From positions 1 through 64,000 of the forward strand of contig JAHBYL010000003.1 of assembly GCA_019635955.1 (NCBI GenBank): 64,000 nt of DNA. The letters run 5' to 3'. How positions within the stretch are numbered: the stretch's first letter is position 1; each line of letters begins with the position of its first letter. Below are positions 1-64,000 of the stretch, piece after piece. Origin of the DNA: Parvibaculum sp. GTDB lineage: Bacteria > Pseudomonadota > Alphaproteobacteria > Parvibaculales > Parvibaculaceae. The position numbers and the translations under genes are program-made. The notes beneath the pieces are model-generated. The model did no database searches. It worked only from the letters and a program-made list of their open reading frames with translations, and had not been told where the DNA came from.

Positions 1-1287
1 CGCATCACCGGCACCAAGATCTTCATCTCGGGCGGCGATCACGACATGACGGACAACATCATCCACATGGTGATCGCGAAAGTGCCGGACGAGGACGGCA
101 AGCTCGCGAACGATCTCTCGACGGTCAACTTCTTCATGGTGCCGAAGATGCTGGTCGACAAGGAGACGGGCGAGATCACGGGCCGCAACGGCGTGTCCTG
201 CGGCTCCATTGAAAAGAAGATGGGCATCAAGGGCAATGCGACCGCGGTGCTGAATTTCGACGAGGCCGTGGCCTATCGCCTTGGCGGCCGCCCGCCGGAG
301 AAGAAGACCGAGACCGGCGAGGTGAAGAAGTCGAAATCGGCCGGCATGGCCGGCATGTTCGGCATGATGAACGGCGCGCGCATGGGCGTCGGCATTCAGG
401 GCATCGCCATCGGCGAAGTGGCCTATCAGAACGGCGTGAACTACGCGAAGGAACGCCTTGCAGGCCGCGCGCTGACGGGCGCGAAGAACCCGGACCAGGC
501 GGCGGACCCGATCATGGTGTTCCCGGATGTGCGCCGCCTTCTCCTCTCGTCGCGCTCATTCGTGGAAGGCGCCCGCGCGCTCGCCATGTATGTCTCGATG
601 CTCTTCACGCTTCAGGTTTTCGGCAAGGACGAGAAGGAACGCGAGGAAGCGGCCGATCTCGCCCAGCTGATGACGCCGGTCATCAAGGCCTTCTTCACCG
701 ACAAGGGCTTCCAGGCGGCGAACGACTCCATGCAGGTGTTCGGCGGACATGGCTATGTGCGCGACCACGGCATGGAACAGTTCGTACGCGATGCGCGCAT
801 CAACCAGGTCTATGAAGGTGCGAACGGCATTCAGGCGCTCGATCTCGTGGCCCGCAAGATGACCGCCAAGGGCGGCCGCGCCACCATGACCTTCTTTGCG
901 AAGGTGGAGGAATTCATCAAGGCGAACGAGAACGACGCCGAGATGAAGCCCTATATCGAACCGCTGAAGGCGGGCTACAAGCGGCTCGGCGAAGCGGCCG
1001 GCTGGCTGATGGAGAACGCACCGAAGAATTACGACCATGCGGGCGCGGCCTCCTACGACATGCTCAACATCTTCGGCACGGTGGCGCTTGGCTGGATGTG
1101 GGCGCAGATGGCGAAGGTCTCGCTTGCCAAGCTCAAGGCCGGCACCGGCAACCCCGAATTCTACAAGCGCAAGCTGACGCTGGCGCGCTACTGGATGGAG
1201 CGCGAGATGCCGCTCACCTCCGGCTGGCTCGAACGCGCGAAGATGGGCGCCGACGGCTACATGGAACTCGCGGAAGCGGCCTTCTGA
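1..1287 (+). CDS. acyl-CoA dehydrogenase, C-terminal part (5' end outside window)
   Basis: This frame is open from base 1, so the gene begins upstream and only its last 428 codons are visible. The product should be an FAD-dependent acyl-CoA dehydrogenase passing electrons to ETF. The segment GGHGYVRDHGMEQFVRDARI, followed by QVYEGAN, is the hallmark end of the catalytic domain in the long (about 590-residue) family. The roughly 130 residues after it, rich in Trp, Met and Lys, fit the extra C-terminal helical domain of that subfamily. A hairpin terminator follows the stop. The family is secure, but the chain-length preference cannot be read from the sequence. Confidence 0.93.
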   Translation, partial: RITGTKIFISGGDHDMTDNIIHMVIAKVPDEDGKLANDLSTVNFFMVPKMLVDKETGEITGRNGVSCGSIEKKMGIKGNATAVLNFDEAVAYRLGGRPPEKKTETGEVKKSKSAGMAGMFGMMNGARMGVGIQGIAIGEVAYQNGVNYAKERLAGRALTGAKNPDQAADPIMVFPDVRRLLLSSRSFVEGARALAMYVSMLFTLQVFGKDEKEREEAADLAQLMTPVIKAFFTDKGFQAANDSMQVFGGHGYVRDHGMEQFVRDARINQVYEGANGIQALDLVARKMTAKGGRATMTFFAKVEEFIKANENDAEMKPYIEPLKAGYKRLGEAAGWLMENAPKNYDHAGAASYDMLNIFGTVALGWMWAQMAKVSLAKLKAGTGNPEFYKRKLTLARYWMEREMPLTSGWLERAKMGADGYMELAEAAF

Positions 1288-1308
1288 GGCTTCGGATAGA
1301 GAATACGG

Positions 1309-1337
1309 AAAGGGCGTCCTGACGGGCGCCCTTTTTG
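1309..1337 (+). terminator. Rho-independent terminator after the acyl-CoA dehydrogenase
   Basis: A GC-rich stem pairs AAGGGCGTCC with GGGCGCCCTT around a short TGAC loop. It runs into a T tract and lies 22 bases after the stop codon of the acyl-CoA dehydrogenase. Confidence 0.75.
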
Positions 1338-1342
1338 TTTGG

Positions 1343-1545
1343 CACGCAGAGGCGCAGAGCCGCAGAGAAGAGAAGAATGATGGCGCCTGCGGCGCCGAAG
1401 ACATGGAGCGGGACGGTTACCCTCCGCACCGGCCAAGAAAACAAATGTCACCCCGGCGAAAGCCGGGATGACACTGTTTCTTTAATGCGAGTCTTCGCGC
1501 CGCAGGCGCAACAAAACCTTCTCTGCGGCTCTGCGCCTCTGCGTG
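1343..1545. repeat. 203-bp composite inverted repeat in the 1288-1642 intergenic region
   Basis: The 355-base gap between the first two genes holds no credible gene. It contains a perfect 28-bp inverted repeat: the left arm at 1343-1370 starts CACGCAGAGGCGCAGAGCCG, and the right arm at 1518-1545 is its exact reverse complement. Just inside lies a second, imperfect pair of arms (about 1381-1402 and 1492-1510, sharing GGCGCCTGC...GAAGAC). At the centre is a CCCGGC-GAAA-GCCGGG hairpin (1447-1472). The nested symmetry suggests a non-coding mobile or MITE-like element, or a fold-back RNA structure. Confidence 0.75.
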
Positions 1546-1642
1546 AAAACCCTTTCCTTCCCTGTACGCCACACCGCATTTGCCCATTTCCCCTGCGTCA
1601 GATAGCTTCCCCGCACTCGAAAATCCGAACAGGGGGACACAC

Positions 1643-2410
1643 ATGAAAAATCTCTTCAGCGTCGAGGGCAAGACGGTCCTCATCACCGGCGGCTCGCGCG
1701 GCATCGGCGAGATGATCGCAACCGGCTTCGTCGAAAACGGCGCCAAGGTCTATATCACCGCGCGCAAGGCCCAGGCCTGCAACGAACTCGCCGAAGAACT
1801 CTCGAAGAAGGGCACCTGCATCTCGCTGCCCTTCGACCTCGGCACCGCCGAAGGCATTGCCGGCATCACCGCCGAACTCGGCAAACGCGAGCCGAAGCTC
1901 GACGTGCTGATCAACAATGCGGGCGCGGCCTGGGGCGAGCCGATCGACGACTATTCCGAAAGCGGCTGGGACAAGGTGATGAACATCAACCTCAAGGGCG
2001 TGTTCTTCCTGACGCAGAAAATGCTGCCGCTGCTGCGGAAATCGGCGAGCGCCGAAAATCCTGCCCGCGTCATCAACACGGCGTCGGTCAATGGCATCGA
2101 GCCGCCGGAGCTCGAGACCTATGCCTATTCCTCCTCGAAGGCGGGCGTCATCATGCTGACGCGGCATCTCGCCAAGCGGCTCGCGCGCGAGCACATTCTC
2201 GTCAATGCCATCGCGCCCGGCCCCTTCCCGAGCCAGATGATGAAGGCGACGCTCGAAAGCATGGGCGACTATATCCGCGCGAACAATCCGCTCGGCCGCA
2301 TCGGTACGCCGGAAGACGCGGCGGGCGTGGCGATCTTCCTCGCCTCGCGCGCTTCCGCCTATACGACCGGCGCGACCATTCCCGTCGATGGCGGATCGGC
2401 GGAAGTTTGA
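1643..2410 (+). CDS. SDR-family NAD(P)-dependent oxidoreductase
   Basis: A 255-residue classical short-chain dehydrogenase/reductase. It has the cofactor motif TGGSRGIG near residue 14, NNAG near residue 93, and the catalytic YSSSK near residue 160. The C-terminal end with PVDGG is typical. I chose ATG 1643 because AGGGGG lies 7 bases upstream. An in-frame ATG at 1580 would add 21 residues unlike any SDR N-terminus. The substrate is unknown. The position beside an acyl-CoA dehydrogenase suggests acyl-CoA or ketone chemistry, but the gene is separated from it by a terminator and repeats, so co-transcription is unlikely. Confidence 0.93.
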   Translation: MKNLFSVEGKTVLITGGSRGIGEMIATGFVENGAKVYITARKAQACNELAEELSKKGTCISLPFDLGTAEGIAGITAELGKREPKLDVLINNAGAAWGEPIDDYSESGWDKVMNINLKGVFFLTQKMLPLLRKSASAENPARVINTASVNGIEPPELETYAYSSSKAGVIMLTRHLAKRLAREHILVNAIAPGPFPSQMMKATLESMGDYIRANNPLGRIGTPEDAAGVAIFLASRASAYTTGATIPVDGGSAEV

Positions 2411-2431
2411 TTGCCTCTTGAAAAAATCAGT

Positions 2432-2513
2432 GTCACCCCGGCGAAAGCCGGGGTCCACCTGACGAACGTCACATGATGCGCTGCTAGTGGATCCCGGCTT
2501 CCGCCGGGATGAC
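2432..2513. repeat. Bipartite palindromic intergenic repeat
   Basis: Two hairpins lie between the convergent genes. The first is GTCACCCCGGC-GAAA-GCCGGGGT ending in CCAC (2432-2458). The second starts GTGGATCCCGGC and ends GCCGGGATGAC (2488-2513). The outer ends (GTCA/TGAC) and inner ends (CCAC/GTGG) are themselves complementary, so the whole unit can also fold as one long stem. A half-copy of the same element sits at 1447-1472, and a relative with the same architecture is at 15395-15489. Confidence 0.8.
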
Positions 2514-2535
2514 GCATGGGTGATCGCGGCGGATT

Positions 2536-3447
2536 CTACTCCGCCGCCTGCTTGCGCTCCGCCGCGCGGGCGTGAGCCGAAATCAGTTCGACATAGCGCG
2601 GGCAAAGCTCGACGGGCAGATCGTGGCCCATGCCCTCGATCATGACGAGCTTCGCGCCCGGCACGGAACGCGCCGTGTCCTCGCCGCCTTCGGGCCGGAC
2701 GAGCGGATCGCTATCGCCATGAATGACGAGGAAGGGGAGCGCGACCTTCTTCAGTTCTTCGACGCGCGACCCGTCGCCGATGATCGCCGCATATTGGCGC
2801 ACACCGCCTTCGGGGTAATACATGTGATCGAACTCGCGCGCGCAACGCGCGTAAAGCGCCTCGTCCGACATGGGATAGGCCGGGCTCTGATAGACGCGGC
2901 GTCCCTTCATGCGATGGCGGATCACATCCTCGCGTTCTTCGGAAGCAGGCTGCGCCTGGAGCGCCTTCAGGGCTTCGTCGGTTGCGGGCGGCACCGCCGG
3001 ATTGCCGGTCGATGACATGATCGAGGTGACGGAGAAAAGCCGCTCCGGGAAATGGATCGCCATGCGCTGCACGATCATGCCGCCCATGGAAATGCCCATC
3101 ACATGCGCCTTTTCGATGCCGAGCGCATCGAGAAGACCGATCCCGTCCGCCGCCATGTCGGCGAGGCGGTAGGGAATGTCCGGCTTGCGGCCCTCGCGCA
3201 CGGCGGCCGCGACATCGGCGACTTTCGGCAGGCCGGAGAATTTCTCCGACCGGCCGACATCGCGGTTGTCATAGCGGATGACGCGGAAGCCTTCGGCGCG
3301 AAGCCCCTCCATCAGCTCCTCCGGCCAGCTCATCATGGTGGAGGTATAGCCGTTGACGAAAAGGATGGGCGTGCCGTCCGCCGGTCCGCGATCCTCGTAA
3401 TTGATGGTGATGCCGTTCGCCTTCACCTGCTTCATGTTGACGGCCAT
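2536..3447 (-). CDS. alpha/beta-fold hydrolase (tandem copy 1)
   Basis: A 303-residue soluble alpha/beta hydrolase. The nucleophile elbow is GISMGG with Ser120. There is a conserved N-terminal strand block (VIRYDNRDVGRS), and a late GMGHDLP gives the likely catalytic His. The closest relative in the window is the next gene upstream (3452-4357), which is similar over its whole length. The start at MAVNMK sits 4 bases after the upstream stop, with GGAG inside that gene's end, so the two are translationally linked. The substrate is not deducible; esterase or C-C hydrolase activity is possible. Confidence 0.9.
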   Translation of the reverse strand: MAVNMKQVKANGITINYEDRGPADGTPILFVNGYTSTMMSWPEELMEGLRAEGFRVIRYDNRDVGRSEKFSGLPKVADVAAAVREGRKPDIPYRLADMAADGIGLLDALGIEKAHVMGISMGGMIVQRMAIHFPERLFSVTSIMSSTGNPAVPPATDEALKALQAQPASEEREDVIRHRMKGRRVYQSPAYPMSDEALYARCAREFDHMYYPEGGVRQYAAIIGDGSRVEELKKVALPFLVIHGDSDPLVRPEGGEDTARSVPGAKLVMIEGMGHDLPVELCPRYVELISAHARAAERKQAAE

Positions 3448-3451
3448 GAGA

Positions 3452-4357
3452 TCACTCCGCGGCCTTGGCCGGCGAAGCGCGCTTCGCCGCCGCTTCGATC
3501 GCATCGGCAAAGGTGTTGACGAGGGCGAGCGGGAAATCGTGGCCCATGCCGGGGATCACACGAAGCTCCGCACCCGGAATATTCTCCGCCGTATCCTTGC
3601 CGCCTTCGACGGGGACCAGCGGATCGTCCGCGCCATGCAGCACGACGGCGGGGAGCGCGAGCTTCTTCAGCTTTTCGCGCCTGTCGCCATTGGCGACGAT
3701 GGCAGCCATCTGCCGCGCGACGCCGACGGGATAGAGCGAACGCTTCACATCGCGCGTGACCCATTGGCGGAGCGTTTCGGGATCGGTGCGGTAGCCGGGG
3801 CTGCCGATCGTGTTCCAGGCCATGATGCCGCGCTCGATGGCGGCGGGAATGTCGCCTTCGGGTGCCGGCGTCATGAGAACGGCCATGGCTTCCGGCTTGC
3901 CCTGCGGCACGGCGGGATTGCCGGTCGTCGACATGATGGAGGTGAGCGAGAGAGCGCGCTCCGGGTGGTTCGCGGCGACGAGCTGCGCGATCATGCCGCC
4001 CATCGAGGCGCCGGCGATATGGGCGCGCTTGATGCCGAGCGCGTCGAGAAGCCCGACCGCATCCTTTGCCATTTCATCGAGCGCATAAGGCGCGGTTGCG
4101 GTCTTGCCCGCCATCAGCGCGCCGAAGATCGCCGCCATGTCGGGCATACCGAGATCGTCGAACTTGTGGGAGAGGCCGACATCGCGGTTGTCATAGCGGA
4201 TGACGCGATAGCCGCGCGCGACAAGCTCCTCGCATAGCTCCACGGGCCACATGGTGAGCTGCGCGCCGAGCCCCATGATGAGGAGCACGGTTTCGCGGTC
4301 TTCCGGGCCGAAGCTCTCATATTCGAGATGGATGCCGTTCGATTTGACCTGCGGCAT
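3452..4357 (-). CDS. alpha/beta-fold hydrolase (tandem copy 2)
   Basis: A 301-residue alpha/beta hydrolase and the first gene of a two-gene minus-strand operon. The nucleophile motif is GASMGG (Ser118). The N-terminus (MPQVKSNGI) mirrors the second copy's MKQVKANGI, and RVIRYDNRDVG is identical in both, so the pair arose by tandem duplication. AGGGAGGA lies just upstream of the ATG. No signal peptide is visible. The last steps of the fold include GADDPLVPVEGG (acid residue) and GMGHDFP (His). The true substrate is unknown. Confidence 0.9.
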   Translation of the reverse strand: MPQVKSNGIHLEYESFGPEDRETVLLIMGLGAQLTMWPVELCEELVARGYRVIRYDNRDVGLSHKFDDLGMPDMAAIFGALMAGKTATAPYALDEMAKDAVGLLDALGIKRAHIAGASMGGMIAQLVAANHPERALSLTSIMSTTGNPAVPQGKPEAMAVLMTPAPEGDIPAAIERGIMAWNTIGSPGYRTDPETLRQWVTRDVKRSLYPVGVARQMAAIVANGDRREKLKKLALPAVVLHGADDPLVPVEGGKDTAENIPGAELRVIPGMGHDFPLALVNTFADAIEAAAKRASPAKAAE

Positions 4358-4482
4358 GAGGGGTCCTCCCTGACGTTTGTTGTTCTGTTGGGCTCAACTC
4401 TAACAGCGCGCTTGCGCGGGAAGCGAGCCAAACGCATATTAATGACAAACATTAGAAACCGCGGCGCCGGGAGGCAACAAGG

Positions 4483-5133
4483 ATGACGCTCACTTACGAT
4501 CTCTTCTGGTCCTTCCGCTCGCCCTATTCCTATCTGGTGACGAAGCGGCTCGCCGCGCTCGAGCGCGATTACGACGTGAAGGCCGTGGTGCGGCCCGTCT
4601 ATCCGATTGCCGTGCGGATTCCGGGCTTCTTCAAGCAGGTGAACCCGATGTGGCCGCCCTATCTGATGAAGGACACGCGCCGCATTGCCGAAATGGAGGG
4701 CCTGCCTTACGCCTGGCCCTCGCCGGACCCGATCCTGATGGACATGAAATCGGGCGAGGTCGCAAGCGACCAGCCCTATATCTCGCGGCTGACGCGGGCG
4801 GGTGTGCTGGCGGCGGAACGGGGCCGGGGCCTCACCTTTCTGGACGAGGTCTCCTCGGTCATTTTCGGCGGCGTGAAGAACTGGCATGAGGGCGGCCATC
4901 TGCGGCAGGCCGCAAAACGCGCCGGCCTCGACATGGACGAGCTGGACGAAACCGCGGCACGGGAGGCAGACCGCCTCGAAGCCGTGATCGCGGCAAACGA
5001 GGCGGCACAGAAGGCGGCAGGCCACTGGGGCGTGCCGCTGATGGCCTTCGCGGGCGAGCCCTTTTTCGGCCAGGACCGCGTCGATCACCTGATCTGGCGG
5101 ATGAAGCAGTACGGGTTGCGGAAGCGGGGCTGA
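4483..5133 (+). CDS. DsbA-fold protein, 2-hydroxychromene-2-carboxylate isomerase family
   Basis: A 216-residue protein of the GST-kappa / 2-hydroxychromene-2-carboxylate isomerase group in the DsbA-like thioredoxin fold. The N-terminal WSFRSPYSYL carries the SPYSY pattern that places the glutathione-activating Ser. It lacks the CxxC of true DsbA proteins. The C-terminal GVPLMAFAGEPFFGQDRVDHL segment (split here as GVPLMAF and FGQDR) is characteristic. Members isomerise aromatic breakdown products or conjugate glutathione. The start is the first ATG, with GGAGG 11 bases upstream. It is divergent from the hydrolase pair. Confidence 0.88.
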   Translation: MTLTYDLFWSFRSPYSYLVTKRLAALERDYDVKAVVRPVYPIAVRIPGFFKQVNPMWPPYLMKDTRRIAEMEGLPYAWPSPDPILMDMKSGEVASDQPYISRLTRAGVLAAERGRGLTFLDEVSSVIFGGVKNWHEGGHLRQAAKRAGLDMDELDETAAREADRLEAVIAANEAAQKAAGHWGVPLMAFAGEPFFGQDRVDHLIWRMKQYGLRKRG

Positions 5134-5218
5134 CGCTGCGTTCGCCAAACTGGACCGGGAGGCGCTCTGCGGCTAGCCTTCCGGCCTCATATCGGCAACC
5201 GGACGGACCCCCCATCCC

Positions 5219-6898
5219 ATGAAACGCGACCTGAAAGCGATGAGCGCCACGGATTACGACATCGTGATCGTGGGTGGCGGCATCACCGGCGCGAGCACGG
5301 CATGGGACGCGGCGCTGCGCGGCCTCAAGGTGGCGCTGCTGGAGAAGGACGATTTCGCCCATGCGACGACATCGGGCTCCTCGAAGCTCGTGCATGGCGG
5401 GCTTCGCTATCTCGTCAATGGCGAGTTCCGCCTGGTGCGCGAGTCGCTGCGCGAGCGGCGCATCTGGGAGAATGTCGCGCCGCATATGGTGCATCCCCTG
5501 CCCTTCGTGCTGCCGACCTATGGCTGGGGCATGAGCGGGCCGATCGTCATGGGGATCGGCCTTGCGCTCTACGATCTTCTTTCCTTCGACCGCAACTGGC
5601 TGTCCGACGACGACAAGAAGCTGCCGGGCTTCAAGCGCATCTCGAAGGGCAAGGCGCTCGACATCATGCCCGCGCTGAAGCGCGAGAACCTGACCGGCGC
5701 CATGATCTATTACGACTGCCAGATGCATGCGCCGGAACGGCTCTGCCTCGAATGTATCGAGGGCGCGGTGGAATATGGCGCGGACGCCGCGAATTATGCC
5801 GAGGTGACGGGTTTCGTAACCGAAGCCTCGATGAAGCGCGGCGTGAAAGTCTCGGGCGTCACCGTGCTCGACAAGCTGACGGGCGACACGCACACGATCA
5901 AGGGCCGCGTCGTCGTGAATGCGGCAGGGCCCTGGGCCGACAAGACCATGGCGATGGTGGACGAGACGCCGGCGCGGCGCCTCATCCGCTCCAAGGGCAT
6001 CCACATCATCACGCGCGACATTTCCGGCAGCAATGCGCTCGCCATCAAATCGGAGCTGGGCGGGCACTTCTTCGTCATTCCCTGGCGCGGCCACACCATC
6101 ATCGGCACGACGGACACCGTGTTCGAGGAAGACCCGGACGATCTCGGCGTCACGGAGCGCGACATTGCGAATTTCCTGATCGTCGTGAATGACGGTCTGC
6201 CGGGCCTCAACCTGAAGCGCGAGGATGTGCTGCATTTCTATGCCGGGCTCCGGCCGCTGGTCGACACGACGCCGAAAACGGCGGAGGGCGAGCCCGCGCC
6301 GAAGGACAGCTACAATGCGAGCCGGGCGGCGGAAGTCTTCGATCATGGTGCGGAAGAGGCGATCGACGGTCTGATTTCCGCGATCGGCGGCAAATGGACG
6401 ACCTCGCGCCATCTCGCCGAACAGGTGGTGGATCTCGCGCTGAAGAAGCTCGGGCGAACGGCCGCCTGCGAGACGCATTGCACGCCCGTCTATGGCGGCG
6501 AGATCGGCCGGCTGAAAAGCTATATCGACCGGGCGCAGAAGAAATATCCGCATCTCGCACCGGAGATCGTCGCCAATCTCGTCGATTACCATGGCAGCCG
6601 GATCGGCGAAGTGCTGGCAACGGCGGATGAGCGGCAGGGCGAGCGCGAGGAGCTGCTGCGCCGCCTTGCGCCGGAAACGAATGTCATCGGCGCGCAGGTG
6701 GTTCATGCCGTGCGGCACGAAATGGCGCTTCACCTTGCCGATGTCGTGTTCCGCCGCACGGGGCTTGGCACGCTCGGCCATCCGGGTGTGCCTGCGATCA
6801 CGCAGGCGGCAGAGCTGATGCGCCGCGAGCTTGGCTGGGACGAAACGCAATATGCGCGGGAGATTGCGGAGACGGTGCGCCAGTTCGATACGGTCTGA
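5219..6898 (+). CDS. glpD: glycerol-3-phosphate dehydrogenase (FAD-dependent)
   Basis: A 559-residue membrane-associated flavoprotein that oxidises sn-glycerol-3-phosphate to dihydroxyacetone phosphate and reduces quinone. The N-terminal dinucleotide fold IVGGGITGAS is followed by DFAHATTSGSSKLVHGGLRY, the GlpD/GPO signature. GTTDT and the C-terminal DAO_C domain (about residues 390-520) are present. The start has two possibilities: ATG 5219, or the in-frame ATG seven codons on (MSATDYDI), which would suit the family equally well. It is the first gene of a tight three-gene set with a lipid kinase and an alkyl-DHAP synthase, so DHAP supply for lipids is a sensible role. Confidence 0.95.
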   Translation: MKRDLKAMSATDYDIVIVGGGITGASTAWDAALRGLKVALLEKDDFAHATTSGSSKLVHGGLRYLVNGEFRLVRESLRERRIWENVAPHMVHPLPFVLPTYGWGMSGPIVMGIGLALYDLLSFDRNWLSDDDKKLPGFKRISKGKALDIMPALKRENLTGAMIYYDCQMHAPERLCLECIEGAVEYGADAANYAEVTGFVTEASMKRGVKVSGVTVLDKLTGDTHTIKGRVVVNAAGPWADKTMAMVDETPARRLIRSKGIHIITRDISGSNALAIKSELGGHFFVIPWRGHTIIGTTDTVFEEDPDDLGVTERDIANFLIVVNDGLPGLNLKREDVLHFYAGLRPLVDTTPKTAEGEPAPKDSYNASRAAEVFDHGAEEAIDGLISAIGGKWTTSRHLAEQVVDLALKKLGRTAACETHCTPVYGGEIGRLKSYIDRAQKKYPHLAPEIVANLVDYHGSRIGEVLATADERQGEREELLRRLAPETNVIGAQVVHAVRHEMALHLADVVFRRTGLGTLGHPGVPAITQAAELMRRELGWDETQYAREIAETVRQFDTV

Positions 6899-6929
6899 GA
6901 AGAAGAAGAACCGAACGGGGGAGGAAGTC

Positions 6930-7889
6930 ATGGCCGGGGGGATGCCGCATGTTGCAGCCATCGTGAACCCGCGCTCGGGCGGCGGCCGCACGGGCCGCGC
7001 CTGGCGCGTGATCGCGGAGACGCTGGAAAAGGAGCTGGGGCCCGTGCGCACGCATTTCACGGGCGGGCCCTCGACACCGCATTATCTGCCGGCCGCCGAG
7101 CTTGCGCGCCAGGCGCTGCACGACAATGCACAGCTCGTGATCGCCGTGGGCGGCGACGGCACCATCGACGAGGTGGTGAACGGATTTTTTGAAGCGGGCG
7201 CGCCGATCAACCCCGAGGCGCATCTCGCCGTGCTGAACGCGGGCACGGGCGGCGACTTCCGCCGCACCTTCGGCCTGCCGCAGGATGCGACAGAAGGCGT
7301 GAAGCGCATCGCAAGCGGCAATTCGCGCCGCATCGACATTGGCCGCCTCACCTTCATCGCCCATGACGGGCAGGAGAAGGACCGCTATTTCAACAATATT
7401 GCGAGTTTCGGCCTGTCGGGCGAGACGGTCCACGCGGTGAACAACGCCACCTGGCAGAAATCGCTCGGCGGCGATTTCGCCTTCACCTGGGGCTCGCTCG
7501 TAACGGCGCTCCGCCACAAGCCGCGGCCGGTGCGCATCACCACCGATCAGGGCTTCGAGACGGTAGCGAATATCGGCCTCGCGGCGGTGGCGAATGGACG
7601 CTATTTCGGCAGCGGCATGATGGTGGCGCCCGATGCGGAGCCGGATGACGGCCTGTTCGATCTCGTCATCATGCGCGATCTCGGCTTCTGGGATCTTCTC
7701 ACGGGCACGGGAAACCTGCGCGAAGGCACGCATGTGAAGGGGCCGAAAGTGACGGTGACGCGGGCGCGGACCGTGACCGCCGTGCCGCTCGGCACGGAGC
7801 CCGTACTCATAGATGTGGATGGCGAGGGGCCGGGACGGCTGCCCGCGCATTTCGAGATATTGCCCGGCGCGATCACGCTGCGCTGCTGA
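6930..7889 (+). CDS. diacylglycerol/sphingosine-kinase-family lipid kinase
   Basis: A 319-residue protein of the DAGK catalytic family (YegS/BmrU/DgkB type). The N-terminal IVNPRSGGGRTGR and the central VGGDGTIDEVVNG form the ATP-binding core. NAGTGGDFRR follows in the usual place. The C-terminal sandwich domain contains EPDDGLFDLV and ends with an ILPGA motif. ATG 6930 is preferred because GGGGGAGG lies 5 bases upstream. A longer frame from 6831 would overlap glpD. It lies 31 bases after glpD and 23 before the alkyl-DHAP synthase gene, so it probably phosphorylates a diacyl- or alkylacyl-glycerol. Confidence 0.92.
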   Translation: MAGGMPHVAAIVNPRSGGGRTGRAWRVIAETLEKELGPVRTHFTGGPSTPHYLPAAELARQALHDNAQLVIAVGGDGTIDEVVNGFFEAGAPINPEAHLAVLNAGTGGDFRRTFGLPQDATEGVKRIASGNSRRIDIGRLTFIAHDGQEKDRYFNNIASFGLSGETVHAVNNATWQKSLGGDFAFTWGSLVTALRHKPRPVRITTDQGFETVANIGLAAVANGRYFGSGMMVAPDAEPDDGLFDLVIMRDLGFWDLLTGTGNLREGTHVKGPKVTVTRARTVTAVPLGTEPVLIDVDGEGPGRLPAHFEILPGAITLRC

Positions 7890-7912
7890 GAGAACAAGAA
7901 GAGGCGAAGAAC

Positions 7913-9583
7913 ATGACGATCGACCGCACGACGCTGCGCTGGAACGGCTGGGGCCCTGTGAAGCAGGAAAACCCGCTGCCTTCGGACTCGCCCAAATGGG
8001 ACTGGATTCAGGAATCGCTCGGCCTATCGCGCCTGCCCTCCACGCCCGCCGTGCCGCTCCCTTCGATCCGCCTGCCCACATGCCGGATTTCCGAAAGCGT
8101 GCTCGAAAAGCTGCGCGGCATTGTCGGCGCGAACCAGCTTCGCACCGACGATTACGAACGCGCCTTCCATGCGCGCGGCAAGTCCTATCACGATCTTCTC
8201 TATGTGCGGGCGGGCAAGCTCGACATGGCGCCGGATGCCGTTGCCTATCCGCGCAGCGCCGATGAGGCGCTTGCCGTGGTGAAGCTCTGCGCGGAGGAGG
8301 ACATTGCGCTGGTACCCTTCGGCGGCGGCTCATCCGTTGTCGGCGGCGTCAACGCCATGGCGCGGTCGCTCGGCGGCGCGGTGCTGACGCTCGACACGAC
8401 GCTGATGACGCGCATCATCCAGATCGACAAGATGTCGATGACGGCGCGGATCGAGGCGGGCATCTATGGGCCGCAACTGGAAGAACAGTTGCAGGCGCAT
8501 GGCGTGACGCTTGGCCATTATCCGCAGAGCTTCCCGCTCTCCACGCTGGGCGGCTGGATCGCCGCGCGCGGCGCGGGCCAGCAATCGAACCGCTATGGCA
8601 AGGCGGAGAAATGGCTCGTCTCCGCAAAGCTCGCAACGCCCAGGGGCTTCTGGACGACGGAAGCAACGCCCGCCAGCGCCGCAGGCCCGAACCTCAACCA
8701 GCTCGTCGCGGGCTCGGAGGGTATTCTCGGCGTGATCGTGGAAGCGACGGTGAAAATCCACGAACTGCCGGAGCGCAAGGATTATCGCGGCTATCTCTTC
8801 AAGAATTTCGCCGCCGGCGTGGACGCGGCGCGGCGCATCAACCATGCGGAGATTCCCGTTGCCATGGTCCGCCTTTCCGATGCGCCGGAAACCTATTTCT
8901 TCCAGACCTTCTCGTCATCGAGCAGCGGCGGGCTGAAATCGAAGCTGCAGGCGGCCTATCTCAAGATGAAGGGCTTCAACGAAACGCCTTGTCTCATGCT
9001 GATCGGCCATGAGGGGCCGAAGGAAACCGTGATCTGGGCGCAGGAACAGACAGAAGCGATCTGCAAGCGGCAGGGCGCGCTGGCGCTCGGCACCGGACCC
9101 GGCAAACGCTGGTATCACGGCCGCTTCGACAGCCCGGCGATCCGCGACCCGATGATGGACCGCGGCCTCGGCGTCGATACGCTCGAAACCTCGACGCGCT
9201 GGTCGAACATCGCCAATCTGCATGAGAAGGTGTCGGCGGCGATCGCCGGCGCGATGGCCGCCCATATGCCCGAGCAACATGCGCGCGGCATCGTGATGGG
9301 CCATGTGAGCCACTCCTATCCCGATGGCGCGAGCCTCTATTTCACCTTCATCTTCCCGCGCCAGCTCGACCGCGAGGTGGAGCAGTGGCAGGCAATCAAG
9401 CGGGCGGCCTCCGACGCGATCATCATGAATGGCGGCACGATCAGCCACCATCATGGCGTCGGCCTCGACCATGCGCCCTGGCTTGCGGAAGAAAAGGGCG
9501 AGATCGGCTTTGCGCTGCTGAAGGCAGCGAAGCGCGAGATGGACCCGAAAGGCGTGATGAATCCGGGCAAGCTGCTCGGGTAG
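7913..9583 (+). CDS. alkylglycerone-phosphate (alkyl-DHAP) synthase-like flavoenzyme
   Basis: A 556-residue FAD-binding oxidase of the PCMH family. Two features point to alkyl-DHAP synthase rather than D-lactate or glycolate oxidase. One is the N-terminal LRWNGWG segment (residues 8-14), also seen in eukaryotic AGPS. The other is the C-terminal SHHHGVG near residues 510-516, the His cluster needed for exchanging the acyl chain of acyl-DHAP for a fatty alcohol. PFGGGSSVVGG is the FAD pyrophosphate loop. The enzyme would form the ether bond of ether lipids. The adjacent glpD makes DHAP, which supports this. Activity is inferred, not proven. Confidence 0.85.
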   Translation: MTIDRTTLRWNGWGPVKQENPLPSDSPKWDWIQESLGLSRLPSTPAVPLPSIRLPTCRISESVLEKLRGIVGANQLRTDDYERAFHARGKSYHDLLYVRAGKLDMAPDAVAYPRSADEALAVVKLCAEEDIALVPFGGGSSVVGGVNAMARSLGGAVLTLDTTLMTRIIQIDKMSMTARIEAGIYGPQLEEQLQAHGVTLGHYPQSFPLSTLGGWIAARGAGQQSNRYGKAEKWLVSAKLATPRGFWTTEATPASAAGPNLNQLVAGSEGILGVIVEATVKIHELPERKDYRGYLFKNFAAGVDAARRINHAEIPVAMVRLSDAPETYFFQTFSSSSSGGLKSKLQAAYLKMKGFNETPCLMLIGHEGPKETVIWAQEQTEAICKRQGALALGTGPGKRWYHGRFDSPAIRDPMMDRGLGVDTLETSTRWSNIANLHEKVSAAIAGAMAAHMPEQHARGIVMGHVSHSYPDGASLYFTFIFPRQLDREVEQWQAIKRAASDAIIMNGGTISHHHGVGLDHAPWLAEEKGEIGFALLKAAKREMDPKGVMNPGKLLG

Positions 9584-9589
9584 TTGCCC

Positions 9590-11245
9590 TCACCCTTCCT
9601 TCATCATCTCCTTCGCCATTTCGATGGCGGTGGCGAAGTCCGGCGCGCGGGTGACGCGGTCGAGCACATGCATGCCGGCCAATACGCGCGCGGGCTGCGG
9701 CTGAAGCGCGGTGAAGATGACTTTGGTGCCGTTCTTCTCGCAGCGGTCGATCATGGTTTCGAGCGCGGTGACGCCCGTGGCGTCGATGACCGGTACGGCG
9801 CGCAGACGCACGATCAGCACTTTCGGCGGCGCACCGATCCGCTCCAGCGTTTCGCCGAGCCGCATGGCGACGCCGAAGAAGAAGGGCCCGCGAATGAGAC
9901 TTGCGGCAACGCCCGGCGGCAGGTCGTATTCCCGCATGGGCTGAAAGTCGCGGGGGCTCTCGTCGCTCACATCTTCCTCGACGAGATGAAGATCGGCCTG
10001 CACCTCGACCGCTTCCGACATGCGGTGCATGAAAAGAACGGCGGCAAGCACCACGCCGACCTCGATGGCGACGGTGAGATCGACCAGCACGGTGAGCGCG
10101 AAGGTGATGAGAAGCACGGCCCGGTCGCCCACCGGCGCGCGCATCATGTGACGGAACTTGTCGATCTCGCTCATGTTCCAGGCGACCACGAGAAGAACGG
10201 CCGACAAGGCGGCGAGCGGAATATAGGTGGCGAGCGGCCAGGCAAGCCCCATGAAGGCGAGAAGGAACAGGGCATGCAACATGCCGGCGATGGGGCTTCG
10301 CGCACCGGAGCGGATATTGGTTGCGGTCCGCGCGATGGCGCCGGTGGCGGGCAGACCGCCAATCGCCGCAGAGGCGCAGTTCGCCACGCCCTGCGCCACA
10401 AGCTCCGTATTGGAACGATGGCGGCGGCCCGTCATGCTGTCCGCGACCATGGCCGAGAGGAGCGACTCGACGCCCGCGAGGAAGGCGATGGTGAAGGCGC
10501 TCGGGAAGAGCGTGACGATGCGATCCATCGTCACCTCGGGGAAGGCGGGGAGCGCGAAGGAAGGTTCGAGCCCGGCAAAGCGCGTGCCGATGGTTTCCGC
10601 CGGAAGGGCGAAAAGCCAGACGAAGAAGGCGGACAGCACCACCGCGATCAGGAAACCAGGCAGCGCAGGCCGCGTGGCACGGAGCCAGAGAATGAGCACG
10701 AGCGCCGCCATGCCGACAGCGACGGTGGCAGGCGAGACGGTACCGAGCGCGCCCGACAAGGCAACGAGCTTGTCGATGAAGCCGGCGGGTTCGTTTTCGA
10801 GGGCGAGGCCGAGAAACTCGCGTATCTGACTGGCCGCGATGATGACGGCGATGCCCGCCGTGAAGCCCGTGACCACGGGTTCGGGAATATATTTGATGAA
10901 GGTGCCGGCGCGCAGCAGCCCGGCGCCGATGAGCATGAGCCCCGCCATTGCGGTTGCGATCAGGAGGCCGTCATAGCCGTGAACCGCGATGACGTTGAAA
11001 ACGACGACGACGAAGGCGCCGGTCGGCCCGCCGATCTGGAAGCGGCTGCCGCCAAGGGCCGAAATGAGAAAGCCCGCCACGACCGCCGTGACGAGGCCCT
11101 TGTCGGGCGTGGTGCCGCTGGCGATGGCGAGCGCCATGGCGAGCGGCAGGGCAACGATGGCGACGGTGAGACCGGCGATGAAATCGGCCCGGAAATCGGC
11201 GAAGCGATAGCCCTCCCGGAGCACGGTGACGAGCTTCGGAAGCAA
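9590..11245 (-). CDS. SulP-family anion transporter with STAS domain
   Basis: A SulP/SLC26-type inner-membrane permease. About 10-12 hydrophobic segments begin with FIAGLTVAIVALPLAMALAI and GGPTGAFVVVVF, the SulP signature region. A C-terminal STAS domain (VIDATGVTALETM) follows. Substrates in this family are sulfate, bicarbonate, chloride or dicarboxylates and cannot be chosen here. The start is uncertain. The frame is open back to 11407, but that would overlap the upstream synthetase gene. TTG 11245 (551 residues) is the first plausible codon after that gene's stop at 11298; GTG 11224 is also possible. Neither has a clear ribosome binding site. Confidence 0.88.
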   Translation of the reverse strand: MLPKLVTVLREGYRFADFRADFIAGLTVAIVALPLAMALAIASGTTPDKGLVTAVVAGFLISALGGSRFQIGGPTGAFVVVVFNVIAVHGYDGLLIATAMAGLMLIGAGLLRAGTFIKYIPEPVVTGFTAGIAVIIAASQIREFLGLALENEPAGFIDKLVALSGALGTVSPATVAVGMAALVLILWLRATRPALPGFLIAVVLSAFFVWLFALPAETIGTRFAGLEPSFALPAFPEVTMDRIVTLFPSAFTIAFLAGVESLLSAMVADSMTGRRHRSNTELVAQGVANCASAAIGGLPATGAIARTATNIRSGARSPIAGMLHALFLLAFMGLAWPLATYIPLAALSAVLLVVAWNMSEIDKFRHMMRAPVGDRAVLLITFALTVLVDLTVAIEVGVVLAAVLFMHRMSEAVEVQADLHLVEEDVSDESPRDFQPMREYDLPPGVAASLIRGPFFFGVAMRLGETLERIGAPPKVLIVRLRAVPVIDATGVTALETMIDRCEKNGTKVIFTALQPQPARVLAGMHVLDRVTRAPDFATAIEMAKEMMKEG

Positions 11246-11297
11246 AAGCTGCGGCGATGACGGTTTCCCTTGCGTGGGAAGTCCCCCGGTTGGCGCC

Positions 11298-12884
11298 TCA
11301 GCCCTGCTCGAGCAGCTTGCGGAGTTCGGCCTTCGCAATCTTTTCGAGCGTGGAGCGAGGCAGTTCGGCAACGATACGAATCTCGCGCGGACGCTTGAAG
11401 TCCGCAAGCCCCTTCATGCAGGCTGCGTCGATCTGCGCCACGAGATCCTTCGGCGCCGCCGCCTCGCCGCCCGGCACGAGAACGAAGGCGACCGGCACTT
11501 CGTCGAGCATCGGATCGCGCCTGGCGACGACCGCACATTCCTGGATGCCGGGGACGGTCATGATGACGCGCTCGATTTCCGACGCGGCGACATTCTCGCC
11601 GCCCACTTTCAGCATGTCCTTGTCGCGGTCGGCAAAGGAGATGAAACCGTCCTCGCCGAGCGTCACGCGGTCGCCGGTGATGAAATAGCCCTGATCGTCA
11701 AAGCTCTTCGCGGTCGCTTCCTCATTGTTGAGATATTCGAGGAAGAGCGAGAGGCCGGGCACGCCGCGCACGAGAAGATTGCCCGTCTCGCCCGGATCGA
11801 CCGGCTCTCCATTGTCGCGCAGGATCGCGATTTCATAAGCCGGAGAGGGCTTGCCGATCGACATGGGCCGGTTGGGCAGATGAATGTCGCCGACAATGCC
11901 ATGCGTGATGGTTTCGGTCATGCCCCACCAGCCGATCGTCTTGACGCCGAAATGCGCGTCGGTCGGCGGCGCGGAAATGCCGTTGCCCCAATAGCGGTAG
12001 GAATGGGATTTCGGCTTCTCCTGCCCCATCAGGGCGCGGACGCAGAAGGGAACCATCGAGGTCCAGGTGCAATGATGCTTCTGCGACACGGACCAGAAGC
12101 GCGAGGCCGAGAAGCGCGGCTGGAGAACGACGGTCGCGCCGACCCAGAGCGCGGCGAGCACCGAATAGGACTGCGCATTGGTGTGAAAGAGCGGCAGATA
12201 GGTGAGATGCACGTCGCTCTGGCGCAGATCCTCATGCAGCGCGCAGAGCTTGCCGCCCCAGAGCGCATTGGCATGGGTCCAGACGACGCCCTTGGGCCGC
12301 GAGGTCGTGCCGGACGTGTACTGGATGCCGATACGCGCCATCGGATCGGGCGCGCGGAGCGGCGCATCGGCGGCATCGTCATAGAGCGCGGCGAAACTTT
12401 CGGACTTCGCGGGCAGGTTCTTTTCCTGCGGCGCGGCGCCATTATCCGTCTCGGTCACGACGAGCCATTTGATCTTCGCGCAGGAGGCGGCGACGAGCGA
12501 GGCGAAGGCCGGCTGCGTGATCGCGCCGACAACGCCCGCATGATCGCTGAAATAGGTGAGATCGTCGGCGACGGAGCGCGCATTGGTGGTGACGGCGACC
12601 GCGCCGAGATGCGCGCAAGCATACCAGGCGATGAGGCTTTCGGGGCAATTGTCGAGATGGACGAGAACGCGCTCGCCGAACTTCACCCCGCGCTTCTTGA
12701 GACCCGCGGCAACCTGCATGACTTCATGCTGGAAACGCGCATAGGACCAGAGACGCGCCTCGCCATCGAATGGCTCCCAGATCAGGAAAGGATGATCTGG
12801 CCGCGCCGCCGCATGGGCCGCGAGAAGATGCGGCACGTCGAAATTCGAGAAAGGATGGACGAGCGGCGAGCGGAGCGCGGGCAT
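11298..12884 (-). CDS. class I adenylate-forming acyl-CoA synthetase
   Basis: A 528-residue ATP-dependent acyl-CoA ligase. The phosphate loop YTSGTTSRPKG lies near residue 187. Later hallmarks are GWWGMTETI, then YFITGDRV, and a C-terminal catalytic Lys motif near STLEKIAKAEL. The start MPALRSP has GGGGGGAAG immediately upstream; a longer frame to 12971 has no such site. The protein is compact and soluble, and CaiC/FadD-like. It may share a transcript with the SulP gene downstream (gap about 50 bases). The acid substrate is unknown. Confidence 0.92.
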   Translation of the reverse strand: MPALRSPLVHPFSNFDVPHLLAAHAAARPDHPFLIWEPFDGEARLWSYARFQHEVMQVAAGLKKRGVKFGERVLVHLDNCPESLIAWYACAHLGAVAVTTNARSVADDLTYFSDHAGVVGAITQPAFASLVAASCAKIKWLVVTETDNGAAPQEKNLPAKSESFAALYDDAADAPLRAPDPMARIGIQYTSGTTSRPKGVVWTHANALWGGKLCALHEDLRQSDVHLTYLPLFHTNAQSYSVLAALWVGATVVLQPRFSASRFWSVSQKHHCTWTSMVPFCVRALMGQEKPKSHSYRYWGNGISAPPTDAHFGVKTIGWWGMTETITHGIVGDIHLPNRPMSIGKPSPAYEIAILRDNGEPVDPGETGNLLVRGVPGLSLFLEYLNNEEATAKSFDDQGYFITGDRVTLGEDGFISFADRDKDMLKVGGENVAASEIERVIMTVPGIQECAVVARRDPMLDEVPVAFVLVPGGEAAAPKDLVAQIDAACMKGLADFKRPREIRIVAELPRSTLEKIAKAELRKLLEQG

Positions 12885-12984
12885 GGAAACTTCCCCCCTG
12901 TTGTTTCCGGTCCTATAGCGCAGGAACGCGGAGGCCGCCATGCCCGGCGCCCGATTCTGACGCCGGGTCACAGCCTGTTCCAGC

Positions 12985-13926
12985 TCAGCTCAAGGCTTCC
13001 TTCAGGGCCTTTGCGGCGGCTTTTACCGCATCGCGCGCGACATCGAGCACGCCCTGCATGTTGAAGAAACCGTGGATCATGCCTTCGTAATTGACATACT
13101 CGACTTCCACGCCCGCTTTCTTCAGCGCATCCGCATAGGCCTTGCCTTCGTCGCGCAGCACGTCGAAGCCGGCGGTAACGACATAGGCGCGCGGCAGCCC
13201 GGCAAGCGATTCCGCATGAAGCGGCGCGGCATAGGGATTTTTCGGATCGGCGCCGGCGCTCGACACATAATGGTTCCAGAACCAGTCCATGCCTTCGGCC
13301 TCGAGCATGTGGCCCGCTGCGAAATCCTTGTAGGACTGCGTGGTGCGGGGCGCATCCGTGACCGGATAGATGAGCAACTGGAAGGCGATCTGCGGGCCTT
13401 TCTCGGCCTTCGCACGAAGCGAGACGGCGGCGGCGAGATTGCCGCCCGCGCTGTCGCCCGCCACGGCGATGCGGTTCGGATCGATACCGATCTCGGCTGC
13501 ATTCGCCTCGACCCACTTCACGGCGGCATAGGCATCGTCGATGGCGGCAGGGAAAGGATGTTCGGGCGCAAGCCGGTAGTCGACGGCGATCACCTTGCAG
13601 CCTGCCTCGTTGGCAAGGGTGCGGCAGAGCGCATCATGCGTTTCGAGGTCGCCGATAACCCAGCCGCCGCCATGATAATAGACGAGGACCGGGCCCGTGC
13701 CGCCGGCCGCGACCGGCGTATAGATACGCACGGGAATGTCGCCCTCGGGGCCGGGAATCGCACGATCCTCGACCTTGCCGATCGCCACGCCCTGCGGATC
13801 GAGCATGGAGGCCATGGCGCGATACATTTCGCGCCCGCCCGCCGGCGGCAGGTCGATCAGACGCGGCGCATCGGGATTAGCCGCCATCTGTTCGAGCAGC
13901 GCCTTCGCCTGTGGATCGAGTGACAT
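12985..13926 (-). CDS. alpha/beta hydrolase, hormone-sensitive-lipase (HSL) family esterase
   Basis: A 313-residue esterase of family IV (HSL). The oxyanion motif HGGG lies at residues 85-88 and the nucleophile motif GDSAGG has Ser159. The acid and His come late, at GFDVLRDEG and IHGFFNM. No signal peptide is visible, so it is cytoplasmic. These enzymes hydrolyse short to medium acyl esters. GGAGG lies 12 bases before the ATG. It lies about 100 bases upstream of the acyl-CoA synthetase on the same strand, a plausible ester-hydrolysis plus activation pair. Confidence 0.93.
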   Translation of the reverse strand: MSLDPQAKALLEQMAANPDAPRLIDLPPAGGREMYRAMASMLDPQGVAIGKVEDRAIPGPEGDIPVRIYTPVAAGGTGPVLVYYHGGGWVIGDLETHDALCRTLANEAGCKVIAVDYRLAPEHPFPAAIDDAYAAVKWVEANAAEIGIDPNRIAVAGDSAGGNLAAAVSLRAKAEKGPQIAFQLLIYPVTDAPRTTQSYKDFAAGHMLEAEGMDWFWNHYVSSAGADPKNPYAAPLHAESLAGLPRAYVVTAGFDVLRDEGKAYADALKKAGVEVEYVNYEGMIHGFFNMQGVLDVARDAVKAAAKALKEALS

Positions 13927-14018
13927 TCTGGGTGGCCCTCCCGCCTTGTTAATTTTTCGCGAGGGACCGTTTTAGCCGCCGGGCGTGGAAAGCGCCAAGC
14001 GGCATTTGCGGGACGGGA

Positions 14019-14225
14019 TCAGTGGAGCATATGGCCTTCGCGGCTGCGGCGGCCTTCCACCATGTCTTCGACGACGAGGCGCAGCATCCGCCAGGCATCG
14101 GCCCGCATCTTCTCGCCGATCTCCTCAAGTTCCAGCACTGCCGTATCGGCATAGACGAGAGCCTTGCGGCCATGGGTGTCGACCATATAGGCGGCCAGAA
14201 GGTTGAGTTCGCGGTCGGTGATCAT
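14019..14225 (-). CDS. small acidic protein of unknown function
   Basis: A 68-residue predicted protein. I do not recognise a family. It is helical in character, beginning MITDRELNLLAAYMVDTHG, with a Glu-rich middle (LELEEIGEKM) and a basic RRSRE near the end. There is no signal or membrane segment. GGAG lies 10 bases upstream of the ATG, codon use resembles the neighbours, and no better frame exists in the region, so I think it is real. It is divergent from the small membrane protein at 14480. Confidence 0.6.
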   Translation of the reverse strand: MITDRELNLLAAYMVDTHGRKALVYADTAVLELEEIGEKMRADAWRMLRLVVEDMVEGRRSREGHMLH

Positions 14226-14419
14226 CGGGCGGGTCTCCGTTTGAGCCTGTTTGGCAAACGGAATTGCAACCGCCGGACCAACCGAATGACTATATAAACA
14301 CGAGACATTTCAATGGGTTATGCTTCGCATGGGATCGTGCATTAACGTCTCCGGCAAGCTTTGCCGGAAAGCCTTGCCGCAGGGCGGCAAATTCGACCTC
14401 GGGCCTCCCGCGACCCGTC

Positions 14420-14448
14420 TTGACATTTTCTGGTCTAATTCCTATTAA
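14420..14448 (+). promoter_or_regulatory. sigma70-type promoter of the small membrane protein gene
   Basis: TTGACA (14420-14425) is followed after exactly 17 bases by TATTAA (14443-14448). The predicted start point is near 14455, giving a short leader before ATG 14480. This is the best housekeeping-type promoter match I found in the window. Confidence 0.65.
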
Positions 14449-14469
14449 ATTGATAGACAATATAGGAAT
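14438..14469. promoter_or_regulatory. palindromic operator candidate overlapping the promoter
   Basis: ATTCCTAT (14438-14445) and ATAGGAAT (14462-14469) are exact inverted repeats separated by 16 bases. The left arm covers the -10 element and the right arm covers the early transcript. The position suits a repressor. I cannot assign a regulator family. Confidence 0.5.
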
Positions 14470-14479
14470 AGAGGTCCCC

Positions 14480-14803
14480 ATGAACCGCTTTGAAAGCCGA
14501 TCCGCGCTGACGGCCAAGGCAGCGTTTCACAGCGGCAGCCAGCAGCACCTGCGCCGGGACTGCGATACGGGCGGCCCTGCCGGAAGCAGCCCTGTCACGC
14601 ATCACGGCCACGGAAAGCCGGCCAGAATCTACGATATCCATTCAGGGAAACTGCACCGGGCATCCTTGCCGCCCGAGATGGCAGTCGAGCCGGGCGGTCG
14701 CGGCCAGAAGTGGCATCCGGGCCTGAGCGCCGCGCTTATCGTCGGCTCCAGCCTGTCCCTTTGGGCACTCATCATCGGCGGCGCTTCCTGGCTGGTTGGC
14801 TGA
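14480..14803 (+). CDS. small protein with one C-terminal membrane segment, unknown function
   Basis: A 107-residue protein starting MNRFESRSAL, with GAGG 5 bases upstream. Residues 1-80 are polar and His/Gly/Pro-rich (THHGHGKP). The last 25 residues (AALIVGSSLSLWALIIGGAS) form a single hydrophobic segment, giving a tail-anchored arrangement. A longer frame from 14264 is rejected because the promoter lies inside it. No family is recognised. The strong promoter and overlapping palindrome suggest tightly regulated expression. Confidence 0.62.
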   Translation: MNRFESRSALTAKAAFHSGSQQHLRRDCDTGGPAGSSPVTHHGHGKPARIYDIHSGKLHRASLPPEMAVEPGGRGQKWHPGLSAALIVGSSLSLWALIIGGASWLVG

Positions 14804-14835
14804 CGACGTGTCGGGGTCAGCGCAATGGCGCCACC

Positions 14836-15378
14836 TCAGCCCTTGAAGCCGCCCTGATCGAGAAAACTCTGTTCCTCAGGCGTCGTCACCCGGCCAAGCA
14901 CTTCATTGCGGTGCGGAAAGCGCCCGAAGCGGCGGATGATGTCCGCATGCTCGACGGCGAATGTCATCGTCTCCGGATCGTCGAGACGCTGCGCGAAATA
15001 GGCAAGCCCCCGCTCCTGCGCGGCGAGGTCTTCCGAATGCATGTAGGGCATGTAGAACCATTTACGCGCAGTGACAGGCGTCTCGACATCGTAGCGGCGG
15101 CGGACCGCCTCATCGGCGAGGGCGAGCGCCTTCTCATCCTGTGCAAAGGCACGATGATCGTTTCGCCACAGGTTGCGGGAGAACTGGTCGAGCACAAGGA
15201 TGAGGGCGAGCGAGCCCTGCGCATTGTCCGCCCAGCCATCAAGCCTGCCCTCCGACGCGGTGCGATGCGTCTCCGCAAAGCGCCGCTTTATCTCGGCGTC
15301 GAAATCGTCGCTCTTCGCGAACCATTTTTCCGGTCCGGCGGCAAACCAGAAATCGAGGACATCGCGGGGACGGATCAT
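14836..15378 (-). CDS. DUF924-family protein
   Basis: A 180-residue all-helical soluble protein of the DUF924 family. The opening VLDFWFAAGPEKWF is diagnostic. LVLDQFSRNLWR and the central FYMPYMHSEDL complete the family signature, and FGRFPHRNEVLGR is near the end. The fold is TPR-like and the function is unknown in all organisms I know of. It starts at ATG 15378, close to a palindromic repeat that separates it from the feruloyl-CoA synthase-like gene. Confidence 0.9.
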   Translation of the reverse strand: MIRPRDVLDFWFAAGPEKWFAKSDDFDAEIKRRFAETHRTASEGRLDGWADNAQGSLALILVLDQFSRNLWRNDHRAFAQDEKALALADEAVRRRYDVETPVTARKWFYMPYMHSEDLAAQERGLAYFAQRLDDPETMTFAVEHADIIRRFGRFPHRNEVLGRVTTPEEQSFLDQGGFKG

Positions 15379-15394
15379 GGCGGCTTCCCTAAAT

Positions 15395-15489
15395 CGTCAT
15401 GGCCCGGCTTGACCGGGCCATCCACATCTTTCCTGGTGCACAAACCTTATAAGACGTGGATGACCCGCATAAAGCGGGTCATGACGAAA
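15395..15489. repeat. Bipartite palindromic intergenic repeat
   Basis: Hairpin one (CGTCATGGCCCGG...CCGGGCCATCCAC) and hairpin two (GTGGATGACCCGC...GCGGGTCATGACG) are separated by about 25 bases. The outer TCGTCAT/ATGACGA and inner CCAC/GTGG ends are complementary. This is the same plan as the element at 2432-2513, with different stem bases. It lies between two minus-strand genes and may act as a processing or termination structure. Confidence 0.8.
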
Positions 15490-15510
15490 TATTGGCGAGA
15501 TGAATAACAA

Positions 15511-17367
15511 TCACACCACGATCACATCTTCCGGCGCGGGGTCGACATAGAGCCGATCGACAAGCGGCGCACGGCGAGCGGCCGTTGCCGCCTGGTTCAC
15601 ATAGCCCTTGTCGGTGATCTCGTGACCGTCGATCGAGGGCGGCTCGAGCATGAGATGGATACGGGCGATGCGCGTGGACGAACCGCCGCCCGCTTTGTTG
15701 TGCCTTTGGAGCGCGGCGCGGAGATAGTCGACCACCTTCGGATGCGAAATCGCATCCTGCGGCGCCGCATCGTCCGGCAGGCCCGCGATCTTGCGCGCCG
15801 CGGCGATGTTCGGCCAGGCGAGGAGGGCGATATAGGGCTTGTCGAGACCGCAGACCACGGCATCCTGCACCAGCGGCGTACAGGCGGCGACCACATCGGC
15901 GCGGAGTGTACCGGTCGAAACCCAGGTGCCCGAGGACAGCTTGAAGTCCTCCGTCACGCGGCCATCGAAGACAAGACCGAGCTCGGGCTTTGCTTCATCG
16001 AGGAACTTCGCCGCATCGCCGAGGCTGTAGAAACCTTCCTCGTCGAAAACTTCCGCCGTCTTCTTCGGATCGTTGACATAGCCTGGCGTCACCGTCGGAC
16101 CCTTCACGCGCACTTCGAGCTTCGCGCCATTCGGCACGAGTTTCAGTGTGATGCCCGGCACCGGCAGACCGACAAGACCAACGCGCTCGGTCACCCAATG
16201 GACGACGGTGATGCCCTGTGTCTCGGTCGCACCATACATGGTGGTCAGCGGCAGGCGGTAACCCGTTTCGGCAACGGCGAGCGCCTGCATACGATCATAG
16301 ATGTCGCTTGAAAGCGTGGCGCCGCCATACCCCATATATTCGAGATTCCTGAAGAAGCTCGCGCGCAGAGCCGGATCGCGCTCCATAGCGTCCGCCAGCA
16401 TGGCAAAGGCGACGGGCGCCGAGCCGAAGACGCGGGGGCTCACCTCGCGGAGATTCCTGATCGTCTGCTCGAACATACCGGGAATGGGCTTTCCCGCATC
16501 GAGATGGACCGTGCCACCGGCATTCATGTTGCCGTTGAAACCGATATTGCCGGCGGAGATGTGGTTCCACGGCATCCATTCGAGGCTCTGCGGTATCTCG
16601 TTCGGATCGGGCTCCTCGCTGCGGAGCGCCTCGGCGGCGGCAATCTGCGCCATCATCATGCGATGCGTCTGGATGACGCCTTTCGGCATGCCGGTGGAGC
16701 CGGAGGTGAAGAGATATTTCGCGACCGTGTCATGGCCGATCTTCTCCATAGAGCCACGGACATCCGGGCTTGTATTGGTCTTGAGAAGCTCGTCATAGGA
16801 CGTGGCGTCGGGGACGCTGCCGGTCTGCGTGACGATTTCCGCGCCCTCGCCGACCGCGGCAAGCGCCTTCGCATAGAGATCGCCATGATCGGCGAAGATC
16901 ATTTTCGGCTTCGTCAGCGCGACGACATGTTTGAGCTTCGAGAAATCCGAACTCATCAGCGAATAGGGAACGCTGACGGGCGCGACCGGCACACCTGCCT
17001 TCATCGCGCCAAGCGCCATGACGGCATGCGCGATCGAATTGCTGGAGAGCACCATGAGCGGCGCCGACTGATCGAGCCCGCGCGCGAGAAGCGCACTTGC
17101 AACCGCATCCGCCTTCGCATTCGCCTCGCCGTAAGTGATGTAGCGCCATTCGCCCGACGCATCGCGCTCGGCGATGAAGTTGCGGTCCGGATGGAGTGCC
17201 GCGCGCTCTTCGAGAATATGCGGCACGCTGCGCTTCATCTCGGGCAGAGGATAATCCGACGAGACATAGAAGGTGCCGTCATCGGTGCGCTTCACCGTGA
17301 TCTTTGGCGGCTTCTGTTTCAGCGGCTTGAAGGGCGCGGGCGCACCCGTGGCTTCTGCAAGGCTCAT
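15511..17367 (-). CDS. feruloyl-CoA synthase-like aryl/acyl-CoA ligase
   Basis: A 618-residue adenylate-forming ligase. The phosphate loop FTSGSTGMPKG lies near residue 216, with the later motifs TMYGATETQG and FYSLGDAAKF. The long N-terminus ending in DGTFYVSSDYPL and the C-terminal extension after the catalytic domain match the feruloyl-CoA synthase branch (about 600 residues), not the shorter FadD type. It would activate a hydroxycinnamate or related acid with CoA and ATP. GGAGG precedes the ATG. A 91-base gap follows the next synthetase gene, so the two probably form an operon. The substrate call is tentative. Confidence 0.85.
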   Translation of the reverse strand: MSLAEATGAPAPFKPLKQKPPKITVKRTDDGTFYVSSDYPLPEMKRSVPHILEERAALHPDRNFIAERDASGEWRYITYGEANAKADAVASALLARGLDQSAPLMVLSSNSIAHAVMALGAMKAGVPVAPVSVPYSLMSSDFSKLKHVVALTKPKMIFADHGDLYAKALAAVGEGAEIVTQTGSVPDATSYDELLKTNTSPDVRGSMEKIGHDTVAKYLFTSGSTGMPKGVIQTHRMMMAQIAAAEALRSEEPDPNEIPQSLEWMPWNHISAGNIGFNGNMNAGGTVHLDAGKPIPGMFEQTIRNLREVSPRVFGSAPVAFAMLADAMERDPALRASFFRNLEYMGYGGATLSSDIYDRMQALAVAETGYRLPLTTMYGATETQGITVVHWVTERVGLVGLPVPGITLKLVPNGAKLEVRVKGPTVTPGYVNDPKKTAEVFDEEGFYSLGDAAKFLDEAKPELGLVFDGRVTEDFKLSSGTWVSTGTLRADVVAACTPLVQDAVVCGLDKPYIALLAWPNIAAARKIAGLPDDAAPQDAISHPKVVDYLRAALQRHNKAGGGSSTRIARIHLMLEPPSIDGHEITDKGYVNQAATAARRAPLVDRLYVDPAPEDVIVV

Positions 17368-17458
17368 GACGTTCCTCCGGTTTCAAATGTCGTTCGGGGC
17401 CCGCGCGTTCTGATGCACGCGGTGCCCCGGATTTTCAGTCTCGAATTTGATCGCCTGG

Positions 17459-19030
17459 TCAGTTGACCATGCGGGCGCGGCCTTCCCAGAAGGGCGCGCG
17501 CAACTCGCGGCGGAGAATCTTGCCGGACGGATTGCGGGGCAGCGCCTCGATGAAATCGACCGACTTCGGCACCTTGTAGCTGGCGATCCGTGTCTTCGCG
17601 AAAGCGATGATCTCTTCCGGCGTCGACTGCTGGCCGGGCTTCAGCACGACGATGGCCTTGACCGCCTCGCCCCACTTCTCGTCGGGCACGCCGATGACGG
17701 CGGCATCGGCAATCGCCTCATGGCCGAACAAGGCATTCTCGACTTCGGCCGGATAGATGTTCTCACCGCCCGAGACGATCATGTCCTTCACCCGGTCATG
17801 GATGAAAAGATAGCCGTCCTTGTCGAAATAACCGGCATCGCCCGTGTAGAACCACCCATTGCGGATCGCATCCTTCGTCGCCTCGGCGCGGTTCCAGTAG
17901 CCCTTCATGATCGAGCCGCCGCGGATGACGATCTCTCCGACCTCGCCGACCGGCACTTCTTCACCCTTGTCGTCGAACACGCGCACTTCCATGCCGGGGT
18001 TCGGAATGCCGCAGGAGCGGAGCTTCCCCTTCGCCGGGTCATGCGCCTCCGGCGGCAGATTGGTCGCGCCGCCCGCCGTTTCGGTGAGACCATAGACCTG
18101 CACGAAATCGGCGCCCTTGAAGGTATCCTGCGCGCGGCGCAGCACGTCTTCTGCGATCGGCGAAGCGCCATAAAGAATCTGGCGCACACTCGACACATCG
18201 GTCTTGGCGATGTTGGGCTGCTGCAGCAGGAAGAGAATGACGGCGGGCACCATGAAGGCGATGTTGATCTTCTCGCTCTCGATGAGCTTGAGGATCAGCG
18301 CCGGGTCCACATCCTTCAGGATCAGGTTCTTGCAGCCATTGATATTGCCGATAAGACCGATATTGACGCCCGCCACATGGAAAAGCGGCATGCAGACCAG
18401 CGCGACTTCGCCCTGGCCCCAATTCGCCCAGCCGGCCTTGCCGCCCTGGTCGAAGATCGACATGTAGTTCGCATTGGTGAGCTGCACGCCCTTTGGATGG
18501 CCCGTGGTGCCGCTCGTATAGAGCTGGATCACGTCGTCTTCAGGATCGGCGGGAAGCATCGGGTCCTCGGCCTTCGCCGCGTCGCGCCAGTCGTCGAAGG
18601 ACTGCCAGTCATTGCGGCCGCCGTCGAGCGCGATCACCTTGCGGACCGTCGGACATTCCGGCAGCACCTTTTCCACCATGTCGTAGAATTCGGCGCCGAC
18701 GAAGAGGATTTCAGTGCGGCTGTCATTCAGCACATAGACGACTTCGGGCGCCGCGAGACGCCAGTTGACGCCGACAACGACGGCCTTCGCCTTGAACGCG
18801 CCATACAGCATCTCGAAATAGCGGTCGGAGCCCTTGCCCATGAAGCCGATGCGGGCATCGGGCTTGCAGCCATCGGCGATCAGCGCCTGGGCGACCTGAC
18901 TGGCCCGCCTGTCGAGCTCGCCATAAGTCGTTTCCCGGCCCTCGAAAACCTGCGCCACCTGGTCCGGCGCGCCGGCGCCCCAGACGCGCGTAATGTCCGC
19001 AACCGACTTGACCTGCGAAATATCGACCAT
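17459..19030 (-). CDS. class I adenylate-forming acyl-CoA synthetase (FadD/FACL type)
   Basis: A 523-residue acyl-CoA synthetase. The P-loop is YTSGTTGHPKG, followed by QVYGLTETAGG, GWFYTGDAGY and the C-terminal LPRNPSGKILRREL with its catalytic Lys. The ATG at 19030 follows GGGAGGAG by 9 bases; an extra 13 codons upstream are unlikely. It is the first gene of a two-gene minus-strand operon with the feruloyl-CoA synthase-like gene. The chain-length range is unknown; medium-chain or branched acids are typical of this group. Confidence 0.93.
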   Translation of the reverse strand: MVDISQVKSVADITRVWGAGAPDQVAQVFEGRETTYGELDRRASQVAQALIADGCKPDARIGFMGKGSDRYFEMLYGAFKAKAVVVGVNWRLAAPEVVYVLNDSRTEILFVGAEFYDMVEKVLPECPTVRKVIALDGGRNDWQSFDDWRDAAKAEDPMLPADPEDDVIQLYTSGTTGHPKGVQLTNANYMSIFDQGGKAGWANWGQGEVALVCMPLFHVAGVNIGLIGNINGCKNLILKDVDPALILKLIESEKINIAFMVPAVILFLLQQPNIAKTDVSSVRQILYGASPIAEDVLRRAQDTFKGADFVQVYGLTETAGGATNLPPEAHDPAKGKLRSCGIPNPGMEVRVFDDKGEEVPVGEVGEIVIRGGSIMKGYWNRAEATKDAIRNGWFYTGDAGYFDKDGYLFIHDRVKDMIVSGGENIYPAEVENALFGHEAIADAAVIGVPDEKWGEAVKAIVVLKPGQQSTPEEIIAFAKTRIASYKVPKSVDFIEALPRNPSGKILRRELRAPFWEGRARMVN

Positions 19031-19228
19031 ATCCGCTCTCCTCCCATTGCTCGCCCGCGATCCCCCCACGGGCTTTTGTTGGGGCAGAGTTTAGCGAGCC
19101 GGGCGGACGGGGCAAGCAAAGCCGGAAGGCCGGTTCGCGATATCGCCCTTCTTGCCGCTGGACGCAGCGTCCGCGCCGTCTACACTGGCGGCAATCAGAA
19201 ACGCCACTCAGGGAAGGAACGCTTCATC

Positions 19229-19780
19229 ATGGCCCGCATCCCCTATTTCGATACGTCGAAGGCCACCGGCCGCGCCAAGGACGTCTACGAACAGCTGCCG
19301 AACCTCAACATCTTCCGGATGCTCGGCCATTCGGGCGACATGATCGATGGCTTCATCAAGCTCGGCAATGCGATCCTGATTCATAGCGAGCTCGACCCGG
19401 TGCTGCGCGAAATCGCCATTGTGCGCGTAGGCGTTCTGAAGGGCGCGTCCTACGAGGTCTATCAGCATGAAGCGATCTCGCGGAAGCTCGGCATGTCCGA
19501 AGAACTCATCAAGGCGATCCATGAAGGCCCCGACGCCAAGGTGTTCGACGAGACGCAGCGCCAGGTGATGCGCTTCACCGACGACGTAGTGAAGAATACC
19601 CGCGCTTCCGACGCGACCTTCAATCCGCTCGCCGACAAGCTCGGCTACAAGCAGCTTCAGGAACTCGTCATCACCATCGGCTTCTACACGACGGCCTGCT
19701 ACTTCCTTGAGACCTTCGATGTCGACATCGAGGAGCCGGGCCACAAGTCGGGCGTGAAGCTTCCCGGCATGCAGGACTGA
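19229..19780 (+). CDS. carboxymuconolactone decarboxylase-like (AhpD fold) protein, copy 1
   Basis: A 183-residue protein of the CMD/AhpD alpha-helical fold. The conserved block LDPVLREIAIVRVGVLKGA is followed by YEVYQH. The redox CxxC of AhpD is absent (ASYEVYQH sits in its place), so a peroxidase role is unlikely. GGGAAGGAA lies upstream of ATG 19229. It is 9 bases upstream of a paralogue that begins with the same MARIPY. It is the first gene of a plus-strand run on acyl or aromatic metabolism. Confidence 0.9.
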   Translation: MARIPYFDTSKATGRAKDVYEQLPNLNIFRMLGHSGDMIDGFIKLGNAILIHSELDPVLREIAIVRVGVLKGASYEVYQHEAISRKLGMSEELIKAIHEGPDAKVFDETQRQVMRFTDDVVKNTRASDATFNPLADKLGYKQLQELVITIGFYTTACYFLETFDVDIEEPGHKSGVKLPGMQD

Positions 19781-19789
19781 GCCGGGCAG

Positions 19790-20356
19790 ATGGCGCGCAT
19801 CCCCTATCCCGACCCGGCGGCGCTGTCGCCCGAGGCGCGGAGCCTTCTCGAGAGCCTGCCGCAGCTCAACATCTTCCGCATGATCGCGGGCGCGGGCGCC
19901 TCCTTCGTGCCCTTCATGGCGTTCATCAACTCCTATCTCAATGCCGGCACGCTCGACCCGGAGCTCAGGGAACTTGTGATCCTGCGAGTGGGGCATCTTT
20001 GCGGCTCGGCCTATGAGCTCCACCAGCATCGCCGTGTCTCTCGCATGATCGGCATGAACGAGGAACGGATTGCGGCGGCGGCGGACGCGCTGCCCTCGCC
20101 GCTTTTCAGCGAGGCGGAGAATGCGGCGCTCGCCTTCACCGACGATCAGGTGGCGAATGTGAAGGCCGATGGCGAGCTCTTTGCCACCGCGCATGAGCAT
20201 CTCGGCGATGCGGGCATGCAGGAACTCGTGATCGTGATCGGCACCTATCTTCTCGTCTGCCGCTATCTCGAAACTTTCGAGATCGACCTCGAGGAGCGGG
20301 ATATCGACACGAGCGGGCTCGACGAAATCAGAAAGGGCCTTGAGAAACATGGCTGA
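19790..20356 (+). CDS. carboxymuconolactone decarboxylase-like (AhpD fold) protein, copy 2
   Basis: A 188-residue paralogue of the preceding gene with the same order of blocks: MARIPYPD, LPQLNIFRM, LDPELRELVILRVGHLCGSA, then YELHQH. One Cys remains (LCGSA) but the paired Cys is missing. Its TGA overlaps the next gene's ATG by 8 bases (ATGGCTGA), showing translational coupling to the SDR. The molecular role is unknown. A heteromeric complex with copy 1 is possible because these proteins form oligomers. Confidence 0.9.
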   Translation: MARIPYPDPAALSPEARSLLESLPQLNIFRMIAGAGASFVPFMAFINSYLNAGTLDPELRELVILRVGHLCGSAYELHQHRRVSRMIGMNEERIAAAADALPSPLFSEAENAALAFTDDQVANVKADGELFATAHEHLGDAGMQELVIVIGTYLLVCRYLETFEIDLEERDIDTSGLDEIRKGLEKHG

Positions 20357-21182
20357 GGGATATGTGAAGCCGCTGCCGCCGGAATCGGCCGGCACGGCGC
20401 CGGGGCGCGGCCGGCTCAAGGGCCGCAACATCCTGATCGTCGGTGGCGGGCAGCGCGTGCTGGACGCGGCGACCGACCCCGTGGGCAATGGCCGCGCCAT
20501 GTCGCTCCTCTTTGCGCGCGAATGCGCCGCCGTTGCCGTGGCCGACATGAACCGCGCCTCGGCGGAGGAAACCGTGGCGCTGATCGGCAAGGAAGGCGGC
20601 AAGGCGCACGCCATCGGAGCGGATATTTCGAAACCCGCGGACATCGAGCGGATGATCGCGGAAGCGGAAGGCGCGCTCGGCGCGATCGACGGGCTCGTAC
20701 TCAATGTCGGCATCGGCGTGGGCGGGCTCGGCCTTGAAGGCGCGACACCGGAGGACTGGGACAAGGTGCTGGGCGTCAACCTGCGCGGGCCGATGCTCTG
20801 CTGCAAGGCGGCGCTGCCGAAACTCGCCGATGGCTCGCCCATCGTTTTCATTTCCTCGATTGCGGGGCTTGTGGCCGGATCGCGGCTGCCTGCCTATGAC
20901 GCCTCGAAGGCCGCACTTGGCGGGCTGATGCGCCATGTCGCCATGGAAGGCGCCAGGCGCGGCATCCGCGCCAATATCGTTGCACCCGGTCTTGTCGACA
21001 CACCACTCGGACGGCTCGCGACGCAGGGCCGCCCCTCGCGCGGGCGCACGCCTGTGCCCTTCGGCCGGCAGGCGACAGGCTGGGAAATCGCCTATGCGGC
21101 GCTGTTTCTCGTGTCGGACGAAAGCGTCTACATCACCGCGCAGACGCTCGCCGTGGACAGCGGCATGACCGGTATTTCGTGA
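20349..21182 (+). CDS. SDR-family oxidoreductase with expanded cofactor loop
   Basis: A 277-residue short-chain dehydrogenase. The Gly-rich motif is split: VGGGQ, an insertion of about 10 residues, then PVGNGRAM, instead of a compact TGxxxGxG. The catalytic site YDASK and preceding SSIAG are intact, and the end TLAVDSGMTG is normal. I recall a known SDR branch with this longer loop. The start overlaps the stop of the CMD-like gene. The substrate is unknown. A metallo-beta-lactamase-fold gene follows after 46 bases. Confidence 0.88.
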   Translation: MAEGYVKPLPPESAGTAPGRGRLKGRNILIVGGGQRVLDAATDPVGNGRAMSLLFARECAAVAVADMNRASAEETVALIGKEGGKAHAIGADISKPADIERMIAEAEGALGAIDGLVLNVGIGVGGLGLEGATPEDWDKVLGVNLRGPMLCCKAALPKLADGSPIVFISSIAGLVAGSRLPAYDASKAALGGLMRHVAMEGARRGIRANIVAPGLVDTPLGRLATQGRPSRGRTPVPFGRQATGWEIAYAALFLVSDESVYITAQTLAVDSGMTGIS

Positions 21183-21228
21183 AGCGCCGGGAGACGCTCC
21201 ACATAACACCGCTCGAGGGGAGGAAAAG

Positions 21229-22209
21229 ATGGGTTTGGGTCTCAGCCGCTTTCAATATACGAAGGGTTTGCACGATCTCGGCAATGGCGGTTATGCCTGG
21301 CTGCAGCCGGATGGCGGTTGGGGCTGGTCCAACGCGGGCCTCATCGTCGATAGCGGCGAAAGCTTTCTCGTCGACACGCTGTTCGACGTGCCGCTGACGC
21401 GCGAGATGCTCGACGCGATGCGGAAGGCAGAGCCGAAAGCGGCAGCGAAGATCGGCACGCTCGTCAACACACACCACAATGGCGATCACTGCAACGGCAA
21501 TGAATGCTGCGCAGGCGCAGAGATCATCGCCCACAAGCTTGCCGTCGAAGGCATGCGGCACGAGCCACCGGCGCTGCTAGCGGGCTTTCTCGACATGGCG
21601 CCGGGACTTGGCGATCTCGGCAAATATGTGACGCAATGCTTCGGCCCCTTCGACTTCAAGGGCGTGACGCAGACGCTGCCGACCACGACCTTCGAAACCG
21701 AACTGACACGCCACGTCGGCAACAAGGAAATTCGCATCATGCATGTCGGCCCCGCGCATACGCCGGGCGATGCGCTTGTCTATGTGCCGGCGGACAAGAC
21801 GGTCTTCACCGGCGACATTCTCTTCATTGAGGGGCACCCGATCATGTGGGAGGGACCCGTCGGCAACTGGATCGACGCCTGCGACAAGATCATCGCCATG
21901 GATGTGGAAACGGTGGTGCCGGGACATGGGCCGATCACCGGCAAGAACGGCGTGAAGGCGGTACGGGACTATCTCGTCTATATCCGCGACGAAGCGAAGA
22001 AGCGTTACGATGGGGGCCTCTCCGCCTTCGATGCAGCGCTCGACATCGACATGGCGGACTATGACAGCTGGGGCGACGGCGAACGCATCGTCGTCAACGT
22101 TTCGACGCTCTACAAGGAATTCTCGGGTGACGACACGCCGAACGACGTGCCGACCATATTCGGCCAGATGGCGGAACTGACGAAACGGCAGGGGCGCCTG
22201 CGCGGCTGA
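21229..22209 (+). CDS. metallo-beta-lactamase-fold hydrolase
   Basis: A 326-residue MBL-fold protein. The metal motif reads THHNGDHCNGN, so Asn takes the place of the middle His of HxHxDH. Further ligands are at VGPAHTPGD, TGDILF and VPGHGP. I recall the THxNGDH variant from a known hydrolase subgroup, so it need not mean loss of activity. GGGGAGG lies 6 bases before the ATG. There is no signal peptide. The substrate is unknown; a lactone, thioester or glutathione thioester fits the neighbouring GST-like genes. Confidence 0.88.
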   Translation: MGLGLSRFQYTKGLHDLGNGGYAWLQPDGGWGWSNAGLIVDSGESFLVDTLFDVPLTREMLDAMRKAEPKAAAKIGTLVNTHHNGDHCNGNECCAGAEIIAHKLAVEGMRHEPPALLAGFLDMAPGLGDLGKYVTQCFGPFDFKGVTQTLPTTTFETELTRHVGNKEIRIMHVGPAHTPGDALVYVPADKTVFTGDILFIEGHPIMWEGPVGNWIDACDKIIAMDVETVVPGHGPITGKNGVKAVRDYLVYIRDEAKKRYDGGLSAFDAALDIDMADYDSWGDGERIVVNVSTLYKEFSGDDTPNDVPTIFGQMAELTKRQGRLRG

Positions 22210-22319
22210 CGCAGCGTTCGCGCCGCGCGCTCTTGCCGTAACGCATCCGTGATGGCGGCACGGTGGACAGACCGGGCCGCCCTCCCCATGATCCGCGCAA
22301 CGGACATCGGGAGGAAACC

Positions 22320-23105
22320 ATGGTCACACTTTACGAACATCCGCTCTCGCCCTATGCGCAGAAGGTGAAGATTTCCGCGCGGGAAAAAGGCATTGCGCTC
22401 GAACTCAAGACGCCCGACGGCATCGGCGCGGGCACAAGCCGGGGCGAATTCGTCGCTGCCAATCCGCGCGCCGAAGTGCCGGCGCTGATCGATGGCGAGA
22501 CATATATCTTCGATTCGACCATCATCCTCGAATATCTCGAAGACAAATGGCCCGAGCCGCCCATGCTGCCCGCTTCGCCCGCCGAGCGCGCAAAGGTGCG
22601 TATGATCGAGGAAGTCTGCGACACGCATTACGAGGCCATCAACTGGGGCCTTGGCGAGATCGCCTATTTCCGCCGTGCAACCGGCGCAAAGGCGAAGGAC
22701 ATGCAGGAGCTTGCTGCGCAGCAGACGGCGAAACTTCAGACCTGGCTGACGAAGCAGCTTGGGCCGAACGATTGGTTCAATGGCAAGAGCTTTGGCTGGG
22801 GTGATCTTTCAGTGGTGCCTTATGTGAACGGCTCGGCAGGATTCGGTAATGCGCCGGACGAAGGCTCGCCGCTCGGCAAATGGCTTGCACGTACCAATGC
22901 CCGCCCCGCCGTCGCACAAACGGCAAAGGAAGCTGTCGACAGTATCTCCGGCATGCAGGTGGTGGCCGATGTGCTGAAGCAAGGCCTCTTCAAGCGCGAA
23001 TATCGCGACCACCGGCTCGAATGGATGATGAAGACAGACGGCGTCGAGATCGTGCTCGACGGGCTCGAGAAGAACAATATCCGCTTCAGCTACGACTTCG
23101 AATAG
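22320..23105 (+). CDS. glutathione S-transferase family protein (1)
   Basis: A 261-residue protein with an N-terminal thioredoxin-like GST domain (VTLYEHPLSPYAQKVKI) and the glutathione-gripping FDSTIILEYLE. A helical C-terminal domain of about 170 residues follows, ending RFSYDFE. The Ser of PLSPYAQKV is the expected activating residue. ATG 22320 has GGGAGGAAA just before it. It lies 11 bases upstream of another GST-like gene, so the two are co-transcribed. Confidence 0.9.
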   Translation: MVTLYEHPLSPYAQKVKISAREKGIALELKTPDGIGAGTSRGEFVAANPRAEVPALIDGETYIFDSTIILEYLEDKWPEPPMLPASPAERAKVRMIEEVCDTHYEAINWGLGEIAYFRRATGAKAKDMQELAAQQTAKLQTWLTKQLGPNDWFNGKSFGWGDLSVVPYVNGSAGFGNAPDEGSPLGKWLARTNARPAVAQTAKEAVDSISGMQVVADVLKQGLFKREYRDHRLEWMMKTDGVEIVLDGLEKNNIRFSYDFE

Positions 23106-23116
23106 GACGCCGCGCC

Positions 23117-24049
23117 ATGACCGCCAACGCACAATCGATCATCTTCCATCAATATGACATCTCGCCCTTCTCGGAGAAGGTGCGCATCGTTTTCGGCATC
23201 AAGGGGCTTGAATGGTTTGCCTGCGACCAGCCGGTCATCATGCCGAAGCCGGACCTTGTTGTGCTGACCGGCGGCTACCGGAAAATCCCGGTGATGCAGA
23301 TCGGTGCCGACATCTATTGCGACTCGCAAGTGATCATCCGCGAGCTTGAGCGCCGCTTCCCCTCGCCCTCCATCTATACGGGCGGCGACAAGGGCGCAGG
23401 CTGGGGCTTTTCCATGTGGTCGGACCGCGTCTTCTTTCAGGCGGGCGTCGCGATCATCTTCGGCGGCGGCACGCCACTTGCCGACGAAGCCTTCATCAAT
23501 GACCGCGAAAAGCTGACGGGCCGTCCCTTCGACATTGCGGCGATGAAGGCGGCGGCACCCCTCATGGCCGAACAGTTCCGCGCACAGCTTGGCTGGCTCG
23601 AAGAGCAGCTTTCCGACGGACGCGATTTCCTGATGGGCGGAAGCGCAGGGCTAACCGATGCCGGCGCCTATTACAACCTCGCCTTTGTCCGCTGGACGAG
23701 CCCCGCCGGTGTGAAGCTCATCGAAGGCTTCCCGAAAGTGGCGGCCTGGGAAAAGCGCGTGGCGGCGATCGGCCACGGCAAGCGGAGCGAGATTTCCCGC
23801 GAGGCGGCGCTCGACATTGCGAAGGCGGCGACAAGCACGGAAGCGGCAAAGGCCGATCCGGGCGAGCCGAATGGCCTTATACCCGGCGACAAGGTGATGG
23901 TGATGGCGGATGATTATGGCCGTGACCCTATTACGGGCGAACTCGTTTCCTCCTCCGCCCAGCATGTCGCCATCCGGCGGAATGACCCGCGCGTCGGCGA
24001 TGTCGTGGTGCATTTCCCGCGGGCAGGCTTCCTCGTCATGAAGGCGTGA
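23117..24049 (+). CDS. glutathione S-transferase family protein (2)
   Basis: A 310-residue GST-like protein. The thioredoxin domain starts IIFHQYDISPFSEKVRI and has IPVMQIGADIYCDSQVII, the usual cis-Pro and glutathione-contact block. The roughly 80 C-terminal residues after a normal GST domain (GLIPGDKVMVMADDYG and onward) form an extra unit whose role I do not know. The start at ATG 23117 is 11 bases after the previous GST gene. Confidence 0.88.
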   Translation: MTANAQSIIFHQYDISPFSEKVRIVFGIKGLEWFACDQPVIMPKPDLVVLTGGYRKIPVMQIGADIYCDSQVIIRELERRFPSPSIYTGGDKGAGWGFSMWSDRVFFQAGVAIIFGGGTPLADEAFINDREKLTGRPFDIAAMKAAAPLMAEQFRAQLGWLEEQLSDGRDFLMGGSAGLTDAGAYYNLAFVRWTSPAGVKLIEGFPKVAAWEKRVAAIGHGKRSEISREAALDIAKAATSTEAAKADPGEPNGLIPGDKVMVMADDYGRDPITGELVSSSAQHVAIRRNDPRVGDVVVHFPRAGFLVMKA

Positions 24050-24079
24050 CCTTCTGAAACCGTGCTAGTCTGGGGGATC

Positions 24080-25144
24080 ATGATTCCCGAACTCGGCACC
24101 ATCGAAGGCTTCTACGGCAAGACCTGGGACTGGGCGGCGCGGGCGGCGCATGTAAGCGCCTTCGCCCCCCTCGGTTACCGCTTCTATCACTATGCGCCCA
24201 AGGCGGATGCCTATTTGCGGCGGCGCTGGGGCGAGCCGCATCCAAGGGAAGTCCATGAGGCGCTGGCGAAGCTCGCCGCCCACTGCCGCGCGGAAGGTGT
24301 GCGCTTCGGCGTCGGCCTCAGCCCTTATGAAATCTATCTCGACTTCGACGAGGCGGCCCGCGCGGCGCTGAAGCGGAAGCTCGCGGAACTCGACGCTCTC
24401 GGTCTCGATGATCTCGCCATTCTCTTCGATGACATGCGCGGTGACCTGCCGCGCCTCGCCGAAACGCAGATCGAGATAGTGAACTTCGTCGCCGATCATA
24501 CGAAGGCAGGCCGCCTCATCACCTGTCCGAGCTATTATACGGACGACCCGATCCTCGACCGCTTTTTCGGCGAACGGCCTGCAAATTATCTCGAGACGCT
24601 CGGCTGGGGTCTCGATCCCGCCATCGAGATTTTCTGGACGGGTCCGAAAGTCTGCTCGACCGAAATCGGCGCGAACCACCTGCAGCGCGTGACCGAAACG
24701 CTCGGGCGCAAACCTTTTCTCTGGGACAATTATCCGGTGAACGACGGGCAGCGCATGTCGCCCTTCCTGCATCTGCGCGCCTTTACCGGCCGCACACCGG
24801 ACATCGCGCCGCTTCTCGCCGCGCATGGCGTGAACCCTGCATCGCAAGCCATGCTGAGCCGTATCCCGATGTTGACGCTTGAGGCCATCTATCGCGGCGA
24901 AGGGGCCGATGCAGCGCAGGCCTTCCGCGACGCGGCCACGCATGTCGCGGGAGCGGAACTCGCGGCAAAGCTCGAAGAAGATCTGCCGCTGCTGCAGGAC
25001 AAGGGCCTCAACGGCATGACGGATGAGGAAAAGGCGGCGCTGCGAAACCGCTACGCCGCCTTCGATCATGCCTGCGCCCGCGAAGTGATCCAGTGGCTCG
25101 ATGGTGAATGGCGCATCACCGACGAGATCGTCCAGGCGCAGTAG
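24080..25144 (+). CDS. GH84-family beta-N-acetylglucosaminidase (O-GlcNAcase homologue)
   Basis: A 354-residue protein matching the catalytic domain of glycoside hydrolase family 84. It opens IEGFYGKTWDW, the glycine-rich substrate loop. The adjacent acids in FDDM (Asp117-Asp118) correspond to the paired catalytic Asp residues of the substrate-assisted mechanism. WDNYPVND is a further conserved element. There is no signal peptide, so it would act in the cytoplasm. ATG 24080 follows GGGGGA closely; GTG 24062 would add six residues. It lacks the extra domains of gut-bacterial and human enzymes. True substrate unknown. Confidence 0.85.
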   Translation: MIPELGTIEGFYGKTWDWAARAAHVSAFAPLGYRFYHYAPKADAYLRRRWGEPHPREVHEALAKLAAHCRAEGVRFGVGLSPYEIYLDFDEAARAALKRKLAELDALGLDDLAILFDDMRGDLPRLAETQIEIVNFVADHTKAGRLITCPSYYTDDPILDRFFGERPANYLETLGWGLDPAIEIFWTGPKVCSTEIGANHLQRVTETLGRKPFLWDNYPVNDGQRMSPFLHLRAFTGRTPDIAPLLAAHGVNPASQAMLSRIPMLTLEAIYRGEGADAAQAFRDAATHVAGAELAAKLEEDLPLLQDKGLNGMTDEEKAALRNRYAAFDHACAREVIQWLDGEWRITDEIVQAQ

Positions 25145-25183
25145 CCCGTTTCAACGCCCCTTCATTCCATCCCGAGGCGCGAT

Positions 25184-26005
25184 TTATCGCGCCGTCATTC
25201 CACCATCGATGACGAGTTCGGTGCCCGTCACATAGCGCGACTCATCCGACGCGAGGAAGACGATGCCCGCGGCGATATCCGCAGGCAGCCCCGCATAGCC
25301 GAGCGGCACGCCCGCCGTCGCCACCATGTTGGGATCGATCGTGTTTGCACCGGGCGCCATGGGCAGTACCGCTGAATTGACCGCCTGCGCACCGACACCG
25401 CCGCCCTGTGGAATCTTCTGCCAGATCGCCGTGTCGATGATGCCGGGGTGGATCGAATTCACGCGCACATTCATCTGCGACTGCGCACATTCAAGCGCGA
25501 CGGCCTTCGAGAAGAGCCGCACCGCGCCTTTGGTCGCGCAATAGCCGGCAAGGCCCGGCGCACCTTGAAGCCCGGCGACCGACGAGATGTTGATGACGGA
25601 GCCGCCGCCCGATTCCGCGATCACCGGGATCACATGCTTCACGCCGAAAAACACGCCGTCGACATTGATCGCCTGCTGGATCTGCCAGTCCTTGTAGGAC
25701 ATCTCGAAGATCGACGCGCCGATGGCGATACCGGCATTGTTGACGAGGACATGGATGCCGCCGAACTCGTTCTTGGCGATTGAGGCGATTTCCGCCCAGC
25801 GCTCCTCGTTCGTCACATCCTGCTTGTAACCGCTCGCTACGCCGCCAGCCTTGCGTATGATATCGACCGTTTCCTTGAGGCCTGCCTCGTCGACATCCGT
25901 GACCACGAGTTTGGCGCCTTCGGCGGCGAGCGCCACCGCCGCGCCGCGCCCGATACCGGTTGCCGCGCCCGTCACAAGGGCGACCTTGCCCGCTACCCGT
26001 CCCAT
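25184..26005 (-). CDS. SDR-family NAD(P)-dependent oxidoreductase
   Basis: A 273-residue classical SDR. The cofactor motif TGAATGIG lies at residues 13-20, then NNAG, an SSVAG segment, and the catalytic YCATK. The insertion between the active site and the C-terminus (PMAPGANTIDPNM) is a little longer than usual. GGGGAG precedes the ATG. It is divergent from a TetR regulator with an operator-like palindrome between them, so it is the likely regulated target. The substrate is unknown. Confidence 0.93.
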   Translation of the reverse strand: MGRVAGKVALVTGAATGIGRGAAVALAAEGAKLVVTDVDEAGLKETVDIIRKAGGVASGYKQDVTNEERWAEIASIAKNEFGGIHVLVNNAGIAIGASIFEMSYKDWQIQQAINVDGVFFGVKHVIPVIAESGGGSVINISSVAGLQGAPGLAGYCATKGAVRLFSKAVALECAQSQMNVRVNSIHPGIIDTAIWQKIPQGGGVGAQAVNSAVLPMAPGANTIDPNMVATAGVPLGYAGLPADIAAGIVFLASDESRYVTGTELVIDGGMTAR

Positions 26006-26112
26006 GCTGCTCTCCCCTAAACTTCTTATGGTTTGAAGATCGATTCTTAGGGTATGAGCCCTAGGGCCGCAACGTCCCTGCCCGTTCGGGCGGAATGCGG
26101 CGAAATAGGCGC

Positions 26113-26141
26113 TTGAGAAAAACTATACCACAGTCTAGTTT
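26113..26141 (+). promoter_or_regulatory. TetR promoter with embedded palindromic operator
   Basis: TTGAGA (26113-26118), 17 bases, then TAGTTT (26136-26141) forms a plausible promoter for the TetR gene. The palindrome AAACTA (26120-26125) ... TAGTTT (26136-26141), with inner AC/GT symmetry, fills the spacer. On the other strand TATAGT (26122-26127) could serve as -10 of the divergent SDR gene. Confidence 0.5.
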
Positions 26142-26167
26142 CAGGGCAGACAACCAGACGGCAGAGC

Positions 26168-26800
26168 ATGACAAGACTGTTGAAATCGAGCCGGAACGGA
26201 GCCCCGAAGCCCGAAGCGCCGAAAGGACCCGGCAAGAAGGAACGCACGCGGCAGGAAATCTATCGTGCCGCGATGAAGCTCTTTGCCGACAGCGACTACG
26301 ACAAGGTGACGATCGAGGATATCTGCGCCGAGGCCGGCATCGCCAAGGCAACCTTTTTCCTGCATTTTGCGGGAAAGTCGGCCCTGATCGGCGTCTTCAA
26401 CGAAGAGGTGACGCGCTCGCTTACCGATCGGCTGGCCGAGCACGAAGGCAGCGCGGAAGAGGAGCTTCTGCTGCTGATCTCGCTGCTGCGCGATGCCTGG
26501 GAAGTGAACGCGACCGTGCTGCACAAGATGCTGAGCGAGTTCCTCGATCAGCCGGCGCTCGTTTCCAAAGCGGCCGAGGCGAACGAAAGCGTGCTCGCGC
26601 ATGTGACCCGCATCGTGGAGCGCGGACAGGAGCGTGGCGAATTCTCCGATGCCTTCCCGCCGCAAGTGGCGGCCGTAGCGCTCGTCGCCGCATGGAGCGC
26701 CTTCACCGCTTGGTGGCTACAGAATCCTGAGATGGACCGGACCGAGATCAACCGGGCGCTGGTCGAATTCCAGCTGAACGGTCTCCGCATAAGAAACTGA
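26168..26800 (+). CDS. TetR-family transcriptional regulator
   Basis: A 210-residue TetR repressor. A basic N-terminal arm (KSSRNGAPKP) leads to the helix-turn-helix IEDICAEAGIAKATFFLHFAG at about residues 57-77 (recognition helix KATFFLHF). A helical ligand domain follows. It is divergent from an SDR gene and 46 bases upstream of a luciferase-like oxidoreductase on the same strand, so it probably controls both. Self-regulation through the palindrome at 26120-26141 is likely. The ligand is unknown. Confidence 0.92.
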   Translation: MTRLLKSSRNGAPKPEAPKGPGKKERTRQEIYRAAMKLFADSDYDKVTIEDICAEAGIAKATFFLHFAGKSALIGVFNEEVTRSLTDRLAEHEGSAEEELLLLISLLRDAWEVNATVLHKMLSEFLDQPALVSKAAEANESVLAHVTRIVERGQERGEFSDAFPPQVAAVALVAAWSAFTAWWLQNPEMDRTEINRALVEFQLNGLRIRN

Positions 26801-26846
26801 CCGGCAAAGCCGGAGAGAAATTTGTAAACCCCAGGGAGAAACACCC

Positions 26847-28064
26847 ATGTATGGACGGAAATTGCGTTTCGGCGCCTTCATCGCGCCGTTTCACCCGCTG
26901 AACGAAAACCCCACTCTTGCGCTCGATCGCGACATCGAACTCGTGCAGTGGATGGACAAGCTCGGTTATGACGAAGCCTGGATCGGCGAGCATCACTCGG
27001 CGGGCTACGAACTGATTGCGAGCCCCGAACTCTTCATCGCCACGGTGGCCGAGCGCACGCGCAACATCAAGCTCGGCACGGGTGTCTCCTCGCTGCCTTA
27101 TCACCACCCGCTGATGCTTGCCGACCGCATCAACCAGCTCGACCATATCACCCGCGGTCGCGTGATGCTGGGCGTGGGCCCGGGCTCGCTGCCCTCCGAC
27201 GCCTTCATGATGGGCATCACGGTCGCGAAGCAGCGCGACATGATGGACGAGGCGCTGGACGTGATCGTGCGGCTGCTGCGCGGCGAGAAGGTGACGGCGA
27301 AGACCGACTGGTTCGAGCTGAAGGATGCGCAGCTGCAGATGACGCCCTGGTCGCGGCCTTCCGTCGAGATCGCAGTGGCAAGCCAGGTCTCTCCGACCGG
27401 CGCAACAGCGGCCGGCCGCCACGGCCTCAGCCTTCTCTCGATCGGCGCCACCTCCGCCGGCGGCTTCAACGCTCTCTCCTCCAACTGGGCGATCTGCGAG
27501 GATACCGCGAAGGAAAATGGCAAGACGATCGACCGCAGCAACTGGCGCCTTGTGGGCCCGGTTCACATCGCCGAGACGCGGGAAAAGGCGCGCGAGAATG
27601 TGCGCTTCGGCCTTGAGCAGTGGCTCTACTATTTTCGTGAAGTGGCTGCCCTGCCGCTCGCGCCGACCGACGGTTCCGATCCGGTGGACGCGCTTATTGC
27701 TTCCGGCATGGCCGTGATCGGCACGCCGGACGACGCCATCGCACAGATAGAACGGTTGCAAGCGCAGTCGGGCGGCTTCGGCTGCTTCATGCAGCTCGCA
27801 CATAACTGGGCCGATTGGGAAAACACCAAGAAGTCCTACGAGCTGATGGCGCGCTACGTCTTCCCGAAGTTCCAGCAGCTGAACGAGAACCGCGAAGCCT
27901 CCCTGAATTGGGCGCGCGACAACCGCCCGACCTTCATGGGCGAAGCCATGATGGCGGTGGGCAGCCGCGTGGCCCAGCATGTCGAGAAGAAGGGCACGGA
28001 AAATATCCGCCCGGAAATCCTCGCCGCGATGGGCCTCGACAAAAAGACCGACGCCGCGCAGTAA
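26847..28064 (+). CDS. luciferase-like (LLM class) flavin-dependent oxidoreductase
   Basis: A 405-residue TIM-barrel monooxygenase of the bacterial luciferase-like family. It has WIGEHHSAGYE near residue 45, LGTGVSSLPYHHPLMLADRI as the FMN-region signature, and GRVMLGVGPGSLPSDA. Such enzymes use FMNH2 or F420H2 from a partner reductase. None is encoded next door. AGGGAGAA lies 8 bases before the ATG. It is followed by a strong terminator. It probably shares control with the TetR gene ahead of it. Confidence 0.92.
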   Translation: MYGRKLRFGAFIAPFHPLNENPTLALDRDIELVQWMDKLGYDEAWIGEHHSAGYELIASPELFIATVAERTRNIKLGTGVSSLPYHHPLMLADRINQLDHITRGRVMLGVGPGSLPSDAFMMGITVAKQRDMMDEALDVIVRLLRGEKVTAKTDWFELKDAQLQMTPWSRPSVEIAVASQVSPTGATAAGRHGLSLLSIGATSAGGFNALSSNWAICEDTAKENGKTIDRSNWRLVGPVHIAETREKARENVRFGLEQWLYYFREVAALPLAPTDGSDPVDALIASGMAVIGTPDDAIAQIERLQAQSGGFGCFMQLAHNWADWENTKKSYELMARYVFPKFQQLNENREASLNWARDNRPTFMGEAMMAVGSRVAQHVEKKGTENIRPEILAAMGLDKKTDAAQ

Positions 28065-28085
28065 GAAGCGGAAACCTGAAATGCA

Positions 28086-28115
28086 AAGGGCGGCTCGATC
28101 GAGCCGCCCTTTTTT
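28086..28115 (+). terminator. Rho-independent terminator
   Basis: The perfect stem GGGCGGCTCGA/TCGAGCCGCCC (28088-28109) is flanked by AA and followed by six T residues. It ends the luciferase-like transcript and lies just before the stop of the convergent acyl-CoA synthetase. Confidence 0.92.
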
Positions 28116-28134
28116 GTTTGCTGTACGTGTCGCC

Positions 28135-29937
28135 CTAGAGGCGGAATTCGCCGGCGCAGATCTTGCCGTAGAGATGCTGGTCCACCGGCACATATTTCTT
28201 CTGCAACGGGCAGTTGAAATAGATGGGCTCCGGAACGACCGACGGATCGAAACCTTCCTTCACCAGCTCGACCTTGCGGTGCTTGAATGTGCCGGTGATC
28301 TCGATCTCGGGCTGGATGCGCAGGAAGACGGGCACCGCATAATCCGGCAGTTCCTTCTGCATCTGCAGCCGGAACCTGTCGAGATCGAGCGAGCCGTTCT
28401 CCGCCACGATCGATGCCATACCCGCACGGCCGTCGGCGCCCGGCACATGGACGCCATAGACATTGGCTTCCTTGACGCCCGGGAAAACGGAAATCGCTTC
28501 CGCGACTTCGGACGTCGCCACATTTTCGCCCTTCCAGCGGAACGTATCGCCGATGCGGTCCACGAAGTAGAAATAGCCGAGCTTGTCCTGGCGTAGCAGA
28601 TCGCCCGTGCGGAACCAGGCGTCGCCCTTCTCGAAGACGTCGCGGAGAATTTTCTTCTCCGTTTCTTCCTTCTTGGCGTACCCGTCGAAGCGGCCGGTCG
28701 GCTGCTCCGGATCGTCGGTGATCTTGCCGAGGGCCTCGCCCGCCTCGCCGAACTCGGCCTTGATGCAGAAGCCGTCCGGCCCGCGCACCGGCTGCTCGTT
28801 CTCGATATCGAATTTCACGATCTCGACATTGAACTTCGCCTTGGCCCAGCTCGGGATACGGCCGATGGCGCCCGGCGAACCGTCGAAATTCATCAGCGCC
28901 ACATTGCCTTCCGTGGCGCCATAGAATTCGAGCACACGCGGGATTTTGAAGCGGTCCTGGAACGACTTCCAGATTTCCGGCCGCAAGCCGTTGCCCACGG
29001 CAAGGCGAATCTTGTGCTTGCGCTCCTTCGGATGTTTTTCGGTATTGAGCAGATAGCGGCAGAGTTCGCCGATATACTGGAAGAGCGTCGCCTTGTACTT
29101 GTGCGCGTCGTCCCAGAAGTGTGTGGCGGAAAATTTGCGGCGCAGGATCACCGAGCCGCCAACCGTCAGCGTCGAACCGACGGCGCAAACGCCGCCCGCC
29201 GAGTGATAAAGCGGCAGCACGCAATACATGCGGTCCTTTTCGGTCGCGTTCGTGCCTGCCGCGAAAGCGCCCATCATCGAATTCAGGCGCACATGCGGAA
29301 TCTTGGCGGCCTTCGGATTGCCGGTCGTGCCGCTCGTATAGATGAAGAGCGCATCGTCGTCCTGCGTCACATCCTTGCGGATATCGGCGGGAAGTGGATC
29401 GCCGGAAAGCTGCGCAAGCGCATTGTCGAGATCATGCGCCCCCTGCATCTGGCCGCCCGTGCTCCAGACAGCCATCGGCCGCTCGAGCTGGTCCGCCGCT
29501 GTGGAGTAATTCTCGGCAAGTTCCGCTCCGAGGATCAGATGGTTCGCATTCGAGATATTGAGGCAGTGCGCGAGCGGGCCCTTGGTGAGGTTGGTGTTGA
29601 TGAGCGCGGCCGTGGCGCCTGCCTTCACGATACCGAGCCATGCGACCAGATACTCCGGCCGGTTTTCCATCATCAGAGCGACGACATCGCCGCGGCCGAG
29701 CCCTTGCCCCTGAAGCCAGCGGGCATATTTGTTCGCTTCCGCGTTATATTCGCGATAGGTAACCTTGCGGTCCTCGAAATAGATCGCAACGTTGTTTGGC
29801 TTGGTCCGCGCCAGATCCTCGATGATGTCCGAGTAGGTGCGCGACGTGTCTGCGCGAATTTCCTTGAGCTTCTTCAGCGAACGGAGGGCCGCCCGCACGA
29901 AGACGATCTCGTTGCCGACCCGCTTGAAGAAACCCAT
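28135..29937 (-). CDS. FATP-type long/very-long-chain acyl-CoA synthetase
   Basis: A 600-residue ligase of the fatty-acid-transport-protein branch. Signs are the P-loop YTSGTTGNPKAAKI, the FYGATEGNVALMNFDG motif, and the FATP-type ending KYVPVDQHLYGKI. RIGDTFRWKGENVAT is also family-specific. These proteins activate long or very long fatty acids at the inner membrane. ATG 29937 is preferred (GGAGG 10 bases away); the upstream TTG at 29946 overlaps that site too closely. Substrates are inferred from the family. Confidence 0.93.
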   Translation of the reverse strand: MGFFKRVGNEIVFVRAALRSLKKLKEIRADTSRTYSDIIEDLARTKPNNVAIYFEDRKVTYREYNAEANKYARWLQGQGLGRGDVVALMMENRPEYLVAWLGIVKAGATAALINTNLTKGPLAHCLNISNANHLILGAELAENYSTAADQLERPMAVWSTGGQMQGAHDLDNALAQLSGDPLPADIRKDVTQDDDALFIYTSGTTGNPKAAKIPHVRLNSMMGAFAAGTNATEKDRMYCVLPLYHSAGGVCAVGSTLTVGGSVILRRKFSATHFWDDAHKYKATLFQYIGELCRYLLNTEKHPKERKHKIRLAVGNGLRPEIWKSFQDRFKIPRVLEFYGATEGNVALMNFDGSPGAIGRIPSWAKAKFNVEIVKFDIENEQPVRGPDGFCIKAEFGEAGEALGKITDDPEQPTGRFDGYAKKEETEKKILRDVFEKGDAWFRTGDLLRQDKLGYFYFVDRIGDTFRWKGENVATSEVAEAISVFPGVKEANVYGVHVPGADGRAGMASIVAENGSLDLDRFRLQMQKELPDYAVPVFLRIQPEIEITGTFKHRKVELVKEGFDPSVVPEPIYFNCPLQKKYVPVDQHLYGKICAGEFRL

Positions 29938-30128
29938 ATCCTGCAATCCTCCCGAATTCGCGTTGTTTCGACTGGTTCCAGTGTTTATGCCCGCGAGGGC
30001 GGCGGACCGTCAAGAAAAGCCGTCGCGGAAAGGCCGATTTCCCGGCCGCCTCGTGACAGGACGCGCCGCGAACTGCAATATCCCGCCGGGAACTGTGGGC
30101 ACCGCTAACATTTTCGTGATCGGACAGG

Positions 30129-30431
30129 ATGAAAGACGGCAAGGACGAGGAGCGGGGCGAGATTCTGCTCGATGTGATCGGTCAGCAATGCCCGCTGCCC
30201 GTGCTGCGGGCGCGAAAGAGATTGCTGCGCCTTGAGGCCGGAGCGTTGCTCCGCGTTTTCGCGAGCGATCCGGTGGCGCGGATCGACATGCCGCATTTTT
30301 GCGCCGAAGCGGGCCACGAACTCGTCGAGGTCCGCGACCGCGGCACATGGATTGAATTCCTGATCCGCCGGGGCAATGCCGTGGTTGAGACCGAGGACGA
30401 CCTTCTCGCCAAGCCCGTAAAGAGCCTCTAG
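30129..30431 (+). CDS. TusA/YedF-like sulfurtransferase domain protein
   Basis: A 100-residue protein with the CPLPV motif (Cys21) that carries persulfide sulfur in TusA proteins. The fold pattern LDVIGQQCPLPVLRAR and DPVARIDMPHFCAEAGHELVE is standard. It may deliver sulfur for cofactor or tRNA thiolation, but no partner genes are adjacent. Its TAG stop shares CTAG with the stop of the convergent GNAT gene. Confidence 0.9.
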   Translation: MKDGKDEERGEILLDVIGQQCPLPVLRARKRLLRLEAGALLRVFASDPVARIDMPHFCAEAGHELVEVRDRGTWIEFLIRRGNAVVETEDDLLAKPVKSL

Positions 30432-31024
30432 AACGCGAACTCCTCGGCAAGGACGGCGTAGAGATATTCGTCCCGCCAGGCATCCTGGATGTATTTGCTG
30501 CGCCGGAAGGCGCCCTCGCGCCGCATGCCGAGCTTTTCCAGAACGCGGGCCGAAGCCTTGTTGCGCTGGTCGCAGGTCGCAACGATGCGCTGCAGCCCGA
30601 GATCGTGAAACGCCGCCGCCATCACCGCATGCGCGGCTTCCGCCGCGTAGCCGGCACCCCAGAATTCAGGATGCAGGACATAACCGATCTCTGCGGTGCG
30701 ATTGTCCCAATCGACGAGCTTGAGCCCGACGGCCCCGATCAGCCGTCGCTTCTCACCGCGTTTTCGGATCTGCTTCTGCACAATGGCAAGATCGAAATTC
30801 GTTCGTTGCTTGTCTTTCTGATCATCCAGAAAGGCGCGGACCGACTGCTTGCTCTGCTCGGCCGTGTTCGGCCCCCAAATCAGGAACTGGGTCACCTCCG
30901 GCAGCGACGAATAGGCATGGACGGAGTCCACGTCATTAGCGGCAAATTCACGGATCAGAAGGCGCGCCGTTTCGAGCGGAAGGGCAATCGAAGGCGCGAG
31001 CTCCGCCCGCTTGCCCCGTCTCAT
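30428..31024 (-). CDS. GNAT-family N-acetyltransferase (RimJ/RimL type)
   Basis: A 198-residue acetyltransferase. It begins with the RimJ/L-like LPLETARLLIREF. The acetyl-CoA region is HPEFWGAGYAAEAAHAV, and the late IVATCDQRNKASARVLEKLG is diagnostic. It acts on a protein N-terminus or a small amine; the target is unknown. Its ATG overlaps the stop of the upstream ArsC-like gene (ATGA), so the two are co-translated. Confidence 0.92.
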   Translation of the reverse strand: MRRGKRAELAPSIALPLETARLLIREFAANDVDSVHAYSSLPEVTQFLIWGPNTAEQSKQSVRAFLDDQKDKQRTNFDLAIVQKQIRKRGEKRRLIGAVGLKLVDWDNRTAEIGYVLHPEFWGAGYAAEAAHAVMAAAFHDLGLQRIVATCDQRNKASARVLEKLGMRREGAFRRSKYIQDAWRDEYLYAVLAEEFAF

Positions 31025-31377
31025 TTTGCGAAGGCCTTGCGAATGGCGGGCAGCTGCGCCTCCCGAAAGCCGGAGATCACGGCCTTGCCATTGTCGAAGA
31101 CAGGACGCTTGATCAATGCGGGATGGGTCGCCATGAGTTTGACGGCCTTCGCCTCGGTGAGCCCTGCCTTTTCGCTATCGGCAAGCCCGCGCCAGGTGGT
31201 GCTCGATTTGTTTAGCAGCGCTTCCCAGCCCACGGCAGCAGCAAGGCGTTTCACTTCCGCGCCGGAAATGCCCTCCGCTTTCAGATCGTGGAAACGATGC
31301 GCGATCCCTTCCGCCTCGAGCCATTTCACGGCTTTGCGGCAAGTATCGCAATTCTTCAATCCGTAGAGAGTGAACAC
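31021..31377 (-). CDS. ArsC/Spx-family (YffB-like) thioredoxin-fold protein
   Basis: A 118-residue protein with a thioredoxin-like fold. NCDTCRKAVKWL gives Cys10-x-x-Cys13 at the start of helix 1. NKSSTTWRGL and LIKRPVFDNG are the usual ArsC-family elements. True arsenate reductase function is doubtful, because this YffB-like branch has no known arsenate role. The start is GTG 31377, since no ATG fits the first strand. It is joined to the GNAT gene by a 4-base overlap. Confidence 0.88.
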   Translation of the reverse strand: MFTLYGLKNCDTCRKAVKWLEAEGIAHRFHDLKAEGISGAEVKRLAAAVGWEALLNKSSTTWRGLADSEKAGLTEAKAVKLMATHPALIKRPVFDNGKAVISGFREAQLPAIRKAFAK

Positions 31378-31457
31378 CGCCCCGTCCCGCTTATCGCTTC
31401 ATCGAAAGAAGCATAACCGGGATCGGGGGGAGGTCCAAAGCCTGTTGCCGGGCGATG

Positions 31458-32261
31458 TCAGGCGGCCTGCTTCTGCATCTGTTCGGCGCGCATGGCCTTG
31501 AAGGCCTGTTCGGCGGCAGTCGCCACCGGTTCCGCTTCACGATAGGCAGCGGGCGTTGCGATACCGAGTTCGGCGCGAACCTGCGCAAGCGGCTTTTCGA
31601 GCATGGCTTCCCAGTCGGTCGCGGGCAGCCAGGCGGCCTTCTTGCCGTTCCGGTAGGCCTCGCGAATGACGCGCCAGATCTTGACCTCGGGCAGGCTCTT
31701 CGCCGTCACGCGGGCACCGACAAGCACGATGAAGCCGATACCGCGATTGCGCGTCTGCGCATAGGTGAAGGCAAGCAGCGCGAGCTCTCCGAGCCCGTCG
31801 CGGCCATAACCGGACACGACGTGCCAGAGGTCGTGCTGGTCGCGCAGACGTGCGCCGAAAAGAAGTTCGTCCTCGGAACGCAGGTCGATGCGCTCCACAG
31901 CCTCGCTCGCCGCCACAAGCCCGTCGGCGGTGAGGTCTTCCTCGGCCATGAATTCATGATAGGTGCGGCCGAGCGTGCCCGCCGGAAGCGCAGAAAGCCG
32001 CGCCCGGTCGCTGAGGGCGGCTATGAGATCGCGCTTTTCGGCCAGGATGCGGCGGCCCGTGTCCGTCTGCACGAAGCGCCGGAAGCCCCTACCCACAGAA
32101 TCGCCCGAAAGCGCGTCGATGATCTTGAAAACCTGGGACGTGTCTTCCTTGTCCGCGATAAGGGCGCGGATCGCGCGGATCGCCTTGAGGGGCTGCATGC
32201 GCTTGCGCGCAGGCTTCGCCGGAGCGGCACTGCGAAACTCGGTTGGGCTTGCTGTCGTCAT
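31458..32261 (-). CDS. coq4: Coq4-family ubiquinone biosynthesis protein
   Basis: A 267-residue Coq4-family protein. The metal-binding HDLWH (His143, Asp144, His147) in RDQHDLWHVVSGYG is the family hallmark. In yeast and human, Coq4 organises the ubiquinone complex and takes part in C1 decarboxylation and hydroxylation of the ring; a similar role is inferred here. The protein is soluble or membrane-associated without a signal peptide. It is divergent from a TetR gene, with a TTGACA-type promoter whose spacer is an operator-like palindrome. coq7 lies 6 kb away. Confidence 0.88.
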   Translation of the reverse strand: MTTASPTEFRSAAPAKPARKRMQPLKAIRAIRALIADKEDTSQVFKIIDALSGDSVGRGFRRFVQTDTGRRILAEKRDLIAALSDRARLSALPAGTLGRTYHEFMAEEDLTADGLVAASEAVERIDLRSEDELLFGARLRDQHDLWHVVSGYGRDGLGELALLAFTYAQTRNRGIGFIVLVGARVTAKSLPEVKIWRVIREAYRNGKKAAWLPATDWEAMLEKPLAQVRAELGIATPAAYREAEPVATAAEQAFKAMRAEQMQKQAA

Positions 32262-32312
32262 CGGCTATGTCCCGTTGTTATAGTGGCGGCTTCAGCCCCG
32301 CGCCTGTATCCG

Positions 32313-32344
32313 AACATATATAGGCGTACTTACATGTTTGTCAA
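32313..32344 (-). promoter_or_regulatory. coq4 promoter with palindromic TetR operator in its spacer
   Basis: On the minus strand, TTGACA (32344-32339) is followed after 16 bases by TATATA (32322-32317). The predicted start is near 32310, about 50 bases before the coq4 ATG. The half-sites AACATATA (32313-32320) and TACATGTT (32331-32338) are inverted repeats with one mismatch, separated by 10 bases. They fill the space between and over the core elements. Confidence 0.62.
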
Positions 32345-32371
32345 TATACCCTCCCCGGGAAGGATCCGAGA

Positions 32372-33040
32372 GTGTCGAGCGCCGTGAAACCCGAGACCTC
32401 CACCGCCGCAAAGCCCGCTGCGAAGCGGATACGCCGCACAGCGGAGGAGGCAAGGCGGCTGATCCTCGACGCGGCCGAAGCCCGGCTCGCCCGCCAGGGC
32501 CCCGAGGGACTGCGGCTTCAGGATATCGCCAGGGATGTGGGCATTTCCCACCCCGCGATTCTCCACCATTTCGAGAGCCGGGAAGGCCTTGTGCGTGCCT
32601 TGATCGGCCGGGCGAACAGGCAGCTCCGGGACAAGCTGCTCTCGGCGCTGGATGGCGACGGAGACGGGGAAGGCAGCGACACGGCCTATCACATCGGCCA
32701 TGTCTTCGAGGCGCTGAGCGACCGCGGCACGGCGCGGCTTCTGTCCTGGCTGCTGCTGACTGGACGCGCGAGCGACGAGCAGATGGAGCCCAATGTGATG
32801 CGCGAGATCGTGGACGCCATTCAGGCGCGCCGCGAGGACTATGCCCGGCAGGAAAACCAGCCCGCACCCGACCGCGAGGACACGCTGTTTATTGCCATGC
32901 TGACGGCGAGCGCCGCCTTCGGCGAGGCGATCGTCGGACGGCAGCTTGCGGAAGCGGCGGGCCTCGACCGGGACGGGCTCGCCCGCTTCCGCCTCTGGTT
33001 TGCCCGGATGATCAACGACCACCTCGACACCGGCAAGTGA
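32372..33040 (+). CDS. TetR-family transcriptional regulator (divergent from coq4)
   Basis: A 222-residue TetR protein. The helix-turn-helix LQDIARDVGISHPAILHHFE lies at about residues 49-68, after a basic N-terminus with AKRIRRTAEEARR. The 110-base divergent gap to coq4 holds a 26-base operator-like palindrome, so this regulator probably controls coq4 and itself. GGAAGGATCCGAG precedes the ATG. The ligand is unknown; a quinone precursor or fatty acid would make sense. Confidence 0.92.
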   Translation: MSSAVKPETSTAAKPAAKRIRRTAEEARRLILDAAEARLARQGPEGLRLQDIARDVGISHPAILHHFESREGLVRALIGRANRQLRDKLLSALDGDGDGEGSDTAYHIGHVFEALSDRGTARLLSWLLLTGRASDEQMEPNVMREIVDAIQARREDYARQENQPAPDREDTLFIAMLTASAAFGEAIVGRQLAEAAGLDRDGLARFRLWFARMINDHLDTGK

Positions 33041-33712
33041 TCAGCCGGTCTTCCGCCGGATCAGATCGCGCATCAGCCCGACGAGTTTTTCGGACGAGAT
33101 TTCCGGCCGCAGCACCCGCGCGACCATCACCCCGTCGAGAAAGACGGAGACGAGTTCGGCAAGATCATGCGCCTCGCGAAGCGACGCGCCTTCCTCGCGA
33201 AGCGCATGGCCGATCAGGTCCGTTTCCGTATCGTAGAAGCGCCGGATCGCTTCATCCGTCTGTGCCGAGCGCTGGCCGGAATGCGCGTAGTCGAGGATCA
33301 CTTTCAGGAAGCGTGTGATCTCCCCGAAGAGCTGAAGATTGCTTGTGAGCCAGGCATCGAGATCGCCGATGCCGCCTTCGCGCTTCTTGATGTCCTCATA
33401 GGCCGCGAGCGCATCCGACAGCGCCTTGCGTACGACGAACTGGAAAAGATCGTCCTTGTCCTCGAAATAATAATAGATGAGCGCCGGATTGATGCCGGCC
33501 GCCTCGCCGAGTTCCTTGTTGGAGACGGCGGCAACGCCCGAACGCGAAAAGAGCTTGAGCGCCGCCTCGGCAATCGCATCGCGCTTTGCCTCATTCGGCT
33601 GTTCGACAGGCGGACGCCCCGGCTTGCGCGCCTGCGTAGCGCGGGAGGCACCTTTCGCTTTCATGTCTTTCGCGGACTTTTTCTTCTCTTTTGCCGCGCT
33701 CTTTGCCGCCAC
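33041..33712 (-). CDS. TetR-family transcriptional regulator (last gene of GS/creatininase operon)
   Basis: A 223-residue TetR protein with a lysine-rich N-terminal tail (AKEKKKSAKDMKAKG) and GRPP before the DNA-binding domain. The helix-turn-helix is NKELGEAAGINPALIYYYFE. I take GTG 33712 as the start because it lies 13 bases after the creatininase-like stop, with AGGG just upstream. The frame continues further up but would overlap that gene by more than 100 bases. It probably regulates its own operon through the 28-bp palindrome at 36572-36599. Confidence 0.88.
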   Translation of the reverse strand: MAAKSAAKEKKKSAKDMKAKGASRATQARKPGRPPVEQPNEAKRDAIAEAALKLFSRSGVAAVSNKELGEAAGINPALIYYYFEDKDDLFQFVVRKALSDALAAYEDIKKREGGIGDLDAWLTSNLQLFGEITRFLKVILDYAHSGQRSAQTDEAIRRFYDTETDLIGHALREEGASLREAHDLAELVSVFLDGVMVARVLRPEISSEKLVGLMRDLIRRKTG

Positions 33713-33725
33713 CGCTATCCACCCT

Positions 33726-34475
33726 TCACCGCTTCGGGATTGCCGGCCATTCCTCCGTTTCGGCTGCTTCCAGCAACTTCTCGAAATCGGCAATGATCCG
33801 GTCGAGCATTTCGCGGCCGAGTTTAGCAGAGGATTCGCTCGGCCGCCCCACCACACCATTGGGCGTCACGGCGGGCATGGCATAGCGCCAAATCTTGCCG
33901 ACAGTGACGTCCTCGACGTCTTCCGCCCGGTCCATCTGCACCCATTCAGGATCGATCGCGAGCACCATGGATGTTTCGGCGACATTGGCATGAATATCGG
34001 CCGCATCGAGCGTATAGAGCCGCAGCGCTTCCGCCGAGATATCCCAGAGGCCCCGCGTTGCAAAGCGCATATCGGGATGTTCATAGCGCAGCCGCAGAAT
34101 CGCGCTTTCGATGCTCGGTCCGTTGGTTGCATGGCCGGAGATGAAGAGCAGACGGTCGATCCCCGTGGTGCGGATCGCCCAGTCCGCCACCTCGCAGAGA
34201 ACGCTCGCGAGCGTTTCCGGCGAAAGCGAAATCGTGCCCGGCCAGGCATCGGAATGGCCGAACGAGCAGCCATAGGGGATGGCCGGCAGGAGAAGCACGT
34301 TGCGGCGCCGGCAAGCTTCGCCGCAAATCGTTTCCGCGAGCAGCGTGTCCGTACCCGTGGCGAGATGCGGCCCATGTTGCTCCGTCGCCCCGATGGGCAG
34401 GACCGCCATGCGGCGGCCCTGCCCTTCCACGAGATCGCCGATTTGCGGCGCGGTGAGTTTTGCCCAGGAGGTCAT
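33726..34475 (-). CDS. creatininase-family amidohydrolase
   Basis: A 249-residue protein of the creatininase/MftE family. The metal site starts PIGATEQHGPHLATGTD (Glu, His, Asp ligands) and continues with YGCSFGHSD and SGHATNG. Members cleave cyclic or peptide-like amide bonds with two metal ions. It is 9 bases after a type III glutamine-synthetase-like gene and 13 bases before a TetR gene. A pairing of a glutamyl ligase with an amidohydrolase suggests an amine-processing route, which is inference. Confidence 0.9.
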   Translation of the reverse strand: MTSWAKLTAPQIGDLVEGQGRRMAVLPIGATEQHGPHLATGTDTLLAETICGEACRRRNVLLLPAIPYGCSFGHSDAWPGTISLSPETLASVLCEVADWAIRTTGIDRLLFISGHATNGPSIESAILRLRYEHPDMRFATRGLWDISAEALRLYTLDAADIHANVAETSMVLAIDPEWVQMDRAEDVEDVTVGKIWRYAMPAVTPNGVVGRPSESSAKLGREMLDRIIADFEKLLEAAETEEWPAIPKR

Positions 34476-34484
34476 GGCGCGCCC

Positions 34485-35864
34485 TCAGACGAAAGTGAGG
34501 TAGCGGTCACGCTCCGTGGGCGTCACCATATAGAACTGCGCGTCCCACTCCTTGCGCTTCTGCGCGACATAGATGTCGATGAATTCGCTGCCGAGCGCCG
34601 AGCGGGCGAAGTCGCTTTCGTCGAGCGCATCCGCCGCTTCGAGCAATGTCCGCGGCAGGCGGCGCAAATTGCCCGAGCGGGAAAGGAGGTCGCGCGACAG
34701 GTAGAGATTGTCGTTGAGGGGCGAGCCCGGATCGGCCTTTCGGTCGAGACCGTCGAGCCCGGCATGAAGGCTGAGCGCGGACGAGAGATAGAAATTGGCG
34801 CTCATGTCCGGCGCGCGGTTTTCGATGCAGGGCCGGTTCATTGGGAGCCGCAGCATGGCCGAGCGGTTGTTCCGTCCATAGGCACGCAGGACCGGCGCCC
34901 AGGACATGTCGGGCATCTCGCCCTGCGCAATGAGTCCCTTGTAGGAATTGAAGGTCGGGCAGGTGATGGCGCACAGCGCCTGCGCATGATCGAGCAGACC
35001 CGCGGTGAAATGGAGCGTCTCATCCGTTACCGGCAGTCCATAGCTCTCGGCAAGCGCGCCGGCGCCGCGCTTTGAGGCGTCGAAAATGTTTTCCTTCGTG
35101 TCCATGTCCATGAGCGACATGTTGTGATGTGCGCCGGAACGGAAATCATTGCTGAAAGGCTTCGGCATGAAGCTCGCGATGGCGCCATGCTTGTGCGCGA
35201 TGGACTTCACCATAAAGCGGAAGAAGGTGAGACGGTCGGCGGTGACGAGCGCGTCGGCATAGCCGAAATCGATCTCGAACTGGCCGTGCCCGCCTTCCTG
35301 ATCGAAGGAATAAAGGCCCCAGCCAAGTTCCTCCACATAACGCGTGAGCTCTTCGAGGAAAGCTCCCGCGAGCGAAATCTGGTGCAGGTCATAGGCCGGC
35401 GTCGGACCGTGGAAAGTCTCCGACTGGAAGGGGGAAAGCCCCTTCTCCGAGCGCCGCAGCACATAGAATTCTGGTTCGATGCCGAGATTGAATACGATAT
35501 TGCGCTTCGCCGCCTTCTCCCGCGCCTTCTTCAGAATGACGCGGCTGCAGTTCGCGTAGGGCTCGCCGTGGAAATAGAGATCGGACGCAAACCAGCAATA
35601 GCGCCTGTCCCAGGGCAGGATCGTCGCGCTGGAGAGATCCGGCACCGTCGCGCATTCGTCGAAATGCGGCCCCACAAGCCCCATGCCTTCAAGCGCGCCG
35701 ACCGTGAAAAGCTCGGAGCCACCCGCCATGTCGGCGAAATGGGCAATGGGCACGCATTTCGTTTTCGAAACGCCATGCACATCGACATAGGTCGCATAGC
35801 AATATTCGACGCCTTCGCTTTTCAGCTTCTTCAGAACTTCCGCTATCTGATCCTTGCCGTTCAT
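34485..35864 (-). CDS. glnT: type III glutamine synthetase-family ligase (GlnT-like)
   Basis: A 459-residue member of the glutamine synthetase superfamily, closest to the GlnT/type III group of alphaproteobacteria. It has a short beta-grasp N-domain (ATYVDVHGVSKTKCVP), then the catalytic barrel with EPEFYVL, EGGHGQFEIDF, SGAHHNMS and RPCIENRAPDMSANFY. Relatives include gamma-glutamylmethylamide synthetase, so the acceptor may be an amine rather than ammonia. It starts at ATG 35864, 21 bases after an FMN-reductase-like gene. The symbol is by family resemblance. Confidence 0.85.
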   Translation of the reverse strand: MNGKDQIAEVLKKLKSEGVEYCYATYVDVHGVSKTKCVPIAHFADMAGGSELFTVGALEGMGLVGPHFDECATVPDLSSATILPWDRRYCWFASDLYFHGEPYANCSRVILKKAREKAAKRNIVFNLGIEPEFYVLRRSEKGLSPFQSETFHGPTPAYDLHQISLAGAFLEELTRYVEELGWGLYSFDQEGGHGQFEIDFGYADALVTADRLTFFRFMVKSIAHKHGAIASFMPKPFSNDFRSGAHHNMSLMDMDTKENIFDASKRGAGALAESYGLPVTDETLHFTAGLLDHAQALCAITCPTFNSYKGLIAQGEMPDMSWAPVLRAYGRNNRSAMLRLPMNRPCIENRAPDMSANFYLSSALSLHAGLDGLDRKADPGSPLNDNLYLSRDLLSRSGNLRRLPRTLLEAADALDESDFARSALGSEFIDIYVAQKRKEWDAQFYMVTPTERDRYLTFV

Positions 35865-35885
35865 GTCCGCTTTCCTGTCGGCCGG

Positions 35886-36527
35886 TTACTGGGAACGCCC
35901 GGCCCAGACACGCCCCGGCCTAGGCGTATCGATCCGGTAATCGCTTGAATGACGTGAAAAGAAACCGCGCCCGAACGCTTCCGCCCGGACGAGCGGGCCG
36001 TCCGGATCCTGCGAGACTTCGCCGCGCGCATTGCCATAGCCATGCACGACACCTGTGAAATCGGAGCCCGTATAGCGCGCATATTCCTGCATCTGATGAA
36101 CGATGCCGGCGCCGGCATCGGGAAAGGTTTCTTCCGACGCCAGAAGCAATCCGAGACGCTTGCCCATCATGCGCGGAACGACCTCCCCCGATTGCGGATG
36201 TGAGGCGGCGACATAGCAGAACATCCGGTCGAAAAAGGTCTTGAGCTGCGCCGACATGCCGTACCAGTAGACGGGTGTTGCCGCGATGAAGCCTTCCGCC
36301 GGAAGGAACTCATCGAAGAACGCGGCGCGGAATCCATCTTCGATGCCGCACTCGCCATCGGCGCGGCGGCAGAGGCGGCAATCGCGGAGGAAGCCGGTGA
36401 GAACATCGTCGGCGAAGAGAAGGCGCGCCTCATGTCCGCTCGTTTCGAGCCCTCTTGCTGCCGCCTCCGCAAGCGCCGCTGAATTGCCATTGCGGCGCGG
36501 GCTGGCACTGAGAACGAGGGCACGCAT
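35886..36527 (-). CDS. NADPH-dependent FMN reductase / flavodoxin-fold oxidoreductase
   Basis: A 213-residue flavodoxin-like protein. SASPRRNGNS binds the FMN phosphate, and ATPVYWYGMSAQLKTFFDR is the second FMN loop. A Cys cluster (DCRLCRRADGEC) matches the CxxC...C segment of the iron-sulfur flavoprotein-related reductases, though only three Cys are present. It is the first gene of the operon that continues with the glutamine-synthetase-like, creatininase-like and TetR genes. An AT-rich palindrome lies 45 bases upstream of its ATG. Confidence 0.88.
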   Translation of the reverse strand: MRALVLSASPRRNGNSAALAEAAARGLETSGHEARLLFADDVLTGFLRDCRLCRRADGECGIEDGFRAAFFDEFLPAEGFIAATPVYWYGMSAQLKTFFDRMFCYVAASHPQSGEVVPRMMGKRLGLLLASEETFPDAGAGIVHQMQEYARYTGSDFTGVVHGYGNARGEVSQDPDGPLVRAEAFGRGFFSRHSSDYRIDTPRPGRVWAGRSQ

Positions 36528-36571
36528 GACAGGTTACTCCGGGGACAAGGGCAACTCAGGAGACCATTCCA

Positions 36572-36599
36572 TATTTTAATTGATTGATCAATTAAAATA
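36572..36599. promoter_or_regulatory. 28-bp AT-rich palindrome, likely TetR operator
   Basis: The exact 13-base arms TATTTTAATTGAT (36572-36584) and ATCAATTAAAATA (36587-36599) flank two central bases. It lies between the divergent FMN-reductase operon and a GNAT gene. It stands out sharply from the GC-rich surroundings. The TetR gene at the end of the operon is the obvious candidate binder. Confidence 0.7.
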
Positions 36600-36674
36600 A
36601 CTCTTCCGGATATGTGCGCCCTCGCCCGGCGCTACGAGGCTGCTATTCTCGCCGCGCAGCAACGGGGACATGCC

Positions 36675-37181
36675 ATGCAGACGGCTTCCATTTCGATTCG
36701 TCCGGCCGAAGAGGCGGACCTTTCCTCCATTCTCGCGATCTATAACGACGCCGTCGCCAACACGACCGCCATCTGGAACGAGACGCCATCCGATCTCGCG
36801 GGGCGGCGGAGCTGGTGGCAGGAGCGCACCGGCGCGGGCTTCCCCGTTCTCGTGGCCGCTGCCGCCGGCGAGGTCGCGGGATATGCCACCTACGGCCCTT
36901 TCCGCCCGCATGAGGGCTATCGCCACACCGTCGAGAATTCGGTCTATGTGCGCGAGGACCGGCGGGGAAAAGGCATCGCCGCTGCGCTGATGGAGGCCCT
37001 GATCAATGAGGCGCGCACCCGGGAATTCCACGCCATGGTGGCGGGCATTGAAGCGGGGAACCTCGCCTCGATCCGCCTTCACGAGCGTCTTGGCTTCAGG
37101 GAAGTCGCACGGATGCCGGAAGTGGGCACGAAATTCGGCCGCTGGCTCGACCTCGTGCTGATGCAGAAGATGCTCGGGTGA
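36675..37181 (+). CDS. GNAT N-acetyltransferase, phosphinothricin acetyltransferase type
   Basis: A 168-residue acetyltransferase of the Pat/MnaT group. ILAIYNDAVANTTAIWNETP is the substrate-side signature, VREDRRGKGIAAALM binds acetyl-CoA, and RLHERLGFREV is near the end. Family members acetylate phosphinothricin, methionine sulfone/sulfoximine or related glutamate analogues. That is notable because the divergent operon carries a glutamine synthetase, the target of those compounds. ATG 36675 has GGGGA 6 bases upstream. Confidence 0.9.
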   Translation: MQTASISIRPAEEADLSSILAIYNDAVANTTAIWNETPSDLAGRRSWWQERTGAGFPVLVAAAAGEVAGYATYGPFRPHEGYRHTVENSVYVREDRRGKGIAAALMEALINEARTREFHAMVAGIEAGNLASIRLHERLGFREVARMPEVGTKFGRWLDLVLMQKMLG

Positions 37182-37199
37182 TACGCGGGAAGACTGCCC

Positions 37200-37325
37200 C
37201 GCCAACTGAAACGCAGGACGCGAGCTGGCCCGCCATCCGTAGCGCAAGGTGCGAAGGGGGCCCCGCCAGACGAAGCGTATGGCGCGAAAGCTGGCCTGCC
37301 AGCCGTAGCGCAAGGCGCGAAGGCT
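37200..37325. repeat. tandem 33-bp palindromic repeats adjoining tRNA-Leu
   Basis: Three units with a 33-base period start at 37231, 37264 and 37297; a weaker unit is at 37200. The consensus is GCCAGCCGTAGCGCAAGGCG followed by CGAAGGCTGG. Each unit can fold through CCAGCC/GGCTGG. The last unit ends exactly at the CCA end of the tRNA gene. I recall similar CCTTCGCGC/GTAGCG repeats in other alphaproteobacteria. There are no spacers, so this is not a CRISPR. Confidence 0.7.
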
Positions 37326-37410
37326 GGTGCCCCTGGCCGGACTCGAACCAGCACGTTGTTGCCAACAACAGATTTTGAGTCTGCCGCGTCTACCATTCCG
37401 CCACAGGGGC
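37325..37410 (-). tRNA. tRNA-Leu (anticodon CAA)
   Basis: Reading the minus strand from 37410, the acceptor GCCCCTG pairs with CAGGGGC, the D arm contains GGAATGGTAGACGC, and the anticodon stem GCAGA/TCTGT encloses CTCAAAA, giving anticodon CAA. A long variable arm (class II) and GTTCGAGTC in the T loop follow. CCA is encoded (37325-37327). It decodes UUG leucine codons. The only RNA gene I find in the window. Confidence 0.95.
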
Positions 37411-37522
37411 CCTGAAGCATCGGGCGCGCATCATAATCGGCTTGCGCGCCCCTTCAATCGAAAAGAAGGCTGCGGCATCGGGACCGCGGGACAATGGCCG
37501 CCCGCCATGCTTGAATAGCGCC

Positions 37523-38050
37523 ATGCTGGACCGCCTGCCTTCGAATGCCATTCCTTGGATCCTGCTCGCCGCGAGCGCCGCGACGATCGGCGGCGCGCTC
37601 TTTTTCGAGCATGTGCTGGGCTACATCCCCTGCGCGCTCTGCCTCGATGGCCGCCAGCCGCATTACTACGCCATGGGAGCGGCGCTCATCGCGGGCATTC
37701 TCTCGCGCAATACGAATATCGGCATTCTGGTGCTGATCTTCCTCGGCATCTGCACGGCGCTTTATCTATGGGGTGCCGGCATCTCGTTCCATCACATGGG
37801 CGTCGAATATGGCTGGTGGGCGGGGCCGGAGGATTGCGGCGCCATCGGCGGCAGCGTCGCGGGCTCACTGCAGGACCTGCAATCGGCGCTCGAACGCGGC
37901 GTGAAGGCGCCGCGCTGCGACGAGGCTGCATGGACGCTTTTCGGCATCTCGCTCGCGGGATTCAATTTTCTGATCACCCTGACGCTTGCAGCCCTTTCCG
38001 CGCTGCCTCTCTGGCGCTATTTCCGGGAGAGCAGAGGAGAAGTGGCATGA
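37523..38050 (+). CDS. dsbB: DsbB-family disulfide bond formation protein
   Basis: A 175-residue inner-membrane protein with four hydrophobic segments. The first periplasmic pair is Cys37-x-x-Cys40 (PCALC), and a second pair is Cys105 and Cys132, as expected for quinone-linked reoxidation of DsbA. ATG 37523 (MLDRLPSN) is chosen because the longer frame adds a polar stretch that would spoil the first membrane segment. Its TGA overlaps the ATG of coq7 (ATGA), linking a quinone user with a quinone biosynthesis gene. Confidence 0.9.
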   Translation: MLDRLPSNAIPWILLAASAATIGGALFFEHVLGYIPCALCLDGRQPHYYAMGAALIAGILSRNTNIGILVLIFLGICTALYLWGAGISFHHMGVEYGWWAGPEDCGAIGGSVAGSLQDLQSALERGVKAPRCDEAAWTLFGISLAGFNFLITLTLAALSALPLWRYFRESRGEVA

Positions 38051-38634
38051 GCGCATCGGGCGAAAACGCCGCTTCCCGCGTCTCCGCCCAGCCGGGCCGT
38101 GCGCGCAAGGAAGCGATCGAGGAAATGATCCGCGTCGACCACGCGGGCGAATATGGCGCGGTGCGAATCTATGCGGGCCAGCTCGCCGTGTTGCGCAATG
38201 TGCCGGGCAAGGAAGAGCTTGTCGCGAAGCTCGAACACATGGCGAAGGATGAGGAGGTGCACCTCGCCCGTTTCAACGAGATCGTGAACGAGCGCGGCGT
38301 GCGCCCGACGGCTTTTGCGCCCGTCTGGCATGTGGCGGGTTTCGCGCTCGGCGCGGCGACGGCGCTGCTCGGCGAAAAAGCCGCCCATGCCTGCACCGCG
38401 GCCGTGGAAGAAGTGATCGACGAGCACTACCAGTCGCAAGTGCGCCGCCTCGATGAGATGGGCGAGACGGAACAGCCGCTGCGCGACACGATCGAGAAAT
38501 TCCGCCTCGAAGAAGTCGAGCATCGCGACGAGGCCATCGCCTCCGGCGCGAAGGAAGCCCCCGCCTATCCGCTTCTGTCTGGCGCGATCAAGGCCGCCTG
38601 CCGGATTGCCATCAGGATTTCCGAAAAGGCCTGA
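38047..38634 (+). CDS. coq7: demethoxyubiquinone hydroxylase Coq7
   Basis: A 195-residue di-iron hydroxylase that converts demethoxyubiquinone to the hydroxylated intermediate of ubiquinone. The iron ligands are Glu35 (HAGEYGA), Glu69 and His72 (EEVH), then Glu in AAVEEVIDEHY and the EEVEHRDEA motif near residue 160. The two halves repeat, as in all Coq7 proteins. It is translationally coupled to dsbB and convergent with an HNH nuclease gene two bases after its stop. Confidence 0.95.
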   Translation: MSASGENAASRVSAQPGRARKEAIEEMIRVDHAGEYGAVRIYAGQLAVLRNVPGKEELVAKLEHMAKDEEVHLARFNEIVNERGVRPTAFAPVWHVAGFALGAATALLGEKAAHACTAAVEEVIDEHYQSQVRRLDEMGETEQPLRDTIEKFRLEEVEHRDEAIASGAKEAPAYPLLSGAIKAACRIAIRISEKA

Positions 38635-38636
38635 GC

Positions 38637-39197
38637 CTACGGCTCCAGCTCGCTGTCCCAGTAGAGATAGTCCTGCCAGCTTTCATGCAGGTAGTTGGGC
38701 GGGAAGGCGCGGCCATTCTTGTGCAGATCGCCGACGGAAGGCCGGTACGGCGCCTGCATCGGGTGCATTTCCGCCTGCTTCGGCATCTTGCCGCCCTTGC
38801 GCAGATTACAGGGCGCGCAGGCCGTCACGACATTTTCCCAGGTCGTCTGCCCGCCGCGCGACCGCGGGATCACATGATCGAAAGTGAGTTCGTGGCGCGC
38901 GCCGCAATACTGGCAGGTGAAGCGGTCGCGCAGGAACAGATTGAACCGCGTGAAGGCGGGAAAGCGTGCGGGCTTGATATAGGATTTGAGCGAGACGACG
39001 CTCGGCAGCTTCATCTCGAAATTGGGCGAGCGCACCAGCGTGTCGTAGGACGAAACGATGTTCACGCGATCGAGACAAACGGCCTTGATCGTATCCTGCC
39101 AGGACCAGAGCGAGAGGGGGTAATAGCTGAGCGGCCTGTAATCCGCGTTCAACACAAGGGCCGGACACGCATCCGGCGTGGCAAACGATCCGTGCAC
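38637..39197 (-). CDS. HNH endonuclease
   Basis: A 186-residue HNH nuclease. The metal-binding CQYCG and CAPCNLRKG pairs surround the core LTFDHVIPRSRGG. The N-terminal VLNADYRPLSYYPLSLWSW is shared by a widespread chromosomal HNH family that is not tied to restriction. GTG 39197 is the start because GGAGGG lies 6 bases before it; there is no ATG nearby. Its role is uncertain; DNA repair or recombination is possible. Confidence 0.92.
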   Translation of the reverse strand: MHGSFATPDACPALVLNADYRPLSYYPLSLWSWQDTIKAVCLDRVNIVSSYDTLVRSPNFEMKLPSVVSLKSYIKPARFPAFTRFNLFLRDRFTCQYCGARHELTFDHVIPRSRGGQTTWENVVTACAPCNLRKGGKMPKQAEMHPMQAPYRPSVGDLHKNGRAFPPNYLHESWQDYLYWDSELEP

Positions 39198-39256
39198 GCC
39201 ACCCTCCTGAAGCCGAAGGCCGCCAACAACGGCAGGCCTCCTTCAGACCTGAGATT

Positions 39257-39284
39257 ACTATATATGGTGCGACAGCTTTGTGAA
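39257..39284 (-). promoter_or_regulatory. promoter candidate of the HNH gene
   Basis: On the minus strand, TTCACA (39284-39279), 16 bases, then TATAGT (39262-39257) lies about 60 bases before the GTG start. AT-rich compared with flanks. Confidence 0.42.
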
Positions 39285-39309
39285 GCGGCCAGTTCTGGCG
39301 CGGTGTGAC

Positions 39310-39981
39310 TCAGCGCGCTTGGGCGGCCCGCAGTCGCTCGGCAAAGGCATCGGCGATGAAACGTCCGCCGAGCTCGAGTCCCCTCTGGTCGATGCTGTGG
39401 CCGAGCCCCGGCGAGACATGCCATTCGACCGGCACCTCCGCGGCACCGAGCGCCTGCACCGCCATGTACATGCGCGTGACGGGCAGCATGTCGTCCACTT
39501 CGCCATGCACCATCAGCACGGGCGGGCGGCCCCTGATCTCCTCCGGCAAACGCTCGGGCATGGCAAGCGCGCCTGAAAAACCGACAATGCAGGCCGGCGG
39601 CACGGCCATGCGCAGCCCCACATGCAGCGCCATCATCGTGCCCTGGCTGAAGCCGACCAGCGCGAGCCGCGAGGCATCGAGCCCGCGCGCAGCTAGCTGT
39701 TCCGCGATGAAGGCCTCGAGCACAGGCGCCGCAGCCGAGACGCCCGCCGCGATTTCCGCGGGGTCGAGCCGCGAGATCGGAAACCATTGATAGCCCATCG
39801 GATTGCCGTCGCAGCGCTGCGGTGCATTGGGCGAGACGAAGGCGGCATCCGGCAGGATCTGCTGCCAGAAGGGCGCAAGCGCGATGAGGTCGTTCCCGTC
39901 GGAGCCATAGCCATGACAGAGAATGACGAGATGCTCTGTCTTGCCGCTCAGGGGCACGACGCCCGGTCCGCTCAATGCCAT
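39310..39981 (-). CDS. phospholipase/carboxylesterase-family alpha/beta hydrolase
   Basis: A 223-residue serine hydrolase of the small phospholipase/carboxylesterase family (LYPLA-like). It opens LVILCHGYGSDGNDLIALA, has the nucleophile in GFSQG, the acid in HGEVDDMLPV and the His in GLGHSID. It is cytoplasmic. GGGGAGA sits just ahead of the ATG. Substrates are short-chain esters or lysophospholipids. It is divergent from gluQ. Confidence 0.92.
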   Translation of the reverse strand: MALSGPGVVPLSGKTEHLVILCHGYGSDGNDLIALAPFWQQILPDAAFVSPNAPQRCDGNPMGYQWFPISRLDPAEIAAGVSAAAPVLEAFIAEQLAARGLDASRLALVGFSQGTMMALHVGLRMAVPPACIVGFSGALAMPERLPEEIRGRPPVLMVHGEVDDMLPVTRMYMAVQALGAAEVPVEWHVSPGLGHSIDQRGLELGGRFIADAFAERLRAAQAR

Positions 39982-40066
39982 TCTGTCTCCCCTTTCGCCG
40001 GCTTCCCGCCCGCGCTATCACTTTCGCCCAGCCTAGCAGCACTTCCCCGCAGGATGAAAAACCGGG

Positions 40067-40948
40067 ATGGAAATTCTTCGCTTCGCGCCGAGCCCGAATG
40101 GCTGGCTTCATCTGGGCCATGCCTATTCCGCTCTGTTCGCCAGCGAAATGGCGAAGTGTCTCAGGGGCCGCTTTCTGCTGCGCATCGAAGATATCGATGT
40201 CGGCCGCTGCCGCCCCGAATATGAGCAGGCAATTTACGAAGATCTGCGCTGGCTTGGCCTCGAGTGGGAAGAGCCGGTGCGCCGCCAGTCGGAGCATTTC
40301 TCGGAATACGAACGCCACCTGAAGCGCCTGCGGGAGATGGGCCTAGTCTATCCCTGCTTTGCGACGCGCAAGGAAATTCAGGACGCGATTGCCGCGAGCG
40401 GCATTCCACCACGCAATTGGCCGGCCGACCCCGACGGCGCACCGCTCTATCCGGGTATCTACAAGGATATTCCGCGCGAGAGGCTAAACCGGCTGATGTG
40501 GGAGGGCCGCACCTATGCCTGGCGGCTCGACATGGAAAAGGCGAAGGCCGAAGCCGTGCGCCTCAATGGCGGTCCCATCACTTTCACTGAAGAAGGCAAA
40601 AGCACGCGCGGAGACACGGGGACGCTGCCGATCGATCCGGAACTTTTCGGCGATGTAGTGATCGCGCGCAAGGACGTACCCACGAGCTATCACCTCTCGG
40701 TGACGGTGGACGATGCACTGCAGGGCGTGACGCTGGTGACACGCGGGCAGGACCTTTTCCCCGCGACCTATATCCACCGCATCCTGCAGGTGCTGCTCGG
40801 TTTTCCCGAACCCCGCTATCACCATCACGGCCTCATCCGCGATGCGGCGGGACGGCGCCTTTCCAAAAGCGCGAAAGATATGGGCTTGCGGGAACTGCGC
40901 GCGGCCGGCGAGACGCCCGTCGGCATTCGCCGCATGGTCGGCCTTTAA
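40067..40948 (+). CDS. gluQ: glutamyl-Q tRNA(Asp) synthetase
   Basis: A 293-residue class I synthetase fragment-like protein that attaches glutamate to queuosine at position 34 of tRNA-Asp. RFAPSPNGWLHLGHAYSA holds the HIGH-type motif (HLGH), and RRLSKSAKD the KMSKS-type motif. It ends soon after the catalytic domain with no anticodon-binding domain, which separates it from GltX. The CFATRKEI segment matches gluQ proteins. Confidence 0.95.
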   Translation: MEILRFAPSPNGWLHLGHAYSALFASEMAKCLRGRFLLRIEDIDVGRCRPEYEQAIYEDLRWLGLEWEEPVRRQSEHFSEYERHLKRLREMGLVYPCFATRKEIQDAIAASGIPPRNWPADPDGAPLYPGIYKDIPRERLNRLMWEGRTYAWRLDMEKAKAEAVRLNGGPITFTEEGKSTRGDTGTLPIDPELFGDVVIARKDVPTSYHLSVTVDDALQGVTLVTRGQDLFPATYIHRILQVLLGFPEPRYHHHGLIRDAAGRRLSKSAKDMGLRELRAAGETPVGIRRMVGL

Positions 40949-41064
40949 CCATACGGACGACCGCCACAGCTCTGGCGCGGAACCTGCTTCCGGAAGCTTG
41001 AACATGACGGTTTGCACCCAAAGCGGGACGAAACCGTGCCTTTTCGAGCCTGTGGAGCCCCCCA

Positions 41065-42120
41065 ATGGCGACGATCGAGACGCCTTCCGTGCCGAAATCG
41101 CGCATCGACTGGATCGATGCGGCGAAAGGCCTGACCATCATTCTCGTGGTCATGGAGCACACGACCTTCGGTGTTCAGAACGCCTTGGGCGTCCTTCCGC
41201 CCTTCTTCGGTGCCGTGGCCGAGTTCGCCAAGCCCTTCCGTATGCCGCTCTTCTTCCTCGTCGCCGGCCTTTTTGCCTACAAGGCCCTCTTTGGCGATCT
41301 CCGCAAATTCGTGGACGGGAAGATCGTCCACTTCGCCTATTTCTACCTCCTCTGGTCCGTCATCCAGATCGGCCTGAAGATCGTGGTACCGCATGAGGGC
41401 GGCTGGAAGGTGACCTATCTCGATCTCCTGATGATCCCGATCCAGCCCTTCGCCGTTCTCTGGTTCATCTATTCGCTCGCCATGTTCTTCGGCGCGATGC
41501 GCCTCCTCCGCAGTGCGCGTCCCGCCTTCGTCATCTTCTTTGCAGTCGCGCTCTACTTCCTGCGTCTCGACACGGGCTGGATGCTGATCGACGAATTCGC
41601 CTGGCGCTTCATCTGGTTCGTGCTTGGCGTCCATGGCGCACAGCAGATTTTCGAACTGGCCGACTGGGCCCGGGCACATCCCGCCAAGGGCGTGTTCCTC
41701 TCGCTCCTGCTTCTTGTGAGCCTTGGCAGTACCGTCTTCTCGCACCTCGTCGATATTCGTGCGTTCGAACTTCTGATGGGCTTCGCAGGTGCGGGCGCCG
41801 CGATCATGCTTGTGTCGATTGCCGCCGCGCGTGGGCTCGCCCTGCCGCTTGCCTATGTCGGCAAGCACTCGCTCTACATATTCCTCGCCTTCTTCCTGCC
41901 CATGGCGGCAACGCGCATGGCGCTGGTGAAGCTCGGCATGGAGAATGGCGATCTCGTGACCCTCGTGACAATGAGCGTTGCCGTCGTCGCGCCGATCATC
42001 GGCTACAAGTTGGTCGAGAAGACGCCGCTCAGCTTCCTCTTCATCCGGCCCGACATGTTCCGCCTGACGGCGCCGCGCAATGCGCACCGCAATGTCGTTC
42101 TGGCGGCCGGTGGCGACTAG
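41065..42120 (+). CDS. acyltransferase-3 family membrane protein
   Basis: A 351-residue integral membrane protein with about ten hydrophobic segments. The start RIDWIDAAKGLTIILVVMEH and FRMPLFFLVAGLF are the acyltransferase-3 (OafA/OpgC type) signature. The His in MEHTT is the likely catalytic residue. Members acetylate or acylate sugars, glucans or lipids at the membrane. Nothing nearby names the acceptor. Its TAG stop shares CTAG with the convergent AEC transporter. Confidence 0.88.
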   Translation: MATIETPSVPKSRIDWIDAAKGLTIILVVMEHTTFGVQNALGVLPPFFGAVAEFAKPFRMPLFFLVAGLFAYKALFGDLRKFVDGKIVHFAYFYLLWSVIQIGLKIVVPHEGGWKVTYLDLLMIPIQPFAVLWFIYSLAMFFGAMRLLRSARPAFVIFFAVALYFLRLDTGWMLIDEFAWRFIWFVLGVHGAQQIFELADWARAHPAKGVFLSLLLLVSLGSTVFSHLVDIRAFELLMGFAGAGAAIMLVSIAAARGLALPLAYVGKHSLYIFLAFFLPMAATRMALVKLGMENGDLVTLVTMSVAVVAPIIGYKLVEKTPLSFLFIRPDMFRLTAPRNAHRNVVLAAGGD

Positions 42121-43067
42121 CCTTCGAGAAACAGACCGAGCAGAACCGTCAGCGTGACGAGACTAACGCCGGTCGACAGCACAACGGTGCTCGACGCGGC
42201 GCCCGGAGCCGCCTGATAGCGGTTGGCGAGGATCGAGGAATAGACGCCCGTCGGCATGGCGGCGAGCAAAGTTGCAGCGGTCACCCAGAGCGGCTCCAGC
42301 CCGAACACATATTGCGTCATCACGAAGACAAGCGCGGGATGCACCGTGAGCTTGAAGAAGGTGGTGATAGACGCCGCACCCACCGAACGGCGAATGCTGT
42401 AGCGCGTGAGCATGGCGCCGAGTACGAAAAGTGCGCAGGGGATCGCCGAACCCGCGACCATCTCGAAGGCCTTGTTGACGATGCCGGGGAGCGGCACGCC
42501 GAGCTGGCCGTAAACGACGCCGCAGGCAATGCCGATGATCACGGGATTGCGCACCGTATTCATCAGACCCTGTTTCAGGATCGAACCGAAGCTCGGCGCC
42601 TCGCTGCCGTCGCGCGCGCGCGTCAGTTCGAGGAGAAAGGTCGCGATGGTGAAAAGAATAATGCCGTGAAAGGCGAGGATCAGGAAAACAGGTGTGCCGG
42701 CCTCCGGTCCGAAGCCCGTGAGGATGATCGGCAGGCCGAGCATGATCGTATTGCCCTGGCCGCAGCCGAAGCCGAGCATGACGCTGTCCGCCGCCGGTCG
42801 GCGCAGGATGTAGAGTGCGATCAGCGAACCCGCCGCCCAGACCGCGAGCATGGCGCCGTAATAGGAAATCCAGAGGCCCCAGGGGAGCGCCGAAGGAAAT
42901 TCCGTGCCCGCAAGGTTGCGGAACAGCAGGATCGGCATGGCGAAGGTGAAGACATAAGTGTCTAGCCCATCGACGCCTGACTGGCTGATGAGTTTCGACC
43001 GCGCACCCGCATAGCCGATGGCGATGATGCCGAAAATCGGCAGGACCAGCGAAAGCGCGACTTCCAT
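42117..43067 (-). CDS. AEC-family (auxin efflux carrier-like) transporter
   Basis: A 316-residue membrane protein with ten likely segments in two halves of five. ALSLVLPIFGIIAIGYAGAR and the second-half VLGAMLTRYSI follow the AEC pattern, as does GCGQGNTIMLGLPIILTGFG. Bacterial members move malonate, malate or other organic acids. Met at 43067 (MEVALSL) fits the first helix; the longer frame adds a basic, non-helical leader. Confidence 0.9.
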   Translation of the reverse strand: MEVALSLVLPIFGIIAIGYAGARSKLISQSGVDGLDTYVFTFAMPILLFRNLAGTEFPSALPWGLWISYYGAMLAVWAAGSLIALYILRRPAADSVMLGFGCGQGNTIMLGLPIILTGFGPEAGTPVFLILAFHGIILFTIATFLLELTRARDGSEAPSFGSILKQGLMNTVRNPVIIGIACGVVYGQLGVPLPGIVNKAFEMVAGSAIPCALFVLGAMLTRYSIRRSVGAASITTFFKLTVHPALVFVMTQYVFGLEPLWVTAATLLAAMPTGVYSSILANRYQAAPGAASSTVVLSTGVSLVTLTVLLGLFLEG

Positions 43068-43145
43068 GTGGAATTTCCGGGTGGCGGAGAGCGGAACGGC
43101 GCGGACCCTACGCCTCCCCCGCCCGTCCGTCAAAACCGGAAAAGA

Positions 43146-43817
43146 TCACCAGTCGTAGAGACCCGTGAACTTCGCAAAGCCCGCGGCGCTCGACCACGAG
43201 GCCCATTGCTCACGTACACGCTTCGTGACGGCGGGACTCCCCGCGCCCTGCCCGATGCCGAGCATCATGAGTTCGCTGCAGCCGGCGAAGGCGGGTTGGG
43301 GCTTTGGCAAGGAGCCGCCGCGCAGCAGCCGCGCCTGTTCGGAATCCTCGAACCCGTCGGTCAACAGGATGAAGCGGACATCGCCCGCCTCGCAATCGAC
43401 CTGCTGCGACATGGTCTCCATGAAGGAGACGATATAGGTCCAGTCCTGCGCCTGAAGCTTGCCCTCTTTCACGAGCTGCGGCATGGCGGCGACGAGCGCG
43501 GCGACGCCCTCGGCCACGGTCTCGGGTCGGGCGCGCGCCGAAATCACCTCGTCGATCTTGAGCGGATTGGCGCTTGAATCATAGGCCCCGAATGTGCGCA
43601 CCATGAGGCGCGAGCGAACGGGCAGCTTGTCGATCTCGGATGTGAGGCGCTTCGCCACGCGCGCCGCATAGGCCGAATCCTCGACCAGCGGATTGCTCTT
43701 CGAGATGTCGAGGCCGATGACCACGGTCTGCGGTGCGGCGGGCGCATCGACAGCCTGCGCGGACAGGGAGACGGCAAGAAATCCGGGGACAAGAAAGAAG
43801 CCGAGCCAACGGCGCAT
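43146..43817 (-). CDS. exported von Willebrand factor A-like protein of unknown function
   Basis: A 223-residue protein with an N-terminal signal peptide (MRRWLGFFLVPGFLAVSLSA, likely cleaved after AQA). A vWA-like domain follows. VIGLDISKSNP provides the DxSxS metal site, and LLTDGFEDS is the second acidic motif. It should be periplasmic and bind a divalent metal. It is the last of three tightly packed genes; the gap to the membrane protein gene is 5 bases. I know no defined pathway for this trio. Confidence 0.8.
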   Translation of the reverse strand: MRRWLGFFLVPGFLAVSLSAQAVDAPAAPQTVVIGLDISKSNPLVEDSAYAARVAKRLTSEIDKLPVRSRLMVRTFGAYDSSANPLKIDEVISARARPETVAEGVAALVAAMPQLVKEGKLQAQDWTYIVSFMETMSQQVDCEAGDVRFILLTDGFEDSEQARLLRGGSLPKPQPAFAGCSELMMLGIGQGAGSPAVTKRVREQWASWSSAAGFAKFTGLYDW

Positions 43818-43822
43818 GCTGC

Positions 43823-44935
43823 TCACTCTCCCGCCGACCCGATGGGAATGCGGCGTGCCTCGCGCGGCGGCAGAAGCTCGCCCATCGGCTCGCGAACGGG
43901 CTGGAGATAGGCGGGTCCTGCCTTCATCGCATTGCGCGAGCGGCGCTCCCACCATTCGTCGAAGAGCTTTTCATAGCGGCCGAGGTGTCGCGAGTCCTCA
44001 CAGGCCTTGAGCTTGTCGCGGAAAGAGGTCGCCGCGCCATTGATCGCCATTTCCTTGCGCAGGCCGAGAAAACTCCGCCCTCCGGTGTCCCGCGCGGCAA
44101 GCGCATCGCCCTTGCGCCGCGCTTCCTCGAGCCCTTGTTCATAGGAACGGCATTCGCGCATGAGCCCGGTCCAGAGGAGATGGCGGCGGTTCTCAGGTCC
44201 TTCCATTTCCGACAGCGCGTGGCGATTGCTGTCATGCTCGGCTTCGAGCGCGGCAAGCCGCTCCATCGAGGCGCGGCGATGACGGAAGTCTCGTGCATGA
44301 AAGACGCGGCGAAGAGACTCCGCTGCGTAATGGATGCAGAGCGCGGCAACGCCGGTAACGACGAGGAAGACGATGCCGAGCGAGGCAAGCCAGGCCATGG
44401 GCTGCCAGCCGCGCATCTCGTCGATCTCGCTGGCGGCCCGCTGCGTCTCCTGCGTCGCCTCGGTAGCGATACCGAGCCCCGCCAGAGCGTTGCCGAGCGA
44501 GGAGCCGACCGAGCCGTCGCCCGTGGCCGCGATACCGTTCGGCAGCGACATCAGCGCAAGCAGCACGCCGACACCGAGCAGCATGGTAAGGGCGAGCACG
44601 AAGACGATGCGCACGAAGAGCGCCTTGCCGAAGGGCCCGAGCTGTTCATAGAGAATATGGGCGGCGACCGTCGCAAAAAGCACCTGCATCGACTTGAAGG
44701 CGACGGAGGAGCCGAGCGCGCCCGGCAGTTCGAGGAACTCATTGGCGAGCGCGCGCGTCCAGAATTCGCTGACGATCATGTAATCGACGATCAGCGCCCC
44801 GAAAGCGATGAGACCGACCGTAATGAATGTCAGGAGATAGAAACTCGAAAAGCGCGCCTGCCGCTCGCTCGCGACATAATTGCGATTGATCTGCGCGCGC
44901 ATCTCTTCGGGAAGGAGAGAGAGAGCCTTGCTCAT
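43823..44935 (-). CDS. multi-span membrane protein with cytoplasmic coiled-coil tail, unknown function
   Basis: A 370-residue protein of no family I recognise. The first 205 residues hold four hydrophobic segments: near 28-52, 78-95, 108-130 and 180-200. A Gly/Ala-rich loop with DGSVGSSLG lies between the third and fourth. The remaining 165 residues are charged and helical (RRASMERLAALEAEHD). Its start overlaps the stop of the small coiled-coil gene by 4 bases (ATGA). Likely forms a complex with its two operon partners. Confidence 0.8.
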   Translation of the reverse strand: MSKALSLLPEEMRAQINRNYVASERQARFSSFYLLTFITVGLIAFGALIVDYMIVSEFWTRALANEFLELPGALGSSVAFKSMQVLFATVAAHILYEQLGPFGKALFVRIVFVLALTMLLGVGVLLALMSLPNGIAATGDGSVGSSLGNALAGLGIATEATQETQRAASEIDEMRGWQPMAWLASLGIVFLVVTGVAALCIHYAAESLRRVFHARDFRHRRASMERLAALEAEHDSNRHALSEMEGPENRRHLLWTGLMRECRSYEQGLEEARRKGDALAARDTGGRSFLGLRKEMAINGAATSFRDKLKACEDSRHLGRYEKLFDEWWERRSRNAMKAGPAYLQPVREPMGELLPPREARRIPIGSAGE

Positions 44936-45225
44936 GCCTTGGCCCTCCGGCTGAAGAAGCCGCGCTTCTTCGGCGCTTCCTCGCTCACGCCTTCGAGCGG
45001 CGCGGCGAGGCGCTTCGCCAGTTCGGCAATCTCGCGTTCCAGCGTTTCCTGCCGTGCACGACGGCGCGCAAGCTCGGCGGCATAGGCCGCATCGAGTTCC
45101 GACAGCCGCGAAAAGACATGAAGCTCGGGTAGCGGCTCGGCATTCCGCCCATAGGTCCAGGCCGTCTGGCCCTTGTCGGCCTGTGTGCCGCCTTGTCCGC
45201 CCGTGGTCTCGAAACCGTTGCTCAT
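44932..45225 (-). CDS. small coiled-coil protein, first gene of the CtrA-boxed operon, unknown function
   Basis: A 97-residue protein starting MSNGFETTGGQGG. A polar Gly/Gln-rich N-terminus leads into a helical heptad region (SELDAAYAAELARRRARQET and on to about residue 75), then a strongly basic end, PKKRGFFSRRAKA. There is no membrane segment. The upstream 8-codon extension lacks a ribosome site, whereas AGAGGG lies 9 bases ahead of this ATG. A CtrA-type box lies 31 bases further upstream. Confidence 0.75.
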   Translation of the reverse strand: MSNGFETTGGQGGTQADKGQTAWTYGRNAEPLPELHVFSRLSELDAAYAAELARRRARQETLEREIAELAKRLAAPLEGVSEEAPKKRGFFSRRAKA

Positions 45226-45255
45226 CAGCCGGCCCTCTTGCTCACGCACCCCGTA

Positions 45256-45270
45256 TTAACGACTTGTTAA
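45256..45270. promoter_or_regulatory. CtrA-type binding site TTAA-N7-TTAA
   Basis: TTAA (45256-45259), 7 bases, then TTAA (45267-45270), followed by C, is an exact match to the full CtrA consensus of alphaproteobacteria. It lies 31 bases upstream of the three-gene operon start and more than 170 bases from the stop of the ecm gene, so the operon is the target. Confidence 0.62.
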
Positions 45271-45446
45271 CCGTAACAGTCTTGGCGGCCGGAGCGGAGT
45301 CCCGAATAACGCGAATGAAAGCAAATGAAACCCGCTGCGATGCTGCCGGATACTCGGGTGCACCTAAATTTCCACTGTGCCATTGGAGGACTCCAATGCG
45401 GCGGAAACATTATGGGAATATGGCGGGAATGTGATCGAAGCGGCGC

Positions 45447-47450
45447 TTATGCCGCCTCGTCCGTGTTGTAGTCCACCAAGCGGACAACCTCGGCCATGAT
45501 GTCGTTGATCTGGAAATCCTTCGGCGTATAGATCGCAGCGACGCCGGCGGCGCGGAGCTTTTCCTCGTCATCGGAAGGAATGATGCCGCCGACAACAACG
45601 GGAATGTGGCCGGCGCCCGCATCCCGCATCCGCTTCATTACGTCTTCCACCAGCGAGACATGGCTGCCGGAAAGGATGGAGAGGCCGACGACATGCACGT
45701 CGCCCTCTTGGGCCGCCTTCACGATCTGCTCGGGCGTGAGGCGGATGCCCTCATAGACGACATCCATCCCGCTGTCGCGGGCGCGCACCGCGATCTGCTC
45801 GGCGCCGTTCGAATGGCCGTCGAGGCCGGGCTTGCCGACAAGGAACTTGAGACGGCGGCCAAGCTTCACCGATACCGCATTCACCATCTCGCGCACGCGG
45901 TCGAGATCGCCAGGCGCATTGCGCGCGGCGCGGGAGACGCCGGTCGGCGCGCGATATTCGCCATAGATATTGCGGAGTGCGGTGCCCCACTCGCCGGTGG
46001 TAACGCCGACCTTCGCACAGGCGATGGAGGGCTCCATGATGTTGCGGCCTTCCTTCGCCGCCGCGCGGAGATCGGCAAGCGCCGCCTCGACGGCCGCCGC
46101 ATCGCGCGTCTCACGCCATTTTTTCAGCGCCGCGATCTGCTCGGCCTCGACGCCATGATCGACGACATGGATCGAGCCCGCGCCGGTCGAGAGCGGTGAC
46201 GGCGCCGACTCTTCATACTTGTTGACGCCGACCACCACCTGCCGTCCCGCCTCGATCTCTTCGAGGCGCGCGGAATTGGATTCGACGAGGCGCTCCTTCA
46301 TGTAGGCGCTTTCGACGGCGGCAACCGCGCCGCCCATTTCCTCGATACGGGCAAGTTCTTCGCGCGCTTCCGCCTTCAGCGCCTCGACCTTCGCATCCAT
46401 CACCTTCGAGCCGTCGAAGATGTCTTCATAGTCGAGAAGGTCGCTTTCGAAGGCGAGGATCTGCTGCGCGCGGAGCGACCATTGCTGGTCCCAGGGGCGC
46501 GGCAGGCCGAGCGCCTCGTTCCAGGCGGGCAGCTGCACCGCGCGGGCGCGCGCATTCTTCGACAGCGTCACGGCCAGCATTTCGAGCAGGATGCGATAGA
46601 CGTTGTTTTCCGGCTGCTGTTCGGTGAGGCCGAGCGAATTCACCTGCACGCCATAGCGGAAACGGCGGAGCTTTGCGTCCTCGACGCCGTAGCGTATCCG
46701 GCAAAGCTCGTCCCAGAGGTCGACAAAGGCGCGCATCTTCGCGATCTCGGTGATGAAGCGCACCCCGGCATTGACGAAGAAACTGATACGGCCGACGACC
46801 TGAGGAAAATCCTTCTCCGGCACCTGGCCGCTCGCCTTCACGCGGTCGAGCACCGCAATGGCGGTCGCCAGCGCAAAGGCAAGCTCCTGCACCGGCGTCG
46901 CGCCTGCTTCCTGCAGATGATAGGAGCAGACATTGGTCGGGTTCCACTTCGGCACCTGCGTATAGGTGTAGGAGACGATATCCGTCAGCAGGCGCATCGA
47001 GGGCTCGGGCGGGAACACATAAGTACCGCGCGAGAGATATTCCTTGATGATGTCGTTCTGGACCGTGCCCTGCAGCTTCGCGCGGTCCGCGCCCTGCTCG
47101 TCCGCTACCGCGATATAGAGTGCAAGCAGCCAGGCCGCCGTCGCGTTGATCGTCATGGAGGTGTTCATCTGCTCCATGGGAATGCCATCGAACAGCGCCC
47201 GCATGTCGCCGATATGGGAGACGGGCACGCCGACCTTCCCCACCTCGCCCCGCGCCAGCACATGATCGGCGTCATAGCCCGTCTGGGTCGGCAGGTCGAA
47301 AGCGATCGAAAGGCCCGTCTGGCCGCGCGAGAGATTGGTGCGATAGAGCTCGTTCGAGGCCTTGGCCGTCGAATGCCCGGCATAGGTACGGAAAATCCAC
47401 GGCTGGTCCCGCTTGACCTGCCCGTTGCCGCCGTCACCTTTCGCGCTCAT
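45447..47450 (-). CDS. ecm: ethylmalonyl-CoA mutase (B12-dependent)
   Basis: A 667-residue coenzyme B12 mutase of the MeaA/Ecm type that turns (2R)-ethylmalonyl-CoA into methylsuccinyl-CoA. The N-terminal barrel has IAFDLPTQTGYDADH and the substrate-loop segment TSMTINATAAWLLALYIAVA. The C-terminal B12 domain has GLDGHSNG (DxHxxG) and LSILSGSH. At about 670 residues it is a single-subunit mutase, shorter than methylmalonyl-CoA mutase large subunits. GAGGT lies 7 bases before ATG 47450. mcd and ccr lie nearby, so the assignment is firm. Confidence 0.93.
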   Translation of the reverse strand: MSAKGDGGNGQVKRDQPWIFRTYAGHSTAKASNELYRTNLSRGQTGLSIAFDLPTQTGYDADHVLARGEVGKVGVPVSHIGDMRALFDGIPMEQMNTSMTINATAAWLLALYIAVADEQGADRAKLQGTVQNDIIKEYLSRGTYVFPPEPSMRLLTDIVSYTYTQVPKWNPTNVCSYHLQEAGATPVQELAFALATAIAVLDRVKASGQVPEKDFPQVVGRISFFVNAGVRFITEIAKMRAFVDLWDELCRIRYGVEDAKLRRFRYGVQVNSLGLTEQQPENNVYRILLEMLAVTLSKNARARAVQLPAWNEALGLPRPWDQQWSLRAQQILAFESDLLDYEDIFDGSKVMDAKVEALKAEAREELARIEEMGGAVAAVESAYMKERLVESNSARLEEIEAGRQVVVGVNKYEESAPSPLSTGAGSIHVVDHGVEAEQIAALKKWRETRDAAAVEAALADLRAAAKEGRNIMEPSIACAKVGVTTGEWGTALRNIYGEYRAPTGVSRAARNAPGDLDRVREMVNAVSVKLGRRLKFLVGKPGLDGHSNGAEQIAVRARDSGMDVVYEGIRLTPEQIVKAAQEGDVHVVGLSILSGSHVSLVEDVMKRMRDAGAGHIPVVVGGIIPSDDEEKLRAAGVAAIYTPKDFQINDIMAEVVRLVDYNTDEAA

Positions 47451-47531
47451 CGCCTGACCTCGCGTCATCAAACCGTTGCGAGGAAATATCACAGGCTTTG
47501 CTGCGCTGCAAAAGGCGAGACGCGGCGCCGT

Positions 47532-47936
47532 TCAGAGGGCGCCGGTCAGAATGTCGACGATGATACCCGTGGCAACCGCGACCAGCAGAATGTCGTTGCC
47601 CGCGATGATGCGCTCGTAGCCCGGCCGGGGAGGCAGCCCCGCCACAAGCTCGCCCGGCAGATAGCGCTTTGCGATGCCGGGCGGCAGCGGCTTGCCGCGG
47701 GCCAGATTCTTGGCGATGCCGGGCGGAAGCGGTTTCGCGTTGTACGGGTTGGCCACAAAATAATCCCGGATAAGACGTGTTTCTTCCGCACCGAAGGAAA
47801 CCGATATGCCGGCGCCTATATCAAGCATGGGCCCGGCGCCAGACGGATTTTCCGGCTTTCCTCCCTTAGCCTGAGCCAGACCGGCCGGCAGGAGAAATGC
47901 CAGGGAGATCATGATTGCAACGGAACGGATGGGCAT
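47532..47936 (-). CDS. CigR-like exported protein
   Basis: A 134-residue protein with a signal peptide (AIMISLAFLLPAGLAQA). It contains twin copies of LPPGIAK separated by NLARGKP, and ends with a hydrophobic stretch GNDILLVAVATGIIVDIL. This arrangement is that of CigR, an inner-membrane anti-virulence regulator first described in Salmonella, and of many uncharacterised environmental relatives. Its role here is unknown. It is 81 bases upstream of ecm on the same strand. Confidence 0.8.
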   Translation of the reverse strand: MPIRSVAIMISLAFLLPAGLAQAKGGKPENPSGAGPMLDIGAGISVSFGAEETRLIRDYFVANPYNAKPLPPGIAKNLARGKPLPPGIAKRYLPGELVAGLPPRPGYERIIAGNDILLVAVATGIIVDILTGAL

Positions 47937-48083
47937 ATCGGCCTCATTTCATGAATCGAACTCGTCCCATTCAGCCGCGGCCTTGTGGCGGCAATTTGAC
48001 GCCGCAATGGATATCGCGCCGTCGCCGGACGCGTTACCCTGCGGGTATCGAAACTGAAAAAGCACAATAAATGGAGGGACTTT

Positions 48084-49331
48084 ATGTCTGACATCAATCA
48101 GGACCTGTTTCAGCTCGCCATGTCGGAAAAGGCGCGGCCGCTGATGGCGGCGGTGCAGAAGCACATCGCCGAAAATGTGGAACCGATTACCGAAGAATTT
48201 TTCCGCCTGAACGACGAGAAGACCGACCGCTGGTCCTGGCATCCGCGCCAGCTCGAACTGCTGGAAGGCGCCAAGAACAAGGCGAAGGAATCGGGGCTCT
48301 GGAACTTCTTCCTGCCCGACTCCGAAATCGGCTCAGGCCTTACCAATCTCGACTACGCCTATATCGCGGTCGAACTCGGCAAATCGCCGCTCGCCTCCGA
48401 ATCCCTCAATTGCAGCGCGCCCGACACCGGCAACATGGAAGTGCTGGAGCGCGTCGGCACGCCCGAGCAGAAGAAGAAGTGGCTGGAGCCGCTGCTCAAC
48501 GGCGAAATCCGCTCGGCCTATGCGATGACCGAGCCGGATGTGCCGAGCTCCGACGCGAAGAACGTGCGCACCAGCGCCGTGCTCGACGGCGATGAATGGG
48601 TGATCAATGGCGAGAAGTTCTACATCTCCGGCGCCGGCGACCCGCGCTGCAAGATCATGATCGTCATGGTGAAGACGAGCCCGAATGCCGCCCCCAGCAA
48701 GCAGCAATCGCAGATCCTGGTGCCGAAGGACACGCCCGGCGTCGAAATTCTCGGGCCGATGAAGGTGTTCGGCAAGGACCATGCGCCGCATGGCCATATG
48801 CATATCCGCTTCAACAACGTGCGCGTGCCGAAGGAAAACATCCTGCTCGGCGAAGGCCGCGGCTTCGAGATCAGCCAGGTGCGCCTTGGACCCGGCCGCA
48901 TCCATCACTGCATGCGCTCCATCGGCAAGGCTGAAAAGGCGCTGGAACTGATGGTGAAGCGCTCGGCCACGCGCGAAGCCTTCGGCAAGCCGATCGCGAA
49001 GCTCGGCGGCAATCTCGAGATCATCTCGCGTGCCCGCATCGAGATCAATGCGATGCGCCTTGCCGTGCTTCAGGCGGCGAAAGCGATGGACGTGCTCGGC
49101 AACAAGGAAGCCCGCGTCTATGTGAGCGCGGTGAAGGCGATGGTGCCGGAGAAGGTCTGCCTCATCATCGACCAGGCGATCCAGATGCACGGCGCGGCCG
49201 GCATCTCGCAATGGACGCCGCTCGCCGACATGTACACCGACATGCGCCATCTGCGCTTCGCTGACGGACCGGACGAGGTGCACCACATGGTCGTCGGCCG
49301 CGCCGAAGTGCAGAAGCACGGCCTCTGGTAA
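48084..49331 (+). CDS. acyl-CoA dehydrogenase (ACAD10/11-like)
   Basis: A 415-residue acyl-CoA dehydrogenase. SAYAMTEPDVPSSDAKN is the flavin-site motif with the ACAD10/11-type sequence. VRLGPGRIHHCMRSIGKAEK and QMHGAAGISQWTPLADMYTD follow, and the final EVHHMVVGRAEV is typical. These relatives handle 2-methyl-branched or 4-hydroxy acyl-CoAs, a suggestion only. GGAGGGA precedes the ATG. The protein would deliver electrons to the ETF encoded at 58-60 kb. Confidence 0.93.
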   Translation: MSDINQDLFQLAMSEKARPLMAAVQKHIAENVEPITEEFFRLNDEKTDRWSWHPRQLELLEGAKNKAKESGLWNFFLPDSEIGSGLTNLDYAYIAVELGKSPLASESLNCSAPDTGNMEVLERVGTPEQKKKWLEPLLNGEIRSAYAMTEPDVPSSDAKNVRTSAVLDGDEWVINGEKFYISGAGDPRCKIMIVMVKTSPNAAPSKQQSQILVPKDTPGVEILGPMKVFGKDHAPHGHMHIRFNNVRVPKENILLGEGRGFEISQVRLGPGRIHHCMRSIGKAEKALELMVKRSATREAFGKPIAKLGGNLEIISRARIEINAMRLAVLQAAKAMDVLGNKEARVYVSAVKAMVPEKVCLIIDQAIQMHGAAGISQWTPLADMYTDMRHLRFADGPDEVHHMVVGRAEVQKHGLW

Positions 49332-49364
49332 GACCGGCACCACCGGTCCATACCCGGCACATGA

Positions 49365-49397
49365 CCGCCGCAGGGAACCTCCCTGCGGCGGTTTTGT
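49365..49397 (+). terminator. Rho-independent terminator after the acyl-CoA dehydrogenase
   Basis: The perfect 11-base stem CCGCCGCAGGG/CCCTGCGGCGG with an AACCT loop is followed by TTTTGTTT. It separates this gene from ccr. Confidence 0.93.
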
Positions 49398-49562
49398 TTC
49401 AAGGCAGCTACACCCCCGGGGAAAGAGCCAAAAACCGCCTTTACCGCCTCAAATTCTATGCTGCAGTGCAAAATATTCTTGCTTCCGCAGCGTCATATGC
49501 CAATGATCCGCCCCGGTGCGGCCCCCAGAACCGCGGAAACAAAGCCGAGCGAGGTTAAAGTC

Positions 49563-50828
49563 ATGACGCAGATGGAAAAGAAGGATCTCTACGAAATCGG
49601 CGAGATCCCCCCGCTCGGCCATGTGCCGGAGAAGATGTACGCCTGGGCCATCCGCCGCGACCGCCACGGCCCGCCGCAACAGGCGATGCAGGTCGAGGTT
49701 CTGCCCACCTGGGAGATCGATTCGAACGAGGTGCTCGTTCTCGTGATGGCTGCAGGCGTGAACTACAACGGCGTCTGGGCGGGTCTCGGCACGCCGATCT
49801 CGGTCTTCGACGTCCATGACGTGCCCTACCACATCGCAGGCTCCGATGCGTCCGGGATCGTCTATGCCGTCGGCTCCAAGGTGAAGCGGTGGAAGGTCGG
49901 CGATGAAGTCGTCATCCATTGCAATCAGGACGATGGCGACGACGAGGAATGCAATGGCGGCGACCCGATGTTCTCGCCCACCCAGCGCATCTGGGGCTAC
50001 GAGACGCCCGACGGCTCTTTCGCGCAATTCTGCCGCGTGCAGTCGCAGCAGCTCATGCCGCGCCCGAAGCACCTGACCTGGGAAGAGAGCGCCTGCTACA
50101 CGCTGACGCTCGCCACCGCCTACCGCATGCTTTTCGGCCACCGCCCGCACATCCTTTCGCCGGGCCAGAACGTGCTTGTCTGGGGGGCGTCCGGCGGCCT
50201 CGGCTCCTTCGCCGTGCAGCTCTGCGCCACGGCAGGCGCCCATGCGATCGGCGTCATCTCGGACGATTCAAAGCGCGACTTCGTGATGTCGATGGGCGCG
50301 AAGGGCGTCATCAACCGCAAGGATTTCAATTGCTGGGGACAGCTTCCGAAAGTGAACTCGTCCGAATTCAACGACTTCATGAAGGAAGCGCGGAAATTCG
50401 GCAAGGCGATCTGGGACATCACCGGCAAGGGTATCGATCCCGACATCGTCTTCGAACATCCCGGCGAGTCGACCTTCCCCGTCTCCTGCATGGTGACGAA
50501 GCGCGGCGGCATGGTTGTCTTCTGCGCAGGCACCACCGGCTTCAACCTGACCTTCGACGCCCGCTTTGTCTGGATGCGCCAGAAGCGCATTCAGGGCTCG
50601 CATTTCGCGCATCTGAAGCAGGCATCGGCCGCGAACCAGCTCGTCATCGAGCGGCGCATCGACCCCTGCATGTCGGAGGTGCTCTCCTGGAACGACATTC
50701 CGCTCGCGCATGACAAGATGTGGAAGAACGAGCACCTGCCGGGCAACATGGCGGTTCTCGTATCCGCCGCGCGTCCGGGCCTGCGCACCGTGGAGGACGC
50801 GATCGAGGCGGGCAACAAGGCGGCGTGA
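49563..50828 (+). CDS. ccr: crotonyl-CoA carboxylase/reductase
   Basis: A 421-residue NADPH enzyme of the MDR superfamily that reductively carboxylates crotonyl-CoA to ethylmalonyl-CoA, the key step of the ethylmalonyl-CoA pathway. AAGVNYNGVWAGLG carries the Asn of the CO2 pocket, IWGYETPDGSFAQF the Glu, and GSHFAHL the likely His. VWGASGGLGSFAVQL binds NADPH. ATG 49563 has GAGG 10 bases upstream and matches the usual N-terminus KKDLYEIGEIPPLG; the longer frame to 49458 is not needed. Confidence 0.95.
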   Translation: MTQMEKKDLYEIGEIPPLGHVPEKMYAWAIRRDRHGPPQQAMQVEVLPTWEIDSNEVLVLVMAAGVNYNGVWAGLGTPISVFDVHDVPYHIAGSDASGIVYAVGSKVKRWKVGDEVVIHCNQDDGDDEECNGGDPMFSPTQRIWGYETPDGSFAQFCRVQSQQLMPRPKHLTWEESACYTLTLATAYRMLFGHRPHILSPGQNVLVWGASGGLGSFAVQLCATAGAHAIGVISDDSKRDFVMSMGAKGVINRKDFNCWGQLPKVNSSEFNDFMKEARKFGKAIWDITGKGIDPDIVFEHPGESTFPVSCMVTKRGGMVVFCAGTTGFNLTFDARFVWMRQKRIQGSHFAHLKQASAANQLVIERRIDPCMSEVLSWNDIPLAHDKMWKNEHLPGNMAVLVSAARPGLRTVEDAIEAGNKAA

Positions 50829-50852
50829 CGCCTTGGGCTCAGCCGAAGGCAA

Positions 50853-50878
50853 AAGGCCGGCGATATGCCGGCCTTTTC
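50853..50878 (+). terminator. Rho-independent terminator after ccr
   Basis: The stem AAGGCCGGC/GCCGGCCTT with a GATAT loop is followed by TTCC. It lies 25 bases after the ccr stop and before the convergent trkH stop, so it may serve both. Confidence 0.85.
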
Positions 50879-50889
50879 CTTTGCCGGGA

Positions 50890-52371
50890 TCACCGCGCCC
50901 AGTAGTCCTTCGAGAACATGACAAGGACGGTCAGCAGTTCGAGCCGGCCAAGCAGCATGGTGAAGGCGAGGATGAGCTTCGGCCCGTCTGGAATGTTGGC
51001 GAAATTGCCGGAAGGGCCGACCTCGTGTCCGAGACCCGGGCCGACATTCGCGATTGCCGTGACGGCGGAGGATAGCGCCGTCACGAGATCGAGCCCGAAA
51101 GCGGCGAGAGCAAGCGCCACGACGAGAATCGACGCCAGATAGACGAACACGAAAAGCGCGACGGAGAACACGATCTCGCGGCTCACCGTGCGCTCGCCAT
51201 AGCGCAGTGTCTGCGCGACATGCGGATAAAGCGTCTGGCGAATCTGGCTCTTGAAAAGAATTCCGAGTATCTGCAGCCGGAACATCTTCATCCCGCCGGA
51301 GGTTGAGCCGGTGCAACCGCCAAGGAACATGAGGATGAAGAAGGCCATGATCGCGAACGGACCCCAGAGCGTGTAATCCGTGCTGGCAAAGCCCGTCGTC
51401 GTGACGATGGAGGTAACGTTGAAGGCCGTGAGCGTCAGCGCCTCGAAGAAGCCGTAGTCGCCGCGCGCCGCAAGCCAGAGCGCCATCACCACGGAAACAC
51501 CCGCCAGCATCGCCACGAAGCTCCGCACTTGCGGGTCGTCCCACAGCGTCTCACCTGCGCCACGCAGCGTCTGCACGTAGAGCGCCAGTGGCAGCGCACC
51601 GGAAATCATGAAGACGACCGCCGTCCAGTGGATGAACGCATTGTCGAAATAGCCGAAGGATGCGTCATGCGTGGAATAGCCGCCCGTCGAGATGGTCGCC
51701 ATCGCATGGTTCATTGCGTCGAAGGGCGACATGCCGCCAACGATATAGGCAAGCGCACAGAGCAGGGTGAGCAGCAGATAGACTTCGCCGATGGCAACTG
51801 CGATCTGCCCGGGGCGCGGCAGGACCTTCTCGCTTCTGTCCGAACTTTCGGTTCGGAAAAGCTGCATGCCGCCGACGCGCAGGAAGGGCAGAATGGCCAC
51901 CGCTGTAAGAATGATCCCGACACCGCCCATCCATTGCAGCAGCGAGCGCCAGAGAAGAAGGCCGGGCGGCGTCCGGTCAAGCCCGACCATCACGGTGGAC
52001 CCTGTGGTCGTGACACCGGAGACCGCCTCAAAAAAGGCGTCCGTATAGTTCATGTCCACCAGCGAAAAGACGAACGGGAGCGCCGAAAACGCGCTCACCG
52101 TGAGCCAGCCAAGCGACGTCACCATGAAGGTGGCGCGGTGATTAAGGTCGCGGCTTTCCGTCTGGTTGGAGAGCATGAGCACGCCGCCGACAAAGGCGGT
52201 TATGACGGCGGAAAAGAGAAAGGCTTCCCAATCGCCCGTCCGGGCGACGATCTCGGCAAGAATTGGCACCAGCATCAGCACGGAAAGCGTGACAAGCAGC
52301 GCCCCGATGACGAGCCCGACAACCTTGGTGCTGTCGGTGGTTTCCCTGGCCTTGACGCCGCTTCCGTCCAT
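50890..52371 (-). CDS. trkH: TrkH-family potassium uptake protein
   Basis: A 493-residue integral membrane protein with the four-fold repeat of Trk/Ktr channels. The selectivity-filter Gly residues lie in SGVTTTGSTVM, ATISTGGYSTH, TSIVTTTGFAST and ANVGPGLG, one per repeat. LGGCTGSTSGGMKMFR is the gating-region signature. It needs the cytosolic TrkA protein, which is not encoded here. It is convergent with ccr and divergent from mcd. Confidence 0.95.
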   Translation of the reverse strand: MDGSGVKARETTDSTKVVGLVIGALLVTLSVLMLVPILAEIVARTGDWEAFLFSAVITAFVGGVLMLSNQTESRDLNHRATFMVTSLGWLTVSAFSALPFVFSLVDMNYTDAFFEAVSGVTTTGSTVMVGLDRTPPGLLLWRSLLQWMGGVGIILTAVAILPFLRVGGMQLFRTESSDRSEKVLPRPGQIAVAIGEVYLLLTLLCALAYIVGGMSPFDAMNHAMATISTGGYSTHDASFGYFDNAFIHWTAVVFMISGALPLALYVQTLRGAGETLWDDPQVRSFVAMLAGVSVVMALWLAARGDYGFFEALTLTAFNVTSIVTTTGFASTDYTLWGPFAIMAFFILMFLGGCTGSTSGGMKMFRLQILGILFKSQIRQTLYPHVAQTLRYGERTVSREIVFSVALFVFVYLASILVVALALAAFGLDLVTALSSAVTAIANVGPGLGHEVGPSGNFANIPDGPKLILAFTMLLGRLELLTVLVMFSKDYWAR

Positions 52372-52550
52372 TGCCGCCCCTGTGGTCCCCGTTTGCGAAT
52401 CGTCCTCCGGCTGGCCGGAGCCGGGGCTAAGAGATATATAGGGATTGAGAGGCAGGGGCTATTCCCGGGCGGCCACGCCGGGGCCCGCTGCTCGGTCCCG
52501 CCCCGGCCACACACGGCCCCGATTATAAGTCACACGAAGCGAGTTCTTTC

Positions 52551-54230
52551 ATGAGCCAAGCCCCTGCCTCCCTTAGCGACCGCGGCGCTGCCGATATTCT
52601 TCTGCCCGATCTGCTGCCGCTCGCGAAACAAGCCGCAGACGCGGCAGACCGGCTTCTTGCCGCGGCGAAGCAGGCCGTCGTCGCGAAAGTCTCAAGGGAC
52701 GGCAAGGTTTCGGCCGCGCTGATCGAGCGCGAGCAGTTCGCCGCGCATGGCCTTGCCTGGGCGGCGACCTATGTCGAGGCGCTGCGCCAGCTTTCGGCCT
52801 ATGCGCATCGCATGAGCGAGGAAAAGCGGCTCGGCGAGTTCGAGGCCCTGATCGTTCAGGTGGCTTTCGGCGAATATCTGACCCAGATGACGGGTGGCAT
52901 TCCGATGAGTCAGGGCGAAACCGTGCGCCCGCGCGACCTCGGCATTGCGGAGGCCGACATCGCCGCTTTCGAAACCACGCCGGCCGTGAAGACGCTCACG
53001 GCGGCGGGCAACACGGCGGAGGTCCGCGCGCGGATCGCGGAGTTCATTGCCGCCAATAGCGGCGCGGCCACCTTCGGCGATGCCGGCCTCGAAGACACTT
53101 ATGAGGCGATCCGCGACCAGATGCGCAAATTCGCCGATGCCGAAGTCATGCCTCATGCGCATGAGTGGCACCTGAAGGACGACTACATTCCGCTCGAGGT
53201 GATCGCGCAGATGTCGGAGCTCGGCGTCTTCGGCCTGACCATCCCGGAAGAGTTCGGCGGGCTCGGCCTCGGCAAGGAGTCCATGTGCGTCGTCTCGGAA
53301 GAACTGTCGCGCGGCTATATCGGCGTCGGCTCGCTCGGCACGCGCTCGGAAATCGCAGCGGAGCTCATTCTCGGCGGCGGCACCAGGGACCAGAAGGACA
53401 AGTGGCTGCCGAAAATCGCAAGCGGCGAGGTGCTGCCGACCGCGGTCTTCACCGAACCGAACACGGGCTCCGACCTTGCGAGCCTGAAGACGCGCGGCCG
53501 CCGAGAGGGCGATGTCTACAAGGTGACGGGCAACAAGACATGGATCACCCATGCTGCGCGCGCGGACGTAATGACCCTTCTCTGCCGCACCAATGACGAG
53601 CCCGGCTACAAGGGCCTTTCCATGCTGCTCGCCGAAAAGCCCCGCGGCGGCGACGAGAACCTTCCCGGCGGAAGGCATGACGGGCGGCGAGATCCAGTGC
53701 TCGGCTATCGCGGCATGAAGGAATTCGAATCGGCCGACAATTTCGAGGTCAGGCCGAAGCTGCTCGGCGGCGAAGAGGGCGGGGGCTTCAACGGCTGATG
53801 CAGACCTTCAACGCGCGCATCGGGCGGCGGCCCGCGCCGTGGGCGTCGCTCAATCGGCGCTGGAGCTCGGCCTTCCCCCATGCTGGGAACGCATCCAGTT
53901 CGGCAGCCGATCTTCACCTTCCCGCGCGTCTTCAGGCTGATGATGGCCGTCGAAATCATGAGGCGCGCCAGCTCACCTATTTCGCCGCGCGCGAAGGACA
54001 GCGGCGGAAGGCGCTGCGACCTCGAAGCCGGCATGGCAAAGCTCCTCGCGGCGCGTGTCGCCTGGGCAGCCGCGGACAATGCGTTGCAGATCCACGGCGG
54101 CAACGGCTTCGCGCTTGAATATCCGGTGAGCCGCGTGCTTTGCGACGCGCGCATTCTCAACATTTTCGAAGGCGCGGCCGAAATCCAGGCGCAGGTCATC
54201 GCGCGCCGGTTGCTCGAAGGCGGGAACTAA
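52551..54230 (+). pseudogene. mcd: methylsuccinyl-CoA dehydrogenase with clustered frameshifts
   Basis: This matches Mcd, the acyl-CoA dehydrogenase-type enzyme of the ethylmalonyl-CoA pathway. The roughly 150-residue N-terminal helical extension (LLPLAKQAADAADRLL and LAWAATYVEALRQLSAYAHR) is specific to it. Frame one is intact to about 53660 (IPEEFGGLGLGKESM, FTEPNTGSDLAS). Then at least six shifts occur near 53661, 53697, 53791, 53822, 53905 and 53961-53996. The stop at 53796 is one result. The end (CDLEAGMAKLL, IHGGNGFALEYPVSR, EGAAEIQAQVIARRLL) is intact to 54230. Restoring the frame recovers conserved family residues at every site. Either poor sequence quality or a very recent lesion explains this. 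Confidence 0.85.
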
Positions 54231-54234
54231 GACC

Positions 54235-54426
54235 ATGAACGATATTTTCACCTGGGCAGGTCCCATTGCCCTTCTTGCCGTACTAGCGGTCCTCATCCTC
54301 GGGCTCTGGAACATGATGCGCGGCGGCTCTGCAAGCCGTTCCCAGACATTGATGCGCTGGCGCGTCGGCCTACAATTCCTTGCCCTCGTCATCATCATGA
54401 CGGGACTCTATTTTGCTTCGCGCTGA
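54235..54426 (+). CDS. twin-transmembrane (HIG1-like) small protein
   Basis: A 63-residue protein of two hydrophobic helices. [20 protein letters not shown] and [15 protein letters not shown] are joined by a basic loop with [18 protein letters not shown]. This is the bacterial twin-helix family related to HIG1 proteins, which in mitochondria sit with respiratory complexes. It starts 5 bases after mcd ends. In alphaproteobacteria I know, this gene stands next to the cobalamin adenosyltransferase and etfBA genes; here three genes lie between. Confidence 0.88.
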
Positions 54427-54467
54427 CATTGCGCTGCCCGGCGGGCGGCGCCAAGGGAGGAGCGATC

Positions 54468-55361
54468 ATGGCGGACAGAACTATATCGGCGGCTGAACTG
54501 CCGAAGAAACGCGTCACCATCTCCGGCCGCCACATGGCCTATGCGGAGATGGGCGAGGGCGATCCGATCGTCTTCCTGCATGGCAATCCCACCTCGTCCT
54601 ATCTCTGGCGCAATGTGATGCCGCATCTGGCAGATCAGGGCCGCTGCATCGCGCCCGATCTCATCGGCATGGGCGACAGCGAGAAGCTCGAGCCCTCCGG
54701 CCCCGAACGCTATACGTTCCGCGAGCATCGCCGCTTTCTCGATGCCTTTCTGGAAACGCTTGGTATCGTGCGGAATGTCACTCTCGTCATCCATGACTGG
54801 GGTTCGGCGCTCGGCTTCGATTGGGCGAACCGCCATCGCGGCGCGGTCGAAGGCATCGCCTATATGGAGGGGATCGTCCGCCCCCTGACATGGGACGAGT
54901 GGAACCAGGATGCCCGCCGCATCTTCGAAGGCTTCCGCTCGGATGCCGGTGAAGAGATGATCCTAAAGAAAAACCTCTTCATCGAGGCGGTGCTTCCGGG
55001 ATCGATCCTGCGGAAACTCACGGACGAGGAAATGGCGGTCTATCGCCGTCCCTTCGCCGAAGAAGGCGAGGCGCGCCGCCCGACTCTCTCATGGCCGCGT
55101 CAGATACCGCTCGATGGCGAACCCGCAGACATGGTCGAGATCGCCGGCGACTATGCGAACTGGATGTCCCAGAACGATCTGCCGAAACTTTTCGTGAACG
55201 CAGAGCCCGGCGCGATCCTTATCGGTGCGCAGCGGGAATTCTGCCGCAACTGGAAGAATCAAACCGAAGTGACCGTGAAGGGAAGCCATTTCATCCAGGA
55301 AGACAGCCCGCACGAGATCGGCGAGGCGATTGCCGCCTGGCGCAAGGGCTGGAAGAAGTAG
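54468..55361 (+). CDS. haloalkane dehalogenase, LinB-like (HLD-II)
   Basis: A 297-residue alpha/beta hydrolase aligning with LinB/DhaA along its full length. Expected catalytic residues are all present: nucleophile Asp110 with halide-binding Trp111 ([12 protein letters not shown]), halide-binding Asn40 ([12 protein letters not shown]), acid Glu134 (YMEGI, the HLD-II position), and His274 ([10 protein letters not shown]). The numbering is shifted by two from LinB. It hydrolyses carbon-halogen bonds, giving an alcohol and halide. AAGGGAGGA precedes ATG 54468. It lies between pathway genes that are otherwise linked. Confidence 0.93.
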
Positions 55362-55366
55362 GGCAA

Positions 55367-56641
55367 CTAACCTCTTGCCACGCACCACGCCGCGGCATCC
55401 CAGCGCCACGAGGACATACCGCCGATCTCCACGCCACCGAGCCAGCGGGGCGGCGGATCAAGCGAAAGATAGTCGCGCCTCCCTTCGAGACAATTCCGCC
55501 CGGCCGCCGTGATCGAAACCATGCGCCGTGGCCACTCTTCTCCCGGCTCGATCAGAAGCGGCGGCTCGCCTGCCCTGCTCATTTCGTGCACGCCGTGCCA
55601 GAACATGAGATCGCCGAGCCATGGAAGGGGCTCATGGTCTCGCATCAGTTTCGAGAATATGCGGCCGGCAGGCATGGGCCCATGCTCATGGAGCACGGTC
55701 AGGATGATGCGCTGCGTGAGAGACAATCCTGCGGCAACATCCGGCAGTTCCTGCAGATGACGAAAAAGAGCGCGGGAGAGAAACGGCAAGTCTTCGGCGC
55801 CCCCCTCCGCTATGACCCACAACTCCCTGGGATCGGGCGCACGCAGCGCATCCCACGCACGCGCGCCCAGCTTAAACTGTGCTTCCGTAACCGGCCTTCG
55901 CCTCTCCCAGAGAAGACGGAGCGCTTCCGGCGGCAATTGCCCAAGCCCCCAGAAGGGAACGGCACCGGGAAAATCGCCTGTCGCGACGATTTCGACAAAC
56001 GGGCGGCCCGAACAATCCGCCAGATGGGAAAGCAGACGGATGAGGATCAGCTGATCGTAGCTGTCATGCTCGAACCAGAGAGCAACGCGTCCATAATCCG
56101 AGACCCGCTGCAAGGCAGCTTCCTCCGCCTCGAGCTTCGCCCGCGTTTCCCTTTCTCCTTCTCCGCGCCATCTCGCATAGGCATCGGCGACGAAATGAAT
56201 GCGCCGTTCGAGCCAGTCGGCGCCTGAGACGACGGGCCCGTCGCACAAGGGATTTGAATATTCGAGGAAGGCGCCTGTAATCCCGGCGCTCCGCAAAGGC
56301 AGGGCGATATCGTTGCCGCAGCGAATGTGGAGTGTCGGCATGTCGCCATCGGGTGCCGCAGAACTCTTGATCGCGGCCTCCGCCTCGTCCAGCGACGTTA
56401 TGTGCGCCTTGAGAGCAGGCCAGCTTGGAAGCTTGAGCTCGCGCGCGATCACCCATTGAGCATCGGCAAGTTTGAACGCGTCGGGATCGCCGGCCAACCT
56501 GTCATTAAGCGCGGCGACGCGGGCAAGAGCCAGAGGATCGCCGGCGGCAACCGCACGGCGCAGTTCCTTGGCGCGTTTCTTCTGCTGATCGAGATTGGGA
56601 CGAAAGGGATTTGAAGCCGCACTGCGGCTGTCATAGGTCAT
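55367..56641 (-). CDS. DUF1835-domain protein
   Basis: A 424-residue soluble protein. The N-terminal ankyrin-type segment (NLDQQKKRAKELRRAVAAGD) leads to a DUF1835 domain starting LHIRCGNDIALPLRSAGITG, with FLEYSNPLCDGPV. It is followed by ALWFEHDSYDQL and a second conserved domain ending in CLEGRRDYL. The function of DUF1835 proteins is unknown. It is convergent with the dehalogenase, 5 bases from its stop, and divergent from the cytochrome gene. Confidence 0.88.
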   Translation of the reverse strand: MTYDSRSAASNPFRPNLDQQKKRAKELRRAVAAGDPLALARVAALNDRLAGDPDAFKLADAQWVIARELKLPSWPALKAHITSLDEAEAAIKSSAAPDGDMPTLHIRCGNDIALPLRSAGITGAFLEYSNPLCDGPVVSGADWLERRIHFVADAYARWRGEGERETRAKLEAEEAALQRVSDYGRVALWFEHDSYDQLILIRLLSHLADCSGRPFVEIVATGDFPGAVPFWGLGQLPPEALRLLWERRRPVTEAQFKLGARAWDALRAPDPRELWVIAEGGAEDLPFLSRALFRHLQELPDVAAGLSLTQRIILTVLHEHGPMPAGRIFSKLMRDHEPLPWLGDLMFWHGVHEMSRAGEPPLLIEPGEEWPRRMVSITAAGRNCLEGRRDYLSLDPPPRWLGGVEIGGMSSWRWDAAAWCVARG

Positions 56642-56878
56642 GGCCGTTTCCTCTTCATCGAGCGTCCGTGTCCGCCTGTCAGACTGAAAAGGAAACCGTG
56701 AAACGGGTTTTCACTTCTCTGGTCGTGGGCGCAGCCCTTTCCGCGGACATGGAGGCATCGACCAAGCCTTCAGAGAAGGCTTGCCGATTCAACGGCCAGG
56801 GTCAAGCCACCCGTCGATCTTGCCCCCCTGCATCTCCATATCCCGCTTGATGCTTGATCTCCCGCGCCGTTCGGGCGA

Positions 56879-56895
56879 GTCTCGGAAACCGAGAC
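56879..56895. promoter_or_regulatory. inverted repeat upstream of the b561-type cytochrome gene
   Basis: GTCTCGG-AAA-CCGAGAC is a perfect short inverted repeat ending 21 bases before ATG 56917. It may be an operator or a leader hairpin next to the GGGGGAG ribosome site. No regulator is suggested. I see nothing else recognisable in the 275-base gap 56642-56916. Confidence 0.35.
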
Positions 56896-56916
56896 AAGCC
56901 GGGGGAGACCGAGACC

Positions 56917-57438
56917 ATGAAGGACACCGTTTCCGTCAATTCGAGCTTCAGCACCTCTATGAAAAGCCTTCATTGGGCAATCGCGGTGCTTGTGCTGCTG
57001 ATGATCTATGGCGGCTTCACGCTGAGCCGCGAAACGGCGACGCTGCATTTCGGTATCGGCATCGTCATTCTCACGCTGATGGTGATCTGGCTCGCCACCA
57101 AGAGCCGCTCGCCGCGCCCGGCCTATCCGCCCATGCCGCGCTGGCAGGAGATCGCTGCGAAGGCCGTTCATCACAGCCTTTATGCGAGCGTGACGCTGCA
57201 GCCGGTCTTCGGCCTGATGATGGTCACGACCTCGAAGCGCGATCCCGTCGCCTTCTACGTCATTCCATTGAAGATCGCGCAGAACGACACGATCAATGCC
57301 ATCGGCCACACGCTGCACGGCATCAATGCATGGATTCTGACGGCGCTCGTCGCCGTTCATATCCTTGCGGCGCTCTATCATCACTTCTTCCTGAAGGACA
57401 ATGTGCTGAGGCGCATGCTTCCCTTCGCGAAACCCTGA
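56917..57438 (+). CDS. cytochrome b561-family membrane protein
   Basis: A 173-residue protein with four hydrophobic segments. His residues in MKSLHWAIAV, ATLHFGIGIV, AVHHSLYAS and TLHGINAW fit the two haem-b sites of the b561 (YodB-like) family. It would shuttle electrons between quinol and a periplasmic acceptor such as superoxide or a partner protein. ATG 56917 (MKDTVSV) follows GGGGGAG. It ends 9 bases before the adenosyltransferase gene, so they are probably co-transcribed. Confidence 0.88.
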   Translation: MKDTVSVNSSFSTSMKSLHWAIAVLVLLMIYGGFTLSRETATLHFGIGIVILTLMVIWLATKSRSPRPAYPPMPRWQEIAAKAVHHSLYASVTLQPVFGLMMVTTSKRDPVAFYVIPLKIAQNDTINAIGHTLHGINAWILTALVAVHILAALYHHFFLKDNVLRRMLPFAKP

Positions 57439-57447
57439 CCGGACAAC

Positions 57448-58038
57448 ATGGTCACGCTGAACAAGATCTATACGAAGAGCGGCGACAAGGGCACGACGGC
57501 GCTGGCAACCGGCGAGCGCGTACCGAAACATGCGCTCAGGATCGAAAGCTACGGCACGGTGGACGAGACCAATTCCGTGATCGGCATGGCGCGGCTCCAC
57601 ACCGCCACCCTGCCGAGGCTCGACGCCATGCTCGGCCGCATTCAGAACGAGCTCTTCGACCTCGGCGCCGATCTCGCAACGCCCGCGAAGGACGAAACGC
57701 TCGGCTATGAGCCCCTGCGCATTCTAGACAGCCAGGTGAGCCGCCTCGAGGCGGAAATCGACGAGATGAATGCGGCGCTCGCACCGCTCAACTCCTTCAT
57801 CCTGCCGGGCGGTACCCCGGCCGCCGCCCATCTCCACCTTGCCCGCACCACCTGCCGCCGGGCCGAGCGGCTCGTCACTGCCCTCATGGAGGGCCCGCAT
57901 GAAATGGTGAACGAGGCAGGCTTACGCTATCTGAACCGCCTCTCCGACTTCCTCTTCGTCGCCGCCCGCCACGCCAATCTGGGCGAGGATGGTATGGGCC
58001 CCGGCGACGTCATGTGGGTTCCCGGTTCCACACGCTGA
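57448..58038 (+). CDS. cob(I)yrinic acid a,c-diamide adenosyltransferase (PduO type)
   Basis: A 196-residue enzyme forming adenosylcobalamin from cob(I)alamin and ATP. IYTKSGDKGTTAL is the P-loop-like N-terminus of PduO enzymes. ESYGTVDETNSVIGMAR and CRRAERLV with RYLNRLSDFLFVAAR complete the signature. Adenosylcobalamin is the cofactor of ethylmalonyl-CoA mutase encoded 10 kb away. No cobalamin riboswitch is visible upstream. Confidence 0.95.
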   Translation: MVTLNKIYTKSGDKGTTALATGERVPKHALRIESYGTVDETNSVIGMARLHTATLPRLDAMLGRIQNELFDLGADLATPAKDETLGYEPLRILDSQVSRLEAEIDEMNAALAPLNSFILPGGTPAAAHLHLARTTCRRAERLVTALMEGPHEMVNEAGLRYLNRLSDFLFVAARHANLGEDGMGPGDVMWVPGSTR

Positions 58039-58285
58039 AGCGGCGCTTTGCCTCGAATCCCTTTCGTTGACAGGGAGGGGGTCTGCCACTAGGTTCCCGC
58101 ACCGCAACAGCAGCTATGTGGCAGCGGGCGGTTTTGGCATCGTTTTCCCAAGAAAACAGCCGTTTTCAAGGCAGTGAGCCGCCGTCCAGACCTACACCAA
58201 GACCGGCGCCGAGGTTTCCGTGAGGCCCCGGGGGTTCGCCCCTTGAGTTCTCGCCGCCAAGGCAACGCGCAGGGAGTCCGCCTCG

Positions 58286-59035
58286 ATGAAAGTCCTCGTT
58301 CCGATCAAGCGAGTGGTCGACTACAACGTGAAAATCCGCGTGAAATCGGATGGCACGGGCGTCGATCTCGCAAATGTGAAAATGTCGATGAACCCGTTCG
58401 ACGAGATCGCCGTTGAAGAAGCGGTGCGCCTCAAGGAAGCGGGCAAGGCGACGGAAGTCATCGCCGTGTCCATCGGCGCTCAGCAAGCCACCGAAACCAT
58501 CCGCACCGCGCTCGCCATGGGCGCCGACCGCGGCATCCTGGTGAAGACGGACGACACGGTCGAGCCGATCAACGTCGCCAAGATCCTCAAGGGCATCGCC
58601 GACGCCGAGAAGCCGGACCTCATCATTCTCGGCAAGCAGGCGATCGACGACGATTGCAACCAGACGGGCCAGATGCTTTCGGCGCTACTCGGCTGGGCGC
58701 AGGGTACCTTCGCCTCCAAGGTCGAGGTCGATGGCGGCACGCTGAATCTGACCCGCGAAGTCGATGGCGGCCTGCAGACGCTGAAGCTCAAGATGCCGGC
58801 GGTGATCACCACCGACCTCCGCCTCAACGAGCCGCGCTACGCCTCGCTGCCGAACATCATGAAGGCGAAGAAGAAGCCGATCGACGAAAAGGCGCCGGGC
58901 GATTTCGGCGTCGAGGTGAAGACCCGCCTCGAAGTCGTGAAGGTGAGCGAGCCGCCGCAGCGTTCCGCCGGTGTGAAGGTTGAAACGGCTGCCGAACTCG
59001 TATCGAAGCTCAAGGAAGCGGGAGTGATCGGATGA
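58286..59035 (+). CDS. etfB: electron transfer flavoprotein beta subunit
   Basis: A 249-residue ETF beta subunit. [19 protein letters not shown] is the canonical start, [20 protein letters not shown] the family core, and the FAD/AMP-binding [20 protein letters not shown] the late hallmark. ETF accepts electrons from acyl-CoA dehydrogenases and passes them to ETF-quinone oxidoreductase. A 247-base gap with no gene or clear hairpin precedes it. It overlaps etfA by 4 bases (ATGA). Confidence 0.97.
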
Positions 59036-59973
59036 CGACGCTTGTTATTGCAGACCACAACAACAAGGCGCTAAACGACGCGACCGCGAAGACCGTCACC
59101 GCTGCCGCAAAGCTCGGCGGCGATGTCGTCGTGCTCGTCGCCGGCCAGGGCTGCGACGCCGTGGCCGAAGCCGCCGCGAAGCTAGACGGCGTGAAGAAGG
59201 TGATCGTCGCCGACGACGCACTTTATGCGCATCCTGTCGCCGAGCCGCTTGCCGCGCTCGTCGTGAGCCTCGCCGGCAGCTATGACGCGATCGTCACCGC
59301 CGCCACCACCGTTGGCAAGAATTTCATGCCGCGCGTGGCCGCGCTTCTCGACGTGGCGCAGGTCTCGGAAATCACCGCCGTCCAGGGCCCGGACACGTTC
59401 GAGCGTCCGATCTATGCCGGCAACGCGATCCAGACCGTGAAGTCGACTGACGCGAAGAAGGTCATCACCGTCCGCACCACCGCCTTCCCGGCGGCGGGCC
59501 AGGGCGGCTCGGCCCCGGTCGAAAAGATCGGCGCTGCCGAGAACCCCGGCCTGTCGGAATTCGTGGGTGAAGAGCTCACGAAGTCGGACCGTCCGGAACT
59601 GACCTCCGCCAAGGTCATCATCTCGGGCGGCCGCGGCATGCAGAACGGCGAGAACTTCGCCATGCTGGAAAAGATCGCCGACAAGCTCGGCGCTGCCGTG
59701 GGCGCCTCGCGCGCGGCAGTCGATGCCGGCTTCGTCCCGAACGACTACCAGGTCGGCCAGACCGGCAAGGTCGTGGCGCCGGAGCTCTACATCGCGGTCG
59801 GCATTTCCGGCGCGATCCAGCATCTGGCGGGCATGAAGGACTCGAAGGTCATCGTCGCGATCAACAAGGACGAAGAGGCGCCGATCTTCCAGGTCGCCGA
59901 TTACGGCCTCGTGGCCGACCTCTTCAAGGCGGTCCCCGAACTCGAAGAGGAGCTCGGCAAGGCCGGTCTCTGA
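59032..59973 (+). CDS. etfA: electron transfer flavoprotein alpha subunit
   Basis: A 313-residue ETF alpha subunit. The FAD domain holds [15 protein letters not shown], then [20 protein letters not shown] with [12 protein letters not shown], and [18 protein letters not shown] near the end. It pairs with etfB, with which it is translationally coupled. The partner dehydrogenases in this window are mcd, the ACAD10/11-like enzyme and the 5' acyl-CoA dehydrogenase. Confidence 0.97.
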
Positions 59974-60000
59974 CCGATAGCGCCGAAAGGGCCGAAATCG

Positions 60001-60033
60001 AAGCGCCGCCGGGCTTTCCGGCGGCGCTTTTTC
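60001..60033 (+). terminator. Rho-independent terminator after etfA
   Basis: The stem AAGCGCCGCCGG/CCGGCGGCGCTT with a GCTTT loop is followed by TTTCTTT, 27 bases after the etfA stop. Confidence 0.93.
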
Positions 60034-60136
60034 TTTACGCTGGCAGCCTTACGCGCCATTCTTTGTGAAATTTCGGGCAGATGCCCCGGCAGGGTGCGTC
60101 CAGGGGGGCGCGCCACCAATCCACGGGTTTCGAGTA

Positions 60137-61012
60137 ATGAAGTTTCGCAAGGTAGGCGTCATCGGCGCCGGACAGATGGGCAACGGTATCGCGCATGTCT
60201 GCGCGCTCGCAGGCTATGACGTCGCGCTCTACGACATTTCGCGCGACAGGGTCGAGGCGGGCCTCGCCACCATCGACGGCAATATGGCGCGTCAGGTTTC
60301 AAGCGAACGCATCACGGTGGAACAGCGCGATGCAGCCCTCGCCCGGCTTTCTGCTGCTGAGTCCATGGAGTCGTTCGAAGATGCGGATTTCGTCATCGAA
60401 TCCGCCACCGAGAACGAAGAGGTGAAACGCAAGATCTTTGCCGAACTCTGCCCGCATCTGCGCGACGACGCGCTTCTCGCGACGAACACCTCGTCCATCT
60501 CGATCACACGGCTCGCCGCCTCGACCGATCGCCCGGAGCGCTTCATGGGGCTCCACTTCATGAACCCCGTGCCGGTGATGGAACTTGTGGAACTCGTGCG
60601 CGGCATCGCGACCGACGATGACACTTATGAAGCGGTACGCGTCTTCGCGGATTCGCTCGGCAAGAAGATCGCGCAGGCCGAAGATTTTCCGGCCTTCATC
60701 GTCAACCGCATCCTGCTGCCGATGATCAACGAGGCGGTCTATACGCTTTACGAAGGCGTCGGCTCCGTTGAGAGCATCGACAAGGCAATGAAGCTCGGCG
60801 CGAACCATCCGATGGGACCGCTGCAGCTTGCCGACTTCATCGGACTCGATACCTGTCTTTCCATCATGCAAGTGCTCTATGACGGTCTTGCAGATTCGAA
60901 ATATCGTCCCTGCCCGCTTCTCGTGAAATATGTCGAAGCGGGATGGCTTGGCCGCAAGACACAGCGCGGTTTCTACGATTATCGCGGCGAAAAGCCCGTA
61001 CCGACGCGCTGA
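60137..61012 (+). CDS. 3-hydroxybutyryl-CoA dehydrogenase
   Basis: A 291-residue NAD(P)-dependent 3-hydroxyacyl-CoA dehydrogenase of the single-function (Hbd/PaaH) type. VGVIGAGQMGNGIAHVCALA is the Rossmann motif, then NTSSISITRLA, and the catalytic His in GLHFMNPVPVMELVE. VNRILLPMINEA and HPMGPLQLADFIGLD mark the C-terminal domain. ATG 60137 starts at the usual place. It converts acetoacetyl-CoA and 3-hydroxybutyryl-CoA, feeding crotonyl-CoA to ccr. Found after etfBA in many relatives. Confidence 0.95.
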   Translation: MKFRKVGVIGAGQMGNGIAHVCALAGYDVALYDISRDRVEAGLATIDGNMARQVSSERITVEQRDAALARLSAAESMESFEDADFVIESATENEEVKRKIFAELCPHLRDDALLATNTSSISITRLAASTDRPERFMGLHFMNPVPVMELVELVRGIATDDDTYEAVRVFADSLGKKIAQAEDFPAFIVNRILLPMINEAVYTLYEGVGSVESIDKAMKLGANHPMGPLQLADFIGLDTCLSIMQVLYDGLADSKYRPCPLLVKYVEAGWLGRKTQRGFYDYRGEKPVPTR

Positions 61013-61095
61013 GGCATCGTTTCGTTAGAGAAACGGAATGCTGCCAATTCCTTAACCGGCCCATGCCAGACTGCGCGCCATGCGGTGAGGGACGC

Positions 61096-61647
61096 ATGGG
61101 GTTGGAGAAGATGGCCGGAAGTTTCGGAACGGGAGAGCGTGCGAGGGAAATCACGGAAGAGCCGCAAATTGTTGCGCTTCCGGAGCATCCTTCGATTATC
61201 GAACTGGCGGCCTATCTGGAGAGGCTCCGAGGCGACCGCGAGATGGCCGACCGGGGCGATATCAGGCCTTCCGAGATCGCCCGGCTCCTGCCGAACATGA
61301 TCATCGCCGAGGCGGTGAAGGGCGGAGAGGATTTCCGGGTCCGCCTTTTCGGCACGGCGCTGGTGGAATTGCTGGGCGAAGAGAGAACGGGAAAGCTCCT
61401 CTCCGAATTCGCCGAGGAAGGGGCCGCCTATTCCCACAAGAATCCGGATGCCGTACAGCGCCGCTGGCTCTTTATCACGCAGAAGGCTTTCTTCGGCCGC
61501 AAGCCCGTCTTCGTGAAGGTGCCCTTCGCGGCCTCGGGACGGCTTTATCTTATTGGCCATTGCCTGTCGGTGCCGTTGACGGCGGGCAGCAGCGAACCCA
61601 CCCAGACGGTGGGCGCCATGTTCGTGACGCGGGCCGACTCCGCCTAG
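61096..61647 (+). CDS. PAS_5-domain protein
   Basis: A 183-residue protein of the alphaproteobacterial PAS_5 family. RGDREMADRGDIRPSEIARL leads to a PAS-like fold with FRVRLFGTALVELLGEERTG and a C-terminal strand pair (LYLIGHCLSVPL). It has no output domain. The family is abundant in this class, with unknown ligands. ATG 61096 has GTGAGGGA 3-10 bases upstream. ATG 61111 is a second option. It is convergent with the TlpA-like gene. Confidence 0.78.
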   Translation: MGLEKMAGSFGTGERAREITEEPQIVALPEHPSIIELAAYLERLRGDREMADRGDIRPSEIARLLPNMIIAEAVKGGEDFRVRLFGTALVELLGEERTGKLLSEFAEEGAAYSHKNPDAVQRRWLFITQKAFFGRKPVFVKVPFAASGRLYLIGHCLSVPLTAGSSEPTQTVGAMFVTRADSA

Positions 61648-61659
61648 CCCGACAGCATT

Positions 61660-62280
61660 TCAGCTATTCGGAGAGAGCCCGTAAAGGCTGAGCGCCTCGC
61701 GGATCAGCCCCTTCGCGTCCTCGCTCGCCCAATTGGCAGGGCCCGCCATGCGGCCAATTTCGAGCCCCTCCGGCGAAATCAGGATGGTGGTGGGCAGCCC
61801 GAAGGCTGCCAGGGTGAAATTCGCCCGCGCCGAGGGGTCGTGATAGAGCGCGAGATGCCCGACGCCGATTTCGGCGAGAAACGCAGCCCCGACTTCCGGC
61901 CCCGCCGAATCCACGCTCAGCGCCAGAACCTCGAATGCCTCGCCCCCGAATTCGGCCTGAAGCCGGTCGAGTTCGGGCATTTCCTCCCGGCAGGGCGCGC
62001 ACCAGGTCGCCCAGAGGTTCAGAAGGACGAGTTTGCCCTGGAAATCGGCAAGGCTCGTCTCCCGCCCCTCCCCGTCCCTGAAATTGACTGCGGGCAGCGG
62101 CACCGGCGCCGGCTTCGGCACGAAATTCGCGACCTCGCCCTGCGCCGCCGCATCGAGCGCGGCTTGGGCCCGGCCACTCGCCGGGTTGCCGCCCCCCTGC
62201 CCGATCAGATATACCCCCCCGGCGATCAGGAGGGCCGCTCCGGCGAGCATGGCGAGCAGTTTCGGGCTTGTCTGGGGCAT
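61660..62280 (-). CDS. TlpA-family thiol-disulfide reductase
   Basis: A 206-residue membrane-anchored periplasmic thioredoxin. One N-terminal hydrophobic segment ([20 protein letters not shown]), a Gly/Ala-rich linker, then the thioredoxin domain with [15 protein letters not shown] (Cys94, Cys97) and FGLPTTILI as the cis-Pro loop. Probably keeps cytochrome c or copper-site thiols reduced. It is divergent from argH with a 60-base gap, a common arrangement in alphaproteobacteria. Confidence 0.93.
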
Positions 62281-62340
62281 TCCTTACTCTCTAATCGGCG
62301 TCCGAAGGGGGCGAACAGGCCTTCGCCCCGGAGAACAACA

Positions 62341-63729
62341 ATGAGCAACAAGATGTGGGGCGGCCGCTTCGGCGAAGGCCCCGACCGGATCATGGAGGAA
62401 ATCAACGCCTCCATCGGCTTCGACCAGCGCTTCTTCGCCCAGGACATTGCGGGCTCGAAGGCGCATTGCCGCATGTTGGCCGAAAAGGGAATTATCTCAA
62501 GGGATGATGCCGACAAAATCGTCGCAGGCCTCGATGCGGTATTAAGTGAGATCGAAAGCGGCAAGTTCGAGTTCCGCCGCGATCTCGAAGACATCCACAT
62601 GAATGTGGAATCGCGGCTTGCCGATCTGATCGGCGCGGCGGCAGGAAGGCTTCACACGGCACGCTCTCGCAATGACCAGGTCGCGACCGACTTCAAGCTC
62701 TATATCCGCGACACACTGGACCATCTGGACGAGCAGCTCAGCGATTTCCAGCTCGCGCTCGTCACGCGCGCGGAAGAACATGCGGCCACCATCATGCCGG
62801 GCTTCACGCATCTCCAGACCGCGCAGCCCGTGACCTTCGGTCATCACTGCCTCGCCTATGTCGAAATGGCGGCGCGGGACCGGGGGCGGCTTGCCGATGC
62901 AAGGAAGCGCCTCAACGAGAGCCCGCTCGGCAGCGCGGCGCTCGCCGGCACCTCCTTCCCCATCGACCGCCATATGACGGCGAAGGCGCTCGGCTTCGAC
63001 GGCCCGACACGGAATTCGCTCGATGCCGTCTCCGACCGCGACTTCGTGCTCGAAACGCTGTCGGCGGCGGCGATTGCCGCAACGCATCTTTCCCGGCTTG
63101 CCGAGGAAATCGTCATCTGGTCGACGCCCGGCTTCGATTTCGTGCGCCTGCCGGACAGCTTCACCACCGGCTCCTCCATCATGCCGCAGAAGCGCAATCC
63201 CGATGCCGCCGAGCTCGTGCGCGCGAAATCGGGCCGCGTGATCGGCGCGCTCACCTCTCTCCTCATCGTGATGAAGGGCCTGCCGCTCGCCTATTCGAAG
63301 GACATGCAGGAAGACAAGGAGGCGGCCTTCGACGCGCTGGACGCGCTCTCCCTGTCGCTTGCCGCCATGACCGGCATGGTGCGGACGCTGACCGTCAACG
63401 AGACGGCCATGCGGGCCGCTGCCTCGCGCGGCTTCTCGACCGCGACCGACCTCGCCGACTGGCTGGTCCGCCGCCTCGGCCTTCCCTTCCGCCAGGCACA
63501 TCACGTGACGGGTGCGCTGGTCGCCATGGCCGAGAAGAAGGGCACCGATCTCGATGGCCTGACGCTCACCGAAATGCAGGAAGTGGAGCCCGGCATCACG
63601 GATGAGGTATATTCCGTGCTCGGGGTGGACAATTCGGTCGCAAGCCGCACAAGCTTTGGCGGCACCTCGCCCGAAAATGTTCGCGAGGCCGCAAAACGCT
63701 GGCGCGAGGCTCTGGAGACAGGCCGATAG
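62341..63729 (+). CDS. argH: argininosuccinate lyase
   Basis: A 462-residue fumarase-superfamily enzyme that splits argininosuccinate into arginine and fumarate, the last step of arginine synthesis. It opens MWGGRF, has the substrate-contact [26 protein letters not shown], and the signature loop [13 protein letters not shown] with the catalytic Ser. ATG 62341 is preceded by CCGGAGAACAACA. It is followed 13 bases on by the lptM-like lipoprotein gene. Confidence 0.97.
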
Positions 63730-63742
63730 GGGGATAGTGCGA

Positions 63743-63982
63743 ATGATGACGCGAGGAACGAAAGCCGCCCTTCTGGGCCTCATTCTCGTGACGGCGCTCG
63801 CCGCCTGCGGTCGCAAGGGCGAGCTTGAACCGCCACCCGGCGCGGCACCGCAGCCCGTTGCCGAGACGACCCCGACCGCCGAGGAAATCCTCGGCGACGA
63901 GCCGCCTATCGACGCCCGTCCGATCGAAAAGGATTTCGACGAGATCGCGCCGCGCCGCCGCGTCGACAGCTACAACTACTGA
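63743..63982 (+). CDS. lptM: LptM-like small lipoprotein
   Basis: A 79-residue lipoprotein. The signal AALLGLILVTALAACGRKGE has the lipobox LAAC with Cys22 as the lipidation site. The following GRKGELEPPP is the LptM (YifL) pattern; that protein helps LptD mature in enterobacteria. The tail is acidic and Pro-rich. The start could be ATG 63743 or 63746. The argH-lptM order is typical (lysA often follows, beyond this window). Confidence 0.85.
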   Translation: MMTRGTKAALLGLILVTALAACGRKGELEPPPGAAPQPVAETTPTAEEILGDEPPIDARPIEKDFDEIAPRRRVDSYNY

Positions 63983-64000
63983 GCGTTCTCCGGCGGAGCG

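Follow-up and report, generated by a model that had tools for sequence, protein, structure and literature searches.

The window analyzed here, a stretch of 64,000 nucleotides of DNA from Parvibaculum sp., contains a 110-bp gap (32262-32371) that separates coq4 (ATG at 32261, minus strand) from a divergent tetR gene (GTG at 32372, plus strand; Table 1). The genome is a draft of 86.8% completeness. Profile searches confirmed the gene families named in the original prediction: the coq4 product belongs to PF05019 (Coq4; E 1.4e-23, 83.8 bits against a cut-off of 22.9) and the tetR product carries the helix-turn-helix domain PF00440 (TetR_N; E 4.2e-12, 46.1 bits against a cut-off of 24). In the Coq4 protein the HDxxH-x11-E motif, described as the COQ4 zinc/metal motif in an excerpt of PMC7615680, is intact. 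The TetR protein is predicted to adopt the all-helical TetR fold, including the C-terminal ligand domain, with nine helices (mean pLDDT 78.9, pTM 0.64; prediction only). Foldseek matches of this model include RutR, FasR and EthR at E about 1e-4, a likeness at the family level only, and the ligand can therefore not be read from the fold. When the protein was compared with NCBIfam equivalogs (PsrA, FasR, BetI, RutR and others), none reached its cut-off and all 11 families listed lay far below. The stretch SHPAILHHF is invariant across the 32 rows of TetR alignment A2, many of which had been found using HPAILHHF, one of six search seeds. We presume that this TetR is ligand-responsive and autoregulated.

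Table 1. Features of the coq4-tetR region, with positions in the window.
Feature	Position	Strand	Basis or remark
coq4-family gene	31458-32261	-	267 aa; PF05019; metal motif HDxxH-x11-E (HDLWHVVSGYGRDGLGE)
First-proposed 26-bp palindrome, AACATATA-N10-TACATGTT	32313-32338		not conserved
coq4 -10 box TATATA, 16-nt spacer	32317-32322	-	sequence
Predicted operator TACTTACATGTTTGTCAATA, half-sites TACTTACA / TGTCAATA with N4 between	32327-32346		conservation
coq4 -35 box TTGACA	32339-32344	-	sequence; inside operator; 26 of 26 Parvibaculaceae gaps
Weak candidate tetR -10 TATACC	32345-32350	+	predicted; touches operator; no good -35
TetR-family regulator gene	32372-33040	+	222 aa; divergent from coq4

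Several further genes adjoin this pair. ArsC-family and GNAT genes (30428-31377, minus strand) follow coq4 in the same direction, and in several relatives without coq4 the tetR gene is directly divergent from an ArsC-like gene. On the other side, a second TetR-family gene (33041-33859, minus strand) lies tail to tail with the first and comes after creatininase- and glutamine-synthetase-like genes; the C-terminal half of its product is BetI-like at a score below the cut-off.

The coq4 promoter of the original prediction, TTGACA and TATATA separated by 16 nt on the minus strand, was found as claimed. The -10 box is loosely conserved, with three or four of the six consensus bases in all 26 Parvibaculaceae gaps aligned and a best spacing of mostly 17, and TATAAT stands at the place of the candidate tetR -10 in five of the loci (L011 and L013-L016). 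The operator had been placed at the half-sites AACATATA (32313-32320) and TACATGTT (32331-32338). Both exist and pair with one mismatch. They were said to cover the -10 box and the spacer exactly, yet the left half-site takes in four of the six -10 bases and the right one eight of the 16 spacer bases. When the gap was shuffled 2000 times with its dinucleotides preserved, 666 of the shuffles contained at least one equal inverted repeat (8 bp, at most one mismatch, spacer of 0-14). The pattern AACATRTA-N8..12-TAYATGTT had one match in the own genome, AACAT-N4..20-ATGTT was not found in the upstream stretches of relatives that were examined, and the nearest relative (L003, TetR 95-97% identical) carries ACCATATA in place of AACATATA. 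We rejected this palindrome as the operator because it is not conserved and is equalled so often by chance, and we read it as a chance overlap with the true operator, the predicted center of which lies about 11 bases away. An operator of the form AACATATA-N10-TACATGTT over the spacer and the -10 box, placing ubiquinone synthesis under ligand control, is thus highly improbable, even though its letters are present, both gene families are confirmed and the genome encodes ubiA and coq7: the repeat is confined to its own genome and an overlapping element is conserved instead.

Comparison of the gap among relatives indeed revealed a conserved palindrome over the coq4 promoter, at a site other than the one proposed. 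TetR orthologs with E below 1e-58 numbered 34. Of these strong orthologs, 26 adjoin a divergent coq4, seven have no coq4 at that place and one (L023) runs into a contig end. A 20-bp palindrome of the consensus TACT[G/T]ACA-N4-TGT[C/A]AGTA, most commonly in the form TACTGACA-N4-TGTCAATA, is present in all 26 gaps, none of which scores below 15 out of 16, and the flanks outside the operator are poorly conserved. In the window, the operator takes in the coq4 -35 box, extends over 12 of the 16 spacer bases and stops 4 bp short of the -10 box. It scores 16/16, while 5000 shuffles of the gap reach at most 14 (three of them), on a 16-point model with the half-site TA[CT]T[GT]ACA that was built after the relatives had been seen. 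This model was adopted because a looser pattern, TTGACAT-N3-TGTCAA with one mismatch, matched too many places, several of them in coding sequence (e.g. L176, L177). Candidate second sites were seen in L178/L179. A genus pattern of 18 fixed bases, allowing up to three mismatches, matched in 24 of 27 genus genomes; the misses were two assemblies of 71% (G005) and 57% (G020) completeness and one (G015) with tetR and coq4 at contig ends. Outside the tetR-coq4 gaps this pattern hit 10 places, each with three mismatches, and when read backwards as a control it gave two matches in all.

The element might be no more than a promoter, or might serve a different regulator, with the TetR gene only adjoining it. 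TTGACA is an ideal -35 sequence, kept in every one of the 26 gaps, and may be retained merely as a -35 box, but the second half-site, TGT[C/A]AGTA, has no promoter role that would explain its conservation. A candidate for another regulator is at hand in the second TetR gene at 33041-33859. Against this explanation, all seven tetR orthologs without an adjoining coq4 also lack the exact TGACA-N4-TGTCA beside tetR. The recognition helix is nevertheless unchanged in these seven, which counts against the main reading given below.

Loci in which regulator and target have come apart are informative in this respect. In genus g3, coq4 is no longer beside tetR and diverges from a flavin monooxygenase gene; two operators 33-34 bp apart precede it in all four such loci read (L160, L162, L166, L173), and one of them lies over a TTGACA-N17-TA[T/C]AAA promoter. 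In family f12, which may belong to Sphingomonadales to judge from the recF/dnaN neighbors of coq4, the best match to TetR profile A1 (alignment A1 leaves out L113, for which the stretch as entered contained a stop codon) is unlinked from coq4. An operator was found within 210 bp upstream of 10 of 15 of these TetR genes (L233, L234, L235, L237, L238, L239, L242, L243, L244, L245) and was absent upstream of five (L232, L236, L240, L241, L248). The unlinked coq4 of f12 genomes frequently carries the operator as well, and regulator and coq4 therefore share the site without being neighbors. Many f12 TetR genes diverge from a PF10118 gene (by Pfam run in L233, L172 and L174, otherwise judged by first residues). 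Several related TetR proteins may share this DNA motif, so that sites in trans cannot be assigned to one protein.

The palindromes before unlinked f12 TetR genes and before coq4 genes without an adjoining TetR speak against the site of an unrelated regulator and make the mere-promoter or other-regulator explanation improbable. Because the site is kept both where coq4 has left tetR and before unlinked tetR genes, control of coq4 and of itself by this TetR is well supported by comparison, and to judge from the sequences the divergent TetR very probably controls the coq4 promoter through the operator overlapping its -35 box and spacer. Thus the idea that TetR controls coq4 gained comparative support, while the half-sites named for it are not the operator.

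The same palindrome occurs in distant bacteria. When named genomes were scanned with the window TetR, 53 loci were found; HPAILHHF was among the seeds, and the set is therefore biased for the recognition helix, not for the neighboring gene. It includes 19 loci from Myxococcota, 'deltaproteobacteria' or similar hosts (L104-L122), eight of them with coq4 within the 3-kb flanks. The palindrome is present at seven of these eight, often as TACTTACA-N4-TGTAAGTA; the single miss (L122) has two sites scoring only 13/16. We also analyzed a phylum sample that was not chosen by TetR (397 genomes, 38 of them with PF05019; 30 loci from the search and 15 fetched by place). After removal of the window copy, 44 loci with 149,476 bases held 15 sites scoring at least 14, in 14 loci. 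All 15 are on the 5' side of a coq4, the one in L214 overlapping the start of the aligned coq4. Among spacers of 0-10 other than 4, only a spacer of 8 gave sites (three), and reversed half-sites gave none in this sample. A TetR homolog stands beside coq4 at only three of the site-bearing loci (L185, L186, L205). The 15 sites correspond to 15 of 43 coq4 genes, and the 28 of 43 without a site, like the five f12 TetR genes without one, count against the main reading given below. A quick Coq4 tree, with long branches, comprised 96 of the 98 rows, after removal of L188 as a duplicate and of L157 for lack of upstream sequence. In this tree the operator-bearing label falls on 52 rows, all within one of the two main branches (80 rows), with 11 changes.

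Genome searches revealed further genes behind the operator. The pattern TAYTKACA-N4-TGTMARTA, with up to one mismatch, matched in 39 of the 40 genomes searched, and the 11 f12 genomes held 39 places against none for the controls. Operator-like sites precede flavin monooxygenases (L289, L296 and L261, as well as L294, judged by first residues), P450s (L287, L292), acyl-CoA ligases (L284, L291) and an ABC-2 permease (L285); the L261 protein scores 650 bits with a Baeyer-Villiger-type model, below its cut-off of 1100. They also precede PF10118 genes ('predicted metal-dependent hydrolase'; L172, L174 and L233, with L279 and L280 assigned by look only), some of which adjoin a TetR of a second type. 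A PF10118-like gene with a perfect site in front of it is also found in G029 and G033, both of which lack PF05019. Some other operator-like places examined had no clear gene. The window genome has two operator places at up to one mismatch. The second (G000:C178:3256-3275; L296, L300) begins 106 bp upstream of a flavin monooxygenase gene. Counting this gene itself, 11 of its 24 closest genus relatives have a comparable site (scoring at least 13) in front of them, 10 of these at -94 to -106; none of its six paralogs does.

UbiD is the usual bacterial C1 decarboxylase of ubiquinone synthesis. We found it in the window genome (G000:C162, E 5.2e-155) and in 25 of 27 genus genomes, this one included; the match in G021 is partial and below the cut-off. 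Coq4 is thus not the only known means of the window genome for its ubiquinone step. The genome also has ubiA and coq7, and a whole-genome search with up to one mismatch found no operator at ubiA, ubiD or coq7. The coq7 gene (PF03232) lies within the window itself (37555-38634, plus strand), about 6 kb from coq4, and is without an operator. Moreover, the tetR-operator-coq4 module is not confined to ubiquinone makers: ubiquinone-type UbiA above the family cut-off was found in none of 15 Myxococcota/'delta' hosts, the assemblies of which may be incomplete, and in 14 of 14 Parvibaculaceae used as a control. The suggestion that ubiquinone synthesis is under ligand-controlled repression does not fit these data. 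Given the presence of UbiD, the lack of a site at the ubiquinone genes examined and the distant hosts without ubiquinone-type UbiA above the cut-off, we rejected a ubiquinone-gene regulon as the main reading.

A narrower role in ubiquinone synthesis has to be weighed: the operator at 32327-32346 might govern an alternative C1 decarboxylase that is switched on when UbiX/UbiD are insufficient. A conditional decarboxylase of this kind is possible because human COQ4 acts at C1 of ubiquinone, according to excerpts of PMC7615680 and PMC11495197, because Coq4 occurs without a UbiD match in two genus genomes (G004, G014), and because UbiD was found in none of eight g3-g5 genomes, five of which have PF05019. 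The intact metal motif of the window Coq4 would suit such an activity as well. Three nearly complete genomes (G029, G033, G036) have ubiquinone-type UbiA, with neither UbiD nor PF05019 found, which speaks against this role, as does the occurrence of the same module in distant hosts, none of 15 with a ubiquinone-type UbiA above the cut-off. Also, the genes that share the operator encode monooxygenases, P450s and acyl-CoA ligases, not ubi functions. On balance we consider an alternative C1 decarboxylase unlikely, though clearly less so than the mere-promoter or other-regulator explanation.

At the level of sequence, these data establish the palindrome with its position and conservation, and they tie it, across lineages, to both coq4 and the regulator gene, including cases in which these genes lie apart. 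From this we infer the events at the promoter. A TetR dimer would bind the palindrome at 32327-32346, where it would cover the coq4 -35 box as well as most of the spacer (12 of 16 bases) and touch the likely tetR -10, and would in this way repress both coq4 and tetR. RNA polymerase would be blocked at the coq4 -35 box; repression rather than activation is the presumed outcome, and autoregulation is presumed on the tetR side. A ligand is expected for a TetR-family protein, and a lipophilic one would release the repressor. The regulated function is most likely a conditional oxidative step on a lipid or a quinone-like compound rather than basal ubiquinone synthesis, because in relatives this site is found ahead of P450, acyl-CoA ligase, PF10118 and Baeyer-Villiger-type flavin monooxygenase genes, and elsewhere in the window genome ahead of a flavin monooxygenase gene. 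We assign this main reading, a TetR dimer at 32327-32346 that represses coq4 and itself until a lipophilic ligand releases it, with a likely function in oxidative lipid or quinone-like metabolism, a probability of roughly 80%.

We propose that coq4 is a core member of a lipophile-induced oxidative-lipid regulon. In its widest form the proposal is of a regulon of Alphaproteobacteria and Myxococcota-type bacteria, so far undescribed, in which TetR proteins recognizing TACTKACA-N4-TGTMAGTA control a non-ubiquinone Coq4-family enzyme, and with it P450s, acyl-CoA ligases, PF10118 proteins and Baeyer-Villiger-type monooxygenases, so that a lipophilic compound is turned over oxidatively. This wider version is tentative, with the odds slightly against it. 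A widely kept dedicated switch with a defined operator offers a route to the inducer and to the co-regulated enzymes, and hence to the substrate class of bacterial Coq4 proteins. If their function is not ubiquinone synthesis, many genomes carry a misleading annotation in the PF05019 label 'ubiquinone biosynthesis protein'.

In the open-access literature searched, no paper on a tetR-operator-coq4 module was among the matches listed, including those for TTACTTACA with TetR. We regard the module as a new regulon of an established type. It resembles divergent autoregulated TetR/AcrR repressors in its TetR_N domain, its divergent gene, its palindrome on the -35 box and spacer of the target and the site before the regulator gene. 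It differs from them in its Coq4-family target and its operator TACTKACA-N4-TGTMAGTA, neither of which is described among the literature matches listed. The fatty-acid degradation regulators PsrA and FadP are likewise TetR-family proteins, and some of the co-targets found here are acyl-CoA ligases and oxygenases. On the NCBIfam PsrA model the window TetR scores 21 bits against a cut-off of 300. The solved Coq4-family proteins Alr8543 (PDB 6e12) and 3msq match at E 4.6e-9 and 8.1e-6 and are distant in sequence; we know of no regulation for either. FadP is reported, in an excerpt of PMC5343134, to be unique to betaproteobacteria. Finally, mitochondrial COQ4 shares PF05019 and the HDxxH-x11-E motif with the window protein, whereas the bacterial coq4 is predicted to answer to a TetR of its own, and the genomes concerned either have UbiD as well or lack a ubiquinone-type UbiA above the cut-off.

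Follow-up and report, generated by a model that had tools for sequence, protein, structure and literature searches.

What do three tightly packed genes of a Parvibaculum-like bacterium do, and does the CtrA-type box in front of them define their function? The window, i.e., the whole stretch of 64,000 nucleotides that we analysed, is a piece of a Parvibaculum-like draft genome of 3.26 Mb (G000, contig C125). The nearest named record of gene 2 is a Parvibaculaceae MAG (99.7% identity). The elements under discussion are, in the direction of transcription:

45447-47492, minus strand: methylmalonyl-CoA mutase (MCM), which adjoins the trio upstream.
45297-45301: GANTC (CcrM-type) site at -76 from the start of gene 1, with a putative role.
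45273-45278, minus strand: conserved hexamer TGTTAC, 17 bp from GACTCC.
45256-45270: CtrA-type box TTAACGACTTGTTAA, an exact TTAA-N7-TTAA.
44932-45225, minus strand: gene 1, an open reading frame for a helical cytoplasmic protein of 97 amino acids with a basic tail.
43823-44935, minus strand: gene 2, a membrane protein of 370 amino acids, probably with four transmembrane spans, both ends inside, and a long cytoplasmic helical tail.
43146-43817, minus strand: gene 3, a predicted exported vWA protein of 223 amino acids, with a complete MIDAS motif (D37, S39, S41, T127, D154), Cys142 and Cys180, and an invariant C-terminal DW.

The preliminary description of this DNA had presented the trio as tightly packed and as belonging to no named system, and it was right in both respects. 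All three genes are read from the minus strand; genes 1 and 2 overlap by 4 bases, and 5 bases separate gene 2 from gene 3. Searches of Pfam, NCBIfam and PADLOC with the three proteins of the window and with the families of genes 2 and 3 revealed no family membership. Matches to Dioxygenase_N, Trp_oprn_chp, Cas11e and LeoBC were weak, fell below the curated cut-offs where such cut-offs exist, and were treated as chance. The module thus goes unnamed in both Pfam and NCBIfam. On the other side of MCM, also on the minus strand, positions 47532-47936 encode a small exported protein in which the motif KPLPPGIAK recurs; it found no Pfam match at E 1e-4.

Genes 2 and 3 are an obligate pair. Among the 385 alphaproteobacterial genomes sampled, the profiles of gene 2 and gene 3 each match the identical 21, and in 20 of these the two genes are neighbours. 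The remaining one (G345) has them on separate contigs, each at a contig end, so that adjacency could not be observed there. Within this sample the pair spans eight alphaproteobacterial families, always as a pair. In two loci of family f91 (L078 and L080) it is tandemly duplicated with the order 2-3-2-3 retained. About 95% of the class sample is devoid of the module, and among 398 genomes sampled across the phylum the gene 3 profile matches none beyond the window's own genome. The flanks are kept across families, with MCM at one end and GluQRS, an esterase and an HNH gene at the opposite end.

The three genes are passed on together and lost together. The 20 Parvibaculum-type loci hold all three genes in unchanged order. 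In G014, a complete Parvibaculum genome, the MCM match is followed about 65 bases on by a match to an AEC gene and the trio is absent; in G002 all three genes are absent between MCM and GluQRS. That these genes form a functional module is, in our view, very likely. Among the genomes that lack the trio are the ones poorest in TTAA-N7-TTAA (G014, G001 and G002), whose 8-9 sites are fewer than those of their own reversed-pattern controls.

What, then, is gene 1? Its orthologues were found in 20 of 20 Parvibaculum loci. In three loci of family f121 (L065-L067) its sequence is fused in frame to gene 2 and forms the N-terminus of a single open reading frame. In more distant families gene 2 has an N-terminal domain of its own, to which gene 1 shows a weak profile match (E 2.4e-4, probability 44%). 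Because of this fusion and the weak similarity elsewhere, gene 1 is probably the detached N-terminal cytoplasmic domain of gene 2. The claim that the three genes are conserved together therefore needs an amendment: they do travel together, but the core is a two-gene pair and gene 1 is not an independent partner.

The product of gene 3 is the best understood of the three. Its AlphaFold2 model (pLDDT 90.7, built, like that of gene 2, from only 37-38 diverse sequences) shows an alpha/beta Rossmann-like vWA fold; the best E value in Foldseek was 1.3e-4, and VIA gave a Z score of 12.7 at 3.1 A across 155 residues. The vWA metal site, previously proposed from DISKS and TDGFED, is intact as a motif: both stretches align as a MIDAS, and a complete one, none of D37, S39, S41, T127 and D154 varying among 38 sequences. 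Cys180 does not vary in this set either, and Cys142 hardly does. The protein of the window has a visible signal peptide with an AxA-type site; those of L069, L072 and L077 instead have an apparently uncleaved N-terminal anchor. All 62 copies (45 distinct) end with -DW directly before the stop codon. The model terminates with a strand at residues 216-220, followed by YDW. In integrin I domains, alpha-7 lies behind the region of about residues 290-323, where the alignments to gene 3 stop. As the model ends after its last strand and the I-domain matches stop before alpha-7, the family appears to lack this C-terminal helix.

Gene 3 is thus best described, from its model, as a divergent exported vWA protein. 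It shares the predicted fold and the complete MIDAS motif with the vWA superfamily (integrin I domains, ArnB, CLCA1). It differs in that the chain ends, at the invariant -DW, before alpha-7, a helix that typically follows beta-6 without strictly defining the superfamily, and in that none of the curated vWA models of Pfam and NCBIfam, a match to which is the usual rather than a strict criterion of membership, was matched by the 38 members at E 0.01. It is, further, a single-domain exported protein with a dedicated membrane partner. By sequence, the PDB offered only weak matches, some of them to vWA proteins. The Bat/BatA-type and MoxR-associated vWA proteins share with gene 3 an envelope-located vWA domain, but gene 3 is separate, exported and paired with an unrelated multispan protein; among the neighbours examined no gene for a MoxR-like AAA+ protein was identified.

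Gene 2 is less easily placed. The hydropathy plot reveals three strong spans; the fourth, TM2, is a polar stretch at residues 73-98, so that the four spans proposed earlier are plausible rather than certain. They fit the charge distribution, which places both ends inside, and the predicted helices, and they precede the long helical tail. The invariant residues include A47, D51, I54 and W59, as well as K81, Q84 and H93, which lie in TM2. The family found no match in Pfam or NCBIfam, nor by sequence in the PDB. The predicted model is of low confidence (pLDDT 71, pTM 0.48), and a fold search with this weak query against the PDB and viral models was equally without a match.

How might these proteins work together? 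The best overall explanation, to which we assign a probability of roughly 55%, is a vertically inherited, dispensable trans-envelope module of alphaproteobacteria. It builds on observed linkage, co-occurrence, absence as a unit and the fusion of gene 1 with gene 2, on the predicted vWA fold and on the MIDAS motif. Gene 2 would be the inner-membrane protein; its long tail and the product of gene 1, probably its detached N-terminal domain, would be the helical parts that face the cell interior. Gene 3 would be the periplasmic partner. We consider it probable that it docks on gene 2, presumably via the conserved periplasmic segment EFWTRALANEFxELP at residues 57-72 of the latter and via its own invariant C-terminus, the chain breaking off at the point where alpha-7, the last helix of a vWA domain, would be expected to begin. 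More tentatively, somewhat short of even odds, gene 3 may bind a ligand via the MIDAS metal. The module as a whole would then serve signalling or anchoring across the membrane. What speaks against this explanation is the weak model of gene 2, the seemingly uncleaved anchor of gene 3 in some families and the small share of the class that has the module.

Gene 2 could also be an ion channel, a transporter or a proton-driven stator, to which the vWA protein would contribute as an auxiliary subunit in the periplasm. The polar invariant residues D51, K81, Q84 and H93, which lie in or beside TM1 and TM2, would suit such a function, and vWA proteins do act as auxiliary channel subunits elsewhere, the alpha2-delta subunit of calcium channels being the known example. 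Yet no pore can be identified in gene 2, and no resemblance to a solved channel or stator, MotA/ExbB/TolQ-type stators included, was found in sequence or in fold, though the model of gene 2 used for the latter is of low confidence. We consider this reading rather unlikely.

The literature gives TTAA-N7-TTAA as the site of CtrA throughout the class (PMC9437464, PMC7200025). The exact box ahead of the trio had been described before and is indeed there, with 30 intervening bases to the ATG of gene 1. It can serve only the trio, because MCM, upstream on the same strand, ends there. The draft genome of 3.26 Mb contains 15 such sites, about 0.0005 being expected per 100-bp promoter. By raw count the genome-wide enrichment of the box is weak, as the reversed pattern occurs 13 times, and the case therefore rests on position, conservation and the content of the targets. 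A coding start, called by a simple composition rule, lies within 200 bp of 14 of the 15 exact boxes versus 6 of the 13 reversed-pattern controls. Other boxes adjoin fliX/flgI, a flagellar rod gene and the gene of a pilus N-terminal protein; further ones are found near PAS and MHYT-HisKA proteins (sensor kinases) and near an ABC ATPase, which we take to resemble FtsE. CtrA itself is encoded: with a Caulobacter CtrA sequence as query, an orthologue of 84% identity was found at G000:C169:51366-52043. About 80 bp upstream of ctrA, at G000:C169:52125-52138 (locus L100), lies TTAACAAAGGTTAA, a CtrA-type box with N6 spacing; this 14-mer is also present in six other Parvibaculum genomes searched.

Much of the genus Parvibaculum retains the box ahead of the trio. 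The N7 form is found in 9 of the 20 loci, with the eight half-site bases invariant and the 7-base spacer in seven forms. TTAA-N6-TTAA replaces it at three more loci, in three other species whose genomes hold only 4-11 such sites each. In other Parvibaculum species the box is degraded. None of 20 loci from other genera has an exact N7 box in the 200 bp ahead of the pair. For Parvibaculum a CtrA site is credible, and the operon is likely under CtrA control there. The literature searched did not place the trio genes in the described CtrA regulon, and searches for CtrA with Parvibaculum or for the CtrA regulon with vWA retrieved nothing relevant. The trio shares with the alphaproteobacterial CtrA regulon the exact palindromic box in a genome that encodes CtrA and whose flagellar, pilus and kinase genes have boxes too; it differs in that its box is limited to Parvibaculum and has N6 spacing in some species. 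As other genera lack the box, CtrA control of the module would, by this sequence comparison, be specific to one lineage. It could mean repression as well as activation, since the box lies near the start codon and a purine-rich stretch resembling a ribosome site lies between them.

Further elements accompany the box. The GANTC site keeps a fixed spacing to it in 7 of the 9 loci with an N7 box and persists in 5 loci that have lost the box. The hexamer TGTTAC is a possible -10 element. Between MCM and the trio, at 45381-45398, lies a perfect 18-base inverted repeat, CATTGGAG-GA-CTCCAATG, which contains GANTC; sequences similar to it are seen upstream in several other Parvibaculum loci.

Is the module, then, a CtrA-timed factor of cell division or of the pole, and part of the core cell cycle, along the lines of the cell-cycle-timed envelope complex that the preliminary description suggested? 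The exact box, its conserved half-sites, the presence of CtrA and the boxes at flagellar, pilus and signalling promoters speak for it, and the box stands as a credible CtrA site in this genus. But the pair does without the exact box in all 20 loci of other genera, several Parvibaculum loci have a degraded one, and complete G014 lives without the entire module. Since the box is degraded in other Parvibaculum and absent in other genera, cell-cycle control does not define the module. A role in the core cell cycle is accordingly improbable, about as much so as a channel.

Less probable still, and a long shot, is that gene 2 supplies the missing alpha-7 helix, or a segment that fills the groove, to gene 3 in trans. 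An allosteric lever of the integrin type would then be divided over two proteins, the inner membrane protein would read the binding of a periplasmic ligand, and the sensor would be timed by CtrA in Parvibaculum. A role in the flagellar or pilus machinery is very improbable: the trio has the CtrA-type box in common with flagellar and pilus genes of the genome, but it sits outside those gene clusters. A flagellar component was rejected because the module is present without detectable FlgI in G042 (97% complete) and G177 (91%) and the FlgI-bearing G014 lacks it. Anti-phage defence or mobile-element cargo, which the patchy spread over the class and a membrane protein with a partner of unassigned role might suggest, is the least probable of all because of the conserved chromosomal synteny across families and the lack of any plasmid match for genes 2 and 3, PADLOC having matched, unconvincingly, a single one of 37 gene 2 members (E 0.0065).

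We thus return to the dispensable trans-envelope module as the preferred reading. Clear mutants to make follow from the linkage, from the fusion of gene 1 with gene 2 and from the two invariant features of gene 3, its MIDAS and its C-terminus. CtrA control would be present in a single lineage, Parvibaculum, the module being otherwise older. Should the vWA protein signal through gene 2, bacteria would have a counterpart of integrin-type allostery whose two parts are encoded by separate genes.
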